A stretch of 64,000 nucleotides of DNA from Oceanococcus sp. HetDA_MAG_MS8 (GTDB taxonomy: Bacteria > Pseudomonadota > Gammaproteobacteria > Nevskiales > Oceanococcaceae): positions 1 through 64,000 of the forward strand of contig JAHCMK010000010.1 of assembly GCA_019192445.1 (NCBI GenBank), written 5' to 3'. Under the pieces are notes generated by a model. The model saw nothing but the letters and a program-made list of their open reading frames with translations. It made no database searches and was not told the DNA's origin. Numbering within the stretch: position 1 is the stretch's first letter; each line of letters begins with the position of its first letter. This document shows, piece after piece, positions 1 to 64,000 of the stretch. The translations under genes were made by a program, and so were the position numbers.

Positions 1-129
1 GCACACCCCGTGCTGACCCGCATATGTGCGACGAACTTCTGTTAAGGGACACTAGATCGTCGATTATTACCGAGCCGGCCATGGTTGAGACTCCGGGCCC
101 AAACAAATGAACACGCATCTCCAAGCGCT

Positions 130-369
130 TCAGGCGGCTTGATTTGAGTCGGGGTCATCCAGGCGCTCTGCCAGCCAAACTTTGATGATGGACTGTCGGG
201 TTACGCCAAGCCGCTTGGCTTCGCGGTCAAGTCGCTCGATCATCCAAGTGGGGAAATCCACGTTGACACGGCGCTGCTCTAGGTTCGGTCGCCGAGCCTT
301 GGATAGGTCGAGTTCATCGCTGACGTCCTCTCCGGAGTCGAACTTGCGGTCAAATGTCTTAGCCTTCAT
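130..369 (-). CDS. brnA: BrnA-like antitoxin of a type II toxin-antitoxin pair
   Basis: Encodes about 79 residues. The C-terminal half has a ribbon-helix-helix pattern: VNVDFPTWMIERLDREAKR, then GVTRQSIIKVWLAERL, as in BrnA/CopG-type antitoxins. In the family the antitoxin neutralises BrnT and represses its own operon. I chose the ATG at 369 because AGGAGG lies nine bases upstream; a TTG three codons earlier sits directly on that AGGAGG. The gene overlaps the 3' end of brnT by 11 bp, the usual toxin-first order. The acidic N-terminal segment (SGEDVSDELDLSKA) is typical of the toxin-binding arm. Family assignment is good; activity is inferred. Confidence 0.82.
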   Translation of the reverse strand: MKAKTFDRKFDSGEDVSDELDLSKARRPNLEQRRVNVDFPTWMIERLDREAKRLGVTRQSIIKVWLAERLDDPDSNQAA

Positions 370-616
370 ACAACTCAACCTCCTGGCGTCTGGATCGCCT
401 CACCGAGATGATTCGAATTTTGTCGTTCCGGTGCGTGATTACTGCCGACCAGTGCTTCGTTCCAATTCTCCCTACGATAAGAGAGCGGGGTTCGTCATCC
501 GTTCTTGCGGGGATCTCAAGAAGCCGTGGATCGTCCCACAGGACCTGCGCATCGATGAAGTCAATGCCGTGCTTGGCCTTGTTTGCGGCGCTCTTGGCTT
601 CGTCAAACTCAAACAT
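359..616 (-). CDS. brnT: BrnT-like ribonuclease toxin
   Basis: Encodes 85 residues matching the BrnT (DUF497) pattern: FEFDEAKSAANKAKHGIDF at the N-terminus, a central DDPR, and the C-terminal IRIISVRRSRRQEVELYE. Members are RelE-fold ribonucleases that slow growth by cutting RNA and are held inactive by BrnA. It comes first in a two-gene operon with brnA. The start has no clear ribosome binding site, and the ATG follows almost directly on a possible promoter/operator, so it may be translated from a very short leader. The usual conserved residues (K-HG, RR) look intact, so I see no decay. Confidence 0.87.
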   Translation of the reverse strand: MFEFDEAKSAANKAKHGIDFIDAQVLWDDPRLLEIPARTDDEPRSLIVGRIGTKHWSAVITHRNDKIRIISVRRSRRQEVELYEG

Positions 617-633
617 GGTATATAAATCATACC
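617..633. promoter_or_regulatory. Inverted repeat at the brnTA promoter
   Basis: GGTATATAAATCATACC has perfect GGTAT/ATACC arms around a 7-bp AT-rich centre and ends next to the brnT start codon. Read on the minus strand it contains TATGAT, a good -10 element. BrnA is known to repress its own promoter, so this is the natural operator candidate. No convincing -35 box is seen. Confidence 0.4.
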
Positions 634-788
634 GTATCTAAGCTTTTCGCAGCCCACAGGGGTACAGTCCTTTGGTTTGGTTTGCGACCACCGCGGCCGT
701 TTCTGACCGTAATCAGCTCACTCATCCGGCGCGCCCAATTGTTTGATGACTTCCACCCGCAAGCAGTGATAGATGGTTTATCTCCAAA

Positions 789-857
789 CGCAGGAGCCAA
801 ATCTAATCCACCATATGTGAGCATTTCGAGCACCGCCGCTGACCGAAATTGCAAGCG
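789..857. repeat. Direct repeat, copy 1 (175-bp period)
   Basis: Aligns without gaps to 964-1032 at a fixed offset of 175 bp, with about 50 of 69 positions identical by eye. Shared blocks are CGCAGGAGCC, ATATGTGAG, CGAG, ACCGCCG and TTGCAAGCG. It looks like a decayed copy of the element at 928-1040. Confidence 0.6.
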
Positions 858-927
858 TTATGACGTACCGACACAACGTCCGTCACGGACTCAACAAACC
901 CACAGGCAGGTTAAGGACCGCTTAGGA

Positions 928-1040
928 AGTCCGCGAGCGCAGCAAGGTGGATTGCCGCCGGAGCGCAGGAGCCGCAGCATATCTAGGATATGTGAGGACT
1001 CCGAGTACCGCCGGCAATGCAGATTGCAAGCGCAGCGACT
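928..1040. repeat. Repeat copy 2: 113-bp imperfect palindrome
   Basis: Contains the second direct-repeat copy (964-1032) and is itself an interrupted inverted repeat. The centre is CATATC/GATATG (978-983 with 987-992). GGA/TCC pairs follow further out, then ATTGCCGCCGG (951-961) with CCGCCGGCAAT (1008-1018; 10 of 11 pairs), GCGC with GCGC, and AGTC with GACT at the ends. Such a fold suggests a dispersed palindromic intergenic element. I do not recognise a named family; core sites of integron attC elements are not seen. Confidence 0.55.
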
Positions 1041-1054
1041 TACTCAGTGGTTCT

Positions 1055-1753
1055 TCAGGCGCTGGGTCGTGTTGAGAACCGATACCCCGTCCCACGCACC
1101 GTCTGAATCAAGGCATCGCAGCCATGTGGAGCTAGAGCTTTACGGAGTCGACGAATATGCACGTCAACCGTTCGCTCCTCCACGTAAACATTTTGCCCCC
1201 ATACACGATCCAGCACCTGCTCGCGGGTATAGGCCCGTTCTGGGTGGGTGCAGAAAAAATGCAGCAGGCGATACTCGGTGGGACCTAAGGACAAGGGCTG
1301 GCCTTGGATGGTGACACGTTGCGCAGCAACATCAATCGCAATGTCTCCAACCTCAATTGGCGCGTCCAGCCCACCCACATGGCTGCGGCGCAGCACCGCG
1401 TGGATACGCGCAACCAGCTCTGCTGCAGAGAAAGGTTTGGTCAGGTAATCATCACAGCCGGCATACAGGCCACGAACCTTGTCTTCTTCTTCACCACGAG
1501 CTGTGAGCATGATGATGGGGATATCACAAAAGCTCTCGCTGGACTTGAGCTCGCGCGAAAAATCCAAACCGCTCATGGAGGGCAGCATCCAATCCATCAG
1601 GATTAAATCTGGTCGCCGCTCTGCAATAGCCACCCGCCCTTCCTGGGCTGTACCGGCTTCATGTACCTGGTAATCCTCACGCTCTAAAGCAAAGCGCACC
1701 AGATTCCGAATTGGCTCTTCATCCTCAACGATTAGGATATGACGACCGTACAT
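1055..1753 (-). CDS. phoB: Phosphate regulon response regulator PhoB
   Basis: OmpR-type response regulator of about 232 residues. The receiver domain starts GRHILIVEDEEPIRNLVR, has acidic residues at 10-11, the phospho-acceptor Asp54 in LILMDWMLP, and LTKPFSAAELVAR around the conserved Lys. The C-terminal winged helix has the PhoB-like LGPTEYRLLHFF and RTVDVHIRRLRKAL. PhoB activates phosphate-starvation genes at Pho boxes when phosphorylated by PhoR. I prefer the ATG at 1753 because MYGRHILIV aligns with PhoB N-termini; an ATG at 1768 lies inside a small inverted repeat (1767-1783). No phoR follows. A good Pho box lies upstream at 1803-1820, which supports the assignment and autoregulation. 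Confidence 0.88.
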   Translation of the reverse strand: MYGRHILIVEDEEPIRNLVRFALEREDYQVHEAGTAQEGRVAIAERRPDLILMDWMLPSMSGLDFSRELKSSESFCDIPIIMLTARGEEEDKVRGLYAGCDDYLTKPFSAAELVARIHAVLRRSHVGGLDAPIEVGDIAIDVAAQRVTIQGQPLSLGPTEYRLLHFFCTHPERAYTREQVLDRVWGQNVYVEERTVDVHIRRLRKALAPHGCDALIQTVRGTGYRFSTRPSA

Positions 1754-1802
1754 AACTGCCCAAGACATCAGTCAAAAACTGATCTCATGATGTGACGCGA
1801 TA

Positions 1803-1820
1803 ATGACAGAAATATGTCAG
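1803..1820 (-). promoter_or_regulatory. Pho box upstream of phoB
   Basis: The minus strand reads CTGACATATTTCTGTCAT: two CTGWCAT direct repeats separated by four A/T bases, one mismatch from the CTGTCAT-N4-CTGTCAT consensus. It sits 50 bp upstream of the chosen phoB start and overlaps the last codons of pepN. In PhoB-dependent promoters this box replaces the -35 element. Confidence 0.75.
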
Positions 1821-4441
1821 TCGGCACTCTTGAGCAATCTACCGATTTGTTCATGCACGGCTGGGGAACGCACACGCTGACGGAGGCTTTGCAGCATCTG
1901 CGCGGTTAAATCCTGCCAATGGGCGTTCAAACAGAGGCGCGTTTCTAAGCCGGTGATCAAACGGGCCGTAAGCTGGGGATTCAGCCCATCCAAGGCCACG
2001 ATCTCCTCCATCCAACACTGACGTGCCTGTTCATTAGCTGCCGAATAGAAGGCGCTAAGGTTATGTCGGAGCAGCGTGTCTAGCACTGCGCGCACGCGGT
2101 TAGGCGCCGTACGCTTATACCCAGGGTGCTGTAACAACTGCGGCCATTCGTCTGGCTTGGCATAGCGAGCACGCAGCCCCAACACTCGGTCTAGCACCAA
2201 CTCATCATGGGCATACTCTTCCCAGAGGGACTCCCATAACGGCATCGCCTGCGCATCTTCACAGCTCCACAAAGCCGCAAGGGCGCCGAAGCGCTGGCTG
2301 AGGTTATCGCTATGTCTCAACCATTCCAGCGCGCGCTCACGAACACCATCGGCTTTGACCTTCAGGCCCAGCTGCAGCAAACGCAATGCGCGCTTGCGAG
2401 CTGCGACATCAGCCGGTACAAAGCGCCAACTGGAGGGCACATCCAAGGCTTTTTCAGCACGTTTAGGCTGCGACCAAACCGCGGCGGCGAGCGCCCGCTC
2501 CAGAGCATCGTGCTTGGGGGGTAAAACATTCGGGTCCACATCTTGACTGTCGGCCAAAACGCTAGCCGCTGGCGGCGGACTCAGCAGCGCTGCTTGAACA
2601 TCGGCGGGAACATCGTCCTGCAAGGCAGCGCTGATCACCTCTTGCATCTGCGCCATCACGCTGGCGGGTTCTTGAGCGTCCATAGCCTCCCGATAAAGGG
2701 CTTGCATCGCCTCCCAACGCGCAACCAGGTCCGGTGCAGACCGAGCCGCCGCCAACTTTTGCTCGAAGGACCAATGCAGCTGTGCACGCACAGGGGCCGG
2801 GAAGCCTCCGCCAAGAATGGGTGTGACCGGGCCCTGCGCAGGTCGGCTCAAAGACAAGGTGGTGGTGGCCTTTGCTTCCCGCAAATGACAACAATAGGCT
2901 CCCGAGGCCTCCGCGCCGGCCAACGGCAAAATACCGGCAGAGTCCACAAAGCTCAGTTCAACAGGAATGGGCACCGGCTCGAACTGAGCATTGTTACGAG
3001 GCGGGCTTTGCTCCAGCTCTAACTGAATTTGAGTGTCGCTCTGTACGCTCAGCCGCAGCTCCAGCTGCGGCGTTCCTGCTTGGTCATACCAGCGCAACAT
3101 AGCGGCCGTGAGGTCCTCGTCATGAGGCCCACGAAAGCAGCTCAGCAGATCCTCTAAGGTGACCGCTTGACCGTCAAAGCGCTCAAAGTAGGTTTGCATC
3201 CCGGCAGCGAAGCCACGCTCTCCAACCAGGCTGCGCAATACACGAATGAGCTCGGCCCCTTTCTCATACACCGTCACGGTGTAGAAATTATTCATGTCTA
3301 CATAGGAGTCCGGGCGTACCGGATGCGACAAAGGGCCGGCGTCTTCAACGAATTGGCGACTGCGTAGAAGATCGACCTCATGAATCCTCTGCGCTGCACC
3401 GCCCCCATGCAAGGCCGAGAAATGCTGCTCTCTGTACACCGTTAATCCCTCTTTGAGAGAGAGCTGGAACCAATCCCTGCAGGTGATTCGGTTCCCGGTC
3501 CAGTTGTGCAGATATTCATGGGCCACCACGGCTTCGACCAGAATATGGTCCTCGTCGGTGGCGGTACGCGGATGAGCGAGAACACATTTGGGGTTGAAAA
3601 TGTTCAAGCCCTTGTTCTCCATGGCCCCCATGTTGAAGGCCCTGGCGACGACCACCATGTAGAGATCCAGGTCGTATTCGCGTCCGTATTCTTGCTCGTC
3701 AAAATGCATCGCGTTTTTGAGGGATGCAACCGCGTGATCAAGCTGCGACTCCAAGCCACGATCGCACCAGAACTCGATGGCCACCTCGCGGCCAGAGCCT
3801 GTGGTGTAGCTATCACGCACACAACCCAAATCTCCAGCCACCATGGCAAAGAGATAGCAGGGCTTGAGGTATGGGTCTTCCCAGACAACCCGCCGAATGC
3901 CCGCCTCGTCTTGCTGTTCCACGCGATTGCCATTGGCCAGCAATACCGGATAACGCTCGCTAGGTGCCCGCAGCTCTACGCGATACCGGCTGAGCACATC
4001 TGGGCGATCCATAAACCAGGTGATGCGACTAAACCCATGTGCCTCACATTGGGTGCAAAGCAAACCTGGTGAGGCATACAGCCCTTCTAGACTTGCGTTA
4101 GCAAAGGGTGTAATGCGACCGGTAATCGTGAGTGTGGCACTTGCAGGCAATTCGCGAATCGTGAGCTGATCCGATCCGAGCTCATAGTGCTCTTCTGGCC
4201 ATGTTTGGCCATCCACGGCGATGGAGAGTAGCTCCATGTCGCGCCCATCCAGCACCAGATCAGTGGGCCCGCTGCCCAGAGCTCTAAGCTGCTGGGTGCA
4301 CCGCACCTCCATGGGATGCGCCCCTTGATCATCGGCAGCAGCGCAAAGGTCGATGTAGAGCTCAACGGTCTCTACGGCCCAATTGGGGGGCTGGTAGTCC
4401 TTACGGTAAATCCGCTGAGCGGATGGGCTGTCGTTGCGCAT
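1817..4441 (-). CDS. pepN: Aminopeptidase N (M1 family)
   Basis: Zinc aminopeptidase of 874 residues, the usual length for bacterial PepN, which removes N-terminal residues from peptides in the cytoplasm. The substrate-anchoring GAMEN is at 272-276 and the zinc site HEYLH at 308-312, followed by the distal Glu in LKEGLTVYRE. The N-terminal beta domain and the long C-terminal helical domain are both present. Its start overlaps the end of the hydrolase gene upstream by 41 bp, which suggests co-transcription. Its own stop lies within the Pho box of phoB. Confidence 0.95.
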   Translation of the reverse strand: MRNDSPSAQRIYRKDYQPPNWAVETVELYIDLCAAADDQGAHPMEVRCTQQLRALGSGPTDLVLDGRDMELLSIAVDGQTWPEEHYELGSDQLTIRELPASATLTITGRITPFANASLEGLYASPGLLCTQCEAHGFSRITWFMDRPDVLSRYRVELRAPSERYPVLLANGNRVEQQDEAGIRRVVWEDPYLKPCYLFAMVAGDLGCVRDSYTTGSGREVAIEFWCDRGLESQLDHAVASLKNAMHFDEQEYGREYDLDLYMVVVARAFNMGAMENKGLNIFNPKCVLAHPRTATDEDHILVEAVVAHEYLHNWTGNRITCRDWFQLSLKEGLTVYREQHFSALHGGGAAQRIHEVDLLRSRQFVEDAGPLSHPVRPDSYVDMNNFYTVTVYEKGAELIRVLRSLVGERGFAAGMQTYFERFDGQAVTLEDLLSCFRGPHDEDLTAAMLRWYDQAGTPQLELRLSVQSDTQIQLELEQSPPRNNAQFEPVPIPVELSFVDSAGILPLAGAEASGAYCCHLREAKATTTLSLSRPAQGPVTPILGGGFPAPVRAQLHWSFEQKLAAARSAPDLVARWEAMQALYREAMDAQEPASVMAQMQEVISAALQDDVPADVQAALLSPPPAASVLADSQDVDPNVLPPKHDALERALAAAVWSQPKRAEKALDVPSSWRFVPADVAARKRALRLLQLGLKVKADGVRERALEWLRHSDNLSQRFGALAALWSCEDAQAMPLWESLWEEYAHDELVLDRVLGLRARYAKPDEWPQLLQHPGYKRTAPNRVRAVLDTLLRHNLSAFYSAANEQARQCWMEEIVALDGLNPQLTARLITGLETRLCLNAHWQDLTAQMLQSLRQRVRSPAVHEQIGRLLKSAD

Positions 4442-5870
4442 CGATCAGGCCTCCTGCGGCCAAAGTGTTGATCAAGCACTGGCGCTGTGCGCTGGTGCCA
4501 GCAAAAGTGAGATGGGCCCCTGGGAACCAGTATGGAGTGGGCACCTGCCAATGTTGGGCCAGCTGCAAGGGTTGATCCGGCCACACCAAGCTGTCCATAG
4601 TCCCGGCAAAAATTCCTAAACGACTGGGTGGAAGCTGCGCGGCAAACATGCCAGGGCTGACCGGAGCGTAGGCCATGCGGAGCAAATCTTCGCTCACGCC
4701 ATCAGCTTCCAAGCTACGCCTGAGGGCCAAAGGAATATGGCGCCATTGTGTCTGCGCCATATCAAACACCGGAATGCCGGCGATCACGCAGGCCAAGTCT
4801 TCGTCCAGCCCCGCCAATAAGGCGGCGTTGTAACCACCCAGACTTAAGCCATATACACCGATAGCCGGAGCATGTCGGTTCAGGCGCAACCAGCTCAGCA
4901 AGCGCCGGATATCCCATTGTGCTTGACGCTCAGCATGGACGAAGGTGGAAAAATCCCCGTCCAAATAATGGCCGCCCGAGACGCGGCCGGTCTTCCGTGG
5001 GCCATGCAAGGGCAACACCACAGACGCGATATTGAGCCCCAGGCGCTTGTGGAGTAGCCCAGGCTCAAAGGCTCGAAAATCCAAACCTGGCGTCCCCATG
5101 CGATAGCCATGAATGGTGAGTAGCCACGGCCTCGGCTTGCCGGGATGCTCAAGCAACCACGCATGGGCGCGATGGTTGCGCATGTGTTGCCCCCAGCGCT
5201 GAAGCCCTGGCCAATCTTCGTCCAAAGGAAACTCAGACAGCCAGCGAATATGTTTGTAACGCAGCCCAAACAGGCTGCGCTCCATCCCCTCGACTCTAGG
5301 CAGAGCTGGCGGCGTGGGATGACAGTCGAGCAGTGCTGGGGGGTTGTCTGCCATCCAGCAATCGCGCCATTGTTGTAACTCGTCCAAGACCTGCACACGC
5401 GCGCTGTTCTGAGGCGGACGAATGATCGTTTTAAACCAGGCTAATAAGGCTTGATCTGTCCCAATACGCGCTGCCGAGGCCCAGTCGTGACGCGGCGCCG
5501 GCGCTCCACTGACTCGAGGGAAGCTTGCCAGGGAAATGGTCCCCGCAACCCACCAGCTCAAAGCCGCAGCGAGAATGAGTACTGCTCCTAGTACTGGCAG
5601 CTGCAAAACGAGCGCAGCTACTCCTGGCAATACAGCCAATCCCGCCCCTAATGTGAGGTATTGGGGCAGTCGAACGTCCCCTGGCCAGAGCAGTAAGCCT
5701 ATCCCGGAAGCCACCAGTAGCACGGCAGGAAGCACACTCAAAGCGGCTAATAACCAGTGACCATTCGTAAGTTGCAATATCAGCAGCACGCCCAGCAGTG
5801 TTGGAATGATGGCCTTGGGGTAGCCACGCGCGACGGATGTGAACTGAACCGGGGGGGCGTTCTCAGGCAT
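4401..5870 (-). CDS. Membrane-anchored alpha/beta hydrolase
   Basis: Encodes 489 residues. The first 115 residues hold about four hydrophobic segments, so the protein is probably anchored in the inner membrane. The rest is an alpha/beta hydrolase: an oxyanion-loop candidate TIHGYRMG near 252, the nucleophile elbow GLSLGG at 341-346 with Ser343, a probable Asp in FAGTMDSLVWPD, and the catalytic His in PGAHLTFAG near the C-terminus. Substrate is unknown; an esterase or lipase-like role is possible. It overlaps pepN (41 bp) and the small membrane gene upstream (8 bp), so all three are likely one transcript. Confidence 0.7.
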   Translation of the reverse strand: MPENAPPVQFTSVARGYPKAIIPTLLGVLLILQLTNGHWLLAALSVLPAVLLVASGIGLLLWPGDVRLPQYLTLGAGLAVLPGVAALVLQLPVLGAVLILAAALSWWVAGTISLASFPRVSGAPAPRHDWASAARIGTDQALLAWFKTIIRPPQNSARVQVLDELQQWRDCWMADNPPALLDCHPTPPALPRVEGMERSLFGLRYKHIRWLSEFPLDEDWPGLQRWGQHMRNHRAHAWLLEHPGKPRPWLLTIHGYRMGTPGLDFRAFEPGLLHKRLGLNIASVVLPLHGPRKTGRVSGGHYLDGDFSTFVHAERQAQWDIRRLLSWLRLNRHAPAIGVYGLSLGGYNAALLAGLDEDLACVIAGIPVFDMAQTQWRHIPLALRRSLEADGVSEDLLRMAYAPVSPGMFAAQLPPSRLGIFAGTMDSLVWPDQPLQLAQHWQVPTPYWFPGAHLTFAGTSAQRQCLINTLAAGGLIDAQRQPIRSADLP

Positions 5871-6144
5871 AGGCCTGCCATAAAAACAGAATCGATAGCG
5901 GCAGGCAGGCTAGCAATGCCCCATCCCACCAAAGGCGTCGCGGCCATGATTTGATGCTGGCCAGACTGGCCAGCGTCGCCAAGCCCCCGAGCATTGCGAA
6001 GATGAGGGTGGTTACCAACAGTAGGGGCATGTCGGCCGCTAAGTCGGGGTGATCATTGAGGTATACGCCGTAGATGAGCATGACGACTGCAAGAACCACG
6101 GCCATGCCGCCGCCAGTCACGGCTAAGAGGAGTCGAAAAATCAT
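5863..6144 (-). CDS. Small three-helix membrane protein, unknown
   Basis: About 93 residues from the ATG at 6144; a TTG at 6183 would add 13 basic residues but is less likely. Three hydrophobic helices are visible, at roughly residues 3-26, 40-62 and 72-90, joined by a short acidic loop (LNDHPDLAAD) and a basic loop (KSWPRRLWW). No family is recognised. It overlaps the alpha/beta hydrolase by 8 bp, so it may serve that membrane enzyme, but this is only context. Confidence 0.55.
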   Translation of the reverse strand: MIFRLLLAVTGGGMAVVLAVVMLIYGVYLNDHPDLAADMPLLLVTTLIFAMLGGLATLASLASIKSWPRRLWWDGALLACLPLSILFLWQAYA

Positions 6145-6148
6145 TCCC

Positions 6149-6436
6149 CTATTGTGCCGCACGGCGCGCCGCTCGGCGCGCAACTCCAGCTAATCCCGGC
6201 ATAATTTTGGCCGCCACCTTAGGCTGTAATAAAGCCGCTCGAATTAAGGTGCTCATCGCTAACTTGGCGATGCGATCGCGGTAGGCAAAGATGCTTCCCA
6301 CCATCCAGACCTCACGATCATCTATCACCGTGACCCGATCCTCCTCGTCCGGCCCGAAGGCCACACTCACCGTGAGCTGCATCTTCAGCGGTGGACGCTG
6401 CGTGCGACGCGGCTTGGGTTTAGCCATCGAGTGCAT
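6149..6436 (-). CDS. Small basic hypothetical protein
   Basis: Encodes 95 residues; a second ATG at 6427 is equally possible. It begins with a very basic stretch (KPKPRRTQRPPLK), continues with a beta-rich segment containing FGPDEEDRVTVIDDREVW, and ends in an Ala/Arg-rich helix (GVARRAARRAA). No domain is recognised. Its start overlaps the stop of the PhnN-like gene, so the two are translationally linked. A nucleic-acid or ribosome-binding role would fit the charge but is not shown. Confidence 0.5.
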   Translation of the reverse strand: MHSMAKPKPRRTQRPPLKMQLTVSVAFGPDEEDRVTVIDDREVWMVGSIFAYRDRIAKLAMSTLIRAALLQPKVAAKIMPGLAGVARRAARRAAQ

Positions 6437-7028
6437 CCATCAAGGGACCTGCGGCGCAATATTCCTGCCCTAAGGGCGGCACCTTCAAGCTCATCGCTTG
6501 GGCTAACTGACGGCAGGCCACGGGCAGCTCGGTGTCGAGCACAATCGCCGCTTCAGGAGACTCCAAAGGAGCGTCGTTGACCTCTAGCTCCAGCGGCAGT
6601 TGATCATCCACGCCCTGCCAGCTCTGCAGGACTTCATTCCAGGATTGGTTGGCGACCGGCGCTGGCGCCAGAACCACCCTTAAGCGGCCAGCATGACGCT
6701 CTCTAGCTGCTGGCAGCGCTCCTTTGTGGCCGTGCAGGAGAACGTTTAATCCACCATCAAGCCATCGATCGACCTCGATTCCGGCCGCATGGCGGTGCCC
6801 ACGCGCAGTCCAACTAAAACTAAAACAGCCATAGTCATCACGCGCAGCGAACTCGGGCGCGGCCAAAGGCACGCTGTAGCTGCGCAAGCGGCTATCGGTG
6901 GTGTAGCGGTGCGCCACGACACTGCGGTGGCTGCGGTCCAGCAAATTTCGAGTATCCGTCAGCAACTGACGGGCACGCATATCGCTGCGCGCCACCAGCA
7001 CAAACAAATAGCCCTGATCGCGAATCAT
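6420..7028 (-). CDS. PhnN-like protein with degenerate P-loop
   Basis: The 202-residue protein resembles PhnN (ribose 1,5-bisphosphate phosphokinase, guanylate-kinase fold). The resemblance lies in VVAHRYTTD near 37, FSWTARGHRHAAGIEVDRWL at 71-90, and the NVLLHG followed by LPAARERHAGRLRVVL. In PhnN the N-terminus carries the ATP-binding GxSGxGK; here the equivalent stretch LFVLVARSDMRARQLL (8-23) lacks both the glycines and the lysine. The C-terminal 70 residues do not match PhnN well. It is therefore probably not an active kinase of that type, or uses nucleotide differently. No other phosphonate genes are nearby. Confidence 0.55.
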   Translation of the reverse strand: MIRDQGYLFVLVARSDMRARQLLTDTRNLLDRSHRSVVAHRYTTDSRLRSYSVPLAAPEFAARDDYGCFSFSWTARGHRHAAGIEVDRWLDGGLNVLLHGHKGALPAARERHAGRLRVVLAPAPVANQSWNEVLQSWQGVDDQLPLELEVNDAPLESPEAAIVLDTELPVACRQLAQAMSLKVPPLGQEYCAAGPLMDALDG

Positions 7029-7055
7029 ACCGACGAAAGCTGTTGCTAAGCCGCC

Positions 7056-8574
<1,519 letters not shown>

Positions 8575-8598
8575 GACCTTTCTCCCCGTTTTGATCCG

Positions 8599-8613
8599 GG
8601 GGCATCATGCCCC
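8599..8613 (-). terminator. Short hairpin right after atuF stop
   Basis: GGGGCA-TCA-TGCCCC follows the atuF stop codon directly. A T-run is missing on the minus strand, so this is a weak terminator or an mRNA 3'-end stabilising hairpin. Confidence 0.3.
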
Positions 8614-10602
8614 TTAATCTGGGTTGGGGTCTAGTCGGACTAAAAGTTGGCGGTTGGCGACCTGCTGTCCTTCCTCCACGAGCACCTCGGCCACAGTCGC
8701 GGCCACCGGGGTCTGCAACTGAAACTCCATCTTCATCGCCTCCAGACTCACGATGGCTTGTCCAGCGGCCACTGTTTCACCAACAGCAACACGTACTCTG
8801 GTGACTTTGCCGTCGCTATGCGCGCAAATACGCCCATCAGAACCAGGAGCTGGCGGTTTTTCCGCAGCGTAGCTCAGGTCCTCGAAACACCAGTTCCGGT
8901 CGGCGAAACTCAGCCATACCCTATTGTGATCACGGGTATAAGCGGCGCGGACCTTCACATTGCGCCAAATCAAGTGACGCACATGACCATCGCATTCGGC
9001 TGCGCCAAGCTCTAAGGTCTGATCTCCGACCCGCAGCTGACAACGCTTTTCGCCCAAGTGCAGCACGCTGACGTTGTACTCAGTGTCTCCCTGCTTCAAG
9101 ACCAGAGTCTGCGGCACCTGATTGGAGCTACTCCAAGCCATGGCATCAGCGCTGAGATCGCTGCTTTGCTGCAGTTTCCAAGCATCATCCCAATACAGCA
9201 CCATGGCGGCAACAGCCACATCTAGAGGCTGTGGGGCCCATTGTTCCAAGGCCGCAGTGGGGAAATGGCTCTCCACATATCCCGTATGAAACTCCCCAGA
9301 CGCGAAGTCCTCTTCGGCCAAAATCGCGTCTAGATAATCCTGGTTGGTTTGCACTCCATGCAGGCGCAGCTGCCTGAGGCCCTGGCGTAGCCGGCGGATG
9401 GCGGCTGCGCGATCGGCGCCATGCGCGATGACCTTTGCCACCATGGAGTCATAGTAGGGGCTGATTTCACCGCCCCTACGCAGACCATGGTCGACCCGCA
9501 CACCCGCTAACTCTGGCAGATCCCAGCGCAGTACCGCTCCGGTTTGCGGCAGGTAATCCTGAGTCGGGTCCTCGGCACAGAGGCGCACCTCAATCGCGTG
9601 TCCGGTCTGGCTCAGCTCGTCTTGTGTGCATGGCAGGCTTTCGCCATCGGCAATCCGAAGCTGCCATTCCACCAGATCCTGGCCGGTGACCATCTCAGTC
9701 ACAGGATGCTCCACCTGTAGGCGGGTATTCATCTCCAAAAAGTAGAACTCGCCATCGGCTCCCAGCAGGAACTCCACCGTGCCAGCACCCACATAGCCGA
9801 TGGCCGCAGCGGCCTGTACCGCTGCCTCACCCATACGCGTGCGCAAAGCCGCGTCGACGGCTGGCGATGGGCTTTCTTCCACCACCTTTTGATGACGACG
9901 TTGCACCGAGCAGTCCCGCTCGAACAGGTGCACCACCTGGCCTTGGCTGTCCCCAAAGACCTGCACCTCGACATGCCGGGCGCCAATAACGGCTTTCTCT
10001 AAAATGATCTCACCCGAGCCAAAGGCATTTTCGGCTTCGGTTCGGGCGGCCCGCAGTAGCTCCTCCAGCTGGTTATCCTGCGTGCATAAGCGCATTCCCC
10101 GACCGCCGCCGCCAGCCGCAGCCTTGATCATCAAGGGCAAACCAATTTCGCGCGCTCGTGCGAGAAGGGTTGCGTCATCCTGATCAGCGCCTTCATAACC
10201 TGGTACGCATGGCACGCCCGCTTCAATCATGCGTAGTTTCGCGGCGCGCTTATTCCCCATCAGGGAGATGGCTTCGGGGCTAGGGCCAATAAAGATCAGC
10301 CCGGCATCCGCACAGGCTTTTGCAAACTCAGCGTTCTCAGCAAGAAAGCCATACCCAGGATGTACGGCTTGCGCCCCAGCCTCTTGCGCGGCGGCAATGA
10401 TGCGGTCGATGCGTAGGTAAGAGTCTGCCGATGGCGCCGGGCCTACCGGATAGGCAGCATCTGCCATTTGCACGTGCAAGGCTCCGGCATCCGCAGCAGA
10501 AAACACTGCCACCGCGCGCAGACCCATTTTGTGAATACCGCGAATAATGCGAACCGCAATTTCCCCGCGGTTAGCAACCAATACTGTTTGTATGCGTTTC
10601 AC
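8614..10602 (-). CDS. atuF: Geranyl-CoA carboxylase alpha (biotin) subunit
   Basis: Biotin-dependent carboxylase subunit of 662 residues, with a biotin carboxylase domain (VLVANRGEIAVRIIRG; ATP loop AAGGGGRGMRL; FLEMNTRLQVEHPVTE) and a C-terminal biotin carrier domain with the biotinyl lysine in EAMKMEF (Lys624). The enzyme charges biotin with CO2 for transfer to geranyl-CoA by AtuC. Start is a GTG at 10602, which overlaps the atuE TGA as GTGA and has GGGGAG upstream; a frame opening at 10635 is less likely. The 3-methylcrotonyl-CoA carboxylase alpha subunit (LiuD) is the alternative; the atuA/atuB context favours geranyl-CoA. Confidence 0.85.
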   Translation of the reverse strand: MKRIQTVLVANRGEIAVRIIRGIHKMGLRAVAVFSAADAGALHVQMADAAYPVGPAPSADSYLRIDRIIAAAQEAGAQAVHPGYGFLAENAEFAKACADAGLIFIGPSPEAISLMGNKRAAKLRMIEAGVPCVPGYEGADQDDATLLARAREIGLPLMIKAAAGGGGRGMRLCTQDNQLEELLRAARTEAENAFGSGEIILEKAVIGARHVEVQVFGDSQGQVVHLFERDCSVQRRHQKVVEESPSPAVDAALRTRMGEAAVQAAAAIGYVGAGTVEFLLGADGEFYFLEMNTRLQVEHPVTEMVTGQDLVEWQLRIADGESLPCTQDELSQTGHAIEVRLCAEDPTQDYLPQTGAVLRWDLPELAGVRVDHGLRRGGEISPYYDSMVAKVIAHGADRAAAIRRLRQGLRQLRLHGVQTNQDYLDAILAEEDFASGEFHTGYVESHFPTAALEQWAPQPLDVAVAAMVLYWDDAWKLQQSSDLSADAMAWSSSNQVPQTLVLKQGDTEYNVSVLHLGEKRCQLRVGDQTLELGAAECDGHVRHLIWRNVKVRAAYTRDHNRVWLSFADRNWCFEDLSYAAEKPPAPGSDGRICAHSDGKVTRVRVAVGETVAAGQAIVSLEAMKMEFQLQTPVAATVAEVLVEEGQQVANRQLLVRLDPNPD

Positions 10603-11432
10603 GCCTGTGTCTCCCCTGCTCCAACTTCGGCCCACTGTGGGCGGCGCTTTTCCACAAAAGCGCGTGTTCCCTCCTGCCCTTCTTCGCTGCGAATCCCAAG
10701 GGCAAAAACCCGCGCCGCCTCTTCGATGTTGGCTTCAGGACTGCGTTGCTGGCAGTCCAGCATTAATGCTTTGGTATCGGCGACAGCTTGCGGGGCGCAG
10801 CGACGAACTTCATGCCGTACACGAGCAACAAGATCGTCAATGTCGCCCGCATCATCGGCGAGAAAATGCACCAGCCCCAAGCGCCGGGCTTCTGCACCAT
10901 CAAAGCGCCCCCCACACACTCCCAGCCGGCGCGCCTGCGTCAGGCCAATGCGCTGGACCACCACGGGGGCAATCTGAGCCGGGGTGATTCCCAAGCCGGT
11001 CTCCGGCAAACCAAATTTCGCGTCGCGATGAGCAATGGCCACGTCCGTCACACAAGCCAGACCGAAACCGCCGCCCAGAACGGCACCCTCTAGTACTCCC
11101 ACAACGGCCTGCGGGGCCCGGTTCACGGCCAGAATCATGCGACCGAAGGCGCGGCTGTAATCCACAACGGCATCCTCAGCCTCGCTGGGTGGCTGTTGTC
11201 GAGCCCGCGCCATATCTTTGATGTCGCCGCCGGCACAAAAATGGCCACCCCGCCCGCGTAGAACCAAAGTGCGGATGCTGCGGTCATCATGAATAGCCGC
11301 CAATACGGCCTCGATTTCCGCCAACATCTCCAAAGACATGGCGTTGCGGGCTTCGGGCCGGTTAAACCAGATCGTCAGCAGTTCCTCGCTGCGCTCCAGT
11401 TGGAGATGCTGCGTAGCCGGCAGGGTGCTCAT
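10599..11432 (-). CDS. atuE: Isohexenylglutaconyl-CoA hydratase (crotonase family)
   Basis: Encodes 277 residues of the enoyl-CoA hydratase fold: ITIW-type N-terminus with FNRPEARNAMS, the first oxyanion segment GHFCAGGDIKDMARA, and the second GAVLGGGFGLACVTDVAIA followed by FGLPETGLGITP. In the Atu pathway the hydratase adds water to isohexenylglutaconyl-CoA made by the AtuC/AtuF carboxylase. Methylglutaconyl-CoA hydratase (LiuC) is the alternative in leucine breakdown. Its ATG overlaps the atuD stop as ATGA and its own stop overlaps the atuF start, so the three are translationally coupled. Confidence 0.82.
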   Translation of the reverse strand: MSTLPATQHLQLERSEELLTIWFNRPEARNAMSLEMLAEIEAVLAAIHDDRSIRTLVLRGRGGHFCAGGDIKDMARARQQPPSEAEDAVVDYSRAFGRMILAVNRAPQAVVGVLEGAVLGGGFGLACVTDVAIAHRDAKFGLPETGLGITPAQIAPVVVQRIGLTQARRLGVCGGRFDGAEARRLGLVHFLADDAGDIDDLVARVRHEVRRCAPQAVADTKALMLDCQQRSPEANIEEAARVFALGIRSEEGQEGTRAFVEKRRPQWAEVGAGETQA

Positions 11433-12592
11433 GCACGCCCTCCGGCCAAGCCTAAGCGCTTGGCGATGATGCTCAGCATGACCTCATCGGCGCCACCGCC
11501 AATGGAGTGCAGGCGGAGGTCACGGTAGAACTGGGCAACGGAGGATTCCCACATAAAGCCTTGCCCCCCCCAAAACTGCAAGCAGGTATCGGTGAGCTCG
11601 CGCGCCAAGCGAGTGGTTTTCAGCTTCGCCATCGAAGCCTTCAGCGTCACATCGCGCCCGGCAATGAGGTCTGCACAGGACTCACGGGTCAGTGACCTTG
11701 CTGCCTCCAGCTCCGTGTGTAATTCACACAGCTTGAACTGCACATACTGCTTATCGAGTACCGTGGCTCCAAACATCTTCCGGCCACGCGCGTATTCAGC
11801 AGTATCGGCCAGCACGCGATCCATGGCTTTGAGAATGCTGGCCGCAAGGAAAATGCGTTCCTCTTGGAACTGCTGCATTTGGTAAATAAAGCCCTTGCCC
11901 TCTTCACCAATGAGATAGCGGCGGGGCACGCGCACGTTATCGAAGAACACCATCGCCGTATCCGAGGAGCGCTGGCCCAGCTTGTCCAGCTTGGTATTCC
12001 GGGTGACGCCAGGAGCATCTAAAGGAATGACCACCAAGGATTTATTCCCATGCCGATTCCCGGCCTGCGCCTCAGAGGTATTGACCAAGGTGCAGGCCCA
12101 GTCTGCCTGGGTACCATTGGTAATCCACATCTTTTGCCCGTTGATGACGTAGTCCCCGCCTTCGGCGATGGCGGTGGTGCTAATCGCTGCTACGTCCGAA
12201 CCTGCGCCAGGCTCAGAAACCGCGATAGAGGTCACGTGCTCCCCAGATACAGCTGGCGCCAAAAACTGCTCGCGAAGCTCATCAGAGCCATAGCGGGACA
12301 AAGCCGGCGTCGACATATCGGTCTGCACCCCAATGGCCATGGGAATGCCGCCGCAGGTGCAGGTGCCTAAGGCCTCGGCAAACATGTACTGATAGGAATA
12401 ATCCAGCCCTAGGCCGCCGACATCCTCGTCCTTAGTGATGCCTAGCAGGCCCAACTCGCCCAGACCACGAAACACTTCTCGGGCGGGGAAGACGCCTGCG
12501 GCTTCCCACTCAGCCACATTGGGATTGATCTCGTCTTCTACAAAGCGAGCTGTGGTGCGATAGATCTCGTCGTGTTCATGTGTGATATGCAT
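11429..12592 (-). CDS. atuD: Acyl-CoA dehydrogenase, probable citronellyl-CoA dehydrogenase
   Basis: FAD-dependent acyl-CoA dehydrogenase of 387 residues, with AVSEPGAGSDVAAI, KMWITNGTQAD, and the C-terminal LQFWGGQGF. The usual catalytic Glu region near the C-terminus reads SIGGGADEVML, so the base is absent there; a Glu in the FQEERIF segment (about 244-245) lies where isovaleryl-CoA dehydrogenase keeps its catalytic Glu. In the Atu pathway this enzyme converts citronellyl-CoA to geranyl-CoA. A hairpin at 12602-12621 covers its ribosome binding site. A related dehydrogenase lies at 15489-16649. Confidence 0.82.
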   Translation of the reverse strand: MHITHEHDEIYRTTARFVEDEINPNVAEWEAAGVFPAREVFRGLGELGLLGITKDEDVGGLGLDYSYQYMFAEALGTCTCGGIPMAIGVQTDMSTPALSRYGSDELREQFLAPAVSGEHVTSIAVSEPGAGSDVAAISTTAIAEGGDYVINGQKMWITNGTQADWACTLVNTSEAQAGNRHGNKSLVVIPLDAPGVTRNTKLDKLGQRSSDTAMVFFDNVRVPRRYLIGEEGKGFIYQMQQFQEERIFLAASILKAMDRVLADTAEYARGRKMFGATVLDKQYVQFKLCELHTELEAARSLTRESCADLIAGRDVTLKASMAKLKTTRLARELTDTCLQFWGGQGFMWESSVAQFYRDLRLHSIGGGADEVMLSIIAKRLGLAGGRA

Positions 12593-12601
12593 AGCAATTG
12601 T

Positions 12602-12621
12602 CTCCAGCTCCTAGGCTGGAG
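12602..12621 (-). promoter_or_regulatory. Hairpin burying the atuD ribosome binding site
   Basis: The minus strand reads CTCCAGC-CTAGGA-GCTGGAG, a perfect 7-bp GC-rich stem with a six-base loop. The GGAG of the right arm lies nine bases before the atuD ATG and is the only good ribosome binding site there. It lies in the 93-bp gap after atuC. Confidence 0.5.
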
Positions 12622-12685
12622 TCCTCAGTGAATAAAAGGGGTACAGAGTGGGCGCTAGGGTCGCCGTGAGCATGACAACAGCCCC

Positions 12686-14302
12686 TTAGAGGCGAGCCAC
12701 GCCGAAACTGTTGGTTTGCACCTTGCGGTGCTCACGCTCCCGGCAGATAGCCAAACACAGCGCTAGAACGCGGCGCGAGTCACGGGGGTCAATGATGCCG
12801 TCGTCCCATAGCCGTCCCGAGACTTTGAAGGGGTGGGAGTTCTCCGCGAACATGGCCTCAATTTTGGCCTGCATTTGCTCCAAGAACTCGGTAGAAACCT
12901 CTTGCCCGGATTTCTTCATCTTGGCTTCGGTCACAATGGATAAGACCTTGCCGGCTTGTTCACCGCCCATAACAGCGGTGCGAGAATTGGGCCAAGCAAA
13001 GATGAAATCGGGATCAAAACCGCGCCCGCACATCCCGTAATTTCCGGCCCCAAAACTGCCACCCACCACCAAAGTAATTTGGGGGACGCTGGCGTTAGCA
13101 ACAGCCTGAATCATCTTCGAGCCATGCTTCACGATTCCGCCCCGTTCGGACTCCGTGCCCACCATGTAGCCCGTAATGTTTTGCAGATAAACAATGGGCA
13201 TGTTGAGCTGACAGCAAAGCTGAATGAACTGCCCCGCCTTATTCGCCCCCTTGGTGGTGATCGGGCCGTTATTGCCAATGAGGCCGACGGGCCAACCCTC
13301 AATACTGGCCTGGCCACAAATGGTTTGCTGATCAAACTCAGCCTTAAACTCAGTGAAGTCGGAGTCGTCCACCAGCCGCGCAATGAGCTCGCGACAATCG
13401 TAGGGTTGGCGATAATCAGCAGGCACCACGCCGAGCAGGTCTTCTATGGGGTACTGGGGCGGCGCAAAGTCGCGCCCACCGGGGAGGGTTTGATTGCTAT
13501 TCCAGCCCAGCTTTTGCATCACCTCGCGTGCAATGCGAATGGCCTGGGCATCATCGCTGGCGGTGAACTCACAGGTGCCAGCGACCGTTGCATGCATCTC
13601 GGCTCCTCCAAGTTCTTCGTCGTCGGCGATTTCCCCGGTTGCCGCTTTGAGCAGCGGAGGACCAGCCAAGAAGACCTTGGCATTGTCGCGCACCATGATG
13701 GTCACATCCGATAGGCCAGGCATATAAGCACCGCCGGCCGTAGACGAACCATGCACGATGGTCACCTGGGGAATGCCGGCGGCAGAGAGCCGGGCTTGGT
13801 TGCAAAAGGTTTTACCACCCTGGATAAACATCTCATGCTGGTAAGGCAGATTTGCCCCCCCAGATTCAATCAAGGCCACAACCGGCAGTTTGTTGGCCAA
13901 GGCGATCTCTTGCAGCCGCAGCGTCTTTTGAACCCCCCAGGGGCTCATGGTGCCGCCTTTAATCGCCGAGTTGCTGGCAGTAATGAGGCACCGGACACCG
14001 GAGACATAACCGATCCCTCCGATGAGGTTGCCGCCCGCTAAAGAGCCATCTTTGTCGTCATGCTCCTTGTACCCACACAGAGTGCTGAGCTCCAAAAACG
14101 GCGAGCCACGATCTAACAGGCGTGCGACCCGCTCACGCGGCATCAGTTGTTGACGACTACGAAAACGCTCCCGCTTGCTCTCCTCAGAGGCCCGCACCTT
14201 TTCTTCTACGGCGCGAAACTCCGCAATACACGCCAACATGTCTTCTTGATTCTGGGCGAACTCCGGGCTGTGGCTATCGACCTTGCTTTCAATGACGGCC
14301 AT
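12686..14302 (-). CDS. atuC: Geranyl-CoA carboxylase beta (carboxyltransferase) subunit
   Basis: Carboxyltransferase of 538 residues, the length of Pseudomonas AtuC. Motifs include GGIGYVSGVRCLITASNSA, VALIESGGANLPYQ, the acyl-CoA site region FIQLCCQLNMPIVYLQNITG, and GGSFGAGNYGMCGRGFDPDF followed by FAWPNSRTAVMGGEQAGKVL. It transfers CO2 from carboxybiotin on AtuF to the gamma carbon of geranyl-CoA. The methylcrotonyl-CoA enzyme LiuB is close; published GCC/MCC structures show that a Gly-to-Phe difference in the beta-subunit active site separates them, which I could not place with certainty. It is followed by a 93-bp gap before atuD. Confidence 0.84.
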   Translation of the reverse strand: MAVIESKVDSHSPEFAQNQEDMLACIAEFRAVEEKVRASEESKRERFRSRQQLMPRERVARLLDRGSPFLELSTLCGYKEHDDKDGSLAGGNLIGGIGYVSGVRCLITASNSAIKGGTMSPWGVQKTLRLQEIALANKLPVVALIESGGANLPYQHEMFIQGGKTFCNQARLSAAGIPQVTIVHGSSTAGGAYMPGLSDVTIMVRDNAKVFLAGPPLLKAATGEIADDEELGGAEMHATVAGTCEFTASDDAQAIRIAREVMQKLGWNSNQTLPGGRDFAPPQYPIEDLLGVVPADYRQPYDCRELIARLVDDSDFTEFKAEFDQQTICGQASIEGWPVGLIGNNGPITTKGANKAGQFIQLCCQLNMPIVYLQNITGYMVGTESERGGIVKHGSKMIQAVANASVPQITLVVGGSFGAGNYGMCGRGFDPDFIFAWPNSRTAVMGGEQAGKVLSIVTEAKMKKSGQEVSTEFLEQMQAKIEAMFAENSHPFKVSGRLWDDGIIDPRDSRRVLALCLAICREREHRKVQTNSFGVARL

Positions 14303-14339
14303 GCTTTTCTCTGTCTCCTAGCAATGTGTATGCGTGGGC

Positions 14340-15245
14340 TCAGCCGCCAAGAATCTTGGGCCGAACTGCGCGGTGGAAGCCCTGATACGGCTGAGACCGA
14401 TCATGGTCTGGAATGGGGTACATACGCTGATTGAGGGTAGAGCCTCCGTCAACTCGTATGGTGATGCCGGTGAGATAAGCAGCCGCAGGACTCAGCAAAA
14501 AGGTCATTGCCGCAGCAACCTCGGCCTCTTCGGCTAATCGCTTCAGGGGTACAGCATGGCGAATCTTCGGTAGAGCCGCGCGAATCTGTGGGTCGGTATA
14601 GGTATCCAAGCCTGAACTGGCAATCCAGCCTGGGGCCACTGCATTCACCCGAACACCACTGCGCGCCCACTCCACAGCGGCCGTTTCGGTGAAGTTGACC
14701 ATGCCAGCGCGTGCCGCGCCGGAATGGCCCATGTTGGGCATGCCGCCGAACATATCTGCAACGATGTTGACGATAGCGCCACCGGTTTCCGCCATACACT
14801 GGGTGTAGACCTCGCGACTGACGAGAAAACCGCCCGTAAGGTTCGTGCGAACTACGGTTTCCCAACCCTTTTGATTGATGGCGGTGAGCGGGGCCGGAAA
14901 CTGTCCGCCGGCATTATTGACCAAGCCGTGAATCGGTCCGTGTTCGGCAATGATCCCTGCGATGGCGGCTTCCACAGCGGCTTCGTCCCGAATATCCAAA
15001 GTGGTGTAGGCCGCCTGACCACCGTCACTTTGGATCTCGGCTTGGGTCTGGATGAGCTTCGTCTCCTGGCGGCCAACCAGAACAACCTTGGCGCCTAAAC
15101 TCGCCAACTCATGCGCAGTGCATCGGCCGATACCGCTGCCACCGCCGGTCACCACGATGGTTTGTTCGGCAAATAAGCCTGGCCTAAATACCGAGTCATA
15201 CAGTGCTGTCTTGTGCTGGCTCATGCTAGCGGAGCTCGCAGCCAT
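14340..15245 (-). CDS. atuB: AtuB-like short-chain dehydrogenase lacking Tyr-x-x-x-Lys
   Basis: SDR-fold protein of up to 301 residues (a second ATG would remove seven). The NAD(P) site TGGGSGIG is at 33-40, NNAGG at 110-114, and the C-terminal GITIRVDGGSTL is standard. At the catalytic position the usual YxxxK is replaced by HSGAAR (174-179), and the catalytic Ser region reads NIVADM. The same HSGAARAG pattern occurs in peroxisomal trans-2-enoyl-CoA reductase-like SDRs, so enoyl-CoA reduction or isomer handling of a terpenoid CoA ester is a fair guess. AtuB function in Pseudomonas is not settled. It lies between an acyl-CoA dehydrogenase and atuC. Confidence 0.75.
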   Translation of the reverse strand: MAASSASMSQHKTALYDSVFRPGLFAEQTIVVTGGGSGIGRCTAHELASLGAKVVLVGRQETKLIQTQAEIQSDGGQAAYTTLDIRDEAAVEAAIAGIIAEHGPIHGLVNNAGGQFPAPLTAINQKGWETVVRTNLTGGFLVSREVYTQCMAETGGAIVNIVADMFGGMPNMGHSGAARAGMVNFTETAAVEWARSGVRVNAVAPGWIASSGLDTYTDPQIRAALPKIRHAVPLKRLAEEAEVAAAMTFLLSPAAAYLTGITIRVDGGSTLNQRMYPIPDHDRSQPYQGFHRAVRPKILGG

Positions 15246-15488
15246 ATGAATTAAGGTCGTGTGTGAGGTAATGCTTATACATCATTGTTCTAATTGGTTT
15301 TTTAGGAGCATTTCATCGCGACGTCATCACAAGCCAGGGTGCGCCGACACTTTAGCTGAGGGTAGAGTTAGCGCAAACATCATCTGTTTTGACAGGGCGT
15401 TTTAAGCTTTATATCAGGCACTTAGGGAACATTATTAAGGTATTTAAGCGCTTTGAAGTTGTGCACTTCGCCATCCTAGCCCTCAAGT
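15246..15488. other. AT-rich gap inside the atu cluster
   Basis: This 243-bp gap upstream of atuB is visibly more AT-rich than its neighbours and is the largest gap in the cluster, so a second promoter for atuBCDEF probably lies here. I see no clean -35/-10 pair on the minus strand and no strong palindrome beyond an 8-bp AAGCGCTT. Confidence 0.35.
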
Positions 15489-16649
15489 TCAGCTCGCTTT
15501 GCGGCTGGGCAAGATACTCATCATCTTGCAAATAATGCCCAGCATGATCTCGTCCGCCCCACCGCCAATGGAAATCAACCTGGAGTCGCGGAAATTACGG
15601 GTAATTTCTGTTTCATTCACGTAGCCCATCCCGCCCCAATACTGCAGGCAAGAATCCGCGACCTCACGCACCAGCCGACCGGCTTTGAGCTTGGCCATGG
15701 AGCACTGCTTAACCGCGTCTTTACCGTTAACGTAGTCCTCGCAGGCTTGGTAGCACAGCGCTCTTAAGCACTCCACCTCGGTTTGCAGCTCAGCCAGGCG
15801 GAAGTGGATCACTTGGTTATTGATCAGAGGCTGGCCGAAAGTCTGCCGCTCTTTGCAGTAGTCAATGGTTTGATTGATCGCGCGCTCCATGCCTTTGACG
15901 GCGCTCATGGCCCCATACAAGCGCTCTTCCTGGAATTGCATCATTTGATACATGAAGCCTGCACCCTCTTGGCCGATGCGAAAGCGCTGGGGCACCCGCA
16001 CATTATCGAAATGGATAATCGCCGTGTCCGAGGCGCGCATGCCCAGCTTGTCCAGCTTCTTTTCCACGGTCACACCGGGAGCATCCATAGGCACAATCAC
16101 CAAGGATTTATTGCCATGACGCGAACCCTCGGAGGTGTTGACCAACAGGCAAATCCAATCCGCCTGAGTGCCGTTTGTGATCCACATCTTCTGCCCGTTG
16201 ATGATGTAGTTCTCCCCTTCTTTAGCCGCTCGGGTTTGGATGTTTGCAACATCCGAGCCGGCTCCAGGTTCACTCACCCCAATCGAACACACCCGCTCAC
16301 CCGCGATGGTTGGCGCCAGAAACTCTTCCCGCAATTCGTCAGAGCCGAACTTGGCCAGAGCTGGCGTGGCCATATCCGTGACCACACCAATGGCCATGGG
16401 TAAGCTGCCACAGGAGCAATTGCCCATCTCTTCAGCGAACACCAAAGAATAGCTGTAGTCCAAACCCATGCCGCCATAGGCCTCGGGTTTAGATATTCCC
16501 AGCAGCCCAAGGCCTGCCATTTTCTTGAGAACCTCGCGAGCAGGCCAAATGCCGGCCTCCTCCCACGCCTCGACATGCGGGTTGAGTTCGGCCTCGACAA
16601 AACGTGCTACGGTTTTCCGGAGCTCCTGGTGCTCTGCACTAAATTGCAT
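15489..16649 (-). CDS. Second acyl-CoA dehydrogenase of the atu cluster
   Basis: Encodes 386 residues, clearly a paralogue of atuD: GVSEPGAGSDVANIQ, KMWITNGTQADWI, FQEERLYGAMS, LQYWGGMGYVNE and ISIGGGADEIML. As in AtuD, the C-terminal Glu position is Gly, and the Glu of the FQEER segment is the likely base. Pseudomonas aeruginosa atu has one such gene, so this extra copy may act on another intermediate, for example after side-chain shortening, or on a different terpene acid. It lies 77 bp downstream of atuA and 243 bp upstream of atuB. Confidence 0.82.
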   Translation of the reverse strand: MQFSAEHQELRKTVARFVEAELNPHVEAWEEAGIWPAREVLKKMAGLGLLGISKPEAYGGMGLDYSYSLVFAEEMGNCSCGSLPMAIGVVTDMATPALAKFGSDELREEFLAPTIAGERVCSIGVSEPGAGSDVANIQTRAAKEGENYIINGQKMWITNGTQADWICLLVNTSEGSRHGNKSLVIVPMDAPGVTVEKKLDKLGMRASDTAIIHFDNVRVPQRFRIGQEGAGFMYQMMQFQEERLYGAMSAVKGMERAINQTIDYCKERQTFGQPLINNQVIHFRLAELQTEVECLRALCYQACEDYVNGKDAVKQCSMAKLKAGRLVREVADSCLQYWGGMGYVNETEITRNFRDSRLISIGGGADEIMLGIICKMMSILPSRKAS

Positions 16650-16726
16650 TGATAGTCATCCTCTTAGCCGCACTATCTAGAATTAGTCTGAGCCGTCTCG
16701 CACGACCAGACCTTCATGTAATTTAT

Positions 16727-18514
16727 TTAAAGTAACTTCTCAGGCACTTGTACTGGATGCTCGAGCAGGATCTGCCCTAGGCATTTGCCCTGCGGGTCGA
16801 TACGTAATGAGGCCACACCGCCTCCGCCTAAGGCCGAGTCCAGCAAAAAGTTCAGAGCATGCGTTCCGGGCAGCACATAACGATGTACGCCAGCGTTATC
16901 GGCAAGTAAGTACGCAAACCAGTCGCGAACAGCTTCGGCACTTAAACTGTGGGCAATCCAGGGAAAATACTGCGGCTTGCGCGCCATGACGCCGATGTTG
17001 GCCTTATCCCCCTTGTCGCCACTACGCGCCACCGCCAATGTCATCAACGGCACTTCCGTCAGCGGCTGGTCCAAGTCTATGTTCCAATGCCCTCCGGCAT
17101 CGATCACCGGGGCCTGGTGGGCAAGCTGATCGTCCCCTGGAGGAACCGGCACCGCGACTTCCTCGTCGCTGATCTGCAGCCGAACCGGAACCTTGTTCTT
17201 GGCCACCAGCGTGGAATAAAGACGTGGAATGGGTGTCACGCTTGCCCGGCCGCCAAAATAACCCGTCACTCCAGGCACCATGCCCGTCGCCGCCTGCGGC
17301 ATCTCCCGCGTTAAAACCTCCAAGGCTTCTTTGCGCGTGTGTTTGGCGGCAATTTTCAAAACAACTTCGCGGGTATCATCGCGCCGGCTATGAGGCCCGT
17401 AGATTGACTCGGCCCCTAAGGTTTCGACACACACTTCACTGAAGTCGCCCCAGCCTTGTTGTTCCAAAATGCCACGCGTTTTGGTCAGTATGGCTTCGGC
17501 GGCTCGCCGGGCCTTTGCTGGCGCTTGCATGCCGCCGATGAGCAGGGTGGTCGTCACTCTAAATTGATCGGGATAGAGCGCCGAGACTTTGTAACTCGAA
17601 CTGGGGCTGCGGCCACGACATCCGCTGACTTCCACCAGATCCGGCCCCACCTGGGTCAATTCCACGCTGCGAAAGTCGCAGGTCACATCCGGCAATAAAT
17701 AGCAGCCAGGATCCCCAATCTCGTAGAGCATCTGCTCACCCACAGTCAAAGGAGTAACAAGGCCTCCAGTGTTGGGTGGCTTGCTCACCAGGAATCGACC
17801 GTCGGCAAAGCATTCCACGACGGGAAAGCCCATGTTCTCGTAGCCCGGCACGGACTCCCAATCCGTAAAGTTCCCCCCCGTACACTGCGCCCCACATTCG
17901 ATAATGTGGCCGGCGATACCACCGGCAGCCAGACGGTCGTAGTCGTCTTCTGACCACGAGAACTCGTGCATTAAAGGGGCCAAGGTCACCGCCGAGTCGA
18001 CAATGCGCCCCGTAATAACCACATCGGCGCCGGCATCCAGAGCCTGCTTAAGCCCACCCGCACCTAGGTAAGCATTCATGGTGATGAGCTGCTCGGGCAT
18101 TGGCGTATCGCTAAACATTTCACGCGCACCTTCGGCGCGCAGTTCGTCTTGCAGGTGGCGCACATCATCACCGAGCACAACGGCTACTTTGAGCTCAATC
18201 CCTTGCGCCTGGGCCGCCTCCTGCAGCGCCTGGGCACATGCCTGGGGGTTCAAGCCGCCAGCATTCGACAATACGCGGATACCCTGGCGTTTAATTGCGG
18301 GCAACAACGGCCGCATGACGGGATCGATGAAGTCGCGTGCGAAGCCTGCTTGAGGATTCTTCATGCGCTGGCGCAACATGATCGACAGCGTCACTTCCGC
18401 AAGATAATCGAAGACCAAATAGTCCAGATCACCATGCTCGACCAATTGCCGGGCCGCAGTCTGCGTGTCACCCCAAAAAGCAGACGCACAACCAATGCGT
18501 ACTGAAGTCTTCAT
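16727..18514 (-). CDS. atuA: Acyclic terpene utilisation protein AtuA
   Basis: About 595 residues, close to Pseudomonas AtuA. The N-terminal domain is DUF1446-like: SVRIGCASAFWGDT, LDYLVFDYLAEVTLSIM, VLSNAGGLNPQACA, DVVITGRIVDSA and GHIIECGAQCTGGNF. A smaller C-terminal domain begins near LMTLAVARSGDKGDKANIG. The biochemical role is not established, but the gene marks terpene-acid degradation clusters. I chose ATG 18514 because GGAAGGAGA lies just upstream; an in-frame start at 18592 would overlap the serine hydrolase gene. It follows that gene by 35 bp. Confidence 0.85.
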   Translation of the reverse strand: MKTSVRIGCASAFWGDTQTAARQLVEHGDLDYLVFDYLAEVTLSIMLRQRMKNPQAGFARDFIDPVMRPLLPAIKRQGIRVLSNAGGLNPQACAQALQEAAQAQGIELKVAVVLGDDVRHLQDELRAEGAREMFSDTPMPEQLITMNAYLGAGGLKQALDAGADVVITGRIVDSAVTLAPLMHEFSWSEDDYDRLAAGGIAGHIIECGAQCTGGNFTDWESVPGYENMGFPVVECFADGRFLVSKPPNTGGLVTPLTVGEQMLYEIGDPGCYLLPDVTCDFRSVELTQVGPDLVEVSGCRGRSPSSSYKVSALYPDQFRVTTTLLIGGMQAPAKARRAAEAILTKTRGILEQQGWGDFSEVCVETLGAESIYGPHSRRDDTREVVLKIAAKHTRKEALEVLTREMPQAATGMVPGVTGYFGGRASVTPIPRLYSTLVAKNKVPVRLQISDEEVAVPVPPGDDQLAHQAPVIDAGGHWNIDLDQPLTEVPLMTLAVARSGDKGDKANIGVMARKPQYFPWIAHSLSAEAVRDWFAYLLADNAGVHRYVLPGTHALNFLLDSALGGGGVASLRIDPQGKCLGQILLEHPVQVPEKLL

Positions 18515-18549
18515 TCTGTCTCCTTCCCTGCTCCCAGCAGTCCTAGTGT

Positions 18550-19851
18550 CTAGAGCATTGCAGCCAGGCCACGCGGCAAGCCCACTGTCCAATCCGGCTG
18601 ATCACTCACCGGCTGCGGCGCAAATCCTGAATTGATGGCTCCCAACACCCGCGCCAATGCCGGCAGATGGGGGCCGATAGCGGCTTTGCCTGTGGTGAGC
18701 AAGGCCACAGAGATATCTCTCTCCGGATCCGCCCAACACAGAATATTGAGAAAACCCAAGTGACCAAATGCTAATGGATTCCGATGCCCATAAAGGCTGA
18801 CGAGAGGGTGACCAAGCATCAATCCACGACTATATCGAATCGGAATACGCAACATCCGGTCGTAACGAATGCGACCGAAAGGTGCAACCAAGTTGCGTAC
18901 CGTTTCCGGGCTGAGAAGTTGTTGCCCTTCCCAGCGCCCACCATCCAGCAACATTTGAAAAACGCGACTGCTCTCCTCGGCAGTGGAGAAGATGTTCCCC
19001 GCCGGAATCACATTGTTCAGGAAGATGGGGGTATTGGAGATGGCACAAGCCTCTTCAAACTCTATGCCCAATGCTTTACGCGCCATCGCGCCCAAAATCG
19101 GCGGTAGTGGCGGGCCGGTGAAGGCGTTTAAGGCCACTGAGTCGTTGTGTTCAGGGCGCACACCATAGGTAAAGTGCTTCAACCCCAGGGGTTTACGCAG
19201 CAAAGTATCGAGCAGCTCAGGCAAGGGGCGGCCTGTGGCTCGCTGCGCCACTTCGCCCAGCACGAAGCCGCCAGTGATAGCGTGGTAGGCCGTCATCCGC
19301 CCGGCTTTAGACATGGGCGGCATCCGGCAGAGAACGTCGATGACGGAATCCCAATCTCCGGCATGCTCAATGCCGAACTCTGTGGGAAAAGACGGTATGC
19401 CCGCCTGATGCGCCAACACCTGTTCAACCGTGGTTTTATGCTTGCCGGCGCGACCAAACTCGGGAATGAACTCAGCTACGGGGTCATGCAGGCTTAAATA
19501 CCCCTGCTCCGCCAACTGATGGATCAGCAAGGCGGTCATGGCCTTCGAAGAAGAAAACAAACTAATCGGCGTATCCAGATCCAAGGGGACCGCCGGACCA
19601 ACATCGCCGGGCGCATTGCCACGAGCATGCCCAATCGCGCGGTTCAGCACTACACGCCCGCGATGCCGAATACACAGGCTGATTCCAGGGTGGTAGCCAG
19701 TTCGGTAAAGGTCCTCCACCCGGCGCCAGATCGACTCCCTGAGACGGGATTGACCCTGCTCCTCAGAGTCGACGCAAGTTACCTGGCTCAGATCTGCCGG
19801 CACAGACACCAGATTCCGCTGGTAATGACGCCGAATAATTTTGGTAACCAC
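18550..19851 (-). CDS. Beta-lactamase-fold serine hydrolase/esterase
   Basis: Encodes 433 residues from a GTG. The class C beta-lactamase/EstB family S-x-x-K lies at 100-103 (SSSK), the second motif reads YHAITGGFVLGE, and FGHLGF lies near the C-terminus in place of KTG. YHA instead of YxN is usual for esterases of this family rather than true beta-lactamases. There is no obvious signal peptide. It heads the atu transcription unit and could release terpene alcohols or acids from esters before activation; this is context only. The divergent SCP2-like gene starts 225 bp away. Confidence 0.75.
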   Translation of the reverse strand: MVTKIIRRHYQRNLVSVPADLSQVTCVDSEEQGQSRLRESIWRRVEDLYRTGYHPGISLCIRHRGRVVLNRAIGHARGNAPGDVGPAVPLDLDTPISLFSSSKAMTALLIHQLAEQGYLSLHDPVAEFIPEFGRAGKHKTTVEQVLAHQAGIPSFPTEFGIEHAGDWDSVIDVLCRMPPMSKAGRMTAYHAITGGFVLGEVAQRATGRPLPELLDTLLRKPLGLKHFTYGVRPEHNDSVALNAFTGPPLPPILGAMARKALGIEFEEACAISNTPIFLNNVIPAGNIFSTAEESSRVFQMLLDGGRWEGQQLLSPETVRNLVAPFGRIRYDRMLRIPIRYSRGLMLGHPLVSLYGHRNPLAFGHLGFLNILCWADPERDISVALLTTGKAAIGPHLPALARVLGAINSGFAPQPVSDQPDWTVGLPRGLAAML

Positions 19852-20004
19852 GCTTACTCGTCTCTTCCATTTGTCGCCAGGTCAGAAGGGACAAAACTAC
19901 CACAACAAGGTCATCACGCGCCCATTCCATTGGAAATACTAATTACCGGATTTGCCGAGCAGACTGGGTTTCGGGCTACACTGAGCTCGGCTTCGCTGCT
20001 CAGC

Positions 20005-20020
20005 GCGTCCTCGAGGACGC
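20005..20020. promoter_or_regulatory. Perfect 16-bp palindrome in divergent promoter region
   Basis: GCGTCCTCGAGGACGC is fully self-complementary and lies between the divergent serine hydrolase (start 19851) and SCP2 gene (start 20077). That is the expected place for an operator controlling both the atu cluster and the lipid carrier. No regulator gene of the AtuR (TetR) type is in the window. Confidence 0.5.
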
Positions 20021-20076
20021 ACGCAGTAGGACGCGGCCGCCGAATTTATCGACCATCGACCACGAGCGAGACAACT

Positions 20077-20394
20077 ATGACCCTGGACGAAATCTTCACC
20101 AAAATGCCCACAGCTGTAGACCCTGATGGTGCAGCTGGTGTGAACGCGGTAGTGCAGTTCAACTGCTCCACCCCACGCTATGTCACCATCGCTGATGGAG
20201 CGGCAACGGTGAGCGAAGGAACCGCAGGCGAACCCACCGTATCCATCACGATGACAGATGACGACTTACGGGACCTGCTCACCGGAGAATTGGACGGCAT
20301 GACCGCCTTCATGACCGGCAAGGTGCAACTCGAAGGCGACATGATGTTCGCCCAGCGTTTAGGCTCCATCTTCGATTTGTCGAAGGCTGCCTAA
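20077..20394 (+). CDS. SCP2-like sterol carrier domain protein
   Basis: A 105-residue single-domain protein starting at MTLDEIFTKM. It shows the SCP2 pattern: NAVVQFNCSTPRYVTIADG, then VSITMTDDDLRDLLTGELDGMTAFMTGKVQLEGD. SCP2 domains hold fatty acids, sterols or acyl-CoAs in a hydrophobic tunnel. Longer upstream frames exist but run through the divergent promoter region, so the internal ATG at 20077 is chosen. Its place opposite the atu cluster suggests it carries terpenoid acids or their CoA esters. Confidence 0.8.
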   Translation: MTLDEIFTKMPTAVDPDGAAGVNAVVQFNCSTPRYVTIADGAATVSEGTAGEPTVSITMTDDDLRDLLTGELDGMTAFMTGKVQLEGDMMFAQRLGSIFDLSKAA

Positions 20395-20472
20395 GTTAAG
20401 GCTTCAACCACATACTGCCCAACAATGCGGCAGAGGCCATGGCGCGACACTGCCCTGGCTAGTGCGAATACC

Positions 20473-20508
20473 AACCCCGGCCGCTAGACCTGCTATGGCG
20501 CCGGGGTT
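20473..20508. terminator. Hairpin between convergent SCP2 and pyrD genes
   Basis: AACCCCGGC (20473-20481) pairs perfectly with GCCGGGGTT (20500-20508). Only three T residues follow on the plus strand, so it is a weak intrinsic terminator, placed correctly between convergent genes. Confidence 0.5.
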
Positions 20509-20512
20509 TGGC

Positions 20513-21523
20513 TTAACGGGCCGCAGCAACCATGTCTTGAATCAAGGCCGGTCCTCTGTAGACAAAACCCGTGTAAACCTGCAGTAAATCTGCGCCAGCG
20601 TTCAGGCGAGCCTTCGCCGAGGGGCCGTCATGCAGGCCACCCACGCCAACCAAAGCAACCTCAGAGCCCAGTTCATCTCGCAGTAAGGACAATTGCTGAC
20701 AGGCGAGTTCACATAAGGGCTTGCCGCTGAGTCCTCCACTTTGTTCGGCCAGCTTCTGCTCCTGCAATGCAGGGCGAGAGATGGTGGTGTTCGTGGCGAT
20801 CACCAATGGCACGCCTGAGGCCTTGAGAATTTTGGCCATCGCGCGTAGCTGATCCGCATCATTATCCGGCGCCACCTTCACAGCCACAGGCCGCGACCCG
20901 TGCTGGCCGCCCAGCTGTTCGGCGCGTTCCATCAGAGTACCCACAAAGGCCTCTAGAGCCGCCGGTGCCTGCAGATCGCGCAGATTGCGGGTGTTGGGCG
21001 ATGAAATATTGATGGTGACGTAGTCCGCCAAGGGGTAAACCCGCTCCAGGCAATACAGATAATCCTCCACAGCACGCTCCATAGGCGTGTCTGCGTTCTT
21101 ACCAATGTTGATTCCCAAAGGCCCACGGCGTTGGCTGCGCTCAACATTGCGCACCAAGTTGTCCACCCCTTTGTTATTAAAGCCCAGCCGGTTGATGATG
21201 GCCTGGTCAGCAACCAGTCGAAACACGCGCGGCCGGGGGTTGCCCGTTTGTGGACGGGGCGTCACCGTTCCGACTTCGACAAACCCAAAGCCCATGGCGA
21301 ACAGGCCGTCTATGCATTCGCCGTTTTTGTCCAGACCTGCGGCAACACCGACTGGATTAGGAAATTGCAGACCACACACTTCGCGTGGCAACACGCTGGG
21401 CTTGGCTCCCATGGTGCTGGCGGCCAGTTTGGGCATACGCGACAGCATCTGGATGGTGGCTGTGTGGGCGCTTTCCGCGTCCAGCTGAAACAGCGCTTTC
21501 TGCCCTAAAGAAAAAAGGTTCAT
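20513..21523 (-). CDS. pyrD: Dihydroorotate dehydrogenase (class 2)
   Basis: About 336 residues from the ATG at 21523; a TTG three codons earlier is possible. Class 2, quinone-linked enzyme of pyrimidine synthesis at the inner membrane. The N-terminal amphipathic helix (FSLGQKALFQLDAESAH) is followed by GVAAGLDKNGECIDGL, FGFVEVGTVTPRPQTGNPRP, INRLGFNNKG, the Ser base region TINISSPNT, and GLSGKPL. It stands alone, as is usual in gammaproteobacteria. Confidence 0.95.
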   Translation of the reverse strand: MNLFSLGQKALFQLDAESAHTATIQMLSRMPKLAASTMGAKPSVLPREVCGLQFPNPVGVAAGLDKNGECIDGLFAMGFGFVEVGTVTPRPQTGNPRPRVFRLVADQAIINRLGFNNKGVDNLVRNVERSQRRGPLGINIGKNADTPMERAVEDYLYCLERVYPLADYVTINISSPNTRNLRDLQAPAALEAFVGTLMERAEQLGGQHGSRPVAVKVAPDNDADQLRAMAKILKASGVPLVIATNTTISRPALQEQKLAEQSGGLSGKPLCELACQQLSLLRDELGSEVALVGVGGLHDGPSAKARLNAGADLLQVYTGFVYRGPALIQDMVAAAR

Positions 21524-21610
21524 GTGATGCAATAAGCCCTTTTGCTAATCATGCCTGCGCTCAGGCAGGGCCAGAGCGGCCATCTGGACTATGACCAGTC
21601 GTGCGCCACC

Positions 21611-22222
21611 TTACTCTTGATGGGGCGGCTCCAACAGGTGCCCCAGCTTTGCAGCTTTGGTCGACAGATACTGCTCGTTATGAGGATTGGCATAGCCTGC
21701 TAAGGGCAAGCGCTCTACCAAGGGCAGACCCGCCATCTCCAAAGCATGTAGCTTGCGCGGATTATTCGTTAATAACCGCACCTGGGTAATTCCTAGCTGA
21801 TGCAGCATCTCCACAGCGACGTCGTAGCGTCGCTGGTCAGCAGCAAAACCCAATTGCTCGTTGGCTTCTACGGTGTCGGCGCCTTTGTCTTGGAGGGCGT
21901 AGGCGCGGATCTTATTGGCTAGGCCAATGCCCCGCCCTTCCTGACGCAAATACAAAATCGCACCCTGGCCCGTTTGGGCAATTTGGCGCATGGCCGCTTG
22001 GAGTTGTTCGCCACAGTCGCAGCGCAGGCTGCCAAAGGCATCGCCGGTCAGGCACTCAGAGTGCAAGCGTACCAACACCGGCTCGTCGGCTTTCCAGGAT
22101 CCGCGCGTGAGTGCGACATGCTCTAGACCCTTGTTGTCTTTATAGACTTGCACGGAGAATTCACCATGCGGCGTGGGCAAAACACTCTGGGCTTCAAATT
22201 GCACTAGGGGCGTGCTGGACAC
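21611..22222 (-). CDS. ribA: GTP cyclohydrolase II
   Basis: The 203-residue protein opens the imidazole ring of GTP in the first step of riboflavin synthesis. Zinc-binding cysteines lie in [18 protein letters not shown]; the catalytic segment [20 protein letters not shown] and the [10 protein letters not shown] near the C-terminus are intact. It starts at a GTG with no clear ribosome binding site. This is the stand-alone RibA form, not the RibBA fusion. No FMN riboswitch is seen in the 146-bp divergent upstream region. Confidence 0.94.
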
Positions 22223-22274
22223 GGTCGTTGGGACTCAGGGCGAGAAGACGCGCTATTGTAGTGGAGCCTCGACA

Positions 22275-22303
22275 TTGACGTCGGCATCAGGGTGCCGGAT
22301 AGT
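22275..22303 (+). promoter_or_regulatory. Sigma-70-type promoter for the 22369 gene
   Basis: TTGACG (22275-22280) and GATAGT (22298-22303) are 17 bp apart and point to the gene starting at 22369. The match is 5/6 at -35 and 4/6 at -10. Confidence 0.45.
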
Positions 22304-22368
22304 GCGGGGCCGCAAACCTGCGTTTGCGTCCATCGTCGTACGAGAACATTTTCTGGAGGATAAAAAAT

Positions 22369-23253
22369 ATGGCAGCAGCCGGGGGAGATACGGTTGTCCC
22401 GACCAATTGGAAAGGACTCATCATGACCGCGGTCGCCGTCGCCATAGTGGCGGGGTTGACTTATATGGGATTGAACTTGTTCCTGGGTCAGGCCGAGGGT
22501 GAAGGCACTGCGAAGCCTGAAACCAGTCTGCAAGACCTGTATTCCGTGAATGCGCGTCGGGACATACCGGCCATGGATACCGTGCGGGCATTGCCCCGCA
22601 CGGCCTTGGCACCCACCCAAAGCTTGCCGCCGCCGGAAATTGTCGACGACGAACCCAATGTTGAGGCCGAAATGGCCGAAATGGCCGAAGCCGCAGACAC
22701 TCCAGCAGAAACCGCTTCGGACTCCGTAGAGGAGGCAGCCGAAAGCCGCGTGGAGATGGCCGAAGCTGAGCCTGTAGACAGCGCTCCTGGCGAGACCACG
22801 AACGAAGTGGACCTCACAGCGCAATCCACCGACGACCCTGTTCCTGCGCAGCCAGAGCAAAGCCCCTCTACCCAGAGTCAGTCAGACACTCTGGATACAC
22901 GGTATCGCGTGACCACAGCCGCGCTGCGTGCTTGGTGGGCCAGTGAGGACGCTCCAGCGGAGGCCCTGAGCATCCGTTTTGTGGGCCCGCTGGATGCTAG
23001 TGTGGCGCCCCAAGGCATGGGCGTGCTGTTCGACCATCCCGTCGATGCCCAAACCTTTGCCAGCTTCATCTCCCTGCAAAGTCCTCGGGGTCAATCCTTG
23101 CAGCCACAATGGTACAACGGTCAGAACCCACGCTTGGTCTACACCAAGGGCTTAGCGCCGGGTCGCTATTCTTTGAGTCTAGATGCCGGCTTACCGGCAA
23201 GAAACGGTTATTTGTTGCCGCAGCAATTCAGCGGCCCAGTATTCGTTAACTAG
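22369..23253 (+). CDS. Single-span membrane protein with macroglobulin-like C-terminal domain
   Basis: 294 residues from ATG 22369, preceded by TGGAGG. One transmembrane helix (about 17-39, inside-to-outside), then a long Glu/Ala/Pro-rich spacer to about 180, then a folded domain of about 100 residues. That domain reads GMGVLFDHPVDAQTFASFI, then APGRYSLSLDAGLPARNGYL. The pattern resembles the first Ig-like (MG1) domain of bacterial alpha-2-macroglobulins or a Big_5-type Ig domain. No thioester or bait region is present. Probably anchored in the inner membrane facing the periplasm; function unknown. The SDR gene begins two bases after its stop. Confidence 0.6.
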   Translation: MAAAGGDTVVPTNWKGLIMTAVAVAIVAGLTYMGLNLFLGQAEGEGTAKPETSLQDLYSVNARRDIPAMDTVRALPRTALAPTQSLPPPEIVDDEPNVEAEMAEMAEAADTPAETASDSVEEAAESRVEMAEAEPVDSAPGETTNEVDLTAQSTDDPVPAQPEQSPSTQSQSDTLDTRYRVTTAALRAWWASEDAPAEALSIRFVGPLDASVAPQGMGVLFDHPVDAQTFASFISLQSPRGQSLQPQWYNGQNPRLVYTKGLAPGRYSLSLDAGLPARNGYLLPQQFSGPVFVN

Positions 23254-23255
23254 AT

Positions 23256-24038
23256 ATGGCTCCCGCACAGACCTTATTTGACCTGAGCGGCAAAGTCGCT
23301 CTGGTGACTGGCTCATCCAGAGGCATCGGGGAGGCCACGGCTAAACTTCTGGCAGAGCATGGCGCCACAGTGATTGTCTCCAGCCGCAAGCAAGAAGCCT
23401 GCGAAGCCGTTGCCGCGGCCATTGTTGACGGCGGTGGCCGCGCCGAAGCACGCGCTTGTCATGCTGGCGATTTGGATGCCATGACACATTTGGTCAGTAG
23501 CATCGTCAGCCACCATGGACGCCTGGACATTTTGGTCAACAATGCTGCCGCAAACCCCTTTTTCGGCAATGTGCTGGATACACCTCTAGAGGCCATCGAT
23601 AAGACCTTACAAGTCAATTTACGGGGCTATTTCGTACTCAGCCAGTTGGCCGGACGGCAGATGCGGGAGCAAGGTGGCGGCTGTATCGTCAACATTGCGT
23701 CTATTAACGGTCTACGGCCGGGCATGCACCAGGCGATCTACTCCATCACCAAAGCGGCCGTCATCAATATGACACAGGCTTTTGCCAAGGAATGCGCCCA
23801 GTTCGGCATTCGCTGCAATGCCGTGCTGCCTGGCCTCACAGATACCAAGTTTGCCTCCGCGCTCACCCAGAACCCACAACTGCTCGAGTCCGTACTGCCC
23901 CAGATTCCGGCGGGCCGGTATGCGGAGCCAGAAGAAATTGCCCCAGCGGTGCTCTATTTGTGCAGCCCGGCGGCAAGCTATGTGAATGGCACCACGCTCA
24001 CCGTGGATGGTGGGTTTATCGGTGCTGGCGGGCTCTAA
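23256..24038 (+). CDS. Short-chain dehydrogenase/reductase
   Basis: A classical SDR of 260 residues with an intact active site: TGSSRGIG at 18-25, NNAAAN at 95-100, Ser in NIASING, and Tyr162/Lys166 in YSITK. The C-terminal YVNGTTLTVDGGF is typical of FabG-like oxidoreductases. Substrate cannot be told from sequence. It may be an AtuG-like 3-hydroxyacyl-CoA or alcohol dehydrogenase, but it is outside the atu cluster. It is close-coupled to the macroglobulin-like gene upstream (2-bp gap). Confidence 0.82.
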   Translation: MAPAQTLFDLSGKVALVTGSSRGIGEATAKLLAEHGATVIVSSRKQEACEAVAAAIVDGGGRAEARACHAGDLDAMTHLVSSIVSHHGRLDILVNNAAANPFFGNVLDTPLEAIDKTLQVNLRGYFVLSQLAGRQMREQGGGCIVNIASINGLRPGMHQAIYSITKAAVINMTQAFAKECAQFGIRCNAVLPGLTDTKFASALTQNPQLLESVLPQIPAGRYAEPEEIAPAVLYLCSPAASYVNGTTLTVDGGFIGAGGL

Positions 24039-24307
24039 CTCGGCAAGCATTACCGCAGGCGATCCTTATCGGTATCTGGGGGCAGATTTTTCTTTGCCAG
24101 CGGGCAGTAGCGGACACAAACTTGCAGGGCAGCGAGCATTGCATCTTTGTATGCCAGAGTAGCGGCCTATGAATGCGGCCAGCTCACCACCTCTCGCCAT
24201 ACCAGTATCGCTATGCCCAATATGCGCTTCCGTCACCATCGCTACTGCACAGCAAGGCCTGCTGCTCAGTTCAGGGGCCTCGGCTCGCTCAGTAATAATG
24301 CGCCTCC

Positions 24308-24321
24308 ACCGCCATGGCGGT
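24308..24321. promoter_or_regulatory. Perfect 14-bp palindrome before the MinD-like gene
   Basis: ACCGCCATGGCGGT is fully self-complementary and ends 15 bp before the start codon at 24337. It may be an operator or an RNA hairpin near the ribosome binding region. Confidence 0.4.
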
Positions 24322-24336
24322 TAGGGCTGTAATCCC

Positions 24337-25482
24337 ATGCCTAATGAGATGATTGCTGTCGGTGGGGGCAAAGGTGGGGTCGGGAAAAGCCTCTTTTCAC
24401 TCGCTCTAGCCATGGCCTATGCTGAGCGCGGCCAAGAGGTTGTATTGGTTGACCTGGATCTAGGTGCAGGCAACTTGCATACCTACTTGGGTATTGCCCC
24501 AACCCAACCATCGATTGCTGAGTTTCTGGAACGAAAAGCCGCCAGTCTGGACGAGCTACGCCTGCACACCAGCGTACCGCAACTGAGCTTGATCAGTGGC
24601 GCGGGGTTTTTGCCTGGAATGGCCAATCCGCCGCACTGGCTGAAGCTCAAGTTGATCCGCCATCTGCAACAACTACCCTGCGCCGTCGTCATTTTGGATT
24701 TGGGCGCCGGAGTGAGCTTCAACACTTTAGATTTTTTTCTGGCCGCCCAGCATGGGGTGGTGGTCAGCGTGCCAGAAGCTCCAGCCATCATGAACGCCTA
24801 CAGCTTCTTGAAGGCAGTGGCGTTTCGTCAGCTACATCGGGTGTTCAAGCAACATCAGGAAGTGGCTCCGCTACTCGCTTCGCACGCAACTGCGGATAAC
24901 GCCGCTGCCGCGAATCACACCACCTTGGAAATGTTGTTTGCCGATATTCTTCGCTGCGGACCAGACGCGGCCCAACTCGGTGAAGAAGTGCTGCAAAGCC
25001 TCCAAGCAGGGCTGGTCATGAACCGACTTGCCCCTGGCAACCAACATGAACTCCTGCACAATTTGCTCAAGTTAGCGCAGCATAAATTGGGCCTACCCCT
25101 GACCCATTTGGGCAACATGCCCGAGGTCCGCGAGATGGGTCACTACCTACTCAAAGTGCCTAGCCTGACTGGAACCCCGTCAGGGCGCGCCTGGGTTGAT
25201 GCAGCCGCGCACATTGCCGACAGTCTCGTTCCACCCCGCCCTGCGATTCCCTTAGATGCTCTCAAACGCAGTTATTCCGATACCGAGGTTGCGGCAGTCA
25301 TCGAATTGATCGAGCAGTTGGATGACAGCATCTTCCCAGATGGCAAGCGGGATTCTTGGAAGCTACGCATGTACTTCAAGCCCGAGACCGTGCTGCACCA
25401 TCTACTCGATCATGGCCTACCACCCCAGCAGCTCAACAGCGTACTGGAGCAGCCGCTTCCCCTATCCCATGTGGCAGCGTAG
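24337..25482 (+). CDS. MinD/ParA-like P-loop ATPase
   Basis: Encodes 381 residues. The deviant Walker A motif GGGKGGVGKSLFSLALA lies at 9-25, followed by VVLVDLDLGAGNLHTYLG and the Walker B segment VVILDLGAGVS near 115. Residues 1-250 form a MinD/ParA/FlhG-type fold; the last 120 residues are a predicted helical extension rich in Leu and acidic residues (SDTEVAAVIELIEQLDD). Such ATPases place protein complexes or DNA in the cell. Neither minC/minE nor flagellar or par genes are adjacent, so the cargo is unknown. FlhG is a possible misnomer for this group. Confidence 0.72.
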   Translation: MPNEMIAVGGGKGGVGKSLFSLALAMAYAERGQEVVLVDLDLGAGNLHTYLGIAPTQPSIAEFLERKAASLDELRLHTSVPQLSLISGAGFLPGMANPPHWLKLKLIRHLQQLPCAVVILDLGAGVSFNTLDFFLAAQHGVVVSVPEAPAIMNAYSFLKAVAFRQLHRVFKQHQEVAPLLASHATADNAAAANHTTLEMLFADILRCGPDAAQLGEEVLQSLQAGLVMNRLAPGNQHELLHNLLKLAQHKLGLPLTHLGNMPEVREMGHYLLKVPSLTGTPSGRAWVDAAAHIADSLVPPRPAIPLDALKRSYSDTEVAAVIELIEQLDDSIFPDGKRDSWKLRMYFKPETVLHHLLDHGLPPQQLNSVLEQPLPLSHVAA

Positions 25483-25593
25483 ATAACCTCGGTCTTACAG
25501 GGCACTGAAGGTGACGCGGAGCCGAGCAAGGCCTAAACTGCGCCCCTTTCTCTGGCGCAATAGCTCTTAAACGCGCCAACCCAACCTCATTGC

Positions 25594-26634
25594 ATGACTG
25601 ACACCAAACCACCCCATATCGATGCCAGTCCCTGGCGCTTTAGTGTGGCCCCTATGATGGATTGGACCACCTCAGAGTGCCGGCAATTTCATCGCCTGCT
25701 CAGCAAGCGCGCCCGGCTCTACACCGAAATGGTCACCACAGGTGCGCTCCGCCACGGCGATGTACAGCGTCACCTAGGCTATCAGCCCGAGGAGCACCCA
25801 CTCGCCTTGCAGCTTGGGGGCTCGGATAGCCAGGATTTAGCCTTCAGTGCCAGGCTCGCCGAAGACTACGGATATGCGGAAGTGAACCTCAATTGCGGCT
25901 GTCCATCGGACCGGGTGCGCAATGGGCGCTTTGGTGCTTGCTTGATGGCCGAGCCCGAGGTCGTCGCCGAGGCTGTCAGTGCCATGCAAGCCGCGGTGCG
26001 TATTCCAGTCACCGTCAAATGTCGCCTGGGTATTGATGAGCTGGACTCTGAAGAACATCTGCACCACTTTGTAGGCCAGGTGCACAGTGCAGGCTGTCAC
26101 GTATTCATTGTGCATGCTAGGAAGGCTTGGCTGCAGGGGCTCAGTCCTAAACAGAATCGCGAGGTGCCGCCGCTGGACTATGCGCGAGTCGGTAGGCTCA
26201 AGCAGGCTTTCCCCGACTGCGTGATTGTGCTCAACGGCGGGCTGAGCAACCTGCAACAGGCCGAGGACGCCATGCGCGACTATGCCCTCGATGGTGTGAT
26301 GCTGGGCCGCGCGGCTTACCAAAACCCCTGGTTACTCCACGCGGTCGATCAGCGCTTCTTTGCCGAAACACCTGTGCAAGGGGAACTGACCAATCCCTTG
26401 GATATTGCCCCTGGCCTACGGCAGCTGCTGCAGGCTATAGAAGAACAAGGCCGCCCACCGCGGCACTTACTACGGCATACTCTAGGCCTGTTTAATGGCC
26501 AGCCAGGGGCCAAACTTTGGCGCCGGCGCTTATCCCAGCCGCTGGCCAGCGGTGAGGGTTTATTGGCCTTGGATCAAGCACTAAACCACCTGAAGCAGGA
26601 ATTATCGCGCCATGCTGAAACGGCTTTCTCTTAA
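25594..26634 (+). CDS. dusA: tRNA-dihydrouridine(20/20a) synthase
   Basis: FMN-dependent enzyme of 346 residues that reduces uridine in the tRNA D-loop. The DusA signature is clear: [46 protein letters not shown] with the catalytic Cys, [30 protein letters not shown] and [14 protein letters not shown]. Its 3' end overlaps the cyclophilin gene by 23 bp, so the two are probably co-translated. Confidence 0.95.
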
Positions 26635-27226
26635 CGTTTTTGCTCTGATTTGCTGTATGACCACAACTGTTCACGCCGCCCAAGACCAAGTTCGCCTGGA
26701 TACTTCCGAAGGCACCATTGTGGTCGAGCTATATACCGACAAAGCGCCGCGCAGCGTTGCGAACTTCCTGCGTTACGTCGATGCCGGATTTTACGACCAA
26801 ACCATCTTCCACCGGGTGATCAGCGGCTTTATGGTGCAAGGCGGCGGTTACACCAGTACCTTCAGCCGCAAAGACACCTTGGAGCCAGTGGAGAATGAAG
26901 CCAACAATGGCTTAAGCAATACCCGCGGCACCTTGGCCATGGCACGTACTGCCGACCCACATTCGGCCACAGCCCAGTTCTTCATCAACCACGCCGATAA
27001 TCCCTACCTCGACCATCGTAGTGAAACCATGCGGGGCTGGGGATATACCGTATTCGGTCAAGTCATCGAAGGCATGGATGTTGTGGATGCTATTGCCAGC
27101 TTGCCTACAGGGGCTAAAGGCCCGTTCCGTAGCGATGTCCCCGAACCCTTGGTTGTGATCAACACAGTCACTCGCGTTGCCACACCAGCCGAGGACCCGG
27201 CAACGGTCAACCCTACACCCGAGTGA
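26612..27226 (+). CDS. Exported cyclophilin-type peptidyl-prolyl isomerase
   Basis: The 204-residue protein has an N-terminal signal peptide (hydrophobic to about residue 20, cleavage likely after VHA) and a bacterial cyclophilin domain: [16 protein letters not shown], the catalytic Arg in [26 protein letters not shown] and [15 protein letters not shown]. It speeds prolyl isomerisation of periplasmic proteins. It overlaps dusA upstream and lpxH downstream (GTGA overlap). Confidence 0.9.
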
Positions 27227-28005
27227 GTGCGGAGCCGGGTTCGCTGTGTCGGCATTTTCTGGCCGACCTCCATCTAAGCCCTCAGCTTCCTGAGCTCACG
27301 CGGGCCTTTGTGGCCTACTTACGAGGCCCTGCCACGCAGGCCCAAGAGATTTATTTACTCGGCGATATCTTTGAATATTGGCTGGGTGATGACATCAGCA
27401 TGCCGGAGCACACCGCGGTGATCCAAGCACTGTCGGATTTGCCCAAGACGACCCGGCGCTACTTTGCCGCCGGCAATCGTGACTTCCTGCTCGGCAAGAC
27501 AATGGCGAAACGCTGTGGTTTTCAGATCTTGCCGCAGCCCTCGATACTCTCGGGTGAGCCACGCACGGTGGTGCTTCATGGCGACCAGCTGTGCACCTCC
27601 GATCGAGCCTATCAACGCTATCGTCGTGTGGTGAATCAGCCCTGGGTACAAAGCCTTTTCACAAGCTTGCCACGTCGCTGGCGTCAACAGATTGCGCGCC
27701 GTCTACGCTTACAGAGCCAAATGCGCCAACAACAACCTCAGATGCTCAGCCTCACCGATGCCAGCCCGGAGGCCGTTGATGCCCTACTTGCGCAAAGCGA
27801 AGCGGAGCTGATGATTCATGGCCATACTCACCGCCCCGCAAGCCATCAACATCCGCATGGTCGGCGTGAGGTTTTAACCGATTGGCGCCCAGGCCACCCG
27901 CAGACCTTTAGCTGGCTGGTCCAAGACCACCGCGGCCTGCACCGCGAATCGCTCAGCGCGCAGGCGGAGCCTGAACCCAAGCGGCACAGCCTCTCAGGAG
28001 AATGA
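27223..28005 (+). CDS. lpxH: UDP-2,3-diacylglucosamine diphosphatase
   Basis: The 260-residue protein starts at a GTG that overlaps the cyclophilin stop as GTGA. It is a calcineurin-like phosphoesterase with the LpxH motifs [47 protein letters not shown] and [10 protein letters not shown]. It hydrolyses UDP-2,3-diacylglucosamine to lipid X, the fourth step of lipid A synthesis, showing the cell has a standard outer membrane. Its last 12 bp overlap the convergent ferritin-like gene. Confidence 0.93.
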
Positions 28006-28806
28006 GTCCGTCAGCTGCGCGAGCCCTTCATACTCAGCGCGCTGAAAACCCGCTTCGGCCCTAGCCTGATGGTTAAAAGGCCCAGGGCTTTGAAAACCAG
28101 GCAAATACTTGGCGACCAGAGCGTGAAAGGTCTGCAAACGCGGCAACTTGCGCTGCGTGCATAAGTGGGCATACCAGCGACTGCCAATGGCAACATGGCG
28201 CACTTCTTCGCGCAGAATCACGTCCAGTATGGCCACCTCTTCCTGCGCACCGACCTGCGCTAAGCGCGCCATCATGGGTGGGGTCACATCCAAACCCCGC
28301 GCTTCCAATACTCTGGGCACCAAGGCCATGCGCGCCAGCACATCATGCGCCGTTTTTTGCGCAGCCTCCCATAAGCCATTATGCGCCGGTAGATCCCCAT
28401 AACCAGCGCCTAGACATTGCAGACGCTGCTCTAGCATTTGGAAGTGACGGGCTTCGTCCACCGCCACTGACCACCAATCTCGACTAAAGCTCAAAGGCAT
28501 ATCTGGCCCAAAACGGATGAGGGCATCTAAGGCCAAGTTGATGGCGTTGAACTCTATATGTGCCACGGCATGCAGTAGGCCAATGCGCCCCTCCACACTC
28601 CCCAGCCCCCGCCGCGGCACTTGGCGCGGCGAAATGAGTCGCGGGTGCTCCGGCCGCCCAGGCTCCAGACCGAGCGCAGCTCTGAGTGGTGGATGCTTGG
28701 GCTCAGGCAAGGCCAAAGTCGCTTTTAGCTTGGCATGTGGATCGCAGATTTGCCAGGCCTGCTGATAAGGGCACTCGCCCGCCACACCTTCTGCCGCCTC
28801 AGCCAC
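27994..28806 (-). CDS. DUF455 ferritin-like protein
   Basis: About 270 residues from GTG 28806, which has GGAG just upstream and overlaps the metZ stop; an in-frame start at 28848 would extend 42 bp further into metZ. The helical core carries paired metal-ligand motifs: HAVAHIEFNAINLALDA, DEARHFQML, and EVAILDVILREEVRHVAIG. These are typical of ferritin-like diiron proteins of the DUF455 group. The enzymatic role of the group is unknown; a link to RNA or amine hydroxylation is speculative. It is the last gene of the large leftward block. Confidence 0.8.
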   Translation of the reverse strand: MAEAAEGVAGECPYQQAWQICDPHAKLKATLALPEPKHPPLRAALGLEPGRPEHPRLISPRQVPRRGLGSVEGRIGLLHAVAHIEFNAINLALDALIRFGPDMPLSFSRDWWSVAVDEARHFQMLEQRLQCLGAGYGDLPAHNGLWEAAQKTAHDVLARMALVPRVLEARGLDVTPPMMARLAQVGAQEEVAILDVILREEVRHVAIGSRWYAHLCTQRKLPRLQTFHALVAKYLPGFQSPGPFNHQARAEAGFQRAEYEGLAQLTDSFS

Positions 28807-29986
28807 TTTGCTCCAGCGCCTGAGCAAAGTCCTCGCGCAGGTCCTCAACGTGTTCTAGGCCAATGGACAGCCGAACCAGGCCATCATTGATTCCGGCCGC
28901 CGCTCGCGCTTCCGGGCCTATACGGTAATGCGTGGTACTTGCCGGATGGGTCACCGTGGTCCTGGCGTCACCGAGGTTGGCGGTGATGGAAACCAGCTTA
29001 CAGGCGTTGATAAAAGCATAGGCTTGAGGCTGACCACCGGCCAGCTCTATGGCCATGATGGCTCCATGCGCGCTTTGCTGACGATTAGCCAGTACATGTT
29101 CGGGATGACTGCTCAACCCCGTGTAATGCACTTGATTGACGCCAGGCTGCTCCTGAAACCAATGTGCAAGATCTTGAGCATTACGGCTGTGTGCCTGCAT
29201 ACGTAGATCGAGCGTTTCCAAACCCTTGAGGAATACCCAGGCGTTGAAGGGCGACATGCTCGGACCAGCGCTCCGCAAGAAGCCAAATATCTTCTCCCCT
29301 ACACGCTGCGGGTCACCCACCACGGCACCACCCACACAGCGCCCCTGCCCGTCCAAAAATTTGGTCGCAGAATGGATCACCAAATCGGCTCCCCAGTTCA
29401 GCGGGCGCTGTAAAGCCGGGGTGCAAAAGCAGTTATCCACCACAAAGGTCGCCTGATGCGAGCGAGCTACGGCAGCCAGAGCCCGCAGGTCAGAGACTCG
29501 GCAAAGAGGGTTGGTCGGGGTTTCGACCAAGAACATTTTGGTGTTGGGCTGACACGCGGCCTCCCAGGCAGCAACGTCCGTAGGATCGACCAGGTCCACC
29601 TGTACACCAAAGCGCGTGAGATGGTTCAGCAAAAAACCCGTTGTCGAGCCGAATAAACCCTCGGCGGCCAACATATGGTCCCCGGCATTGAGCAATGCAA
29701 AACAGGTGCTCATCACTGCTGCCATGCCCGACGCGGTAGCCACGCAGTGGCTGCCCCCTTCCATCGCGGCCAAGCGCTGCTCGAAGGCCTGTACAGTGGG
29801 ATTGGTAAAGCGCGAGTAGATAAAACCCTGCTCTTGCCCGGAAAAGCGTGCTGCGGCTTCTTCAGCACTGGCAAACACAAAGGACGATGTCGGGTGAATG
29901 GCAGCGGAGTGCTCGCCCCACTCTGATCGCTGATCAGCCGCGCGAATACCTAATGTTTGCGGGCGCCATTGGCGGTCCTTGCTCAT
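28799..29986 (-). CDS. metZ: O-succinylhomoserine sulfhydrylase
   Basis: PLP enzyme of 395 residues that makes homocysteine from O-succinylhomoserine and sulfide. Cys/Met-metabolism family motifs: FIYSRFTNPTVQAFEQRLA, ATASGMAAVMS, VETPTNPLCRVSDL, FVVDNCFCTPALQRPL and the PLP lysine in IHSATKFLDGQGR. The pairing purF-metZ is the same as in Pseudomonas, which supports MetZ over cystathionine gamma-synthase. It is 15 bp downstream of purF. Confidence 0.92.
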   Translation of the reverse strand: MSKDRQWRPQTLGIRAADQRSEWGEHSAAIHPTSSFVFASAEEAAARFSGQEQGFIYSRFTNPTVQAFEQRLAAMEGGSHCVATASGMAAVMSTCFALLNAGDHMLAAEGLFGSTTGFLLNHLTRFGVQVDLVDPTDVAAWEAACQPNTKMFLVETPTNPLCRVSDLRALAAVARSHQATFVVDNCFCTPALQRPLNWGADLVIHSATKFLDGQGRCVGGAVVGDPQRVGEKIFGFLRSAGPSMSPFNAWVFLKGLETLDLRMQAHSRNAQDLAHWFQEQPGVNQVHYTGLSSHPEHVLANRQQSAHGAIMAIELAGGQPQAYAFINACKLVSITANLGDARTTVTHPASTTHYRIGPEARAAAGINDGLVRLSIGLEHVEDLREDFAQALEQSG

Positions 29987-30001
29987 GGCTGCGGGCTCCT
30001 G

Positions 30002-31522
30002 CTAACTAGAGCCAACATCGTGCATGCCAACCAACTTGCTAGGACCGGACTCTGGCCGTTGACGGCGCGCGCTATCGTTGCGGAATAACTCCAGCTGATC
30101 CAGGTACTCGTTGTCGATGTCTGCGGTGGGGTACTGACCACTGAATACCGAGTCCTCAAAATCTTCAATTTCGGTGCGGTGGTGGCGTACAGCCTCTTTC
30201 AACGCATCCAGGCTTTGGTAGATGAGCTTGTCGGCTCCGAGCTCGGCTGCTATTTCATCCACGCTGCGGCCATGGGCGACCAGCTCTGTGGCGGATGGCA
30301 TATCGATACCGTAGACGTTGGGATAGCGTACTGGCGGCGCTGCGGAGGCAAAGTACACCCGCTTGGCTCCGGCATCACGCGCCATCTGAATAATTTCTTT
30401 GGAGGTGGTGCCGCGGACAATAGAGTCGTCCACCAGCAACACGTTTTTACCCGCGAACTCGAGGCCAATGGGGTTGAGCTTCTGGCGGACAGATTTTCGT
30501 CTTAAGGCCTGCCCCGGCATGATGAAGGTTCGACCGATGTAGCGGTTCTTGATAAACCCTTCCCGGTACTTCAGGCCCAAATCATTAGCCAGCTGCATGG
30601 CAGCTGTACGGCTGGTGTCGGGGATGGGGATCACCACATCGATATCGTGATCTGGCCACTCATTCTCGATTTGCCGGGCCAATTGCGTGCCCATGCGGAG
30701 CCGCGCCTTGTACACATAGATGTTGTCCAGCACCGAGTCCGGGCGAGCGAGGTAGACATGCTCAAACAGACAGGGGCGGTAAGGCCCGGGTTTGATGCAT
30801 TGGCGCTTGCTGAAAGTGCCGTCGAAGCGGATGGCGATCGCCTCCCCAGGCGCAATATCATCTATCCGCTCAAAGCCCAGTGTGTCCAAAGCAACGGACT
30901 CGGAGGCAATAATGTACTCATCACCACGCTCCGTACTGCGTTTGCCGTACACCGCAGGTCGAATGCCCATAGGGTCACGAAAACCCACCACGCCAAAGCC
31001 GTTAATCATGGCCACGCAGGCGTAGGCACCGCGCGCCCGTTGCCCTAATCGACGGATGGCTGTGAAGACCGCGTCTTCATCGACATTTAGTCCGCCGGTA
31101 TGGGCCAGCTCGGTCGCGAGCACATTGAGCAACACTTCGGAATCAGAACTGGTATTGAGATGCCGCCGATCCTCTAAGAACAATTGCTCACGCAGTTCAT
31201 CAGCATTGGTGAGGTTGCCGTTATGCGCGAGCACGATGCCGTAGGGAGAGTTCACGTACAAAGGCTGAGCCTCAGCAGAAGAACTGCAACCCGCAGTCGG
31301 ATAACGGACATGGCCAATCCCGGCTGCTCCCTGCAGGCTGAGCATATGCTCCTTGCCGAAGACATCCCGGACCAAGCCATTAGCCTTACGCAAGAAGAAC
31401 TCACCCTTATCCCAGGTCATAATGCCTGCGGCATCCTGCCCACGATGTTGCAGAACTGTAAGAGCGTCGTAAATGGATTGATTAGCGGCGCTATGCGCCA
31501 CCATGCCAACGATTCCACACAT
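30002..31522 (-). CDS. purF: Amidophosphoribosyltransferase
   Basis: The 506-residue protein catalyses the first committed step of purine synthesis. The N-terminal glutaminase starts [11 protein letters not shown], with Cys2 as nucleophile, and has HRGQDAAGI and [11 protein letters not shown]. The phosphoribosyltransferase domain has the PRPP loop [17 protein letters not shown]. It lies four bases downstream of cvpA, the conserved partner. Confidence 0.96.
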
Positions 31523-31526
31523 GGGA

Positions 31527-32084
31527 TCAGGGCTCCTGGGGGGCTGGAGAAGGACTGGGGCTCATGGCCGGCATCAATGACGCCGTCGTCGGGCGCTGCG
31601 GCAACCAACCAGGCGGCAGTTGTTCCGCCACCCAATCGGCCAAAATTTCAAATTGCGACACCATGACGCTGCGCTGCCACCATGGCTCCTGAGGCATCGG
31701 TGTTTGCCTGGCCAGCAATACCAGTGCCGTGACAATGACCGCACCGCGCAATAGCCCGAATAACAGACCCAAGCTGCGATCCGTGCCCTGCAAATGGGTG
31801 CGGTTCACGAGCAGAGTCAGTAAATGAGAGATGACGGCGCCGGCAATCAACACGCCAATAAAAACACCGGCATACGCCGCACCAAGGCGCGCCGTCGGCG
31901 AATCGATAGAGGAAAGGAATTGCTCCGCAACCGCCGGCCCCAGGCGAATGGCCACCCACACGGCGATGATCCACGATGCCAAGGAAAACACTTCCTTAAC
32001 AAAGCCGCGGAACAGGCCAATGAGCAGCGACACCAATAAGATGCCGGCGATCAGGGCATCTACCCAGACCAGCGAGTCAGTCAC
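31527..32084 (-). CDS. cvpA: CvpA family membrane protein
   Basis: The 185-residue protein has four hydrophobic helices in its first 130 residues and a Pro-rich tail. The start [21 protein letters not shown] and [18 protein letters not shown] are characteristic of CvpA, named for colicin V production and linked to envelope stress and to purF expression. The cvpA-purF order is widely conserved. Confidence 0.9.
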
Positions 32085-32141
32085 AGTGCAAAGCGGTCGT
32101 CACTAAGCCGTCATTTTAGCGCAGCCTGCGCGGGAAGCGAA

Positions 32142-32696
32142 TCATTCACGGCTGAGCAGCAAAGATTGAATGCGAAATTGCATGTTCAGGCGCGCAGCCA
32201 AGGACTCCGCCTCACGGCGAGTACCCGCCAGCTCCAAGCGCACCCGCCACACACTGCGCCCGCCTGCATCGTTTTGGACCACCTTTGGATTGAGGCCTTC
32301 TTTGCGCAAAGCCTGCACGAATCGCTGCGCCGATTGAGCGTCGGTGTAGCTGGCTAGCTGTAGTGTCCAACGTTGTGCCCCTACCGGCGGCTCAGTGGCT
32401 ACTGGTGATGGTGCTACGCGCCTCGTTGCAGCGGGTGCGGGCTGGGTCGGCCGTGGACTTGGTCGCACAATAGGCGTAGGACTGGGCCGGACTGGCTGCG
32501 CGACAGCGACCTGCGGACCCGGACTAGGCGCAATGCTAGGCCGCACCACAACAGGTCGACTGGAGGCATAACGGCTGCGTATGGTGCTCCGTGGATCGAC
32601 CGGATCACCAAATAGCAGCGGAAAACTGACCACTCCTACTATGGCGAATACCGCAGCACCAACCCAGCGCGCCCGGTGTTGCTCATCCAAGTCCAC
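32142..32696 (-). CDS. SPOR-domain membrane protein (DedD-like)
   Basis: The 184-residue protein has a short cytoplasmic N-terminus, one transmembrane helix (about 11-30), a Pro/Arg/Val-rich periplasmic linker and a C-terminal SPOR domain from about 107 (WTLQLASYTDAQSAQRFVQA). SPOR domains bind denuded peptidoglycan at the division septum. The position between folC and cvpA matches dedD. It overlaps folC by 14 bp. Confidence 0.85.
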   Translation of the reverse strand: MDLDEQHRARWVGAAVFAIVGVVSFPLLFGDPVDPRSTIRSRYASSRPVVVRPSIAPSPGPQVAVAQPVRPSPTPIVRPSPRPTQPAPAATRRVAPSPVATEPPVGAQRWTLQLASYTDAQSAQRFVQALRKEGLNPKVVQNDAGGRSVWRVRLELAGTRREAESLAARLNMQFRIQSLLLSRE

Positions 32697-33894
32697 TCAT
32701 CCCCAGCGTTACAAACGAGCCGCACATGATAATTCGTAGCGGCTGCGGATGAGCGTGCGCAGCGCTTTCGGCTGCGGACAGGGCCTGTTGCGGATGCGCA
32801 AAACAGCGAACCGGCACCCCTTCGGCGCAGTGCAGACGCAAATCCTCGGCAAGGCTCCCGCGTGGCGCAGGTAGGTCTGTCAGGAACACTTGCTCTGCCT
32901 GCGCGGTCAATGCTGGCAACATTGCGGCCACGTCTTTATCGGCCTGCACCCCGCAAATTACCCAGGTGGGCATGTCCGGCCGGTGCCTAAGCCGCTCCAG
33001 CAAGCGCTGCACAGCCTCCAGATTATGGGCCACGTCCAACACTAGCTCACCATAATCTCGAGACCGAATTTCCATTCGCCCTGGAATGCTCAGGCGGCTG
33101 AAAACATCTTCGACCTGCGCCGAACTGAGGCGCCAACCCAGCACATCTGCTGCGCAGACAGCCGCGCCCAACGACAAATGTGGCAGATCACCCTCGCTAC
33201 GCAGGGCATAGTCACGCCCTGCCAGCCAAACCGGACCAGCTTGTATGGCATGAATGGATGGAGCGTAGTACTCCCATGTCTGCGGGTCCGCCACAACCAC
33301 CGGCCGCGCACGCCGGCATACTCCGGCCTTTTCCTTGGCAATCAGGTCCAGGCTGTGGCCCAACCATTCCTGATGATCTAAGCCCAATGAGCACAATATG
33401 GCAGCATCGGCATCCACGATATTAGTCGCGTCGAGGCGGCCACCTAAGCCCACTTCCAGCAGCACGACATCCGGCCGAAGCTGCGCCGCAATGTACAGCG
33501 CTGCCAGGGTGCCAAACTCGAAAAATGTGAGTGGCGTTTGTCCTCGAGCTGCCTCGATAGCGGCGAAAGCGGTGCACAGAGATTCATCGCTGACGGGCGC
33601 CCCATCCACGCAAATACGCTCGTTGTAACGATACAAATGCGGCGAGGTGTAACGGAGTGTGCGCTTTCCCGCTGCTTGTGCCAGCGCGTCCAAGGCATGG
33701 ACGCAGCTGCCCTTGCCATTGGTGCCGGCCACAATCACGATCTGCGACGGAAGACGCAGGCCAAGCGCCGCAAACACACTGCGAACGCGCTCCAGGCCTA
33801 GGTCAATCTCTGCGTTGTGTAGGTCTTGTTGATACGCCAGCCAGGAGGCAAGATCAGGCAAGGCGAGCTGGCTCCGCAGTCGAGGAAGGCACAT
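32683..33894 (-). CDS. folC: Folylpolyglutamate/dihydrofolate synthase
   Basis: The 403-residue protein adds glutamate to dihydropteroate and folates. The P-loop is [17 protein letters not shown], with [31 protein letters not shown] split over the substrate and Mg sites, and [13 protein letters not shown] in the C-terminal domain. The 5' end overlaps accD by 41 bp, more than usual, but the first codons read as normal FolC sequence ([15 protein letters not shown]). Part of the trp-accD-folC transcript. Confidence 0.93.
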
Positions 33895-34753
33895 CCAAAG
33901 CCGGGCGATGCATGAGCACTCCTAGCAACTGGATCAGCGTGTCGCGGGCTTCGCGGCGGTCACATATCAGATCGATGGCGCCATGTTCGAGCAAAAACTC
34001 CGCGCGCTGGAAGCCTTCAGGCAGGGTTTCACGCACGGTCTGCTCGATCACCCGCGGGCCAGCAAAGCCAATCAAAGCACCGGGTTCGGCCATATTGATA
34101 TCACCCAGCATGGCTAATGAGGCGCTCACACCACCCATGGTGGAATCGGTGAGCACCGAAATGTAAGGCAGACCCGCTTGACTCAGACTGGCTAGAGCCG
34201 CACTGACTTTAGCCATCTGCATGAGGGAGAGCAGCGCCTCCTGCATGCGTGCGCCACCCGATGCGGCAATACAGACCAGTGGCGCGCCAGCATCGATCGC
34301 GGCTTTCACGGCGCGGGCGAATTTCTCCCCCACCACACTGCCCATGGAGCCACCAATGAAGCTGAACTCGAAAATGGCCAGCACCACACGTTGCCCACCC
34401 ATGGATCCTTTAAAAACGATGAGGGCCTCTTTTTCCTGAGACACCTTTTCCGCTGCGGACAACCGATCCTTATATTTCTTCAGGTCTCGGAACTTCAGAG
34501 GGTCGCTAGAACGCAGGCCTGCTGCGAGTTCTTCACGACCATCTTCGTCAAGCAGTAGCTCCATGCGCCGCCGGGCGCGAATTGGGTGATGCGCACCACA
34601 CTTAGGGCACACCTCACAGTTGCGCTCCAACTCGGCGCGATAAAGCATGGCGCTACAGGACTTACATTTGGCCCACAGCCCTTCAGGCACGTTATGCCGG
34701 GAATCACGCGCCGTCGCGATACGCGAGGGCATGATTTTTCCCAACCAACTCAT
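33854..34753 (-). CDS. accD: Acetyl-CoA carboxylase carboxyltransferase beta subunit
   Basis: The 299-residue protein has the N-terminal zinc ribbon CKSC-x15-CPKC and the carboxyltransferase core [32 protein letters not shown] and [14 protein letters not shown]. With AccA it transfers CO2 to acetyl-CoA in fatty-acid synthesis. Its start overlaps the trpA stop as ATGA. Confidence 0.96.
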
Positions 34754-35586
34754 GCGGCCTGCCTGGCGCGATCGATACCAGAACGCAGCTCACGGGCTGC
34801 TAATTCCAGCTTCGCTGCCATTTGCTCGGTATCGTCACCATTGCTGGCAGCATCGGCGATGCACTGTACCAATGCGCTGCCGACGACGACGCCATCTGCT
34901 ACGTCCGCCACTTGGGCCACCTGATCTGCCGTTCGAATCCCAAAGCCTACAGCCAGCGGCAGCTCAACGGTACCGCGCAATTCCGCTAGACGACTGGCGA
35001 CGGCAACACTATCCAAGGCGGCACTGCCAGTCACCCCTTTAAGGGACACGTAATACAAATAGCCACTTCCGTAACGGCTCATCTGTCCGGCCCGCTCCAG
35101 GCTAGTGGTTGGCGACATCAAAAAGATGCAGTCCAGGCCCTGGCCCTCCAGTGCGGGCTGCAAGCTATCCCATTCTTCGACGCTAAGATCCACAGCGAGC
35201 ACGCCGTCCACACCCGCTGCAGCGGCCTGCTCGGCAAAGCGCTCTGCTCCCATGCTCTCAATGGGGTTGAGGTAGCCCATGAGCACCACAGGAGTCTGCG
35301 CGTCCTGCTGCCGGAATTCACGCACCATGTCGAGTACGCCGCGCAGATGCGTTCCCGCGTTCAATGCCCGCTCACAGGCCAATTGGATAGTCGGGCCATC
35401 CGCCATGGGATCGGAAAATGGCACACCCAACTCAATGACATCAGCGCCACCGCGAACCAAGGCGTGCATCAATGCCACCGTGTGCTTGGGGTGTGGATCA
35501 CCCGCCGTTAAGTACGGCACCAAACAGGCTCGATTGTTGCCCTTGCATGCGGCAAACACCTGCTGGATACGACTCACAACTCCCAC
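34750..35586 (-). CDS. trpA: Tryptophan synthase alpha subunit
   Basis: The 278-residue TIM barrel cleaves indole-3-glycerol phosphate. The catalytic Glu is in [17 protein letters not shown], which also carries the active-site Asp region; [10 protein letters not shown] and [12 protein letters not shown] form the phosphate-binding loops. It overlaps trpB by 13 bp and accD by 4 bp. Confidence 0.96.
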
Positions 35587-36782
35587 CCTTCCATGCGTGC
35601 GATCGAGTAAAGGTCTTTGTCACCGCGGCCTGAGAGGTTAATCACAATGCTTTGATCCTTGCGCATCGTTGGCGCCAACTCCATCACGTGGCCAATGGCA
35701 TGGGCGGTTTCCAAAGCGCAAATAATCCCTTCGGTGCGCGTGAGCAGATGAAAACCCGCCATCGCTTGGGCATCTGTTGCCGCCACATACTCGGCGCGCC
35801 CGCAATCCTTCAGCCAGGAGTGCTCAGGGCCCACGCCAGGGTAGTCCAAACCAGCGGACACGGAGTGCGTCCCGGCCACTTGGCCATTGTCGTCTTGCAT
35901 TAAATAGGTGCGATTGCCATGCAAGATGCCTGGACGGCCCGCCGTGAGCGGCGCTGCATGGCGGCCCGTTTCCACACCATCACCGCCTGCCTCCACGCCA
36001 ATCATGCGCACACCAGCATCGTCAATGAAGGGATGAAACAAACCGATCGCATTCGAGCCGCCACCAACGCAGGCCATGACGACGTCCGGGAGTTGCCCGG
36101 TCATCTCCAGCATCTGAGCACGCGCTTCACGGCCCATGACGGATTGCAGTTCACGCACCATCTCTGGGTATGGATGCGGGCCCGCACAGGTCCCAATGAT
36201 GTAGAAGGTATCGTCAACATTGGTCACCCAATCACGCAGGGCCTCGTTCATCGCATCCTTGAGAGTGCGGGTGCCGCTGGTGACGCCGACGACCTCCGCC
36301 CCCAGCAGCTTCATTCGATAGACGTTGGGTTGCTGCCGTTCGATATCGGTTTCGCCCATATAAACGATGCATTCAAGCCCGAGCCGCGCTGCGACGGTAG
36401 CGCTAGCCACACCATGCTGACCGGCTCCGGTCTCCGCGATGATGCGCGATTTTCCCATATGCCGAGCTAACAGCGCCTGGCCGACAGTATTGTTAATTTT
36501 GTGAGCCCCAGTGTGATTCAGATCCTCCCGTTTCAGGAAGATCTGCGCACCACCGAGTTCATCGGACAGCCGTTTAGCGTGGTAGAGCGGGCTTGGTCGT
36601 CCCACATAATGCGCGAGATCATCGTCCAGCTCGGCACGAAACGCGGAATCCGCCCACAGTTCACGCCAGTTCGACTCCAGCTCACTGAGCGGGCCAATCA
36701 GCGTTTCCGCCACAAAAGATCCGCCGTAGGGGCCAAAGTGGCCGGGGCGAGAATCTGCGGTCTGGGGGGAGCGATTCATCAT
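35574..36782 (-). CDS. trpB: Tryptophan synthase beta subunit
   Basis: The 402-residue PLP enzyme condenses indole with serine. The PLP lysine lies in [18 protein letters not shown], the catalytic Glu in [10 protein letters not shown], and the phosphate-binding loop is [10 protein letters not shown]. It is the standard TrpB1 form that works with TrpA. It overlaps trpF by four bases and trpA by 13, so the trpFBA genes are tightly coupled. Confidence 0.97.
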
Positions 36783-37441
36783 GAAGAAGTCTCGTTAACT
36801 GGAGTGTTGACTGCCGCATCCGCCAAACGGACAGCAGCCGCGAAGTCCACCATTTTACGGGCAGATTTGATCCCTGGATGCTCTTCGATCCCACTACTGA
36901 GGTCTATACCCCAGGGATGATGTGTGCGAATGAGCTCGCCCACGTTGTCAATGCGCAGACCACCGGCGATCAGACTTTGCGCCGGCAGCTCAGGAATCTG
37001 CGCCCAATCGAAACGATGACCACTGCCACCGCTAGCATGGGCGCCGCCGTGACTATCGGCCAACCAAAATGCCGCGCGGCCCGCATGGTCGGCCTGGAAG
37101 GCCGCCGCCTGCTCTGGGTTACCCATCGGCAGTGCCTTGATATACGGCAGGCCAAAAGCGGCGCAGAAGTCCGCGCTTTCGCGGCCATGAAATTGCAAAT
37201 AATCCGGCTGCACCTGGTCCAAGACGGTATGGACCTGCGCCGCATCTGGGTCCATAAACAAAAACACCGTATGGGTTAACGCCGGCCGATGTTGCAACCA
37301 GCTTTTGACCTCCTTGGCCGCGACCGCACGTTTACTCTTGGGGTGGAATACAAAACCCACCGCATCTATGCCCAACTGCCCACAAAGCTCAAGGTCTTCT
37401 GGACGGGTGAGACCACAGTATTTAATGCGCGTGCGCGCCAT
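36779..37441 (-). CDS. trpF: Phosphoribosylanthranilate isomerase
   Basis: 220 residues from the ATG at 37441. An upstream in-frame start at 37612 would add 57 residues running back into truA and is rejected. TrpF motifs are [14 protein letters not shown] with the catalytic Cys, [24 protein letters not shown], and the C-terminal [17 protein letters not shown] with the catalytic Asp. The gene is 13 bp downstream of truA. Confidence 0.93.
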
Positions 37442-37454
37442 GCGCGGGCTCCGA

Positions 37455-38237
37455 TCAGATAGGTATTCGCAATTCTGGCGCTGCAGGCAGCGCAAATTCA
37501 TCTGGGTATTGTGCCGCAACAAAATAAAGCCCGCCGGGCGCAACCGTAGGGCCAGCGGCACAACGGTCACGCGAGGCCAAGACATCGTCCACCCAGTCCA
37601 CGGCACGTGCACCCCGACCTACCTCGATCAAGGTGCCTACAATGTTGCGCACCATGTTGTGCAAGAACCCGCCAGCCTCGATATCGAGCATGAGCCAGCA
37701 GCCTACACGCTGCAGGGTAATACTATGCACGGTCTTCACTGGGGTTTTGGCTTGGCAGTCGCGTCCGCGAAAGGCTGAGAAATCATGTTGGCCCTGGAGG
37801 CGCCTTGCGGCCTCCTGCATCGCCCGCGCATCTAAGGGGCGAGGTTCATATAGACAGCGCCCATGCCAGGTCGCCCGCCGGGCTGGAGCATTCAGAATCA
37901 CATAACGATAACGTCGCGATATGGCCCGGAATCGGGCATCGAAGTCCTCGGCGACCGGCCCAATCCACTGCAAGCTGATATCGCTGGGGAGATGGGTATT
38001 CGTGCCCAACAACCAGCCCCGAGCGCTGCGAACGGCGTCGGTCTCAAAGTGCACAATTTGGCCCAGAGCATGGACGCCCGCATCGGTACGCCCGGCGCAG
38101 CGCAAACCAATCGCATGACTAGCCACCTGAGCCAGTGCCTGCTCCAAACACGCCTGCACACTCCGCAAGCCTTGCTGGCTCTGCCAACCTACAAAATCGC
38201 GACCGTCGTATTCGACCATCGCCGCCCATTTCGCCAT
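37455..38237 (-). CDS. truA: tRNA pseudouridine(38-40) synthase
   Basis: The 260-residue protein makes pseudouridine in the anticodon stem. VEYDGRDFVGWQSQ is at the N-terminus, and the catalytic Asp lies in CAGRTDAGVHALGQ. ARFRAISRRYRYVI and FLHNMVRNIVGTL are also standard. It follows the CbiQ-like membrane gene by nine bases. The truA-trpF order is conserved in gammaproteobacteria. Confidence 0.95.
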   Translation of the reverse strand: MAKWAAMVEYDGRDFVGWQSQQGLRSVQACLEQALAQVASHAIGLRCAGRTDAGVHALGQIVHFETDAVRSARGWLLGTNTHLPSDISLQWIGPVAEDFDARFRAISRRYRYVILNAPARRATWHGRCLYEPRPLDARAMQEAARRLQGQHDFSAFRGRDCQAKTPVKTVHSITLQRVGCWLMLDIEAGGFLHNMVRNIVGTLIEVGRGARAVDWVDDVLASRDRCAAGPTVAPGGLYFVAAQYPDEFALPAAPELRIPI

Positions 38238-38246
38238 GCTCGCGTA

Positions 38247-38888
38247 TTACCCAGCCTTAGACACCATCACAGTCGCTGCCATCGCGACCACGGAGAACAG
38301 TGGCACAGACCACACCAATGGGCTGGAATGATACTCAACCTGTATGGGCCTATGACTGCGCAGGCTAATCTCTTGGCTTTCCAGTTCCCAGCACAAGGCT
38401 GCCAAGGCATCGATAGCTCCCTTCCAGCCGCCCCCACGGGGGCGCGACAGTAGCTGACGGCGCATGTCTTGGGCTTGTTCCAGAGCCAAAGCCAACATCG
38501 CCGCCACGCGCTGGGGTTGCAGTCGCAGCACAGCCAGTGGACGAAACAAGGCAGCCAAAGCGGCAATACGTTGATCTAGCGACAAGGGTTCGAGTACGGC
38601 CACCACGCTCAGAAGCAATGTCAGCAGCACTACGCCCTGGCGCAGACCCGCTTGAGCCAACTCCCAACGAAGCTCATTCGGACTGCTCAGCACGGTCACG
38701 CCATGCAAAATGAGTAGTGCCAGCAAAAACCAACGCAGGCTCACAATGCGCGCGAAGAACACTGGCCATAGCTGCGAACGGCGTCCCTGCACGTAAACCG
38801 CCCAGGCCAGCCCCAGAAGCAAGGCTTGCGGCAGACTGGCCCAAGCACTGGCCATGGCGGTCATTAAGATTTGGACGCTGCCCACCAA
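38247..38888 (-). CDS. Membrane protein resembling CbiQ/EcfT
   Basis: The 213-residue protein has about four hydrophobic helices, and a middle segment resembling the coupling region of CbiQ/EcfT transmembrane subunits (AALFRPLAVLRLQPQRVAAMLALALEQAQDMRR). The ATPase and substrate-binding subunits of an ECF transporter are not nearby. The resemblance is therefore structural at best; the signature A-x-x-x-R-G reads QDMRRQLLSRPRGG. The gene sits between fimV and truA, where it may be an independent envelope protein. Confidence 0.45.
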   Translation of the reverse strand: MVGSVQILMTAMASAWASLPQALLLGLAWAVYVQGRRSQLWPVFFARIVSLRWFLLALLILHGVTVLSSPNELRWELAQAGLRQGVVLLTLLLSVVAVLEPLSLDQRIAALAALFRPLAVLRLQPQRVAAMLALALEQAQDMRRQLLSRPRGGGWKGAIDALAALCWELESQEISLRSHRPIQVEYHSSPLVWSVPLFSVVAMAATVMVSKAG

Positions 38889-38932
38889 GCCACGTACCGG
38901 GCCACGAGCGAGGCGGGACGTCTTTCCTGAAC

Positions 38933-41803
38933 TCAGCCTAATTGCTCCAGCATGGATTTCGCCTCAGATTGCTGTTCCGCAGAACCGCGTAGAGCCACTT
39001 CATCTAAGAGCGAGCGCGCCATGTCCAGTTCGCTCATATCGATGTAGGCCCGCGCCAAATCCAGCTTGCCGGCCATGTCATCGCCGGTACTCACCACCTC
39101 GTCATGACTCACGACGGATGTGCTCTCGTCACCGGAATCGTCTAGTTCGGGCTCCCCCTCCATACTCAAGCTGTCATCGTCAGCGATGGCGCTGTCATCC
39201 AGCTCGAACTGGTCCAAGCTGAGCTCCATATCAGCGGAGTCGGTATCAGCAACATCGCTCATGGCAGCGTTGTCCTGCTGTTCCAAGTCCAGATCAAAGC
39301 CTTGTTCTTCGGTGTCGTCGGTTTGCAGGTCGTCCAGGGAAAAATCTACATCTTCCAGGGCGCCATCCGAAAGATCGTCATCCGACAGCTCTTCGCCAGA
39401 CAGTCCTTCGGCAGCCTGCGAAAGGCTTTGTATGTCATCTGTTAATTCCAGATCTGGCGCGGCGTCAGCTTCCAGGTCTGAGAGCGAAAACTCCTCCGAA
39501 GACTCTGCGTCGTCCAGCGGCTTAGAAAGCGCATCCGCTCCAAATTCCTCATCTAGGCTGGCTGGCTGCGCTTCAGACTCCACCACCGCTGAGGGCTCAG
39601 CCGGTACGTCGCTGTCTAGGTCAAAGTCAATGATGTTGCCGGTGTCGGTTTGATCCGGCTCTGGAGCATTCGGCGTGTCCGGAGCCTCTGGAAGCTCGAA
39701 CTCCACCACATTGCCATCTTCGCCAGGCGTCTCTTCGACCAATGTGCGCTCTGTATCGGACTCAGAGCTATCCAGGCTCAACTCCTCGTCCTCGCCCTCG
39801 TCCAGAGGCGCCGACGCCTCCTCGAGGGAGAGGTCCACCGTATCCGTGTCGACCTGCTCAGAAACAGAGTCCATGGCTTGAGACTCTGGCTCGGCAGCGG
39901 TTGTCGCAAAGTCAGACGAGGACGATTCTGCTTCCGGCAAATCCAAAGAGCCCAGTTCTTCAGCCTCGGCGCTGTCCGCAGACGCAAACAAGGCCGCAGC
40001 GGGCAGCAATTGTGAACCCCATTCGCTAATCCGCGGCCAGGCAGCGGACTCGGGGCGGTTCAGATGGACCTCACTGGCCAAGGCCTCAAAGGCTTGGGTG
40101 TTACCGCTGGCGAAATATGTTTCAGCCAACTTCTCAATCAGGTCATCGCGTTCGGGCTGAGCCTCTCTGGCCTGAACCAACACCCGCTCTGCCTCATCGT
40201 AAAGACCATAGGCAATATGAAAATCAGCCTCGGCGATGGGGTCGGCGACCCCATCGTCCAAGCCATCCATAGCCTCATCATCAGAATCGGTGAGCGGCGC
40301 AGCATCTAAGGACACCGACTCCAAAGCCTCACCCTCATCTTCCGCTTGAGCCGTACCGACCGGGGCGGCAAAGGCGTCCTCCATCGGCCGGGCTTGGCCC
40401 ACATCATCCGCAGGCGCAGCGCTAGAAGCCAAGGCTTCTTCGTCACGACCCCAGGGGCGCTTGCGTAACAGCAACAGCAAGAACACCAAGATCAGCGCCG
40501 CAGCACCTAACCACACCCACAAGGGCATTTTCTCTACAGCCGCAGAATCCGCTTGGGATGGCGGCGTAGTGGCTGCAGTGGCATCAGCAGACTCATCCAA
40601 AAAGGACTCTTCCAACAAATCGTCGGTATCTGCAGTCATCGACTCCGCCGGGCTCTCAAACTCGGACGCCGACACAGCCTGCGCCGAGTCAGCATCCGCC
40701 GAAGCCGTCTCGTCTTTTGCCGGCCCGGCGCCAGCAACCACCGCGGCCGTCGGGGCCGGCGTGACCTGCGTCACCCGCGTCGGTGTAGGGGCGCGGGTTG
40801 CAACTGGCTCAGAGCGGAGCACCTCCCGAGGCGGCGGCGTAATTGGAACGCCCGCAGCAACATCAAGCTGCTCGCCACCTAACAAGCGTTTAGCCTGACC
40901 CTCAGAGACGCGCTGCATCGTCGCGACACTCGGCACCGTCAAGCGTGCACCACGCAGGAGCTTGTCTGGAGAGCCGGCGAAAGCCCTGGGGTTGTTTTGA
41001 TACAAGGCCCAAGCCGCCTGCGAGACACCAACGCTACTCGCACCGGCAATATCTGCGGCAATGGCGAATAAGTTTGCTCCAGGGCGAACACGCAATACCT
41101 CGCCTGGTTGCGTGCCCCTAACGATGGGCTCGTTACCCCGAGCTGAAGTGGGAATGCGCCGCTGGTCAGCGGAATCAACGATTGGGCTATTGCCGAGTAC
41201 CGCTTCGCCTGTAGCGAGGCTAGGCACTGACGGGGGCGGCACGGCCATCTGGCGCTCGGCCGCAGTGTCCACCCCGCGCACAGTCGGCGTGGCGACCTCA
41301 GTCCGCGCAGGCGCTGGCACCTGAGCCTGCGCAGGCAGCGCGGACTGGGCCTGCTCTTCAACGGGAAGCGCAGTAGGCGCCGGGCTTGGCTGAGCGACAA
41401 CCAAGGGTGCTGGCGCGGCCTGTGCCGGATCCAAGAGCAGCGTGTACTCGCGCAGCAAACGCCCCTTGCTGGTGCCGATATCGAGAACCAAAATGACATA
41501 GGGCTCTAGCCAGGGTCGCTGGCCGCGGACGCGGATTCTCAAGTTGTCCGGCGCCTGTCCCTCGATGGCAAAGCGCAAATCACTGGCGGCAACAGACCGC
41601 TCTAAACCCAACTGGGCATAAATATCCGCAGATGCCACGCGCACCTGAAGGTTGGCTGCTTCAGCTGCAGATACATCACTAATGCTCAGCACTGCCTCCA
41701 GGGGCTCATTTAAGCGCGACTGCGTTTGAATATCTCCGGTGCGCAGAGCCCACCCGGGCAAGCACACCAAAGTGAGCATGGAAACCAGAAACCAGCGTGT
41801 CAT
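38933..41803 (-). CDS. fimV: Polar hub protein FimV/HubP
   Basis: 956 residues from the ATG at 41803, with GAGG six bases upstream. A signal peptide (to about residue 20, ending GWA) precedes the FimV N-domain (RLNEPLEAVLSISDVSAAEA). A LysM-like peptidoglycan-binding segment follows near 234-290 (RVRPGANLFAIAADIAG), then one transmembrane helix near 427-447 (LWVWLGAAALILVFLLLLL). The cytoplasmic part is very acidic, about 450 residues of Asp/Glu/Ser, and ends in the conserved FimV C-domain (LDLARAYIDMSELDMARSLL). FimV/HubP organises type IV pili, chemoreceptor arrays and chromosome poles. A link to the chemoreceptor cluster in this window is plausible. Confidence 0.93.
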   Translation of the reverse strand: MTRWFLVSMLTLVCLPGWALRTGDIQTQSRLNEPLEAVLSISDVSAAEAANLQVRVASADIYAQLGLERSVAASDLRFAIEGQAPDNLRIRVRGQRPWLEPYVILVLDIGTSKGRLLREYTLLLDPAQAAPAPLVVAQPSPAPTALPVEEQAQSALPAQAQVPAPARTEVATPTVRGVDTAAERQMAVPPPSVPSLATGEAVLGNSPIVDSADQRRIPTSARGNEPIVRGTQPGEVLRVRPGANLFAIAADIAGASSVGVSQAAWALYQNNPRAFAGSPDKLLRGARLTVPSVATMQRVSEGQAKRLLGGEQLDVAAGVPITPPPREVLRSEPVATRAPTPTRVTQVTPAPTAAVVAGAGPAKDETASADADSAQAVSASEFESPAESMTADTDDLLEESFLDESADATAATTPPSQADSAAVEKMPLWVWLGAAALILVFLLLLLRKRPWGRDEEALASSAAPADDVGQARPMEDAFAAPVGTAQAEDEGEALESVSLDAAPLTDSDDEAMDGLDDGVADPIAEADFHIAYGLYDEAERVLVQAREAQPERDDLIEKLAETYFASGNTQAFEALASEVHLNRPESAAWPRISEWGSQLLPAAALFASADSAEAEELGSLDLPEAESSSSDFATTAAEPESQAMDSVSEQVDTDTVDLSLEEASAPLDEGEDEELSLDSSESDTERTLVEETPGEDGNVVEFELPEAPDTPNAPEPDQTDTGNIIDFDLDSDVPAEPSAVVESEAQPASLDEEFGADALSKPLDDAESSEEFSLSDLEADAAPDLELTDDIQSLSQAAEGLSGEELSDDDLSDGALEDVDFSLDDLQTDDTEEQGFDLDLEQQDNAAMSDVADTDSADMELSLDQFELDDSAIADDDSLSMEGEPELDDSGDESTSVVSHDEVVSTGDDMAGKLDLARAYIDMSELDMARSLLDEVALRGSAEQQSEAKSMLEQLG

Positions 41804-42149
41804 CGTCATCCTCAAACCCCAAAACGTGACGGTGTTTGGCAACATCTGCCGTTGTAATAGCTTGCCACTGTAACCGGCCAACGGCGGAGCTACAACGCAG
41901 CAATGATGCGCTATGTGGAATCAGGGTGCATTCATGATGCCGTGGCGCCATGATGCGAACCACAGCAGCTCAGAAAATGGCGGTTTTCTGCTGTAGCTGA
42001 CGGCAACGATCTCAGCGCGGCGCTTAGACCACCGTCGCCATGCTGTGAGCAAAACTCACAACCTGGGCCCACCCTCGGCTAGCGCAGCCATAGTGCTTTT
42101 CCAGCAAGATTTATTGCGCCAGCGGAGGCGTCTATGCGGTGGACGGCGC
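41804..42149. other. 346-bp gap between asd and fimV
   Basis: No gene is seen. The gap should hold the fimV promoter and the end of the asd message. Two hairpins stand out: CAGAAAA-TGGCGG-TTTTCTG at 41971-41990, with outer CAGCT/AGCTG arms, and TGTGAG-CAAAA-CTCACA at 42044-42060. Neither has a proper T-tract on the minus strand. Confidence 0.5.
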
Positions 42150-43172
42150 TCAGATGTGGCCCCGAGTACGCAGCAGCTCAGCAATCTGCACCGAGTTCGT
42201 TGCGGCCCCTTTACGCACATTGTCAGATACCACCCACATGTTTAAGCCCCTGGGGTGAGAAATGTCTTCACGCAGCCGGCCTACCCAGGTCCAATCATTG
42301 CCTGCAGCCTCCGTCAATGCCGTGGGATAGCCGCCATCCATATGCTGATCGAGCACACGCACGCCAGGCGCCTTCTCCAGCAAAGCACGCGCATCAGCCA
42401 AGCTGAGCTTGTCACGGGTTTCGATATGCACCGCCTCAGAGTGACCGAAGACCACAGGTACCCTGACGCAGGTTGGATTCACCTGAATCTGATGATCACC
42501 CAAAATTTTGCGCGTCTCCCACACCATTTTCATCTCTTCTTTGGTGTAGCCATTGTCCTGAAACACATCAATATGTGGCAAAACGTTGGCAGCAATGGGC
42601 TTGGGGTACACCTTGCAGTGCATGCTAGTCCCCTGCGCGATGGCCGCATTCTGCTCGGCCAGCTCGTCAATGGCTTCCTTACCGGTGCCGGAGACAGCCT
42701 GGTAGGTGGCTACATTAATTCGCTCAATGCCTGCGGCATCGTGAATGGGCTTGAGCGCAACCAGCATTTGGATGGTGGAACAATTGGGGTTAGCGATGAT
42801 GTTGCGCGTTGCGTAACCATCTACGGCCTGAGGGTTCACCTCAGGCACCACCAGGGGCACATCATCTTCGTAACGGAAGTGACTGGTGTTATCGATCACG
42901 ATACAACCAGCTTCTGCCGCCACCGGCGCCCACTGCGCGGAAATGCTGCCACCTGCTGAGAACAATCCAATCTGGGCGCGACTAAAATCAAAGTCGTCCA
43001 CACACAGCACCTCCAGCTCACGATCACCAAAGCTCACCATCTGGCCTGCGGAGCGACGGCTGGCAAGCGGAAATACTTCGGCCACCGGAAACTGGCGTTC
43101 GGCGAGCACCTCAAGCAGAGTACGGCCAACAGCGCCGGTAGCGCCAAGAATTGCAATGTTGAGTGGTTTCAT
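42150..43172 (-). CDS. asd: Aspartate-semialdehyde dehydrogenase
   Basis: The 340-residue protein reduces aspartyl phosphate in lysine, threonine and methionine synthesis. NADP loop ILGATGAVGRTLLEVL; the catalytic Cys in IIANPNCSTIQM; the substrate-binding QAVSGTGKEAIDEL; and the catalytic His in VVFGHSEAVHIE. It is the shorter ASADH type, not the 367-370-residue enterobacterial form. The start codon has no ribosome binding site (the preceding bases are pyrimidine-rich). An all-purine run on the plus strand (43195-43214) lies in its leader. Confidence 0.93.
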   Translation of the reverse strand: MKPLNIAILGATGAVGRTLLEVLAERQFPVAEVFPLASRRSAGQMVSFGDRELEVLCVDDFDFSRAQIGLFSAGGSISAQWAPVAAEAGCIVIDNTSHFRYEDDVPLVVPEVNPQAVDGYATRNIIANPNCSTIQMLVALKPIHDAAGIERINVATYQAVSGTGKEAIDELAEQNAAIAQGTSMHCKVYPKPIAANVLPHIDVFQDNGYTKEEMKMVWETRKILGDHQIQVNPTCVRVPVVFGHSEAVHIETRDKLSLADARALLEKAPGVRVLDQHMDGGYPTALTEAAGNDWTWVGRLREDISHPRGLNMWVVSDNVRKGAATNSVQIAELLRTRGHI

Positions 43173-43352
43173 GGGGAGGTCAGTAGCAGTCTTTGAGAAG
43201 AAAGAAAGAAAAGCGACAGGAAGCTACAACTTAGAGTAGCGGTCTCAGGAGCTGAGCCAGGCCCCCTCGACCAATAGATCGATGACGCCAACCTAGAGAT
43301 GACAGCGCGGGAGCCGTAAGCGCAGCACACACCGCAGCATTTGCACTCAACG

Positions 43353-44444
43353 CTATTGCGCCGCTTGCAGTCGATGGCGCAACGCCGCTAACACGGCATC
43401 TCCCATAGCCTGTGTGCCGACCGGAGTTTCTCCGGCCCCAGCGATATCCGCCGTGCGGACCCCGCTGGCCAAGACATCAGTAATCGCCTGCTCTAATTGC
43501 TTAGCCAGATCCGCCCGATTCAGGCTATGGCGGAGTGCCATCGCCAAAGAGAGCAACATGGCCAATGGGTTGGCCCGATCCTGGCCGGCAATATCCGGAG
43601 CGCTTCCATGCACAGGCTCATACAGACCTCGGCCACCGGAATTCAGCGAGGCCGAAGGCAACATACCAATGGAGCCCGTGAGCATGGCGGCTAGGTCCGA
43701 CAAAATATCGCCGAACAGATTCCCTGTGACCAACACGTCGAACTGCTTGGGCTGACGCACCAACTGCATGGCAGCGTTGTCCACGTACATGTGGCTCAGA
43801 CTCACATCCGGATAATCTGCACTCAGCTCGGTCACCACATCCCGCCACAGCTGGCTTACCTCCAACACATTGGCCTTGTCGACGGAGCACAGGCGCCCCT
43901 GCCGACGGCGCGCCGCCTCGAAGCCTGCTCTTGCAATCCGCTCAATCTCTTCCGCGGTATACACCATGGTGTTAAAGGCCCTGCGCGGCTGGTCTTCCTG
44001 AGCGCGCGGTTGGCCAAAATAAATACCGCCGGTCAGTTCGCGAACAATCAGGATGTCTAGCCCTGCCACCAGCTCGGGCTTCAGGCTGGAGGCCGCCGCC
44101 AACTCCGCAAAGGCTTGAGCCGGGCGCAAATTGGCGAACAAGTCCAAACTGGCACGCATCCGCAGCAAGCCGCTCTCAGGCCGCTGAGCACGTGGCAACT
44201 CATCATATTGGGGGCCACCAACAGCGCCGAACAAAATGGCATCTGCTGCATGACAAAGGCGCTCTGTTTCCTCCGGGAAAGGGTCGCCATCCACATCGTA
44301 AGCAGCTCCGCCCACGCGGGCATGCTCCCACTCACATTGCCAATCGGACAGCTCATTGAGAAGGGCTAATACCCGCTCCGCCTGCGCCACAATTTCAGGA
44401 CCGATGCCATCCCCAGGGAGCAAGAGTAATTTGGCAACGCTCAT
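43353..44444 (-). CDS. leuB: 3-isopropylmalate dehydrogenase
   Basis: The 363-residue protein performs oxidative decarboxylation of 3-isopropylmalate in leucine synthesis. [32 protein letters not shown], the catalytic Lys/Asp region [34 protein letters not shown] and [13 protein letters not shown] are all present. It overlaps leuD as ATGA, so leuCDB form one operon. Confidence 0.96.
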
Positions 44445-45079
44445 ACTTGGGCTCCAAATAACCAGGGCTTTTCGGCCCGACGCTGGGCCTCATAGGCTTC
44501 AATTTTGTCGCGCATCTGTAGGGTTTCGCCAATATCATCCAAACCCGCCAACAAGCGCTCTCGGCGCGCTGGGTCGACCTCGAAGGCCACCGTCAGCTCT
44601 CCAACCTGGAGCTGATTATTCTCCAGATCAACCGTCATATCGGCCCCGGAGACGGTCGCCGCAAACAGCTGCTCCACAGTGTCTTCATCAAGCTGAATGG
44701 GCAGCACGCCATTCTTGAAGCAGTTATTAAAGAAGATATCGGCGAAGCTAGGGGCGATCACGCAGCGAATGCCGAAATTGTCCAGGGCCCAGACGGCGTG
44801 CTCGCGTGAGGAACCACAGCCAAAGTTCCGCCGTGCCAGCAGAATACTGGCACCGGAGTAGCGCGCATCGTGCAACTCAAAATCTGGGTTGATGCGCCGA
44901 GTTTCCAGTGGGGTGTCTAGTGTGCCGGGGTCCAAATAACGCCAGTCGTCAAACAAATAAGGGCCAAAACCTGTGCGGCGCACCGACTTGAGGTATTGCT
45001 TGGGGATGATGGCATCGGTATCGACATTGGCCCGGTCCATCGGCAGGACGCGCCCGGTATGACAGCGAAACGCTTGCAT
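44441..45079 (-). CDS. leuD: 3-isopropylmalate dehydratase small subunit
   Basis: 212 residues from the ATG at 45079, with AAGGA upstream; an in-frame start nine codons earlier is weaker. [39 protein letters not shown] split over the substrate loop, and [12 protein letters not shown] identify the swivel subunit of isopropylmalate isomerase. It works with LeuC. Confidence 0.95.
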
Positions 45080-45135
45080 AGTGAAATCCTTTGTAAAGCT
45101 ACTCACTCGCTCAGCTGTAGCGATGAGAGCAGCTC

Positions 45136-46548
45136 TTAATCGGCATCTTTGAGTTGACGAAAATCGGTGAAGTGTCCCAACACTCCGGCCGCTGCCGCCA
45201 TTGCGGGGCTGACCAAATGGGTACGCCCACCCTGCCCTTGGCGGCCTTCAAAATTTCGATTGGAGGTCGACGCGCAGCGTTCGCCGGGCTCCAAACGATC
45301 AGCATTCATGGCCAAACACATGGAGCAGCCCGGCTCTCGCCATTCAAAACCAGCGGCTTCAAAAATACGATGCAGCCCCTCCTGCTCAGCTTGCTCTTTG
45401 ACCAGTCCGGAGCCCGGAACCACCATGGCCAATTTGACGGTAGGTGACTTGCGGCGACCGGCCACAACCGCAGCCGCTTCGCGGAGGTCTTCGATACGGC
45501 TGTTGGTGCAGGAGCCGATGAAGACTTTGTCCACGGCGATGTCGGCAATTGCCTGCCCGGCCTTCAAGCCCATGTAATCCAGGGCGCGCTGCATACTGCC
45601 AGACCGCGTTGGGTCCGCCTCTGCAGCGGGATCAGGCACCCGAGCATCGACGCCAAGAACCATCTCCGGCGATGTGCCCCAGGTGACCTGCGGACCAATT
45701 TGCGTAGCGTCGAGCCGAACCTCGGTATCGAAAACGGCATCGGCGTCTGAGTGCAGACCGCGCCAATAGTCCTCGGCACGATCCCACACCTCAGCTTCAG
45801 GTGCGTAAGGACGGCCGCGAACATAGTCCAAGGTGGTCTGGTCAACGGCAACCATGCCCGCGCGTGCGCCTGCCTCAATGGTCATGTTGCACAAGGTCAT
45901 ACGCCCTTCCATGCTCAGGGCTTGGACCGCGGGCCCGGCAAATTCGATCACATGTTGGGTACCACCGGCGGTACCGATGTGGCCAATGATGGCCAGCGCG
46001 AGATCTTTGGCAGTCACGCCCTTGGCGAGCTCGCCATCGACCCAAACGCGCATGGTTTTTGCTGGTTGTTGGAGCAAACATTGGGTGGCCAAAACATGTT
46101 CGACCTCAGAGGTTCCAATGCCAAAAGCCAAAGCCCCAAAAGCACCATGCGTAGAGGTATGAGAGTCACCGCACACCACTGTCATGCCCGGCAGAGTGGC
46201 TCCCTGCTCCGGGCCAATCACATGGACGATGCCCTGCCTGCGATCCTGCATCGGAAAGTAGGGCAACTGATGTTCGGCCGCGTTGCGATCCAATGTCTCC
46301 ACTTGTAAGCGAGAAATCGGATCGGCTATGCCCTCGGCGCGAGATGTGGTTGGCACATTGTGATCGGCGACAGCCAAATTAGCATCGGTGCGCCATACGG
46401 GCCGACCGGCAAGACGCAGCCCTTCGAAAGCCTGCGGCGAAGTCACCTCGTGCACTAGATGACGATCGATATAGATGAGCCCAGTGCCATCCGGCAGAGT
46501 ATCCACCAAGTGGTCGTCCCAAAGTTTTTGATACAGCGTGCGTCCCAT
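45136..46548 (-). CDS. leuC: 3-isopropylmalate dehydratase large subunit
   Basis: 470 residues from the ATG at 46548; an in-frame start at 46689 would add 47 residues running into the divergent gene and is rejected. Aconitase-type 4Fe-4S enzyme: [32 protein letters not shown], and [10 protein letters not shown] carry the three cluster cysteines. First gene of leuCDB. No leucine-rich leader peptide is seen upstream. Confidence 0.96.
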
Positions 46549-46662
46549 GCAGTCTTCCCGCCCTTTCCCAGGCGACACCTTCATCAATTGAACAACCTCC
46601 CATTGTAAGCTGCCTTGGCCCGCGCGTCCGCGCCCTTTGCCCTCCGCACCGTCCGACCTCCC

Positions 46663-47739
46663 ATGAAACACATTCGCGAGTCCCTGCAAGAGCTACTGCA
46701 TCGCCATGAACAAAGGCTACAGTCGCGTACGCTCTTAGAGCTGGGCGCAGGGGGCCAACATTGGCCGTTGCAGGTGGTGCACCTAGGCAGCCAGGACCCT
46801 GTGGCACCTCGAGTGTTCGTTGTCGGCGGCATTCATGGCAATGAGCGCATTGGCGTGGATGTGGTGATGGCCTTTCTGCATTCCTTACTCGAACAGTTGC
46901 GCTGGGATGCGTACTTGCAGGCGCTGATGCAGTCCATCCATGTCGTGGTGGTGCCCGTCGCCAACCCCAGTGGATACGCCTTAGGCCAACGCGCTACCCA
47001 AGACGGCATTGATTTAATGCGCAATGCTCCTTTGGACTCACCCCAGCCCCACTGGTTAGCCGGAGGGCAGCGCCTTAGTCGCCACCTGCCCTGGTTTCGC
47101 GGACATGCCCTGGCCGCCGAAAATGTCGCACTGATCAGGTTGATTGAGGAGCAGACCCGACACGCCACCTTTAGCTTGAGCGTGGACTGCCATAGCGGCT
47201 TTGGCAGCACGAACCGCCTGTGGTTTCCTTGGGCGCATAAGCAAGAGCCCATGCCGCACCTTGCCGAGATTTACGCTCTGCGCACCCTATTCCGGCAAAC
47301 CTACCCGCACCACATTGGCTACAGAATTGAGCCCCAATGCCAGCATTACATGACCCATGGTGACCTCTGGGATTTTCTCTATGCGCGGCATCTGGCGCGC
47401 CGCCGCGGCTTGTTTCTGCCCCTCACTTTGGAAATGGGCAGCTGGCTCTGGGTGCGCAAAAACCCCCGCCAGCTCTTTCGCAAACATGGATGGTTTAACC
47501 CCCAGGTTCCTCACCGGCGGCGGCGCATCCTGCGCCAACATTTGCTGTTGCTGCAGTTTTTACTGCGTGCCGCGGCCAACCACACGGCATGGCTACCGCT
47601 GCAGGCCGAGCGTGACCAGATATTTGGTGATGCGCAGAATTATTGGGCGGAACATTTTGGCCTGGTCGAGCCCGCGTCAAACTCAAGAATCAGCGAACCC
47701 AGCGCCAAGCCAGCAGACTCGCTCCCACGGCAGCCATAG
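46663..47739 (+). CDS. M14-type zinc carboxypeptidase/deacylase
   Basis: 358 residues from the ATG at 46663; a TTG 16 codons earlier is in frame. Zinc ligands are His58 and Glu61 in [10 protein letters not shown] and a His in SVDCHSGFG; a late Glu in PLTLEMGSW is the likely base. The fold is that of M14 carboxypeptidases and the succinylglutamate desuccinylase/aspartoacylase group. The substrate is unknown; no arginine-degradation genes are near. No signal peptide, so probably cytoplasmic. Its last 50 bp overlap the convergent MFS gene. Confidence 0.72.
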
Positions 47740-48835
47740 CCGCCATCCTGTAAGCCCAATCTGGACCGGCCCAATCCCATAGCCCTCCTGCCGCAGCGGA
47801 ACCCAGGGAGCCACCCACACCAAAGCTCAACGAAACATAGAGGGCTTGCCCACGCCCGCGCTGGTGCGCCTCAAATTCGCGGTGAATCAGCTGCACGCCA
47901 GCCGCGTGATACAGGCCGAAGCTACTCAGATGCAAGGCTTGGAGCAACAACAGTCCCGGTAGCCACTGAACCGTCCATTCCAGCAGGCTCCAGCGCGCCA
48001 CTGTGGTGAGCATGGCAAACAAGAAAATGCGCCGTAGACCAAAGCGACGAATCAGGCTGCCGGTCCAGATGAACATGACGATTTCGCAGATGACCCCGAA
48101 GGCCCAGAGCAAGCCCGTACTGGTCTTTCCCCAGCCTTGTTGCTCTAAATACAGCGAAAAGAACCCGTAATAGGGCGCAAAACTGAACTGATGCAGCATG
48201 CAGGCGCCCAGCAGGGCCAGCACCACGGGGCGACGCAAGGTGCTAAATATTGAACCCTGGACCACAGAGCGTGGCACGCAATGGTCTGCCGGCAGGCCCC
48301 GCGCGGCGATGGTCATACCAACGACCAACAGGGCCATCGCTAGGGGCAAAGGCTGTAGATCCCAGTAGTCAAAGGCCGCTCCGCCACCCACAACGGCCAG
48401 CACAAACCCGACACTGCCCCATAGGCGGATTCGCGAATAATCTCCGCCACGCTGGGCCAACTGACCCAAGGTATAGGCCTCAAACTGGGGCATGGTGGCG
48501 TTCCAAAACACCGAAAACAGCAGCACAGCACCAAGCACGGTCCAAAAGCTATGCGCCAGGGGTAACAACAACAACCCCATTGCACATGCCAGGCTGGCCC
48601 ACTGAATAATGACCAGCCGCTTCCCACTTGCATCAGCCCAGGCCGCCCATAGTGGAGGCAGAACAATGCGGGTGAGACCATGAGCCGCGAGTACTGCGCC
48701 TATTTGCGCCGCACTCAGACCACGCTCCGCCATCCACAAACCAAAGAATGGCAGCATCAAGCCGAGAACGGCGTAAAAATGGAAGTAGTAGGCCGATAAA
48801 CGAGTGTAGAGGCCGCCGCTGAGGGCCTGGGTCAT
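47690..48835 (-). CDS. MFS transporter of the HcaT/phenylpropionate type
   Basis: The 381-residue protein has about 12 transmembrane helices. Its start ([20 protein letters not shown]) and [19 protein letters not shown] are typical of the PPP/HcaT (MFS_1-like) branch, which includes 3-phenylpropionate and nucleoside transporters. Substrate unknown. It overlaps aroC by four bases and the convergent zinc hydrolase by 50 bp. Confidence 0.78.
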
Positions 48836-49941
48836 TCTGTATCCGGCACCTGCGCGGCCACACGCGGAGTACGGGACTCAACATGACCATTCTGGCCGCG
48901 CTGACGTAAGGCATGGTCGAGCAAGGTCAACGCAAGCATAGCCTCGGCAATTGGCGTCGCACGCACACCCACGCAGGGGTCGTGACGGCCAGTGGTTCGC
49001 ATTTCCGTGTCTTCACCATCGCGCGTAATGGTCTGCCCAGGAATAATGATGCTCGAGGTCGGCTTGAGAGCCAGCCTGGCAGTAATCACTTGCCCGGTAG
49101 AGATGCCACCACTGACCCCACCGGAATGGTTACTTAAAAACCCCTCGGCCGACATTTCATCGCGATGCTCGGAGCCGCGCATGGCAACCACGTCAAAGCC
49201 ATCCCCGAGCGCGACGCCTTTGACGGCATTAATACTCATGAGTGCATGGGCAATATCAGCATCCAAGCGATCGAAGACTGGCTCCCCCCAGCCGGGCGGG
49301 ACCCCGGTCGCCTCGACATACAGCTCAGCACCGATGGAGTCTCCATCGCGACGAATTTGATTGATATAGGCCTCTAACTCCGGAATACGGTCTGGGTCCG
49401 GACTGAAAAAGGGGTTGTCATTCACGGCTGACCAGTCGCGCAGCTGCATCCGCAGCTCACCCATCTGCACCATGCAACCACGAATCTCAACCCCCCACCA
49501 ATGCTGTAAGGCCGCTTTGGCAATAGCACCTGCCGCCACACGAGCGGCCGTCTCTCGCGCCGAAGAACGCCCGCCACCGCGGTAATCCCTAAAGCCGTAT
49601 TTTTGATCGTAGGCGTAGTCGGCATGGTTGGGCCTGAACACCTGTTTAATCTTGTCGTAGTCGCGTGAGCGCTGGTCTTTGTTGCGGATCAGAAGGCCAA
49701 TAGGAGTACCCGTTGTTTTGCCCTCGAAGACGCCGCTGAGGATCTCCACCGCATCATCTTCGCGGCGCTGGGTAACGTATTTGGACTGGCCGGGCTTACG
49801 GCGGTCCAAATCCGCCTGAATATTTTCCGCACTGAGGGACAGACCCGGAGGGCAACCGTCAATAATGGCGCCCAGGGCTACGCCGTGCGATTCACCGAAG
49901 GTCGTTACCGTAAACAGACGGCCAAAACTATTTCCAGACAT
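48832..49941 (-). CDS. aroC: Chorismate synthase
   Basis: The 369-residue protein makes chorismate with reduced FMN in the shikimate pathway. [25 protein letters not shown]-like [51 protein letters not shown] and [15 protein letters not shown] cover all conserved patches. The ribosome binding site GAGGA comes from a duplicated 11-bp stretch shared with the prmB stop region. Confidence 0.97.
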
Positions 49942-49942
49942 G

Positions 49943-49964
49943 GGTTATTCCTCGGTTATTCCTC
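49943..49964. repeat. 11-bp tandem duplication at the prmB/aroC junction
   Basis: GGTTATTCCTC occurs twice in tandem. On the minus strand each copy is GAGGAATAACC: the first gives the last codons and stop of prmB, the second supplies the aroC ribosome binding site. Confidence 0.8.
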
Positions 49965-50867
49965 GTCTAAGAGCAACAGCTCTTCACGGGTGAGCACGAA
50001 CACGCCATCGCCGCCGACGTCAAACTCCAACCAGTTGAAAGGCAACTGCGGAAATTCCTGAATCAGCGCTGAGGTCGCACTACCGACTTCGCAAATCAAT
50101 ACGCCCTGCGGGTTGAGGTGACGCGGCGCTTGTCGTAACAGCTGGCGAACAAAATCCAAGCCATCCGCGCCGGACTCCAAGGCCATTGCAGGCTCATGGG
50201 TGTACTCGGCAGGCAGACTTTGATGCTCAGCGGTTGCCACGTACGGCGGGTTCGTGAGGATAAGGTCGTAGCGCTGCTCCGCGCAGGCCTGAAGGCCATC
50301 GCCCTGAAGAAGGCGTAGCTGCTCTTGCAAACCGAATTTATCGCGATTCACCCGCGCGACCTCAAGGGCGGCCGCCGACAAATCACTGGCATCAACCTGC
50401 GCCTCCGGGAAAGCCAAGGCCAGCAGGATTGCCAAGCAACCACTCCCCGTGCACAAGTCCAATATGCGACTGGGCTCAGAGGCCAGCCAGGGGTGACAGC
50501 GTTGGTCGATGAGCTCAAACAAGGGCGAGCGCGGGATCAAAACCTCTTCATTGACCGCGAATTGATAACCCGCGTACCAACACCATCCCAGCAGATAGGG
50601 AACAGGAACACGATCCTGAATACGGCGCTGCAACAGCGTAGCTAGATGATCCCGTTCTTCGGCGACCAATACCCCGTCCAAATAGGGTGCCGCGACATCC
50701 GGAGGTAGATCCAGTGCGCCGAGTACCAGCGCGGCAGCTTCGTCCATGGAATTGTCGGTGCCATGACCAAAGAACACCGGATGCTTGGCCAGCTGAGAGC
50801 TGGCGTAACGCAGCCAGTCGATGACGCGCTGCAGTTGGTCCTCGATGGGGGGAGATGTGGACACCAT
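49956..50867 (-). CDS. prmB: Ribosomal protein uL3 glutamine methyltransferase
   Basis: 303 residues from the ATG at 50867; an in-frame start 23 codons earlier would run into the divergent promoter. SAM-dependent N5-glutamine methyltransferase: LIPRSPLFELID, ILDLCTGSGCLAILLA, the catalytic NPPY in LILTNPPYVAT, and AMALESGADGLDFVRQLL. PrmB precedes aroC in many gammaproteobacteria, which separates it from PrmC (usually next to prfA). Confidence 0.93.
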   Translation of the reverse strand: MVSTSPPIEDQLQRVIDWLRYASSQLAKHPVFFGHGTDNSMDEAAALVLGALDLPPDVAAPYLDGVLVAEERDHLATLLQRRIQDRVPVPYLLGWCWYAGYQFAVNEEVLIPRSPLFELIDQRCHPWLASEPSRILDLCTGSGCLAILLALAFPEAQVDASDLSAAALEVARVNRDKFGLQEQLRLLQGDGLQACAEQRYDLILTNPPYVATAEHQSLPAEYTHEPAMALESGADGLDFVRQLLRQAPRHLNPQGVLICEVGSATSALIQEFPQLPFNWLEFDVGGDGVFVLTREELLLLDEE

Positions 50868-50940
50868 GAAACTGTGCAAGGCGATAAACTGCGTATTGTG
50901 CCGCAAAGCCGGCGTTCCTATTGCTCCATCGCTCATCCTT

Positions 50941-51567
50941 ATGCGTCGTCCTCAATTGACCCGCCTTCTCCTTAGTGGCCTTGCCGTTGTTTTGGTCGCC
51001 GGATTTCTCATTCCCAGGCTGGATTTGGGCTTTGGCAGCGCTCAGATGGACAGTGGTTTGCTGCTGGATCCCGCACGTCCGCTACAAAATTGGCCAGCGC
51101 CACTAATCACGGAGGATGCCCAGGCCTTTGGTTTGAGTGACTTCGAGGGGGCCTATCACCTGCTCTTCTTCGGCTTTGCGAGCTGTCCGGATATTTGCCC
51201 GAACACCCTGCTGCAGCTGGCACGGGTCTACCGTGATTTACCGCAGAGCATTCAGCAGCAGCTCAATGTGGTTTTAGTGTCGGTGGATCCTGAGCGCGAT
51301 ACACCCGCAAAGCTGCGCGCCTATGTGAAGAACTTTCACACGGATTTTCGGGCTTTAACGGGGCCTGAAGCCGCCATTGCTGACCTCTCTGGTCAGGCGG
51401 GGATTGCCTACATGAAAGTCGATTTGGATGAGGGTTATACGGTGGATCATTCCGCCGCTTTGGTGCTGCTGAACCCCCAGGCGCAGATCCAGGCCTATTT
51501 TGCCCCGCCGCTCAAGCTCGACAGTCTGCAAAGTGACCTCATCAGCCTGATTCAAAGCCGCTCCTAA
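50941..51567 (+). CDS. SCO1/SenC copper-binding thioredoxin-like protein
   Basis: 208 residues from the ATG at 50941. An N-terminal membrane anchor (about 8-25) leads to a periplasmic thioredoxin fold with the copper motif CPDICP (Cys82, Cys86) and the third ligand His in VDHSAALVLL. SCO proteins deliver copper to or reduce the CuA site of cytochrome c oxidase. No oxidase genes are nearby. Its stop overlaps the psd start as TAATG. Confidence 0.9.
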   Translation: MRRPQLTRLLLSGLAVVLVAGFLIPRLDLGFGSAQMDSGLLLDPARPLQNWPAPLITEDAQAFGLSDFEGAYHLLFFGFASCPDICPNTLLQLARVYRDLPQSIQQQLNVVLVSVDPERDTPAKLRAYVKNFHTDFRALTGPEAAIADLSGQAGIAYMKVDLDEGYTVDHSAALVLLNPQAQIQAYFAPPLKLDSLQSDLISLIQSRS

Positions 51568-52415
51568 TGCGTGATCAGGCATTTGTGGCCCTACAAAGGG
51601 TACTACCGACACTGGCTCTGACGGGTCTGGCCCACCGGGTCGCGCAGTCCGCCAACCCCAGGTTATCGCAGTGGCTGATTCGCCAAGCCATTGACGCCTT
51701 CGACATCAATTTAGACGAAGCCCTGCACAGCGAACCGGAGGCCTATTCCAGCTTCAATGCCTTTTTCACACGCGCGCTGAAGCCGGGCGCCAGGCCATTT
51801 GCTAGTCAGCCCAACCTCATCAGTCCTGTGGATGGACGCATCTCCCAATTTGGAGACGTGCGCGAGGGACAGATCATCCAGGCCAAGGGTCTGAGCTACA
51901 GCGTAGAAGAGCTCTTGGTGGATGCGGTGCAAGCGGCAAAGTACGCCAATGGCAGCTTTATAACCCTGTACTTGGCGCCCTCTGATTACCACCGCATTCA
52001 CATGCCTGTACAGGCCCAGGTCGCGTCTATGCGCTACCAACCAGGGCGCTTGCTCGCGGTTAACCCGCCCACCGTACGCACGGCCAAGCGCGTGTTTAGT
52101 CGTAACGAGCGTTTAATTTGCCACCTACTAGGACAGGGCGAACACAGTCCGAGTCATCTTGCGCTGGTCATGGTGGGCGCGCTGTTTGTCAGCGGGCTGG
52201 AAACGGTACTCACCGGTCCCATTTCCCCACCCCATGGCGGCCCTAGCCAACAGTTTGAGCCGCGGCGCGTACTGGACCGGGGTGCAGAGCTGGGCCGGTT
52301 CAACTATGGCAGCACCGTCATATTGTTATTGCCGCCTGGCTGGGAGTTTCAGCAAGCGCTCAAACCCGGCGACGCAGTCAGGATGGGCCAAGCCCTAGCC
52401 GCACCCAGGCGCTGA
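51567..52415 (+). CDS. psd: Phosphatidylserine decarboxylase
   Basis: The 282-residue proenzyme is cleaved to form a pyruvoyl group. The self-cleavage site is the Gly-Ser of FNYGST (Ser249); most family members have LGST, so Tyr replaces Leu here. YSSFNAFFTRALKPGARP, ISPVDGRISQFG and YLAPSDYHRIHMP are conserved. It makes phosphatidylethanolamine at the inner membrane. Confidence 0.95.
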   Translation: MRDQAFVALQRVLPTLALTGLAHRVAQSANPRLSQWLIRQAIDAFDINLDEALHSEPEAYSSFNAFFTRALKPGARPFASQPNLISPVDGRISQFGDVREGQIIQAKGLSYSVEELLVDAVQAAKYANGSFITLYLAPSDYHRIHMPVQAQVASMRYQPGRLLAVNPPTVRTAKRVFSRNERLICHLLGQGEHSPSHLALVMVGALFVSGLETVLTGPISPPHGGPSQQFEPRRVLDRGAELGRFNYGSTVILLLPPGWEFQQALKPGDAVRMGQALAAPRR

Positions 52416-52466
52416 ACTCCCGTACACTGCCTCCACGCGCAAGTTGCAGCGTTGTGGAGGAGACAG

Positions 52467-53351
52467 ATGCAATCTAGTGGCCTGATTACCGTGGGCTTGC
52501 CCATTGCCTTGTTCATCATCATGGCGGGGATGGGGCTAAGCTTGACCCCCAAGGACTTCTACAGGGTGGTTGAACAACCCCGCGGGGTGATCGTAGGAAC
52601 GCTGGGTCAGATGATCCTGGTGCCCTTGCTCGGCTTCCTGGTAGCCACCATCTTCGTGCCGCACTCCGCGGCACTAGCCGCCGGCATCGTACTAGTCGCC
52701 TTATGCCCTGGGGGCACCACCTCTAACCTCATCTGCTACCTAGCGCGAGCGGACCTTGCGCTGTCCATCACGCTCACTGTGATCGCTAGCCTGCTGACCA
52801 TCCTCAGCATTCCGCCCCTACTGAACTTGGCCATGGAACACATCATGGGCGACGGCGAAGTGGTACACCTGCCCTTCCTAAAAACGCTGATCACCATGGG
52901 CGTGATTATTGTTTTACCCACTCTCTTAGGGATGATCGTGCGGCGAGCCAACCCTGCCCTCGCGCATAAACTGGAGCCCTGGATCAGCAAGTTTTCGGCC
53001 TTTGTACTGGTCGCCATTATTGTGGCCATTGTCGTCACTCAATGGGGCCAGATTCCAGGCTGGGTCGCTCAGGGCTTGTTGCCCGTGGTGGTCTTGAACT
53101 TCGCCGCTCTTGCTTGCGCTTATGTACTCGCTCTCGCCACAGGCCTGAATCCTTATGACCGAATGACGGTCATGGTAGAGCTCAGCCTGAAAAACACCAC
53201 CATAGGATTACTGGTCGCGCTATCGCTGATTGGCGATGTAGAAATGGCCATTCCTTCGGCAATCTATGGGCTGTTTATGTACGCCAGCGCCTTTGTGTTG
53301 GTGCGCTATGGGCGCCGCAACCTCAAAGCCCAGGACCCATTACCGGCGTGA
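52467..53351 (+). CDS. BASS family (bile acid:sodium symporter-like) transporter
   Basis: 294 residues from the ATG at 52467, preceded by GGAGGAGA. Nine to ten hydrophobic helices; GMGLSLTPKDF, LCPGGTTSNLICYLARAD and VELSLKNTTIGLLVAL are the signatures of the BASS/YocS branch. It probably imports an organic anion with Na+. Substrate unknown. It follows psd by 51 bp and converges on the poly-HAMP receptor gene. Confidence 0.88.
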   Translation: MQSSGLITVGLPIALFIIMAGMGLSLTPKDFYRVVEQPRGVIVGTLGQMILVPLLGFLVATIFVPHSAALAAGIVLVALCPGGTTSNLICYLARADLALSITLTVIASLLTILSIPPLLNLAMEHIMGDGEVVHLPFLKTLITMGVIIVLPTLLGMIVRRANPALAHKLEPWISKFSAFVLVAIIVAIVVTQWGQIPGWVAQGLLPVVVLNFAALACAYVLALATGLNPYDRMTVMVELSLKNTTIGLLVALSLIGDVEMAIPSAIYGLFMYASAFVLVRYGRRNLKAQDPLPA

Positions 53352-53420
53352 TATTGGATCTTAAGGCCAAGCTGCCAAGGCTTTAGACCCGCTGCAACGG
53401 CACTGCCAGAAGCAGCCAAG

Positions 53421-53452
53421 AAAAAACCGGATGGGCGTTTCCACCCATCCGG
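53421..53452 (-). terminator. Intrinsic terminator of the poly-HAMP receptor gene
   Basis: On the minus strand, CCGGATGGG and CCCATCCGG form a perfect 9-bp stem with an eight-base loop, followed at once by TTTTTT. It lies 26 bp past the receptor stop codon. Confidence 0.9.
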
Positions 53453-53478
53453 CTCCCAGGTTCTCCAGGGCCGCTTAA

Positions 53479-56400
53479 TTAAAAGCTGGACCAGGAGTCG
53501 GGGTTAACGGCTTGCTGCTGAGCACCATGGCCATTACCGCTTTTTTGAGCCTGCTTGCCCTGCATTGCGGCGGGAACATTGGACATGGAACCGGCATCAA
53601 CCAAGGGCTGTGAATCCGGAACCTTGGTGACCGCCACACGTCCTTTGCTATCCCGCTTGAGCTTGAAGGCCGCGACCGAATCGGCCAGCCCCGTAGCCTG
53701 CTCAGCCAGCATCTGAGCCGAGGCCGTGGCTTCTTCCACCAGAGCCGCGTTTTGCTGGGTGACTTCGTCCATGGAGTTAATGGACTGGTTCACCTGCTCG
53801 ATACCGGAGGTCTGCTCTTGGGAAGCTGCAGAGATCTCGCCCATGATGTCGGTCACGCGTTTCACGCTTTGGACAATCTCGTCCATGGTCTTACCGGCTT
53901 TTTCCACGAGTTTGGAACCGGCATCCACCTTCTCTACGGAGTTGCCAATGAGCTGTTTGATCTCTTTGGCAGCGCCCGCGGAGCGTTGGGCCAGGGACCG
54001 CACTTCCGAGGCTACCACCGCAAAGCCGCGACCCTGCTCGCCCGCTCTGGCGGCTTCCACCGCCGCGTTCAGCGCCAAAATGTTGGTCTGGAAGGCAATG
54101 GCATCGATGACGCTGATGATATCGACGATCTTGCGCGAGGACTCGTTGATCTCAGACATGGTCTTGACCACATTGCCCACAACCTCACCACCTTCGCTGG
54201 CCACCCCGGCGGCGCCTTGAGCAAGCTGATCAGCCTGCATGGCGTTTTCGGTGTTCTGACGCACTGTTGCAATCAGCTCTTCCATGGAAGAGGCCGTTTC
54301 TTCTAGCGACTGCGATTGCTGCTCGGTGCGGCGGGATAGATCGGCGTTGCCATCGGCGATTTCTTTGGAGGCGTTGGTGATGGTCTCCGTCGCGGTTTGG
54401 ATCCGCTGCACGATATCGGCCAACTGCTCAGAGCAACTGTTGGTGTCGTCCTTGAGCTTATTGAAGATACCGCCGTAGCTACCATCTACCGACTGGCTCA
54501 AATCACCATCAGCGATCGCGGCTAGTACACCAGCGACTTTGTTAATGACCTCGTTCAACACCGCCACAGTGCTGTTCACGCTGTCTTTGAGGTCGCCCAA
54601 GTCACCGTTGTAGTCGGTTTCGATGCGCTCACTCAGATCCCCGGCCGAGAGTGCCGAAAGCACCCGACCCGTTTCTTGAATCGGCTGAATCACCGAATCC
54701 AGCGTATCGTTCACACCCTGCACAATGGCCCGGAACTTCCCTTGATGCTTGTTCGCATCGGCGCGGGTATCCAGGGCCCCGGCGACGGCTGCCTCGGAGA
54801 GCATGTTGGCATCGTCAATGAGCTTGTTGACAGCATCAATACAGGTATTGAGGTTGTCTTTAATGGTGTTGAAGTCGCCGTTATAGTTATCGGTGATGGG
54901 CTTGGGAATATCCCCCTTGGAGATGCGATCCACATACTCAGCCGCCACGTTCAAGGGGCCAATCACCGCATCCAGGGTGTCGTTCACCCCTTCCACAATC
55001 GCCCGGAAGCTACCCTCATGCTTGTCCGCATCGGCCCGGGTATCCAGGGCCCCCGCCACGGCTGCTTCTGAGAGCAGATTGGCGTCATCAATCATCTTGT
55101 TCACCGCATCAATGGCGCGGTTCAAGTTATTCTTGATGGTGTTGAAGTCACCGTTGTAGTTATCGGTAATCGGCTCGGGGATGTCGCCCTTGGAGATGCG
55201 GTCCACGTATTCAGCAGCCACGTTCAGGGGCCCAATCACCGCATCCAGAGTGTCGTTCACCCCTTCGACAATCGCCCGGAATTTGCCCTGATGCTTGGTA
55301 GCATCAGCCCGGGTATCCAGGGCACCGGCGACAGCTGCTTCTGAGAGCATATTGGCGTCATCAATCATCTTGTTCACTGCATCAATACAGGTATTGAGGT
55401 TGTTCTTGATGTTGTTGAAATCGCCGTTGTATTCGTCGGTGATCGGCTCAGGGATGTCACCATTAGAGATGCGGTCCACGTATTCAGCGGCCACGTTCAA
55501 GGGCCCAATCACCGCATCCAGGGTGTCGTTCACCCCTTCCACAATCGCCCGGAACTTACCTTGGTGTTTGCTGGCATCTGCCCGCGTATCCAGAGCCCCG
55601 GCGACCGCCGCCTCGGAGAGCATATTGGCGTCATCAATCATCTTGTTCACCGCATCGATAGCACGGTTCAAGTTGTTTTTGATGTTGTTGAAATCGCCGT
55701 TGTAGTTGTCGGTAATGGGCTCGGGGATGTCCCCGTTAGAAATCCGATCCACATATTCGGCCGCCACGTTTAAAGGCCCAATCACCGCATCCAGGGTGTC
55801 GTTCACCCCTTCCACAATGGCCCGGAATTTCCCAGAATGCTTATCCGCATCGGCCCGGGTATCCAACGCTCCGGCGACCGCAGCCTCGGAGAGCATGTTG
55901 GCATCATCAATCATCTTGTTGACCGCATCAATACAGGTATTGAGGTTGTCTTTGATGGTGTTGAAGTCGCCGCTGTAGTGGTCGGTAATCGGCTCCGGAA
56001 TATCGCCCTTGGAGATGCGATCCACATATTCGGCGGCCACGTTCAGCGGCCCAATCACCGCATCCAGGGTGTCGTTCACCCCTTCCACAATCGCCCGGAA
56101 TTTGCCTTCGTGTTTGGTCGCATCGGCGCGGGTGTCTAGTTCACCTGCCACCGCCGCCTCGGAGAGTTTATTCGCGTCATCAATCATCTTGTTGACCGCA
56201 TCAATACAGGTATTGAGGTTGTCCTTGATGGTGTTGAAGTCGCCGTTGTACTCATCCGTAATCGGCTCGGGGATATCCCCTTTAGAGATCCGGTCCACGT
56301 ATTCCGCGGCCACATTCAGCGGCCCAATCACCGCATCCAGAGTATCGTTCACCCCTTCCACAATCGCCCGGAACTTGCCTTCGTGTTTATCGGCATCTGC

Positions 56401-58680
56401 CCGCGTATCCAGAGCTCCGGCCACCGCCGCTTCGGAGAGCATATTGGCGTCATCAATCATCTTGTTCACCGCGTCGATGGCGCGGTTCAAGTTGTTCTTG
56501 ATGTTGTTGAAGTCGCCGTTGTAGTTGTCGGTAATGGGCTCAGGGATATCACCCTTGGAAATACGGTCCACATACTCAGCCGCAACGTTCAGCGGCCCAA
56601 TCACCGCATCCAAAGTCCCATTCACACCCTCAACAATGGCCCGGAACTTCCCGGAGTGCTTAGTAGCGTCTGCGCGAGTATCCAGGGCACCTGCAACGGC
56701 TGCCTCGGAGAGCATGTTGGCGTCGTCAATCATCTTGTTGACCGCATCAATACAGGTATTGAGGTTGTCCTTGATGGTGTTGAAGTCGCCGCTGTACTCA
56801 TCGGTGATGGGCTCGGGAATATCGCCCTTGGAAATACGATCCACATAGTCGGCGGCCACATTCAAGGGACCAATCACCGCATCTAGGGTGTTGTTCACCC
56901 CTTCCACAATGGCCCGGAACTTCCCGGAATGCTTGTCGGCATCGGCCCGGGTATCCAACTCACCGGCCACAGCCGCTCTGGAGAGCTTATTGGCGTCGTC
57001 AATCATCTTGTTGACCGCATCAATACAAGTATTGAGGTTGTCTTTGATGGTGTTGAAATCGCCGTTGTATTCGTCGGTGATGGGCTCGGGGATATCCCCT
57101 TTGGAGATCCGGTCCACGTATTCGGCGGCCACGTTCAGCGGCCCAATCACCGCATCCAAGGTGTCGTTCACCCCTTCGACAATGGCCCGGAACTTCCCTT
57201 CATGTTTATCGGCATCGGCGCGGGTATCCAGGGCACCGGCGACTGCAGCCCTGGACAGCATATTGGCGTCATCAATCATCTTGTTCACCGCGTCAATGGC
57301 GCGGTTCAAGTTTGTCTTGATGGTATTGAAGTCGCCGTTGTAGTCATCGGTGATGGGTTCAGGAATATCGCCTTTGGAGATCCGGTCCACATACTCGGCA
57401 GCCACGTTCAAGGGACCGATCACCGCATCCAGGGTGTCGTTCACCCCTTCGACAATGGCCCGGAACTTCCCTTCATGCTTGTCGGCATCAGCGCGAGTAT
57501 CTAGCTCACCGGCAACGGCAGCCCGCGACAACATATTGGCGTCATCAATCATCTTGTTCACCGCGTTAATGGCGCGGTTCAAGTTGGTCTTGATGGTATT
57601 GAAGTCGCCGTTGTAGTCATCGGTGATGGGCTCAGGAATGTCGCCCTTGGAAATCCGATCCACATACTCAGCCGCCACATTCAGCGGGCCAATCACCGCA
57701 TCCAGGGTGTCATTTACACCCTGAACAATGCGCCGGTAATCCCCTTTATGCCGAGAGGGATCGGCACGGGTGGCAAGCTCGCCCGCCACTGCGGCACGCG
57801 ACAACCGCCCGGCGTCGTCGATGAGAAGATTAATGGATTCAATACAGGTATTCAGGTTCTCCTTGATGGTATTGAACTCACCCTTGTATTCATCCGTAAT
57901 GGGCTCTGGAATGTTCCCGCTGGAGATTTTGTCCACGTAATCTGCGGCCACTCGCAGCGGCCGCACCATGGCATCCACAACGGTGTTGACCTCCGCACCC
58001 ACCTTGGCAACAAAGCCATCGCTGTTGTCGATCACACAGCGCGCGTCAAGATCACCATCCCCCACAGCAACAGCCAGATCCGCCAGTGTGCGCAGAGCCT
58101 TAGCCTCGTGGGTGACGTCCATCCATTCAACGACAAAGCCCAGACGATGACCACCGTCATCTTCCACAGGGTTCACGATCAATCTAAAAACGCGATCGCC
58201 CAGGGTTAGCTGAACCACATGTGTGCCTTCCATGTCTCTGAGCACCTTTGCCTGATGCGCAGGGTTCTTATGGAAGTTATCGATGCTACGCCCTTGGACG
58301 TTATCTGTAGAAAACTCGGGAAGGTCCTTTTTAATATCGGCTTCGCAAATACGCAGCATCTCCTCCATCGCAGGATTGAGGAACATGATCTCGCGATCGG
58401 CGTTAGCGAACATGACCTGCTGGTTCAGCGAATCGAGCATATGCTTCATGCCAGACATTTCCCGAACCTTTGCCTCAGCCTCACTGCAGGTCTGCTGCAT
58501 CTCCTCTTGTTTTTGCTGAAGCCCGCTACTTAAGGACTCCAAAGCGGCAAACATCCCCGCGCCCGGGCCTTGCTTGTATCTGGGGTCCACAGACACAGTG
58601 TCGCCGTTCGCTAAGCTGGCGAGATACTGCTCGGCAGCTGCCATACGCTCTTTGACTTGATTCGGAACAAAATTAAACAT
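53479..58680 (-). CDS. Soluble chemoreceptor with PAS domain and about 27 HAMP modules
   Basis: A 1733-residue methyl-accepting chemotaxis protein with no transmembrane helix. Order: N-terminal helix (1-80); PAS domain (about 80-190) with [12 protein letters not shown]; one HAMP-like module (about 195-238); a divergent double-HAMP unit (231-321); eleven near-identical 91-residue double-HAMP units (322-1322); two diverged HAMPs (1323-1425); then the signalling domain with tip [20 protein letters not shown] and [17 protein letters not shown]. The tail ends DSWSSF, fitting the W-x-x-F type of CheR-binding pentapeptide. Each unit begins [20 protein letters not shown] and continues with GDIPEPITD. 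Most chemoreceptors have one HAMP and about 550 residues. A strong terminator follows. Ligand unknown; the PAS may bind a cofactor. Confidence 0.92.
54715..57717 (-). repeat. Eleven tandem 273-bp units coding double HAMP modules
   Basis: The tract is exactly 11 x 273 bp, in frame. Unit n starts at 57717 - 273(n-1). The protein units differ at a few sites only: D/E/N/H before YNGDF, RAI or TCI, GALD or GELD, and the residue after KH. Units 3-5 (56353-57171) and 6-8 (55534-56352) match pairwise, unit 3 with 6, 4 with 7 and 5 with 8. A block of three units was therefore duplicated as one piece. The preceding unit (57718-57990) is the same length but strongly diverged. Confidence 0.93.
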
Positions 58681-58801
58681 GGGTTACTCCACGGTGTCCG
58701 AGGCTTCAGGGGCGAAGCAAAGGGGGGTACTTAAAGGAAGGATCATCATTGGCGCGCCAAGGTGCATAAGCACTGGGGGGATTGGCCGGCCGCTACAGTC
58801 A

Positions 58802-59995
58802 TCAAAAAAGTTCTACGCCGCCGGTATTCAGGGTTTCCTGCTGGGCTGGCTTGTGCGGCGGCGCCTTCCAGGCATCCTGCCGCTCACGAAAACGGGCATC
58901 GGCAGTGTTCACCGCCTCGGCAGCGTTTGGTGGACGTGGGCGCATCAATGCCGTGGCTAAGGCCCCTTGCAGCTCCACCATTTCTGAGTGGATATCTTCG
59001 ATGCGCTGCACATGACCTTCAGTGGCGCCTACAACCTGCGTGCTGATATCCCCAAACTGCAAGCTACGCACAGCCTCCTGGGTAGCCTGGCTAATTCTTT
59101 GTCCGCATGCGGACACGTTTTCGATACTTTGCTCTAGTGCACGCTGTAACTGTTCAGCCTGCCCTACTAAACCAGAAGCCTTGCTCTCGGCATCGTGGCA
59201 AGCATCCTGTCCACGAGTAGCCATCTCTTTGACGGTGCTACGCACCGTAGACATGGCCTCGCGCGATTCATGAATACGCTTACGAATCTGGTTATTAAAA
59301 GAGCCGGAGCGCTCGGATAGCGTCCGAACCTCTTCCGCAACGACCGCAAATCCGCGCCCAGCCTCACCAGCGCGGGCTGCCTCAATTGCGGCATTCAATG
59401 CCAGCAGGTTGGTTTGATCCGCGATGGACTCCACATCTTCAAGCAGGGCAAAAATCGCGTCCAAATGCTCAGCCATGGAATCGATATGCCCTACCGTGAG
59501 GGTGGAGTTCTGACTTTCCTCCGCAAGCACGCCCACCAAAGTTTTCATCATATCGCTGGCGCTATGCGCAAAAGCGGCAACGTCTACCGATTGCTGCGCA
59601 CCACCTCCGCCAACAATGGAGCGTACGGCTTGCTCCTGGTCTGCGGACTGTTTTTGGATATCGTCGAAGCTGGCAGTGAGTGTATCAACGGCATCTGCAA
59701 CCAAGGTGCGCAGGCGGCTTAGATCTGCACGTAGCCCACCCAGCTCACCAGAGGCCTGCTCACGCCACTGCGCTACTAACTTTTCGCAACGGGCTCGCTC
59801 GGATACATCTCTATCAGGAGTATCTAAGATCAGCGAGCCTTGCTGAAGACGAAAGAACAACCAGGCCCAGCTCGCGCCCACTGCCACCATTGCCCCCCAG
59901 CTTAGAGCTCCAGTCTGACCAGCCAGGCACACCCCAAACAAGGCGAGCGTACTGACAACAGCTGGCAAAAGCGCTTTAGTCGCGTTCACATTCAT
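58802..59995 (-). CDS. Membrane methyl-accepting chemotaxis protein
   Basis: About 397 residues from the ATG at 59995, with AAGGAAAAG upstream; an in-frame start 16 codons earlier is weaker. Two closely spaced N-terminal hydrophobic helices (about 8-50) with almost no periplasmic loop, then a helical stretch and the signalling domain: [38 protein letters not shown]. No HAMP or PAS is visible, so it may sense membrane state or work with a partner. The tail ends GGVELF, which is not the W-x-x-F methylation tether. It lies between cheB and the poly-HAMP receptor. Confidence 0.85.
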
Positions 59996-60068
59996 CAGCT
60001 TTTCCTTTTCGGGAAACGAACCGAGGTACTGGCATGTGCCCAAACCTCAGAGTTGTTATGAGATGTTT

Positions 60069-61115
60069 TCATCGGTTCTTACCCACCCAATCAACGATGG
60101 CTTGTGGAACGTCGTGCAGATTCAAGATGCGTTCCGCGGCGTCTAGTTTTGCCGCCGCACCCGGCATTCCCCAGACCACGCTGGATGCCTCGTCCTGAAT
60201 CATGGTGTGGGCACCGGCCTGCTTCATCCGAAGCATGCCTCTCGCTCCATCCTCGCCCATGCCCGTCAGCAAGACGCCGCAAGCGTTTTTGCCGCAAGCG
60301 GTGACCACAGAATCAAACATCACGTCTACCGAAGGGCGATGACGGTTTACTGGCGGGGCCCCGGAGAGCCGACATAACCAGCGGGCCCCACTCTTCACAA
60401 TTTCTAGGTGTTGGTCTCCCGGCGCGATATACACGTGGCCCGGCAGGATCTGCTGGTTGTCTTCGGCTTGCACTACAGACATAGCACTGGCTCGGTCCAC
60501 GCGCTCGGCAAAGGGCCTGGAGAAACTAGCGGGAATATGCTGGGTCACCACCACTGCGGGGGCATCGGCCGGAAGTGCAGAAATGACTTCACGTAGGGCT
60601 TCCGTCCCGCCAGTTGAGGCCCCCATCGCCACCAATTTATAGGTGGTGCTGTAACCCAGCTGCGGTGCAGCTTGCTTGGAGGCCCCTTTTGCGATGCCCG
60701 GTTTGAGGGGTTGCAGCCTGGCTTTTGCAGCCACCCGAATTTTGGCTTCCAGCTCAGCGGCATGTTCACGCAGGCCTTCGGCCAAACCCAAGGCCGGCTT
60801 CGACACAAAATCGACAGCGCCCAGCTCCAATGCGCGTAGGGTTACATCTGCGCCCTTGACCGTGAGCGATGACACCATCACCACAGGCGTTGGGCGCAGG
60901 CGCATCAGATTTTCAAGAAAGACTAGACCGTCCATCCGCGGCATCTCGACGTCTAAAGTGACGACGTCCGGAGAATGCTGCTTGATCATGTCTCGCGCCA
61001 CATAGGGGTCCTGGGCGGTGCCTACGACCTCGAAATCATCAACGCTGTTCAGAATGTCCTTCAGAACATGTCTGGCCAGAGCCGAGTCATCCACTACCAG
61101 AATCCGTACAGGCAT
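60069..61115 (-). CDS. cheB: Chemotaxis methylesterase/glutamine deamidase CheB
   Basis: The 348-residue protein has a receiver domain ([19 protein letters not shown], phospho-Asp55 in [13 protein letters not shown]) and a C-terminal methylesterase with the triad Ser167 (GASTGG), His193 (TQHIPASFS) and Asp289 ([10 protein letters not shown]). It removes methyl groups from chemoreceptors for adaptation. It lies between two receptor genes; cheA, cheW, cheR and cheD are not in view and may lie beyond the right edge. Confidence 0.95.
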
Positions 61116-61242
61116 TAGGTCACCTCATTCCAAACAATCGCGTTTGCAGACGCTGTTTCGGTGCAGCTTTGGTGCCACGGTGTCAAGCAATCGGCATCGC
61201 CAATTCCCGCACCCGGACATGTGTCATTACCCCAGCCGCGGG

Positions 61243-64000
61243 CTATTGCATGGGTCTGGCTGCGGGAGATGCCCGGTGTTGCTGTGGTGGCTGAACCTTG
61301 TTTGAAACGGAGCTGCTGTGGCTCACTTGGGCACCAGCGGCCGATGCAACCCCAGGCGGGTGCGCAGTGCGAACTCCATGTCCTGCTCCGGGCTGGGGCT
61401 CTAGCCGAAAGTTCTGCACCAGCCCCACCAAACCATGGGCTTCCTGGCGCATGGCTTGGGCGTTATTTGAGGACTCTTCCACCATCGCCGAGTTTTGCTG
61501 AGTCACCTGATCCAGCTCGGAAATGGTCTGATTCACCTGGGCGATTCCCTGACTCTGCTCCTGACTGGCCTGTGCAATCTGGGCAATGATGTCGGTGACC
61601 TGGTTCACACTGCTCACAATGTCGGTCATTGTTTTACCAGCATCGTCGACCAGCTCTGCACCCGTTTTCACTCGAGTGACACTGTCAGAAATCAGTGACG
61701 TGATTTCCTTGGCCGCCTCAGCACTGCGCTGAGCCAAAGACCGCACCTCAGAGGCAACCACAGCGAAGCCGCGACCCTGTTCACCAGCTCGGGCTGCTTC
61801 AACAGCCGCATTCAGAGCCAGGATATTGGTTTGGAAAGCGATCTCATCAATCACTGTGATGATGTCAGCAATTTTTTTACTGGCCTGACTAATCGAAGAC
61901 ATGGTCTCAACCACCTTCTGCACCACGGCCCCACCTTTGCCAGCAACATCCGAAGCACCAATGGCCAACTTGTTGGCGTTCTCCGCACTGCTGGCGTTTT
62001 GGTCCACTGTGCGCGTGAGCTGCTCAATGGAGGATGCCGTTTCTTCGAGATTAGCGGCTTGCTGCTCGGTTCGCCGCGACAGGTCATCGTTGCTTCCCGC
62101 AATTTCGTTGGAGGATTGGCTGATGGTCCCCGCTGCACGCTGAATCTGTTTCACCAGGTCGGTGAGGTTATCGATAGTAGTGTCGGCCTCGCTACGTAGG
62201 CGTGCAAACACGCCGGCGCCCTGAATATTGACGCGCGAGGAGAGATCTCCTTCGGCGAGATTGGCCATGAAACGCTGAATTTCCGAGAAGGCATTTTCAT
62301 TCACGGCTAACAGCTGATTCAGGCCCTCAGCCAGGGCGGCCAGGAAGCCTTCCTTATTGGCTGTATTCAAGCGCTGTGAGTAGTCTCCATCCACAGCGGC
62401 TTGAACGATATTCTTCACCTCGTTCTCAACAGCCAACTCAGCCGTTTGGTCCTGCCATTCCACCACTGTTGCGAGTCGCTCACCAGCATCATCAATCACA
62501 GGACTGGCAATCAACCCAAAGGTGCGACCACCGAGGCGAATGGTGGTGTGATGCGGCTGCTCCAAGTGACGGAGCATGTTCATTTGATGGTCTGGGTTTT
62601 TGTGAAAGGCATCAATGCAGGTGCCAATCAAGCCCTCTACGCGAAAAGAGCTCAGCTCCTTGCCGATATCCGACTCAGCAGTACTAAGCATCTGCCGTAC
62701 GGATGTGTTCAAGTACGTAATGCGACGGTCGTTGTCGGCAATCATCACGTTCGCAGTGACATTATCCAAGGCATTGCGAATACGCAGATTTTCAGCCGCA
62801 ATCTCTCTCTCGCGCGCCTCCCGCGCGGCAATCTCCGCCTGCATTTTAAGCTCGGCGGTGCGATCCCCCCATTCGACAACCGTACCCAAGCGTGTACCCG
62901 TTTCATCAAGGACCGGGCTCGCAATCAGGGCGAAAGTGCGTCCACCCAACTGAATCTCGGTGTGATGGGGCTTCTCCAAAAACTCCAACATGCTGGATTG
63001 GTGTTTGGGGTTCTTGTGGAAGCTGTCTATACAGGTGCCAACCAGCCCATCTACTTTGAACCCCGGAAGGTCTTTGCGAATATCGGACTCAGCCTTGGCC
63101 AGCATGAGTCGCACCGCTTCATTCATGTAGGTGATGCGTCGCTCATTGTCCGCAATCATCACGTTGGCGGTGACGTTGTCTAAGGCACTACGAATGCGCT
63201 GGTTTTTCCCCGCAACCTCTAGCTCGCGCTCGCGCGTTTCACATAAGCCCTCGAGCAAATCGTTGAAACACTTTGCAAGGTCGACGGCCCCGCCTTCTTC
63301 AAGATCAACACTCACACGTTTATCAATATCGCGGCTGGTCGCAATCTCCTGGGCCTGAGCGATGGCATTCTTCATCGCTAATTCCTGCACTACCTGCGCA
63401 GTCACGTCGACTGCATATTTGACCACCTTGATGGGTTTTCCATCGGGATCAAAAATGGGGTTATAGGTCGCCTGAATCCAGATCTGACTCCCATCTTTGC
63501 GAATACGGCAATACCGGCCGGCATGGAATTGTCCACGTCCCAGCATGGCCCAGAACTCTCGATACTCTTTGGATTTAGCTGTGTTTTTGTCGACAAATAA
63601 GCGGTGATGCTGACCGACAATTTCATCCCGCGCATAGCCCACTGCCGCCAGGAAGTTGTCATTGGCGTCAAGAATGTTGCCTACCAAATCAAAGCTAATC
63701 ACGGCTTGGCCGCGGTGAATAGCATCCACTTGGGCTTGATTGTCATGAACCCGCGACAGAGCCGGGGTGTTATCGACGGCGGTCATCAATAACTCATCGG
63801 AAGCCGCGTCGTCGTGTCCGGCTGAAGCCAGGGTGATGGTCCACCACCGCTGCTGTCGGGAGGCGTCAAAGACACGCAGCGCAAATGACTGGGGCTCGCC
63901 AGATTCGCGTAAAGCAGTCACGGATTCTTCGAGTTGGTGGTATTCCGCATCACCAACGTTCAGCAATTGCGCCAGGCTTTTGCCGGCAGCGCGCTTGGCG
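61243..64000 (-). CDS. Multi-PAS soluble chemoreceptor, 5' end outside the window
   Basis: At least 918 residues; the frame stays open to the right edge and upstream codons still read as PAS-like sequence, so the true start is outside. Numbered from 63966: end of one PAS (1-65), an Aer-type PAS with PAC (about 80-190, [13 protein letters not shown]), two tandem PAS copies (258-372 and 396-510, each with FHKNP), two HAMP-like segments (about 515-620), then the signalling domain ([20 protein letters not shown]). No transmembrane helix in the visible part. The C-terminus is Pro/Gln/Ser-rich and lacks a W-x-x-F tether. It probably senses redox or a small ligand through its PAS domains. Confidence 0.9.
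62437..63195 (-). repeat. Tandem duplicated PAS coding segment
   Basis: Segments 62851-63195 and 62437-62781 code two PAS copies at a 414-bp (138-residue) spacing. Both begin IR(S/N)[14 protein letters not shown], share the FHKNP patch, and end VVEW(G/Q)D(R/Q)TAEL. DNA similarity is visible but lower than in the HAMP units, so this duplication is older. Confidence 0.85.

Follow-up and report, generated by a model that had tools for sequence, protein, structure and literature searches.

The window analysed here is a stretch of 64,000 nucleotides from Oceanococcus sp. HetDA_MAG_MS8 (contig JAHCMK010000010.1). On its minus strand, an open reading frame with an ATG start encodes a giant chemoreceptor in which one PAS domain is followed by a long series of HAMP domains and a methyl-accepting signalling domain (Table 1). 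The gene is the last of an F7 chemosensory cluster, whose order is STAS-cheY-cheA-cheW-mcp-cheR-cheD-mcp-cheB-mcpA-like-giant, and which adjoins an F6/flagellar cluster with CheW, MotAB, CheA, CheZ, CheY and FliA. This arrangement matches the published F7 stage-1 gene order (PMC7184735), with the giant occupying the position that the final two genes normally have, and the CheA of the F7 cluster reaches 663 bits against the E. coli-type CheA model, versus 382 for the neighbouring F6 CheA. Another genome of the same genus (G001) carries the F7 cluster through the mcpA-like gene and has no giant, so the giant is dispensable for the F7 system. The promoter scan gave 1 site against 3.9 expected, and the Rfam search gave no match.

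Table 1. Features of the giant receptor gene and of its neighbours in the window.
Feature	Position	Strand	Basis
Giant chemoreceptor gene, 1733 aa	53479..58680	-	ORF list; Pfam HAMP_2 and MCPsignal; NCBIfam Aer2
N-terminal helical segment, residues 1-73	58462..58680	-	HAMP-like at most; without transmembrane helix
Aer2-type PAS domain, residues 74-192	58105..58461	-	phmmer to 3vol and 4hi4
Post-PAS HAMP, B type, residues 193-240	57961..58104	-	aligned to post-PAS residues of Aer2 3vol
Diverged first 91-aa di-HAMP unit (unit 1), residues 241-331	57688..57960	-	67-73% aa identity to the other units; HAMP_2 at 57829-57996
Eleven near-alike 91-aa di-HAMP units (units 2-12), residues 332-1332	54685..57687	-	91-aa spacing; TRF period 273; identity matrix; dN/dS
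Two C-terminal HAMPs preceding the signalling domain, residues 1333-1423	54412..54684	-	PF00672/PF18947 above cut-off
MCP signalling domain, 36H length, residues 1424-1690	53611..54411	-	PF00015, 3.1e-56
C-terminal xWxxF pentapeptide SWSSF, CheR-tether type	53482..53496	-	read from sequence
Terminator-like stem-loop and T run, just 3' of the giant gene	53428..53447	-	scan; weak, such sites overall not above shuffles
mcpA-like receptor of the F7 cluster, 413 aa	58802..60043	-	PF00015, 1.3e-29; syntenic beside CheB in relatives
CheB methylesterase	60069..61115	-	Pfam and NCBIfam
Second PAS/HAMP/MCP receptor, 966 aa, start outside the window	61243..64000	-	

The domains of the giant follow the order PAS - B - (A-B)x12 - A' - A'' - signalling domain, where A and B are the two alternating types of HAMP. 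A transmembrane helix is absent, the most hydrophobic 19-residue stretch in the KD scan being the receptor tip itself (KD 1.68), and this result, together with the Aer2-type PAS, bears out the first-pass annotation's description of a soluble PAS chemoreceptor. The tip aligns without gaps with E. coli Tsr over 226 residues (1qu7; query residues 1451-1676 to chain positions 1-226) and is therefore of the 36H length, while the C-terminal motif of the giant has counterparts, WAEF or WSEF, in giant relatives. The N-terminal segment begins with MFN, a start conserved in an Algiphilus relative. A HAMP was sought in these residues and was not established; the Algiphilus relative is gapped there, and its own N-terminal segment gave no HAMP match.

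The PAS domain aligns over its full length with the heme PAS of Pseudomonas aeruginosa Aer2 (phmmer, 3e-33 with 3vol and 5e-26 with 4hi4). Its Trp186 aligns with Aer2 W283, which we take to be the distal O2 residue. Its His137 aligns with Aer2 H234, the heme histidine (PMC13401364), and these two aligned residues point to a putative heme-binding function of the domain. The HAMP that follows is the counterpart of Aer2 HAMP4 and, taken alone, is matched only weakly in Pfam. The best NCBIfam model for the whole protein is that of the aerotaxis transducer Aer2 (NF041847), with a repeat-inflated score of 1013.9 bits that lies below the cut-off of 1200; the giant is thus classed as Aer2-like and not as a Vibrio-type Aer2 in the strict sense. 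Its likeness to the P. aeruginosa protein (McpB, of the F7/Che2 system; 3VOL, 4HI4 and 3LNR) comprises solubility, a heme-type PAS in which both the His and the Trp position are retained, post-PAS HAMPs, a 36H tip, an xWxxF pentapeptide and an F7 gene cluster, whereas the giant differs in the number of HAMPs that follow the PAS (27, against 2 in Aer2), in lacking a clear triple HAMP before that domain, and in being the final gene of its cluster, beside two further PAS receptors.

The bulk of the protein, residues 241-1332, consists of twelve consecutive head-to-tail units of exactly 91 residues, each composed of two HAMPs, namely an A half, in which a proline lies close to where AS1 begins, and a B half that is divergent. 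Unit 1 has diverged from the others, and units 2-12 average about 91% amino acid identity, with 69 of the 91 positions invariant across the eleven. Together with the single B-type HAMP after the PAS and the two C-terminal HAMPs, the 24 HAMPs of the units give a total of 27. The earlier estimate of about 27 modules is therefore confirmed, by the 91-residue spacing, by Tandem Repeats Finder (273-bp period, 11.1 copies, score 3541, 54688-57711), by Pfam, in which HAMP_2 (PF18947) covers 14 stretches with a total E of 0 and PF00672 matches too, and by a custom A/B profile that recovers 26 of the 27. Further Pfam matches on the repeats, to REF, ArdA, FIVAR and TLN1-like models, were judged to be repeat-inflated chance matches.

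Arrays of the same unit are found in other bacteria. A search of the order to which the window's genome belongs (Nevskiales in the NCBI taxonomy, including Algiphilus; 85 genomes) found long arrays in G000, G061 (an Algiphilus contig, L001/L065), G020 and G069, and shorter ones in G036. A class-level sample of 369 genomes added a few more, one or more strong matches occur in 18 of the 81 genomes that make up the family of G331, and phylum-wide sampling at E<=1e-25 yielded no additional genome; across other Gammaproteobacteria the distribution is patchy. The giant receptors of G069, G020, G061/Algiphilus, G908, G863 and G314 share the 91-residue unit and its spacing, in 5 to about 16 copies, and differ from the window's protein in their heads, which can be PAS, transmembrane four-helix or hairpin, in the 34H tips of some and in the fresh homogenisation of some arrays. 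Two giants of 1562 and 2235 residues lie within the F7 cluster of G069. The longer one contains no fewer than 32 HAMPs, so that the window's protein is not the record; similar arrays reach about 15-16 units (2235 residues). Array length differs, between species, in this comparison of unit number among related genomes, which had been proposed beforehand as a check. Tips of the 36H class occur in the window, in G069 and in one G020 gene, and tips of the 34H class, with seven residues fewer per arm, in the other G020 gene, in G314 and in G331; the Algiphilus tip resembles the 34H class up to the contig end. In G020, two heads are 89% identical and the two tails are of different classes; the exact joins are ambiguous, since the contigs of that genome end within the arrays. 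The array thus behaves like a relay cassette that can be exchanged. In the single-contig genome G908, transmembrane receptors of 1454 and 1722 residues carry 8-9 units arranged as a two-unit higher-order repeat, with about 92-100% DNA identity at even spacing, a pattern that has the appearance of recent expansion.

The array of the window has another history. The first-pass annotation had taken near-identity of the units as a sign of recent expansion or ongoing gene conversion; near-identity holds at the protein level and fails at the DNA level, where units 2-12 have a mean nucleotide identity of 82.6% versus 90.8% in amino acids. Their synonymous p is 0.54 (JC about 1.0), with a dN of 0.067 and a dN/dS of about 0.07, and at fourfold sites no pair of units differs by less than 28%, the average being 44% and the saturation expectation 67%. 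These values contradict the idea that, in this genome, the units expanded recently or are still being converted; the array is old, its likeness being held by purifying selection, and a dN/dS this low across units implies that each of them is under selection. A tree of the units groups all twelve from the window in a single clade (SH-aLRT 99) adjoining the Algiphilus units, and therefore either the array grew in its lineage long ago or homogenisation ceased long ago.

The same figures bear on whether the array is simply a by-product of recombination between units, with no role of its own. Neutral growth of this kind would agree with the patchy distribution, with the lack of a giant in G001, and with the fresh homogenisation of the G908 arrays and the units shared between G020 paralogues, but such recent homogenisation is confined to those other genomes; in the window's genome no unit pair is recent, the proteins remain 91% alike under the selection just described, and the array has no frame or stop damage, which makes neutral growth improbable. 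An inflation of the repeat number during assembly, a danger named beforehand, has in its favour that the genome is in 20 contigs and that G020 breaks exactly inside such arrays. The longest exact repeat in the array is nevertheless 66 bp, a length that short reads can bridge, the units can all be told apart, the frame is unbroken and without stops, and comparable arrays exist in G908 on a single contig; misassembly is thus extremely improbable and was set aside on the 66-bp limit and the single-contig analogue.

The fold of the units was modelled with AlphaFold2 from one B-A HAMP pair as a monomer, using 26 aligned sequences from the window and its relatives. The model has a pLDDT of 88.4 and helices at positions 2-16, 31-61 and 76-94 (lengths 15-31-19). 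The best three Foldseek matches are the Aer2 poly-HAMP crystal structures 4i3m, 4i44 and 3lnr (TM 0.78-0.80, with 0.80 for 3lnr; probability 1.00; 2.0-2.1 A), with E-values of 0.015-0.21 that are weak, for so short a model, and further matches include Af1503 HAMPs (TM up to 0.83 by target length). The expectation that the units form HAMPs is thereby upheld for the pair. A three-unit model of the array's own repeats reached a pLDDT of 34.5 and, given this low confidence, was used for helix boundaries only; it shows helices of 30-33 residues at the period of the pair model. A fused helix of about 31 residues across two half HAMPs corresponds to about 2.3 nm per HAMP, and thus to about 62 nm for 27 HAMPs. 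Added to the layer heights seen by cryo-ET in ordinary F7 arrays (17.5 nm for L1 and 24.5 nm for L2, the layer of the PAS; PMC7184735), this length would place the PAS of the giant near 80-87 nm above the CheA/CheW plate.

We consider the giant to be, more likely than not, both a stalk and a relay in an Aer2-like gas receptor, of the heme-PAS type, that belongs to an F7, 36H-class system. The HAMP relay would have grown to its 27 domains by tandem duplication of the 91-residue di-HAMP unit, and the dimer would be an uninterrupted column of HAMP four-helix bundles, with the AS2-AS1 helices (about 31 residues) fused at each junction. The resulting rod of about 60-65 nm would lift the PAS to the height given above, versus about 24.5 nm in ordinary Aer2. 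Gas binding by the PAS might then be relayed through alternating conformers of adjacent HAMPs, and growth in steps of two HAMPs would allow changes in length without signal inversion. Such sign-preserving even growth also follows simply from the recombination of whole units and is not evidence of design. In addition, parity with respect to Aer2 is not simple, with 27 post-PAS HAMPs against 2, and this counts against the relay.

The length of the array could instead serve a purely mechanical end, as a spacer or array-building stalk whose HAMPs hold the PAS or array partners apart and conduct no signal, the tip being set by methylation and by neighbouring receptors. Such a stalk would account for a unit of 91 residues in every copy and in nearly every relative, for the great uniformity of the units, and for array lengths that differ among relatives without a matching change of head or tip; it is rather unlikely, as the alternating A and B HAMPs are strongly constrained in connector and core, beyond the needs of a mere rod, and the PAS retains its key residues. 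Conversely, each HAMP pair could add a two-state step, so that the signal from the PAS would emerge from a long chain sharper, slower or weaker. Aer2 has HAMP conformers of opposite output (PMC3570549) and theory expects such behaviour from cooperative chains, but the sequence gives no evidence of a filter or attenuator and the uniform units do not look graded, and we regard this role as very unlikely. Beyond the stalk-and-relay reading of the giant itself, it is conceivable, although the case is a tentative one, that the 91-residue di-HAMP array is a shared gammaproteobacterial relay cassette whose repeats allow unrelated heads to be recombined with 34H or 36H tips, and whose length may set the height of extra-tall chemosensory arrays, with the PAS at least 80 nm from the CheA plate.

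Arrays of up to about 31 HAMPs were reportedly described in 2010, so the length of the giant alone is not new. The earlier remark that poly-HAMP arrays are known in smaller form, with five HAMPs in Aer2, stands as regards their being known, but long arrays also exist, and other genomes studied here hold equal or longer ones. Fungal group III hybrid histidine kinases, such as Nik1/Bos1, contain repeats of about 92 residues, each consisting of two halves that resemble HAMPs. A count of five to six HAMP repeats has been given for these kinases (PMC3418262), which differ from the giant in having a kinase output, fewer repeats and another unit sequence. A bacterial kinase of the fungal group III type, with 1858 residues, is encoded by G064. 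Closer to the giant are the poly-HAMP arrays of alternating types (Dunin-Horkawicz and Lupas 2010; Airola 2010), which likewise concatenate alternating HAMPs, including a divergent type in which a single glycine is conserved ahead of AS2. Myxococcus FrzCD (PMC12077210) is also a cytoplasmic receptor with stacked HAMPs, but has two of them, a DNA-binding head and no PAS. A literature search for other published very long HAMP arrays found nothing further. HAMP arrays and Aer2-like receptors are already known, and the giant is a soluble receptor of the Aer2-like kind whose relay has expanded.

The receptor is thus of a known kind, although examples of this length are rare, and nature provides in it a test of the distance over which a protein can carry a signal. 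How far a signal reaches along a HAMP chain, and whether the length of the chain matters, are questions that have mostly been addressed with chains of two to five HAMPs. The main interest of the giant is that it belongs to a natural length series, with about 8, 9, 12 and 15-16 constant units behind varied heads and tips, which makes the question directly testable, and the predicted height difference of 60 nm should be readily visible by cryo-ET.

In genome G020, the same sensor appears to be coupled to two signalling classes through a common di-HAMP array, the contig joins being ambiguous, with an exact 758-bp overlap between C13 and C7. Its two heads are of the transmembrane-PAS-PAS type and 89% identical to each other, its two tails comprise one 36H and one 34H signalling tip, and the same array links all heads and tails. 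In the F7 receptor of G001, five near-alike PAS domains in tandem accompany one Aer2-type PAS; here it is the sensor that is expanded, not the relay. Di-HAMP repeats of 92 aa are also present in the hybrid kinase of G064, which resembles the fungal group III (Nik1) type.

Within the F7 cluster of G069, CheW genes adjoin the two giants, which measure 1562 and 2235 aa, the longer with at least 32 HAMPs. The mcpA-like receptor of the window, whose placement beside CheB is kept across relatives, reaches 2.12 in the KD hydrophobicity scan at its N-terminus and possibly carries a membrane hairpin there. The two closely placed receptors of G908 (1454 and 1722 aa), both transmembrane, have in common a di-HAMP array with a higher-order period of 546 bp, in which alternate units are mostly 97-100% identical in nucleotides; this array is freshly homogenised.

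Loci and their positions
Locus	Position	Feature
L039, L040, L038	G020, contigs C1, C13, C7	heads and tails joined via di-HAMP array
L043	G001 (same genus as window), frame from 6548	F7 receptor
L061	G064:C40	bacterial hybrid histidine kinase, 1858 aa
L082	G908:C1:2992000-3011000	pair of giant di-HAMP receptors, single-contig genome
	window 58802-60043	mcpA-like F7 receptor, 413 aa
L059	G069:C1:97500-112500	F7 cluster with two giant receptors
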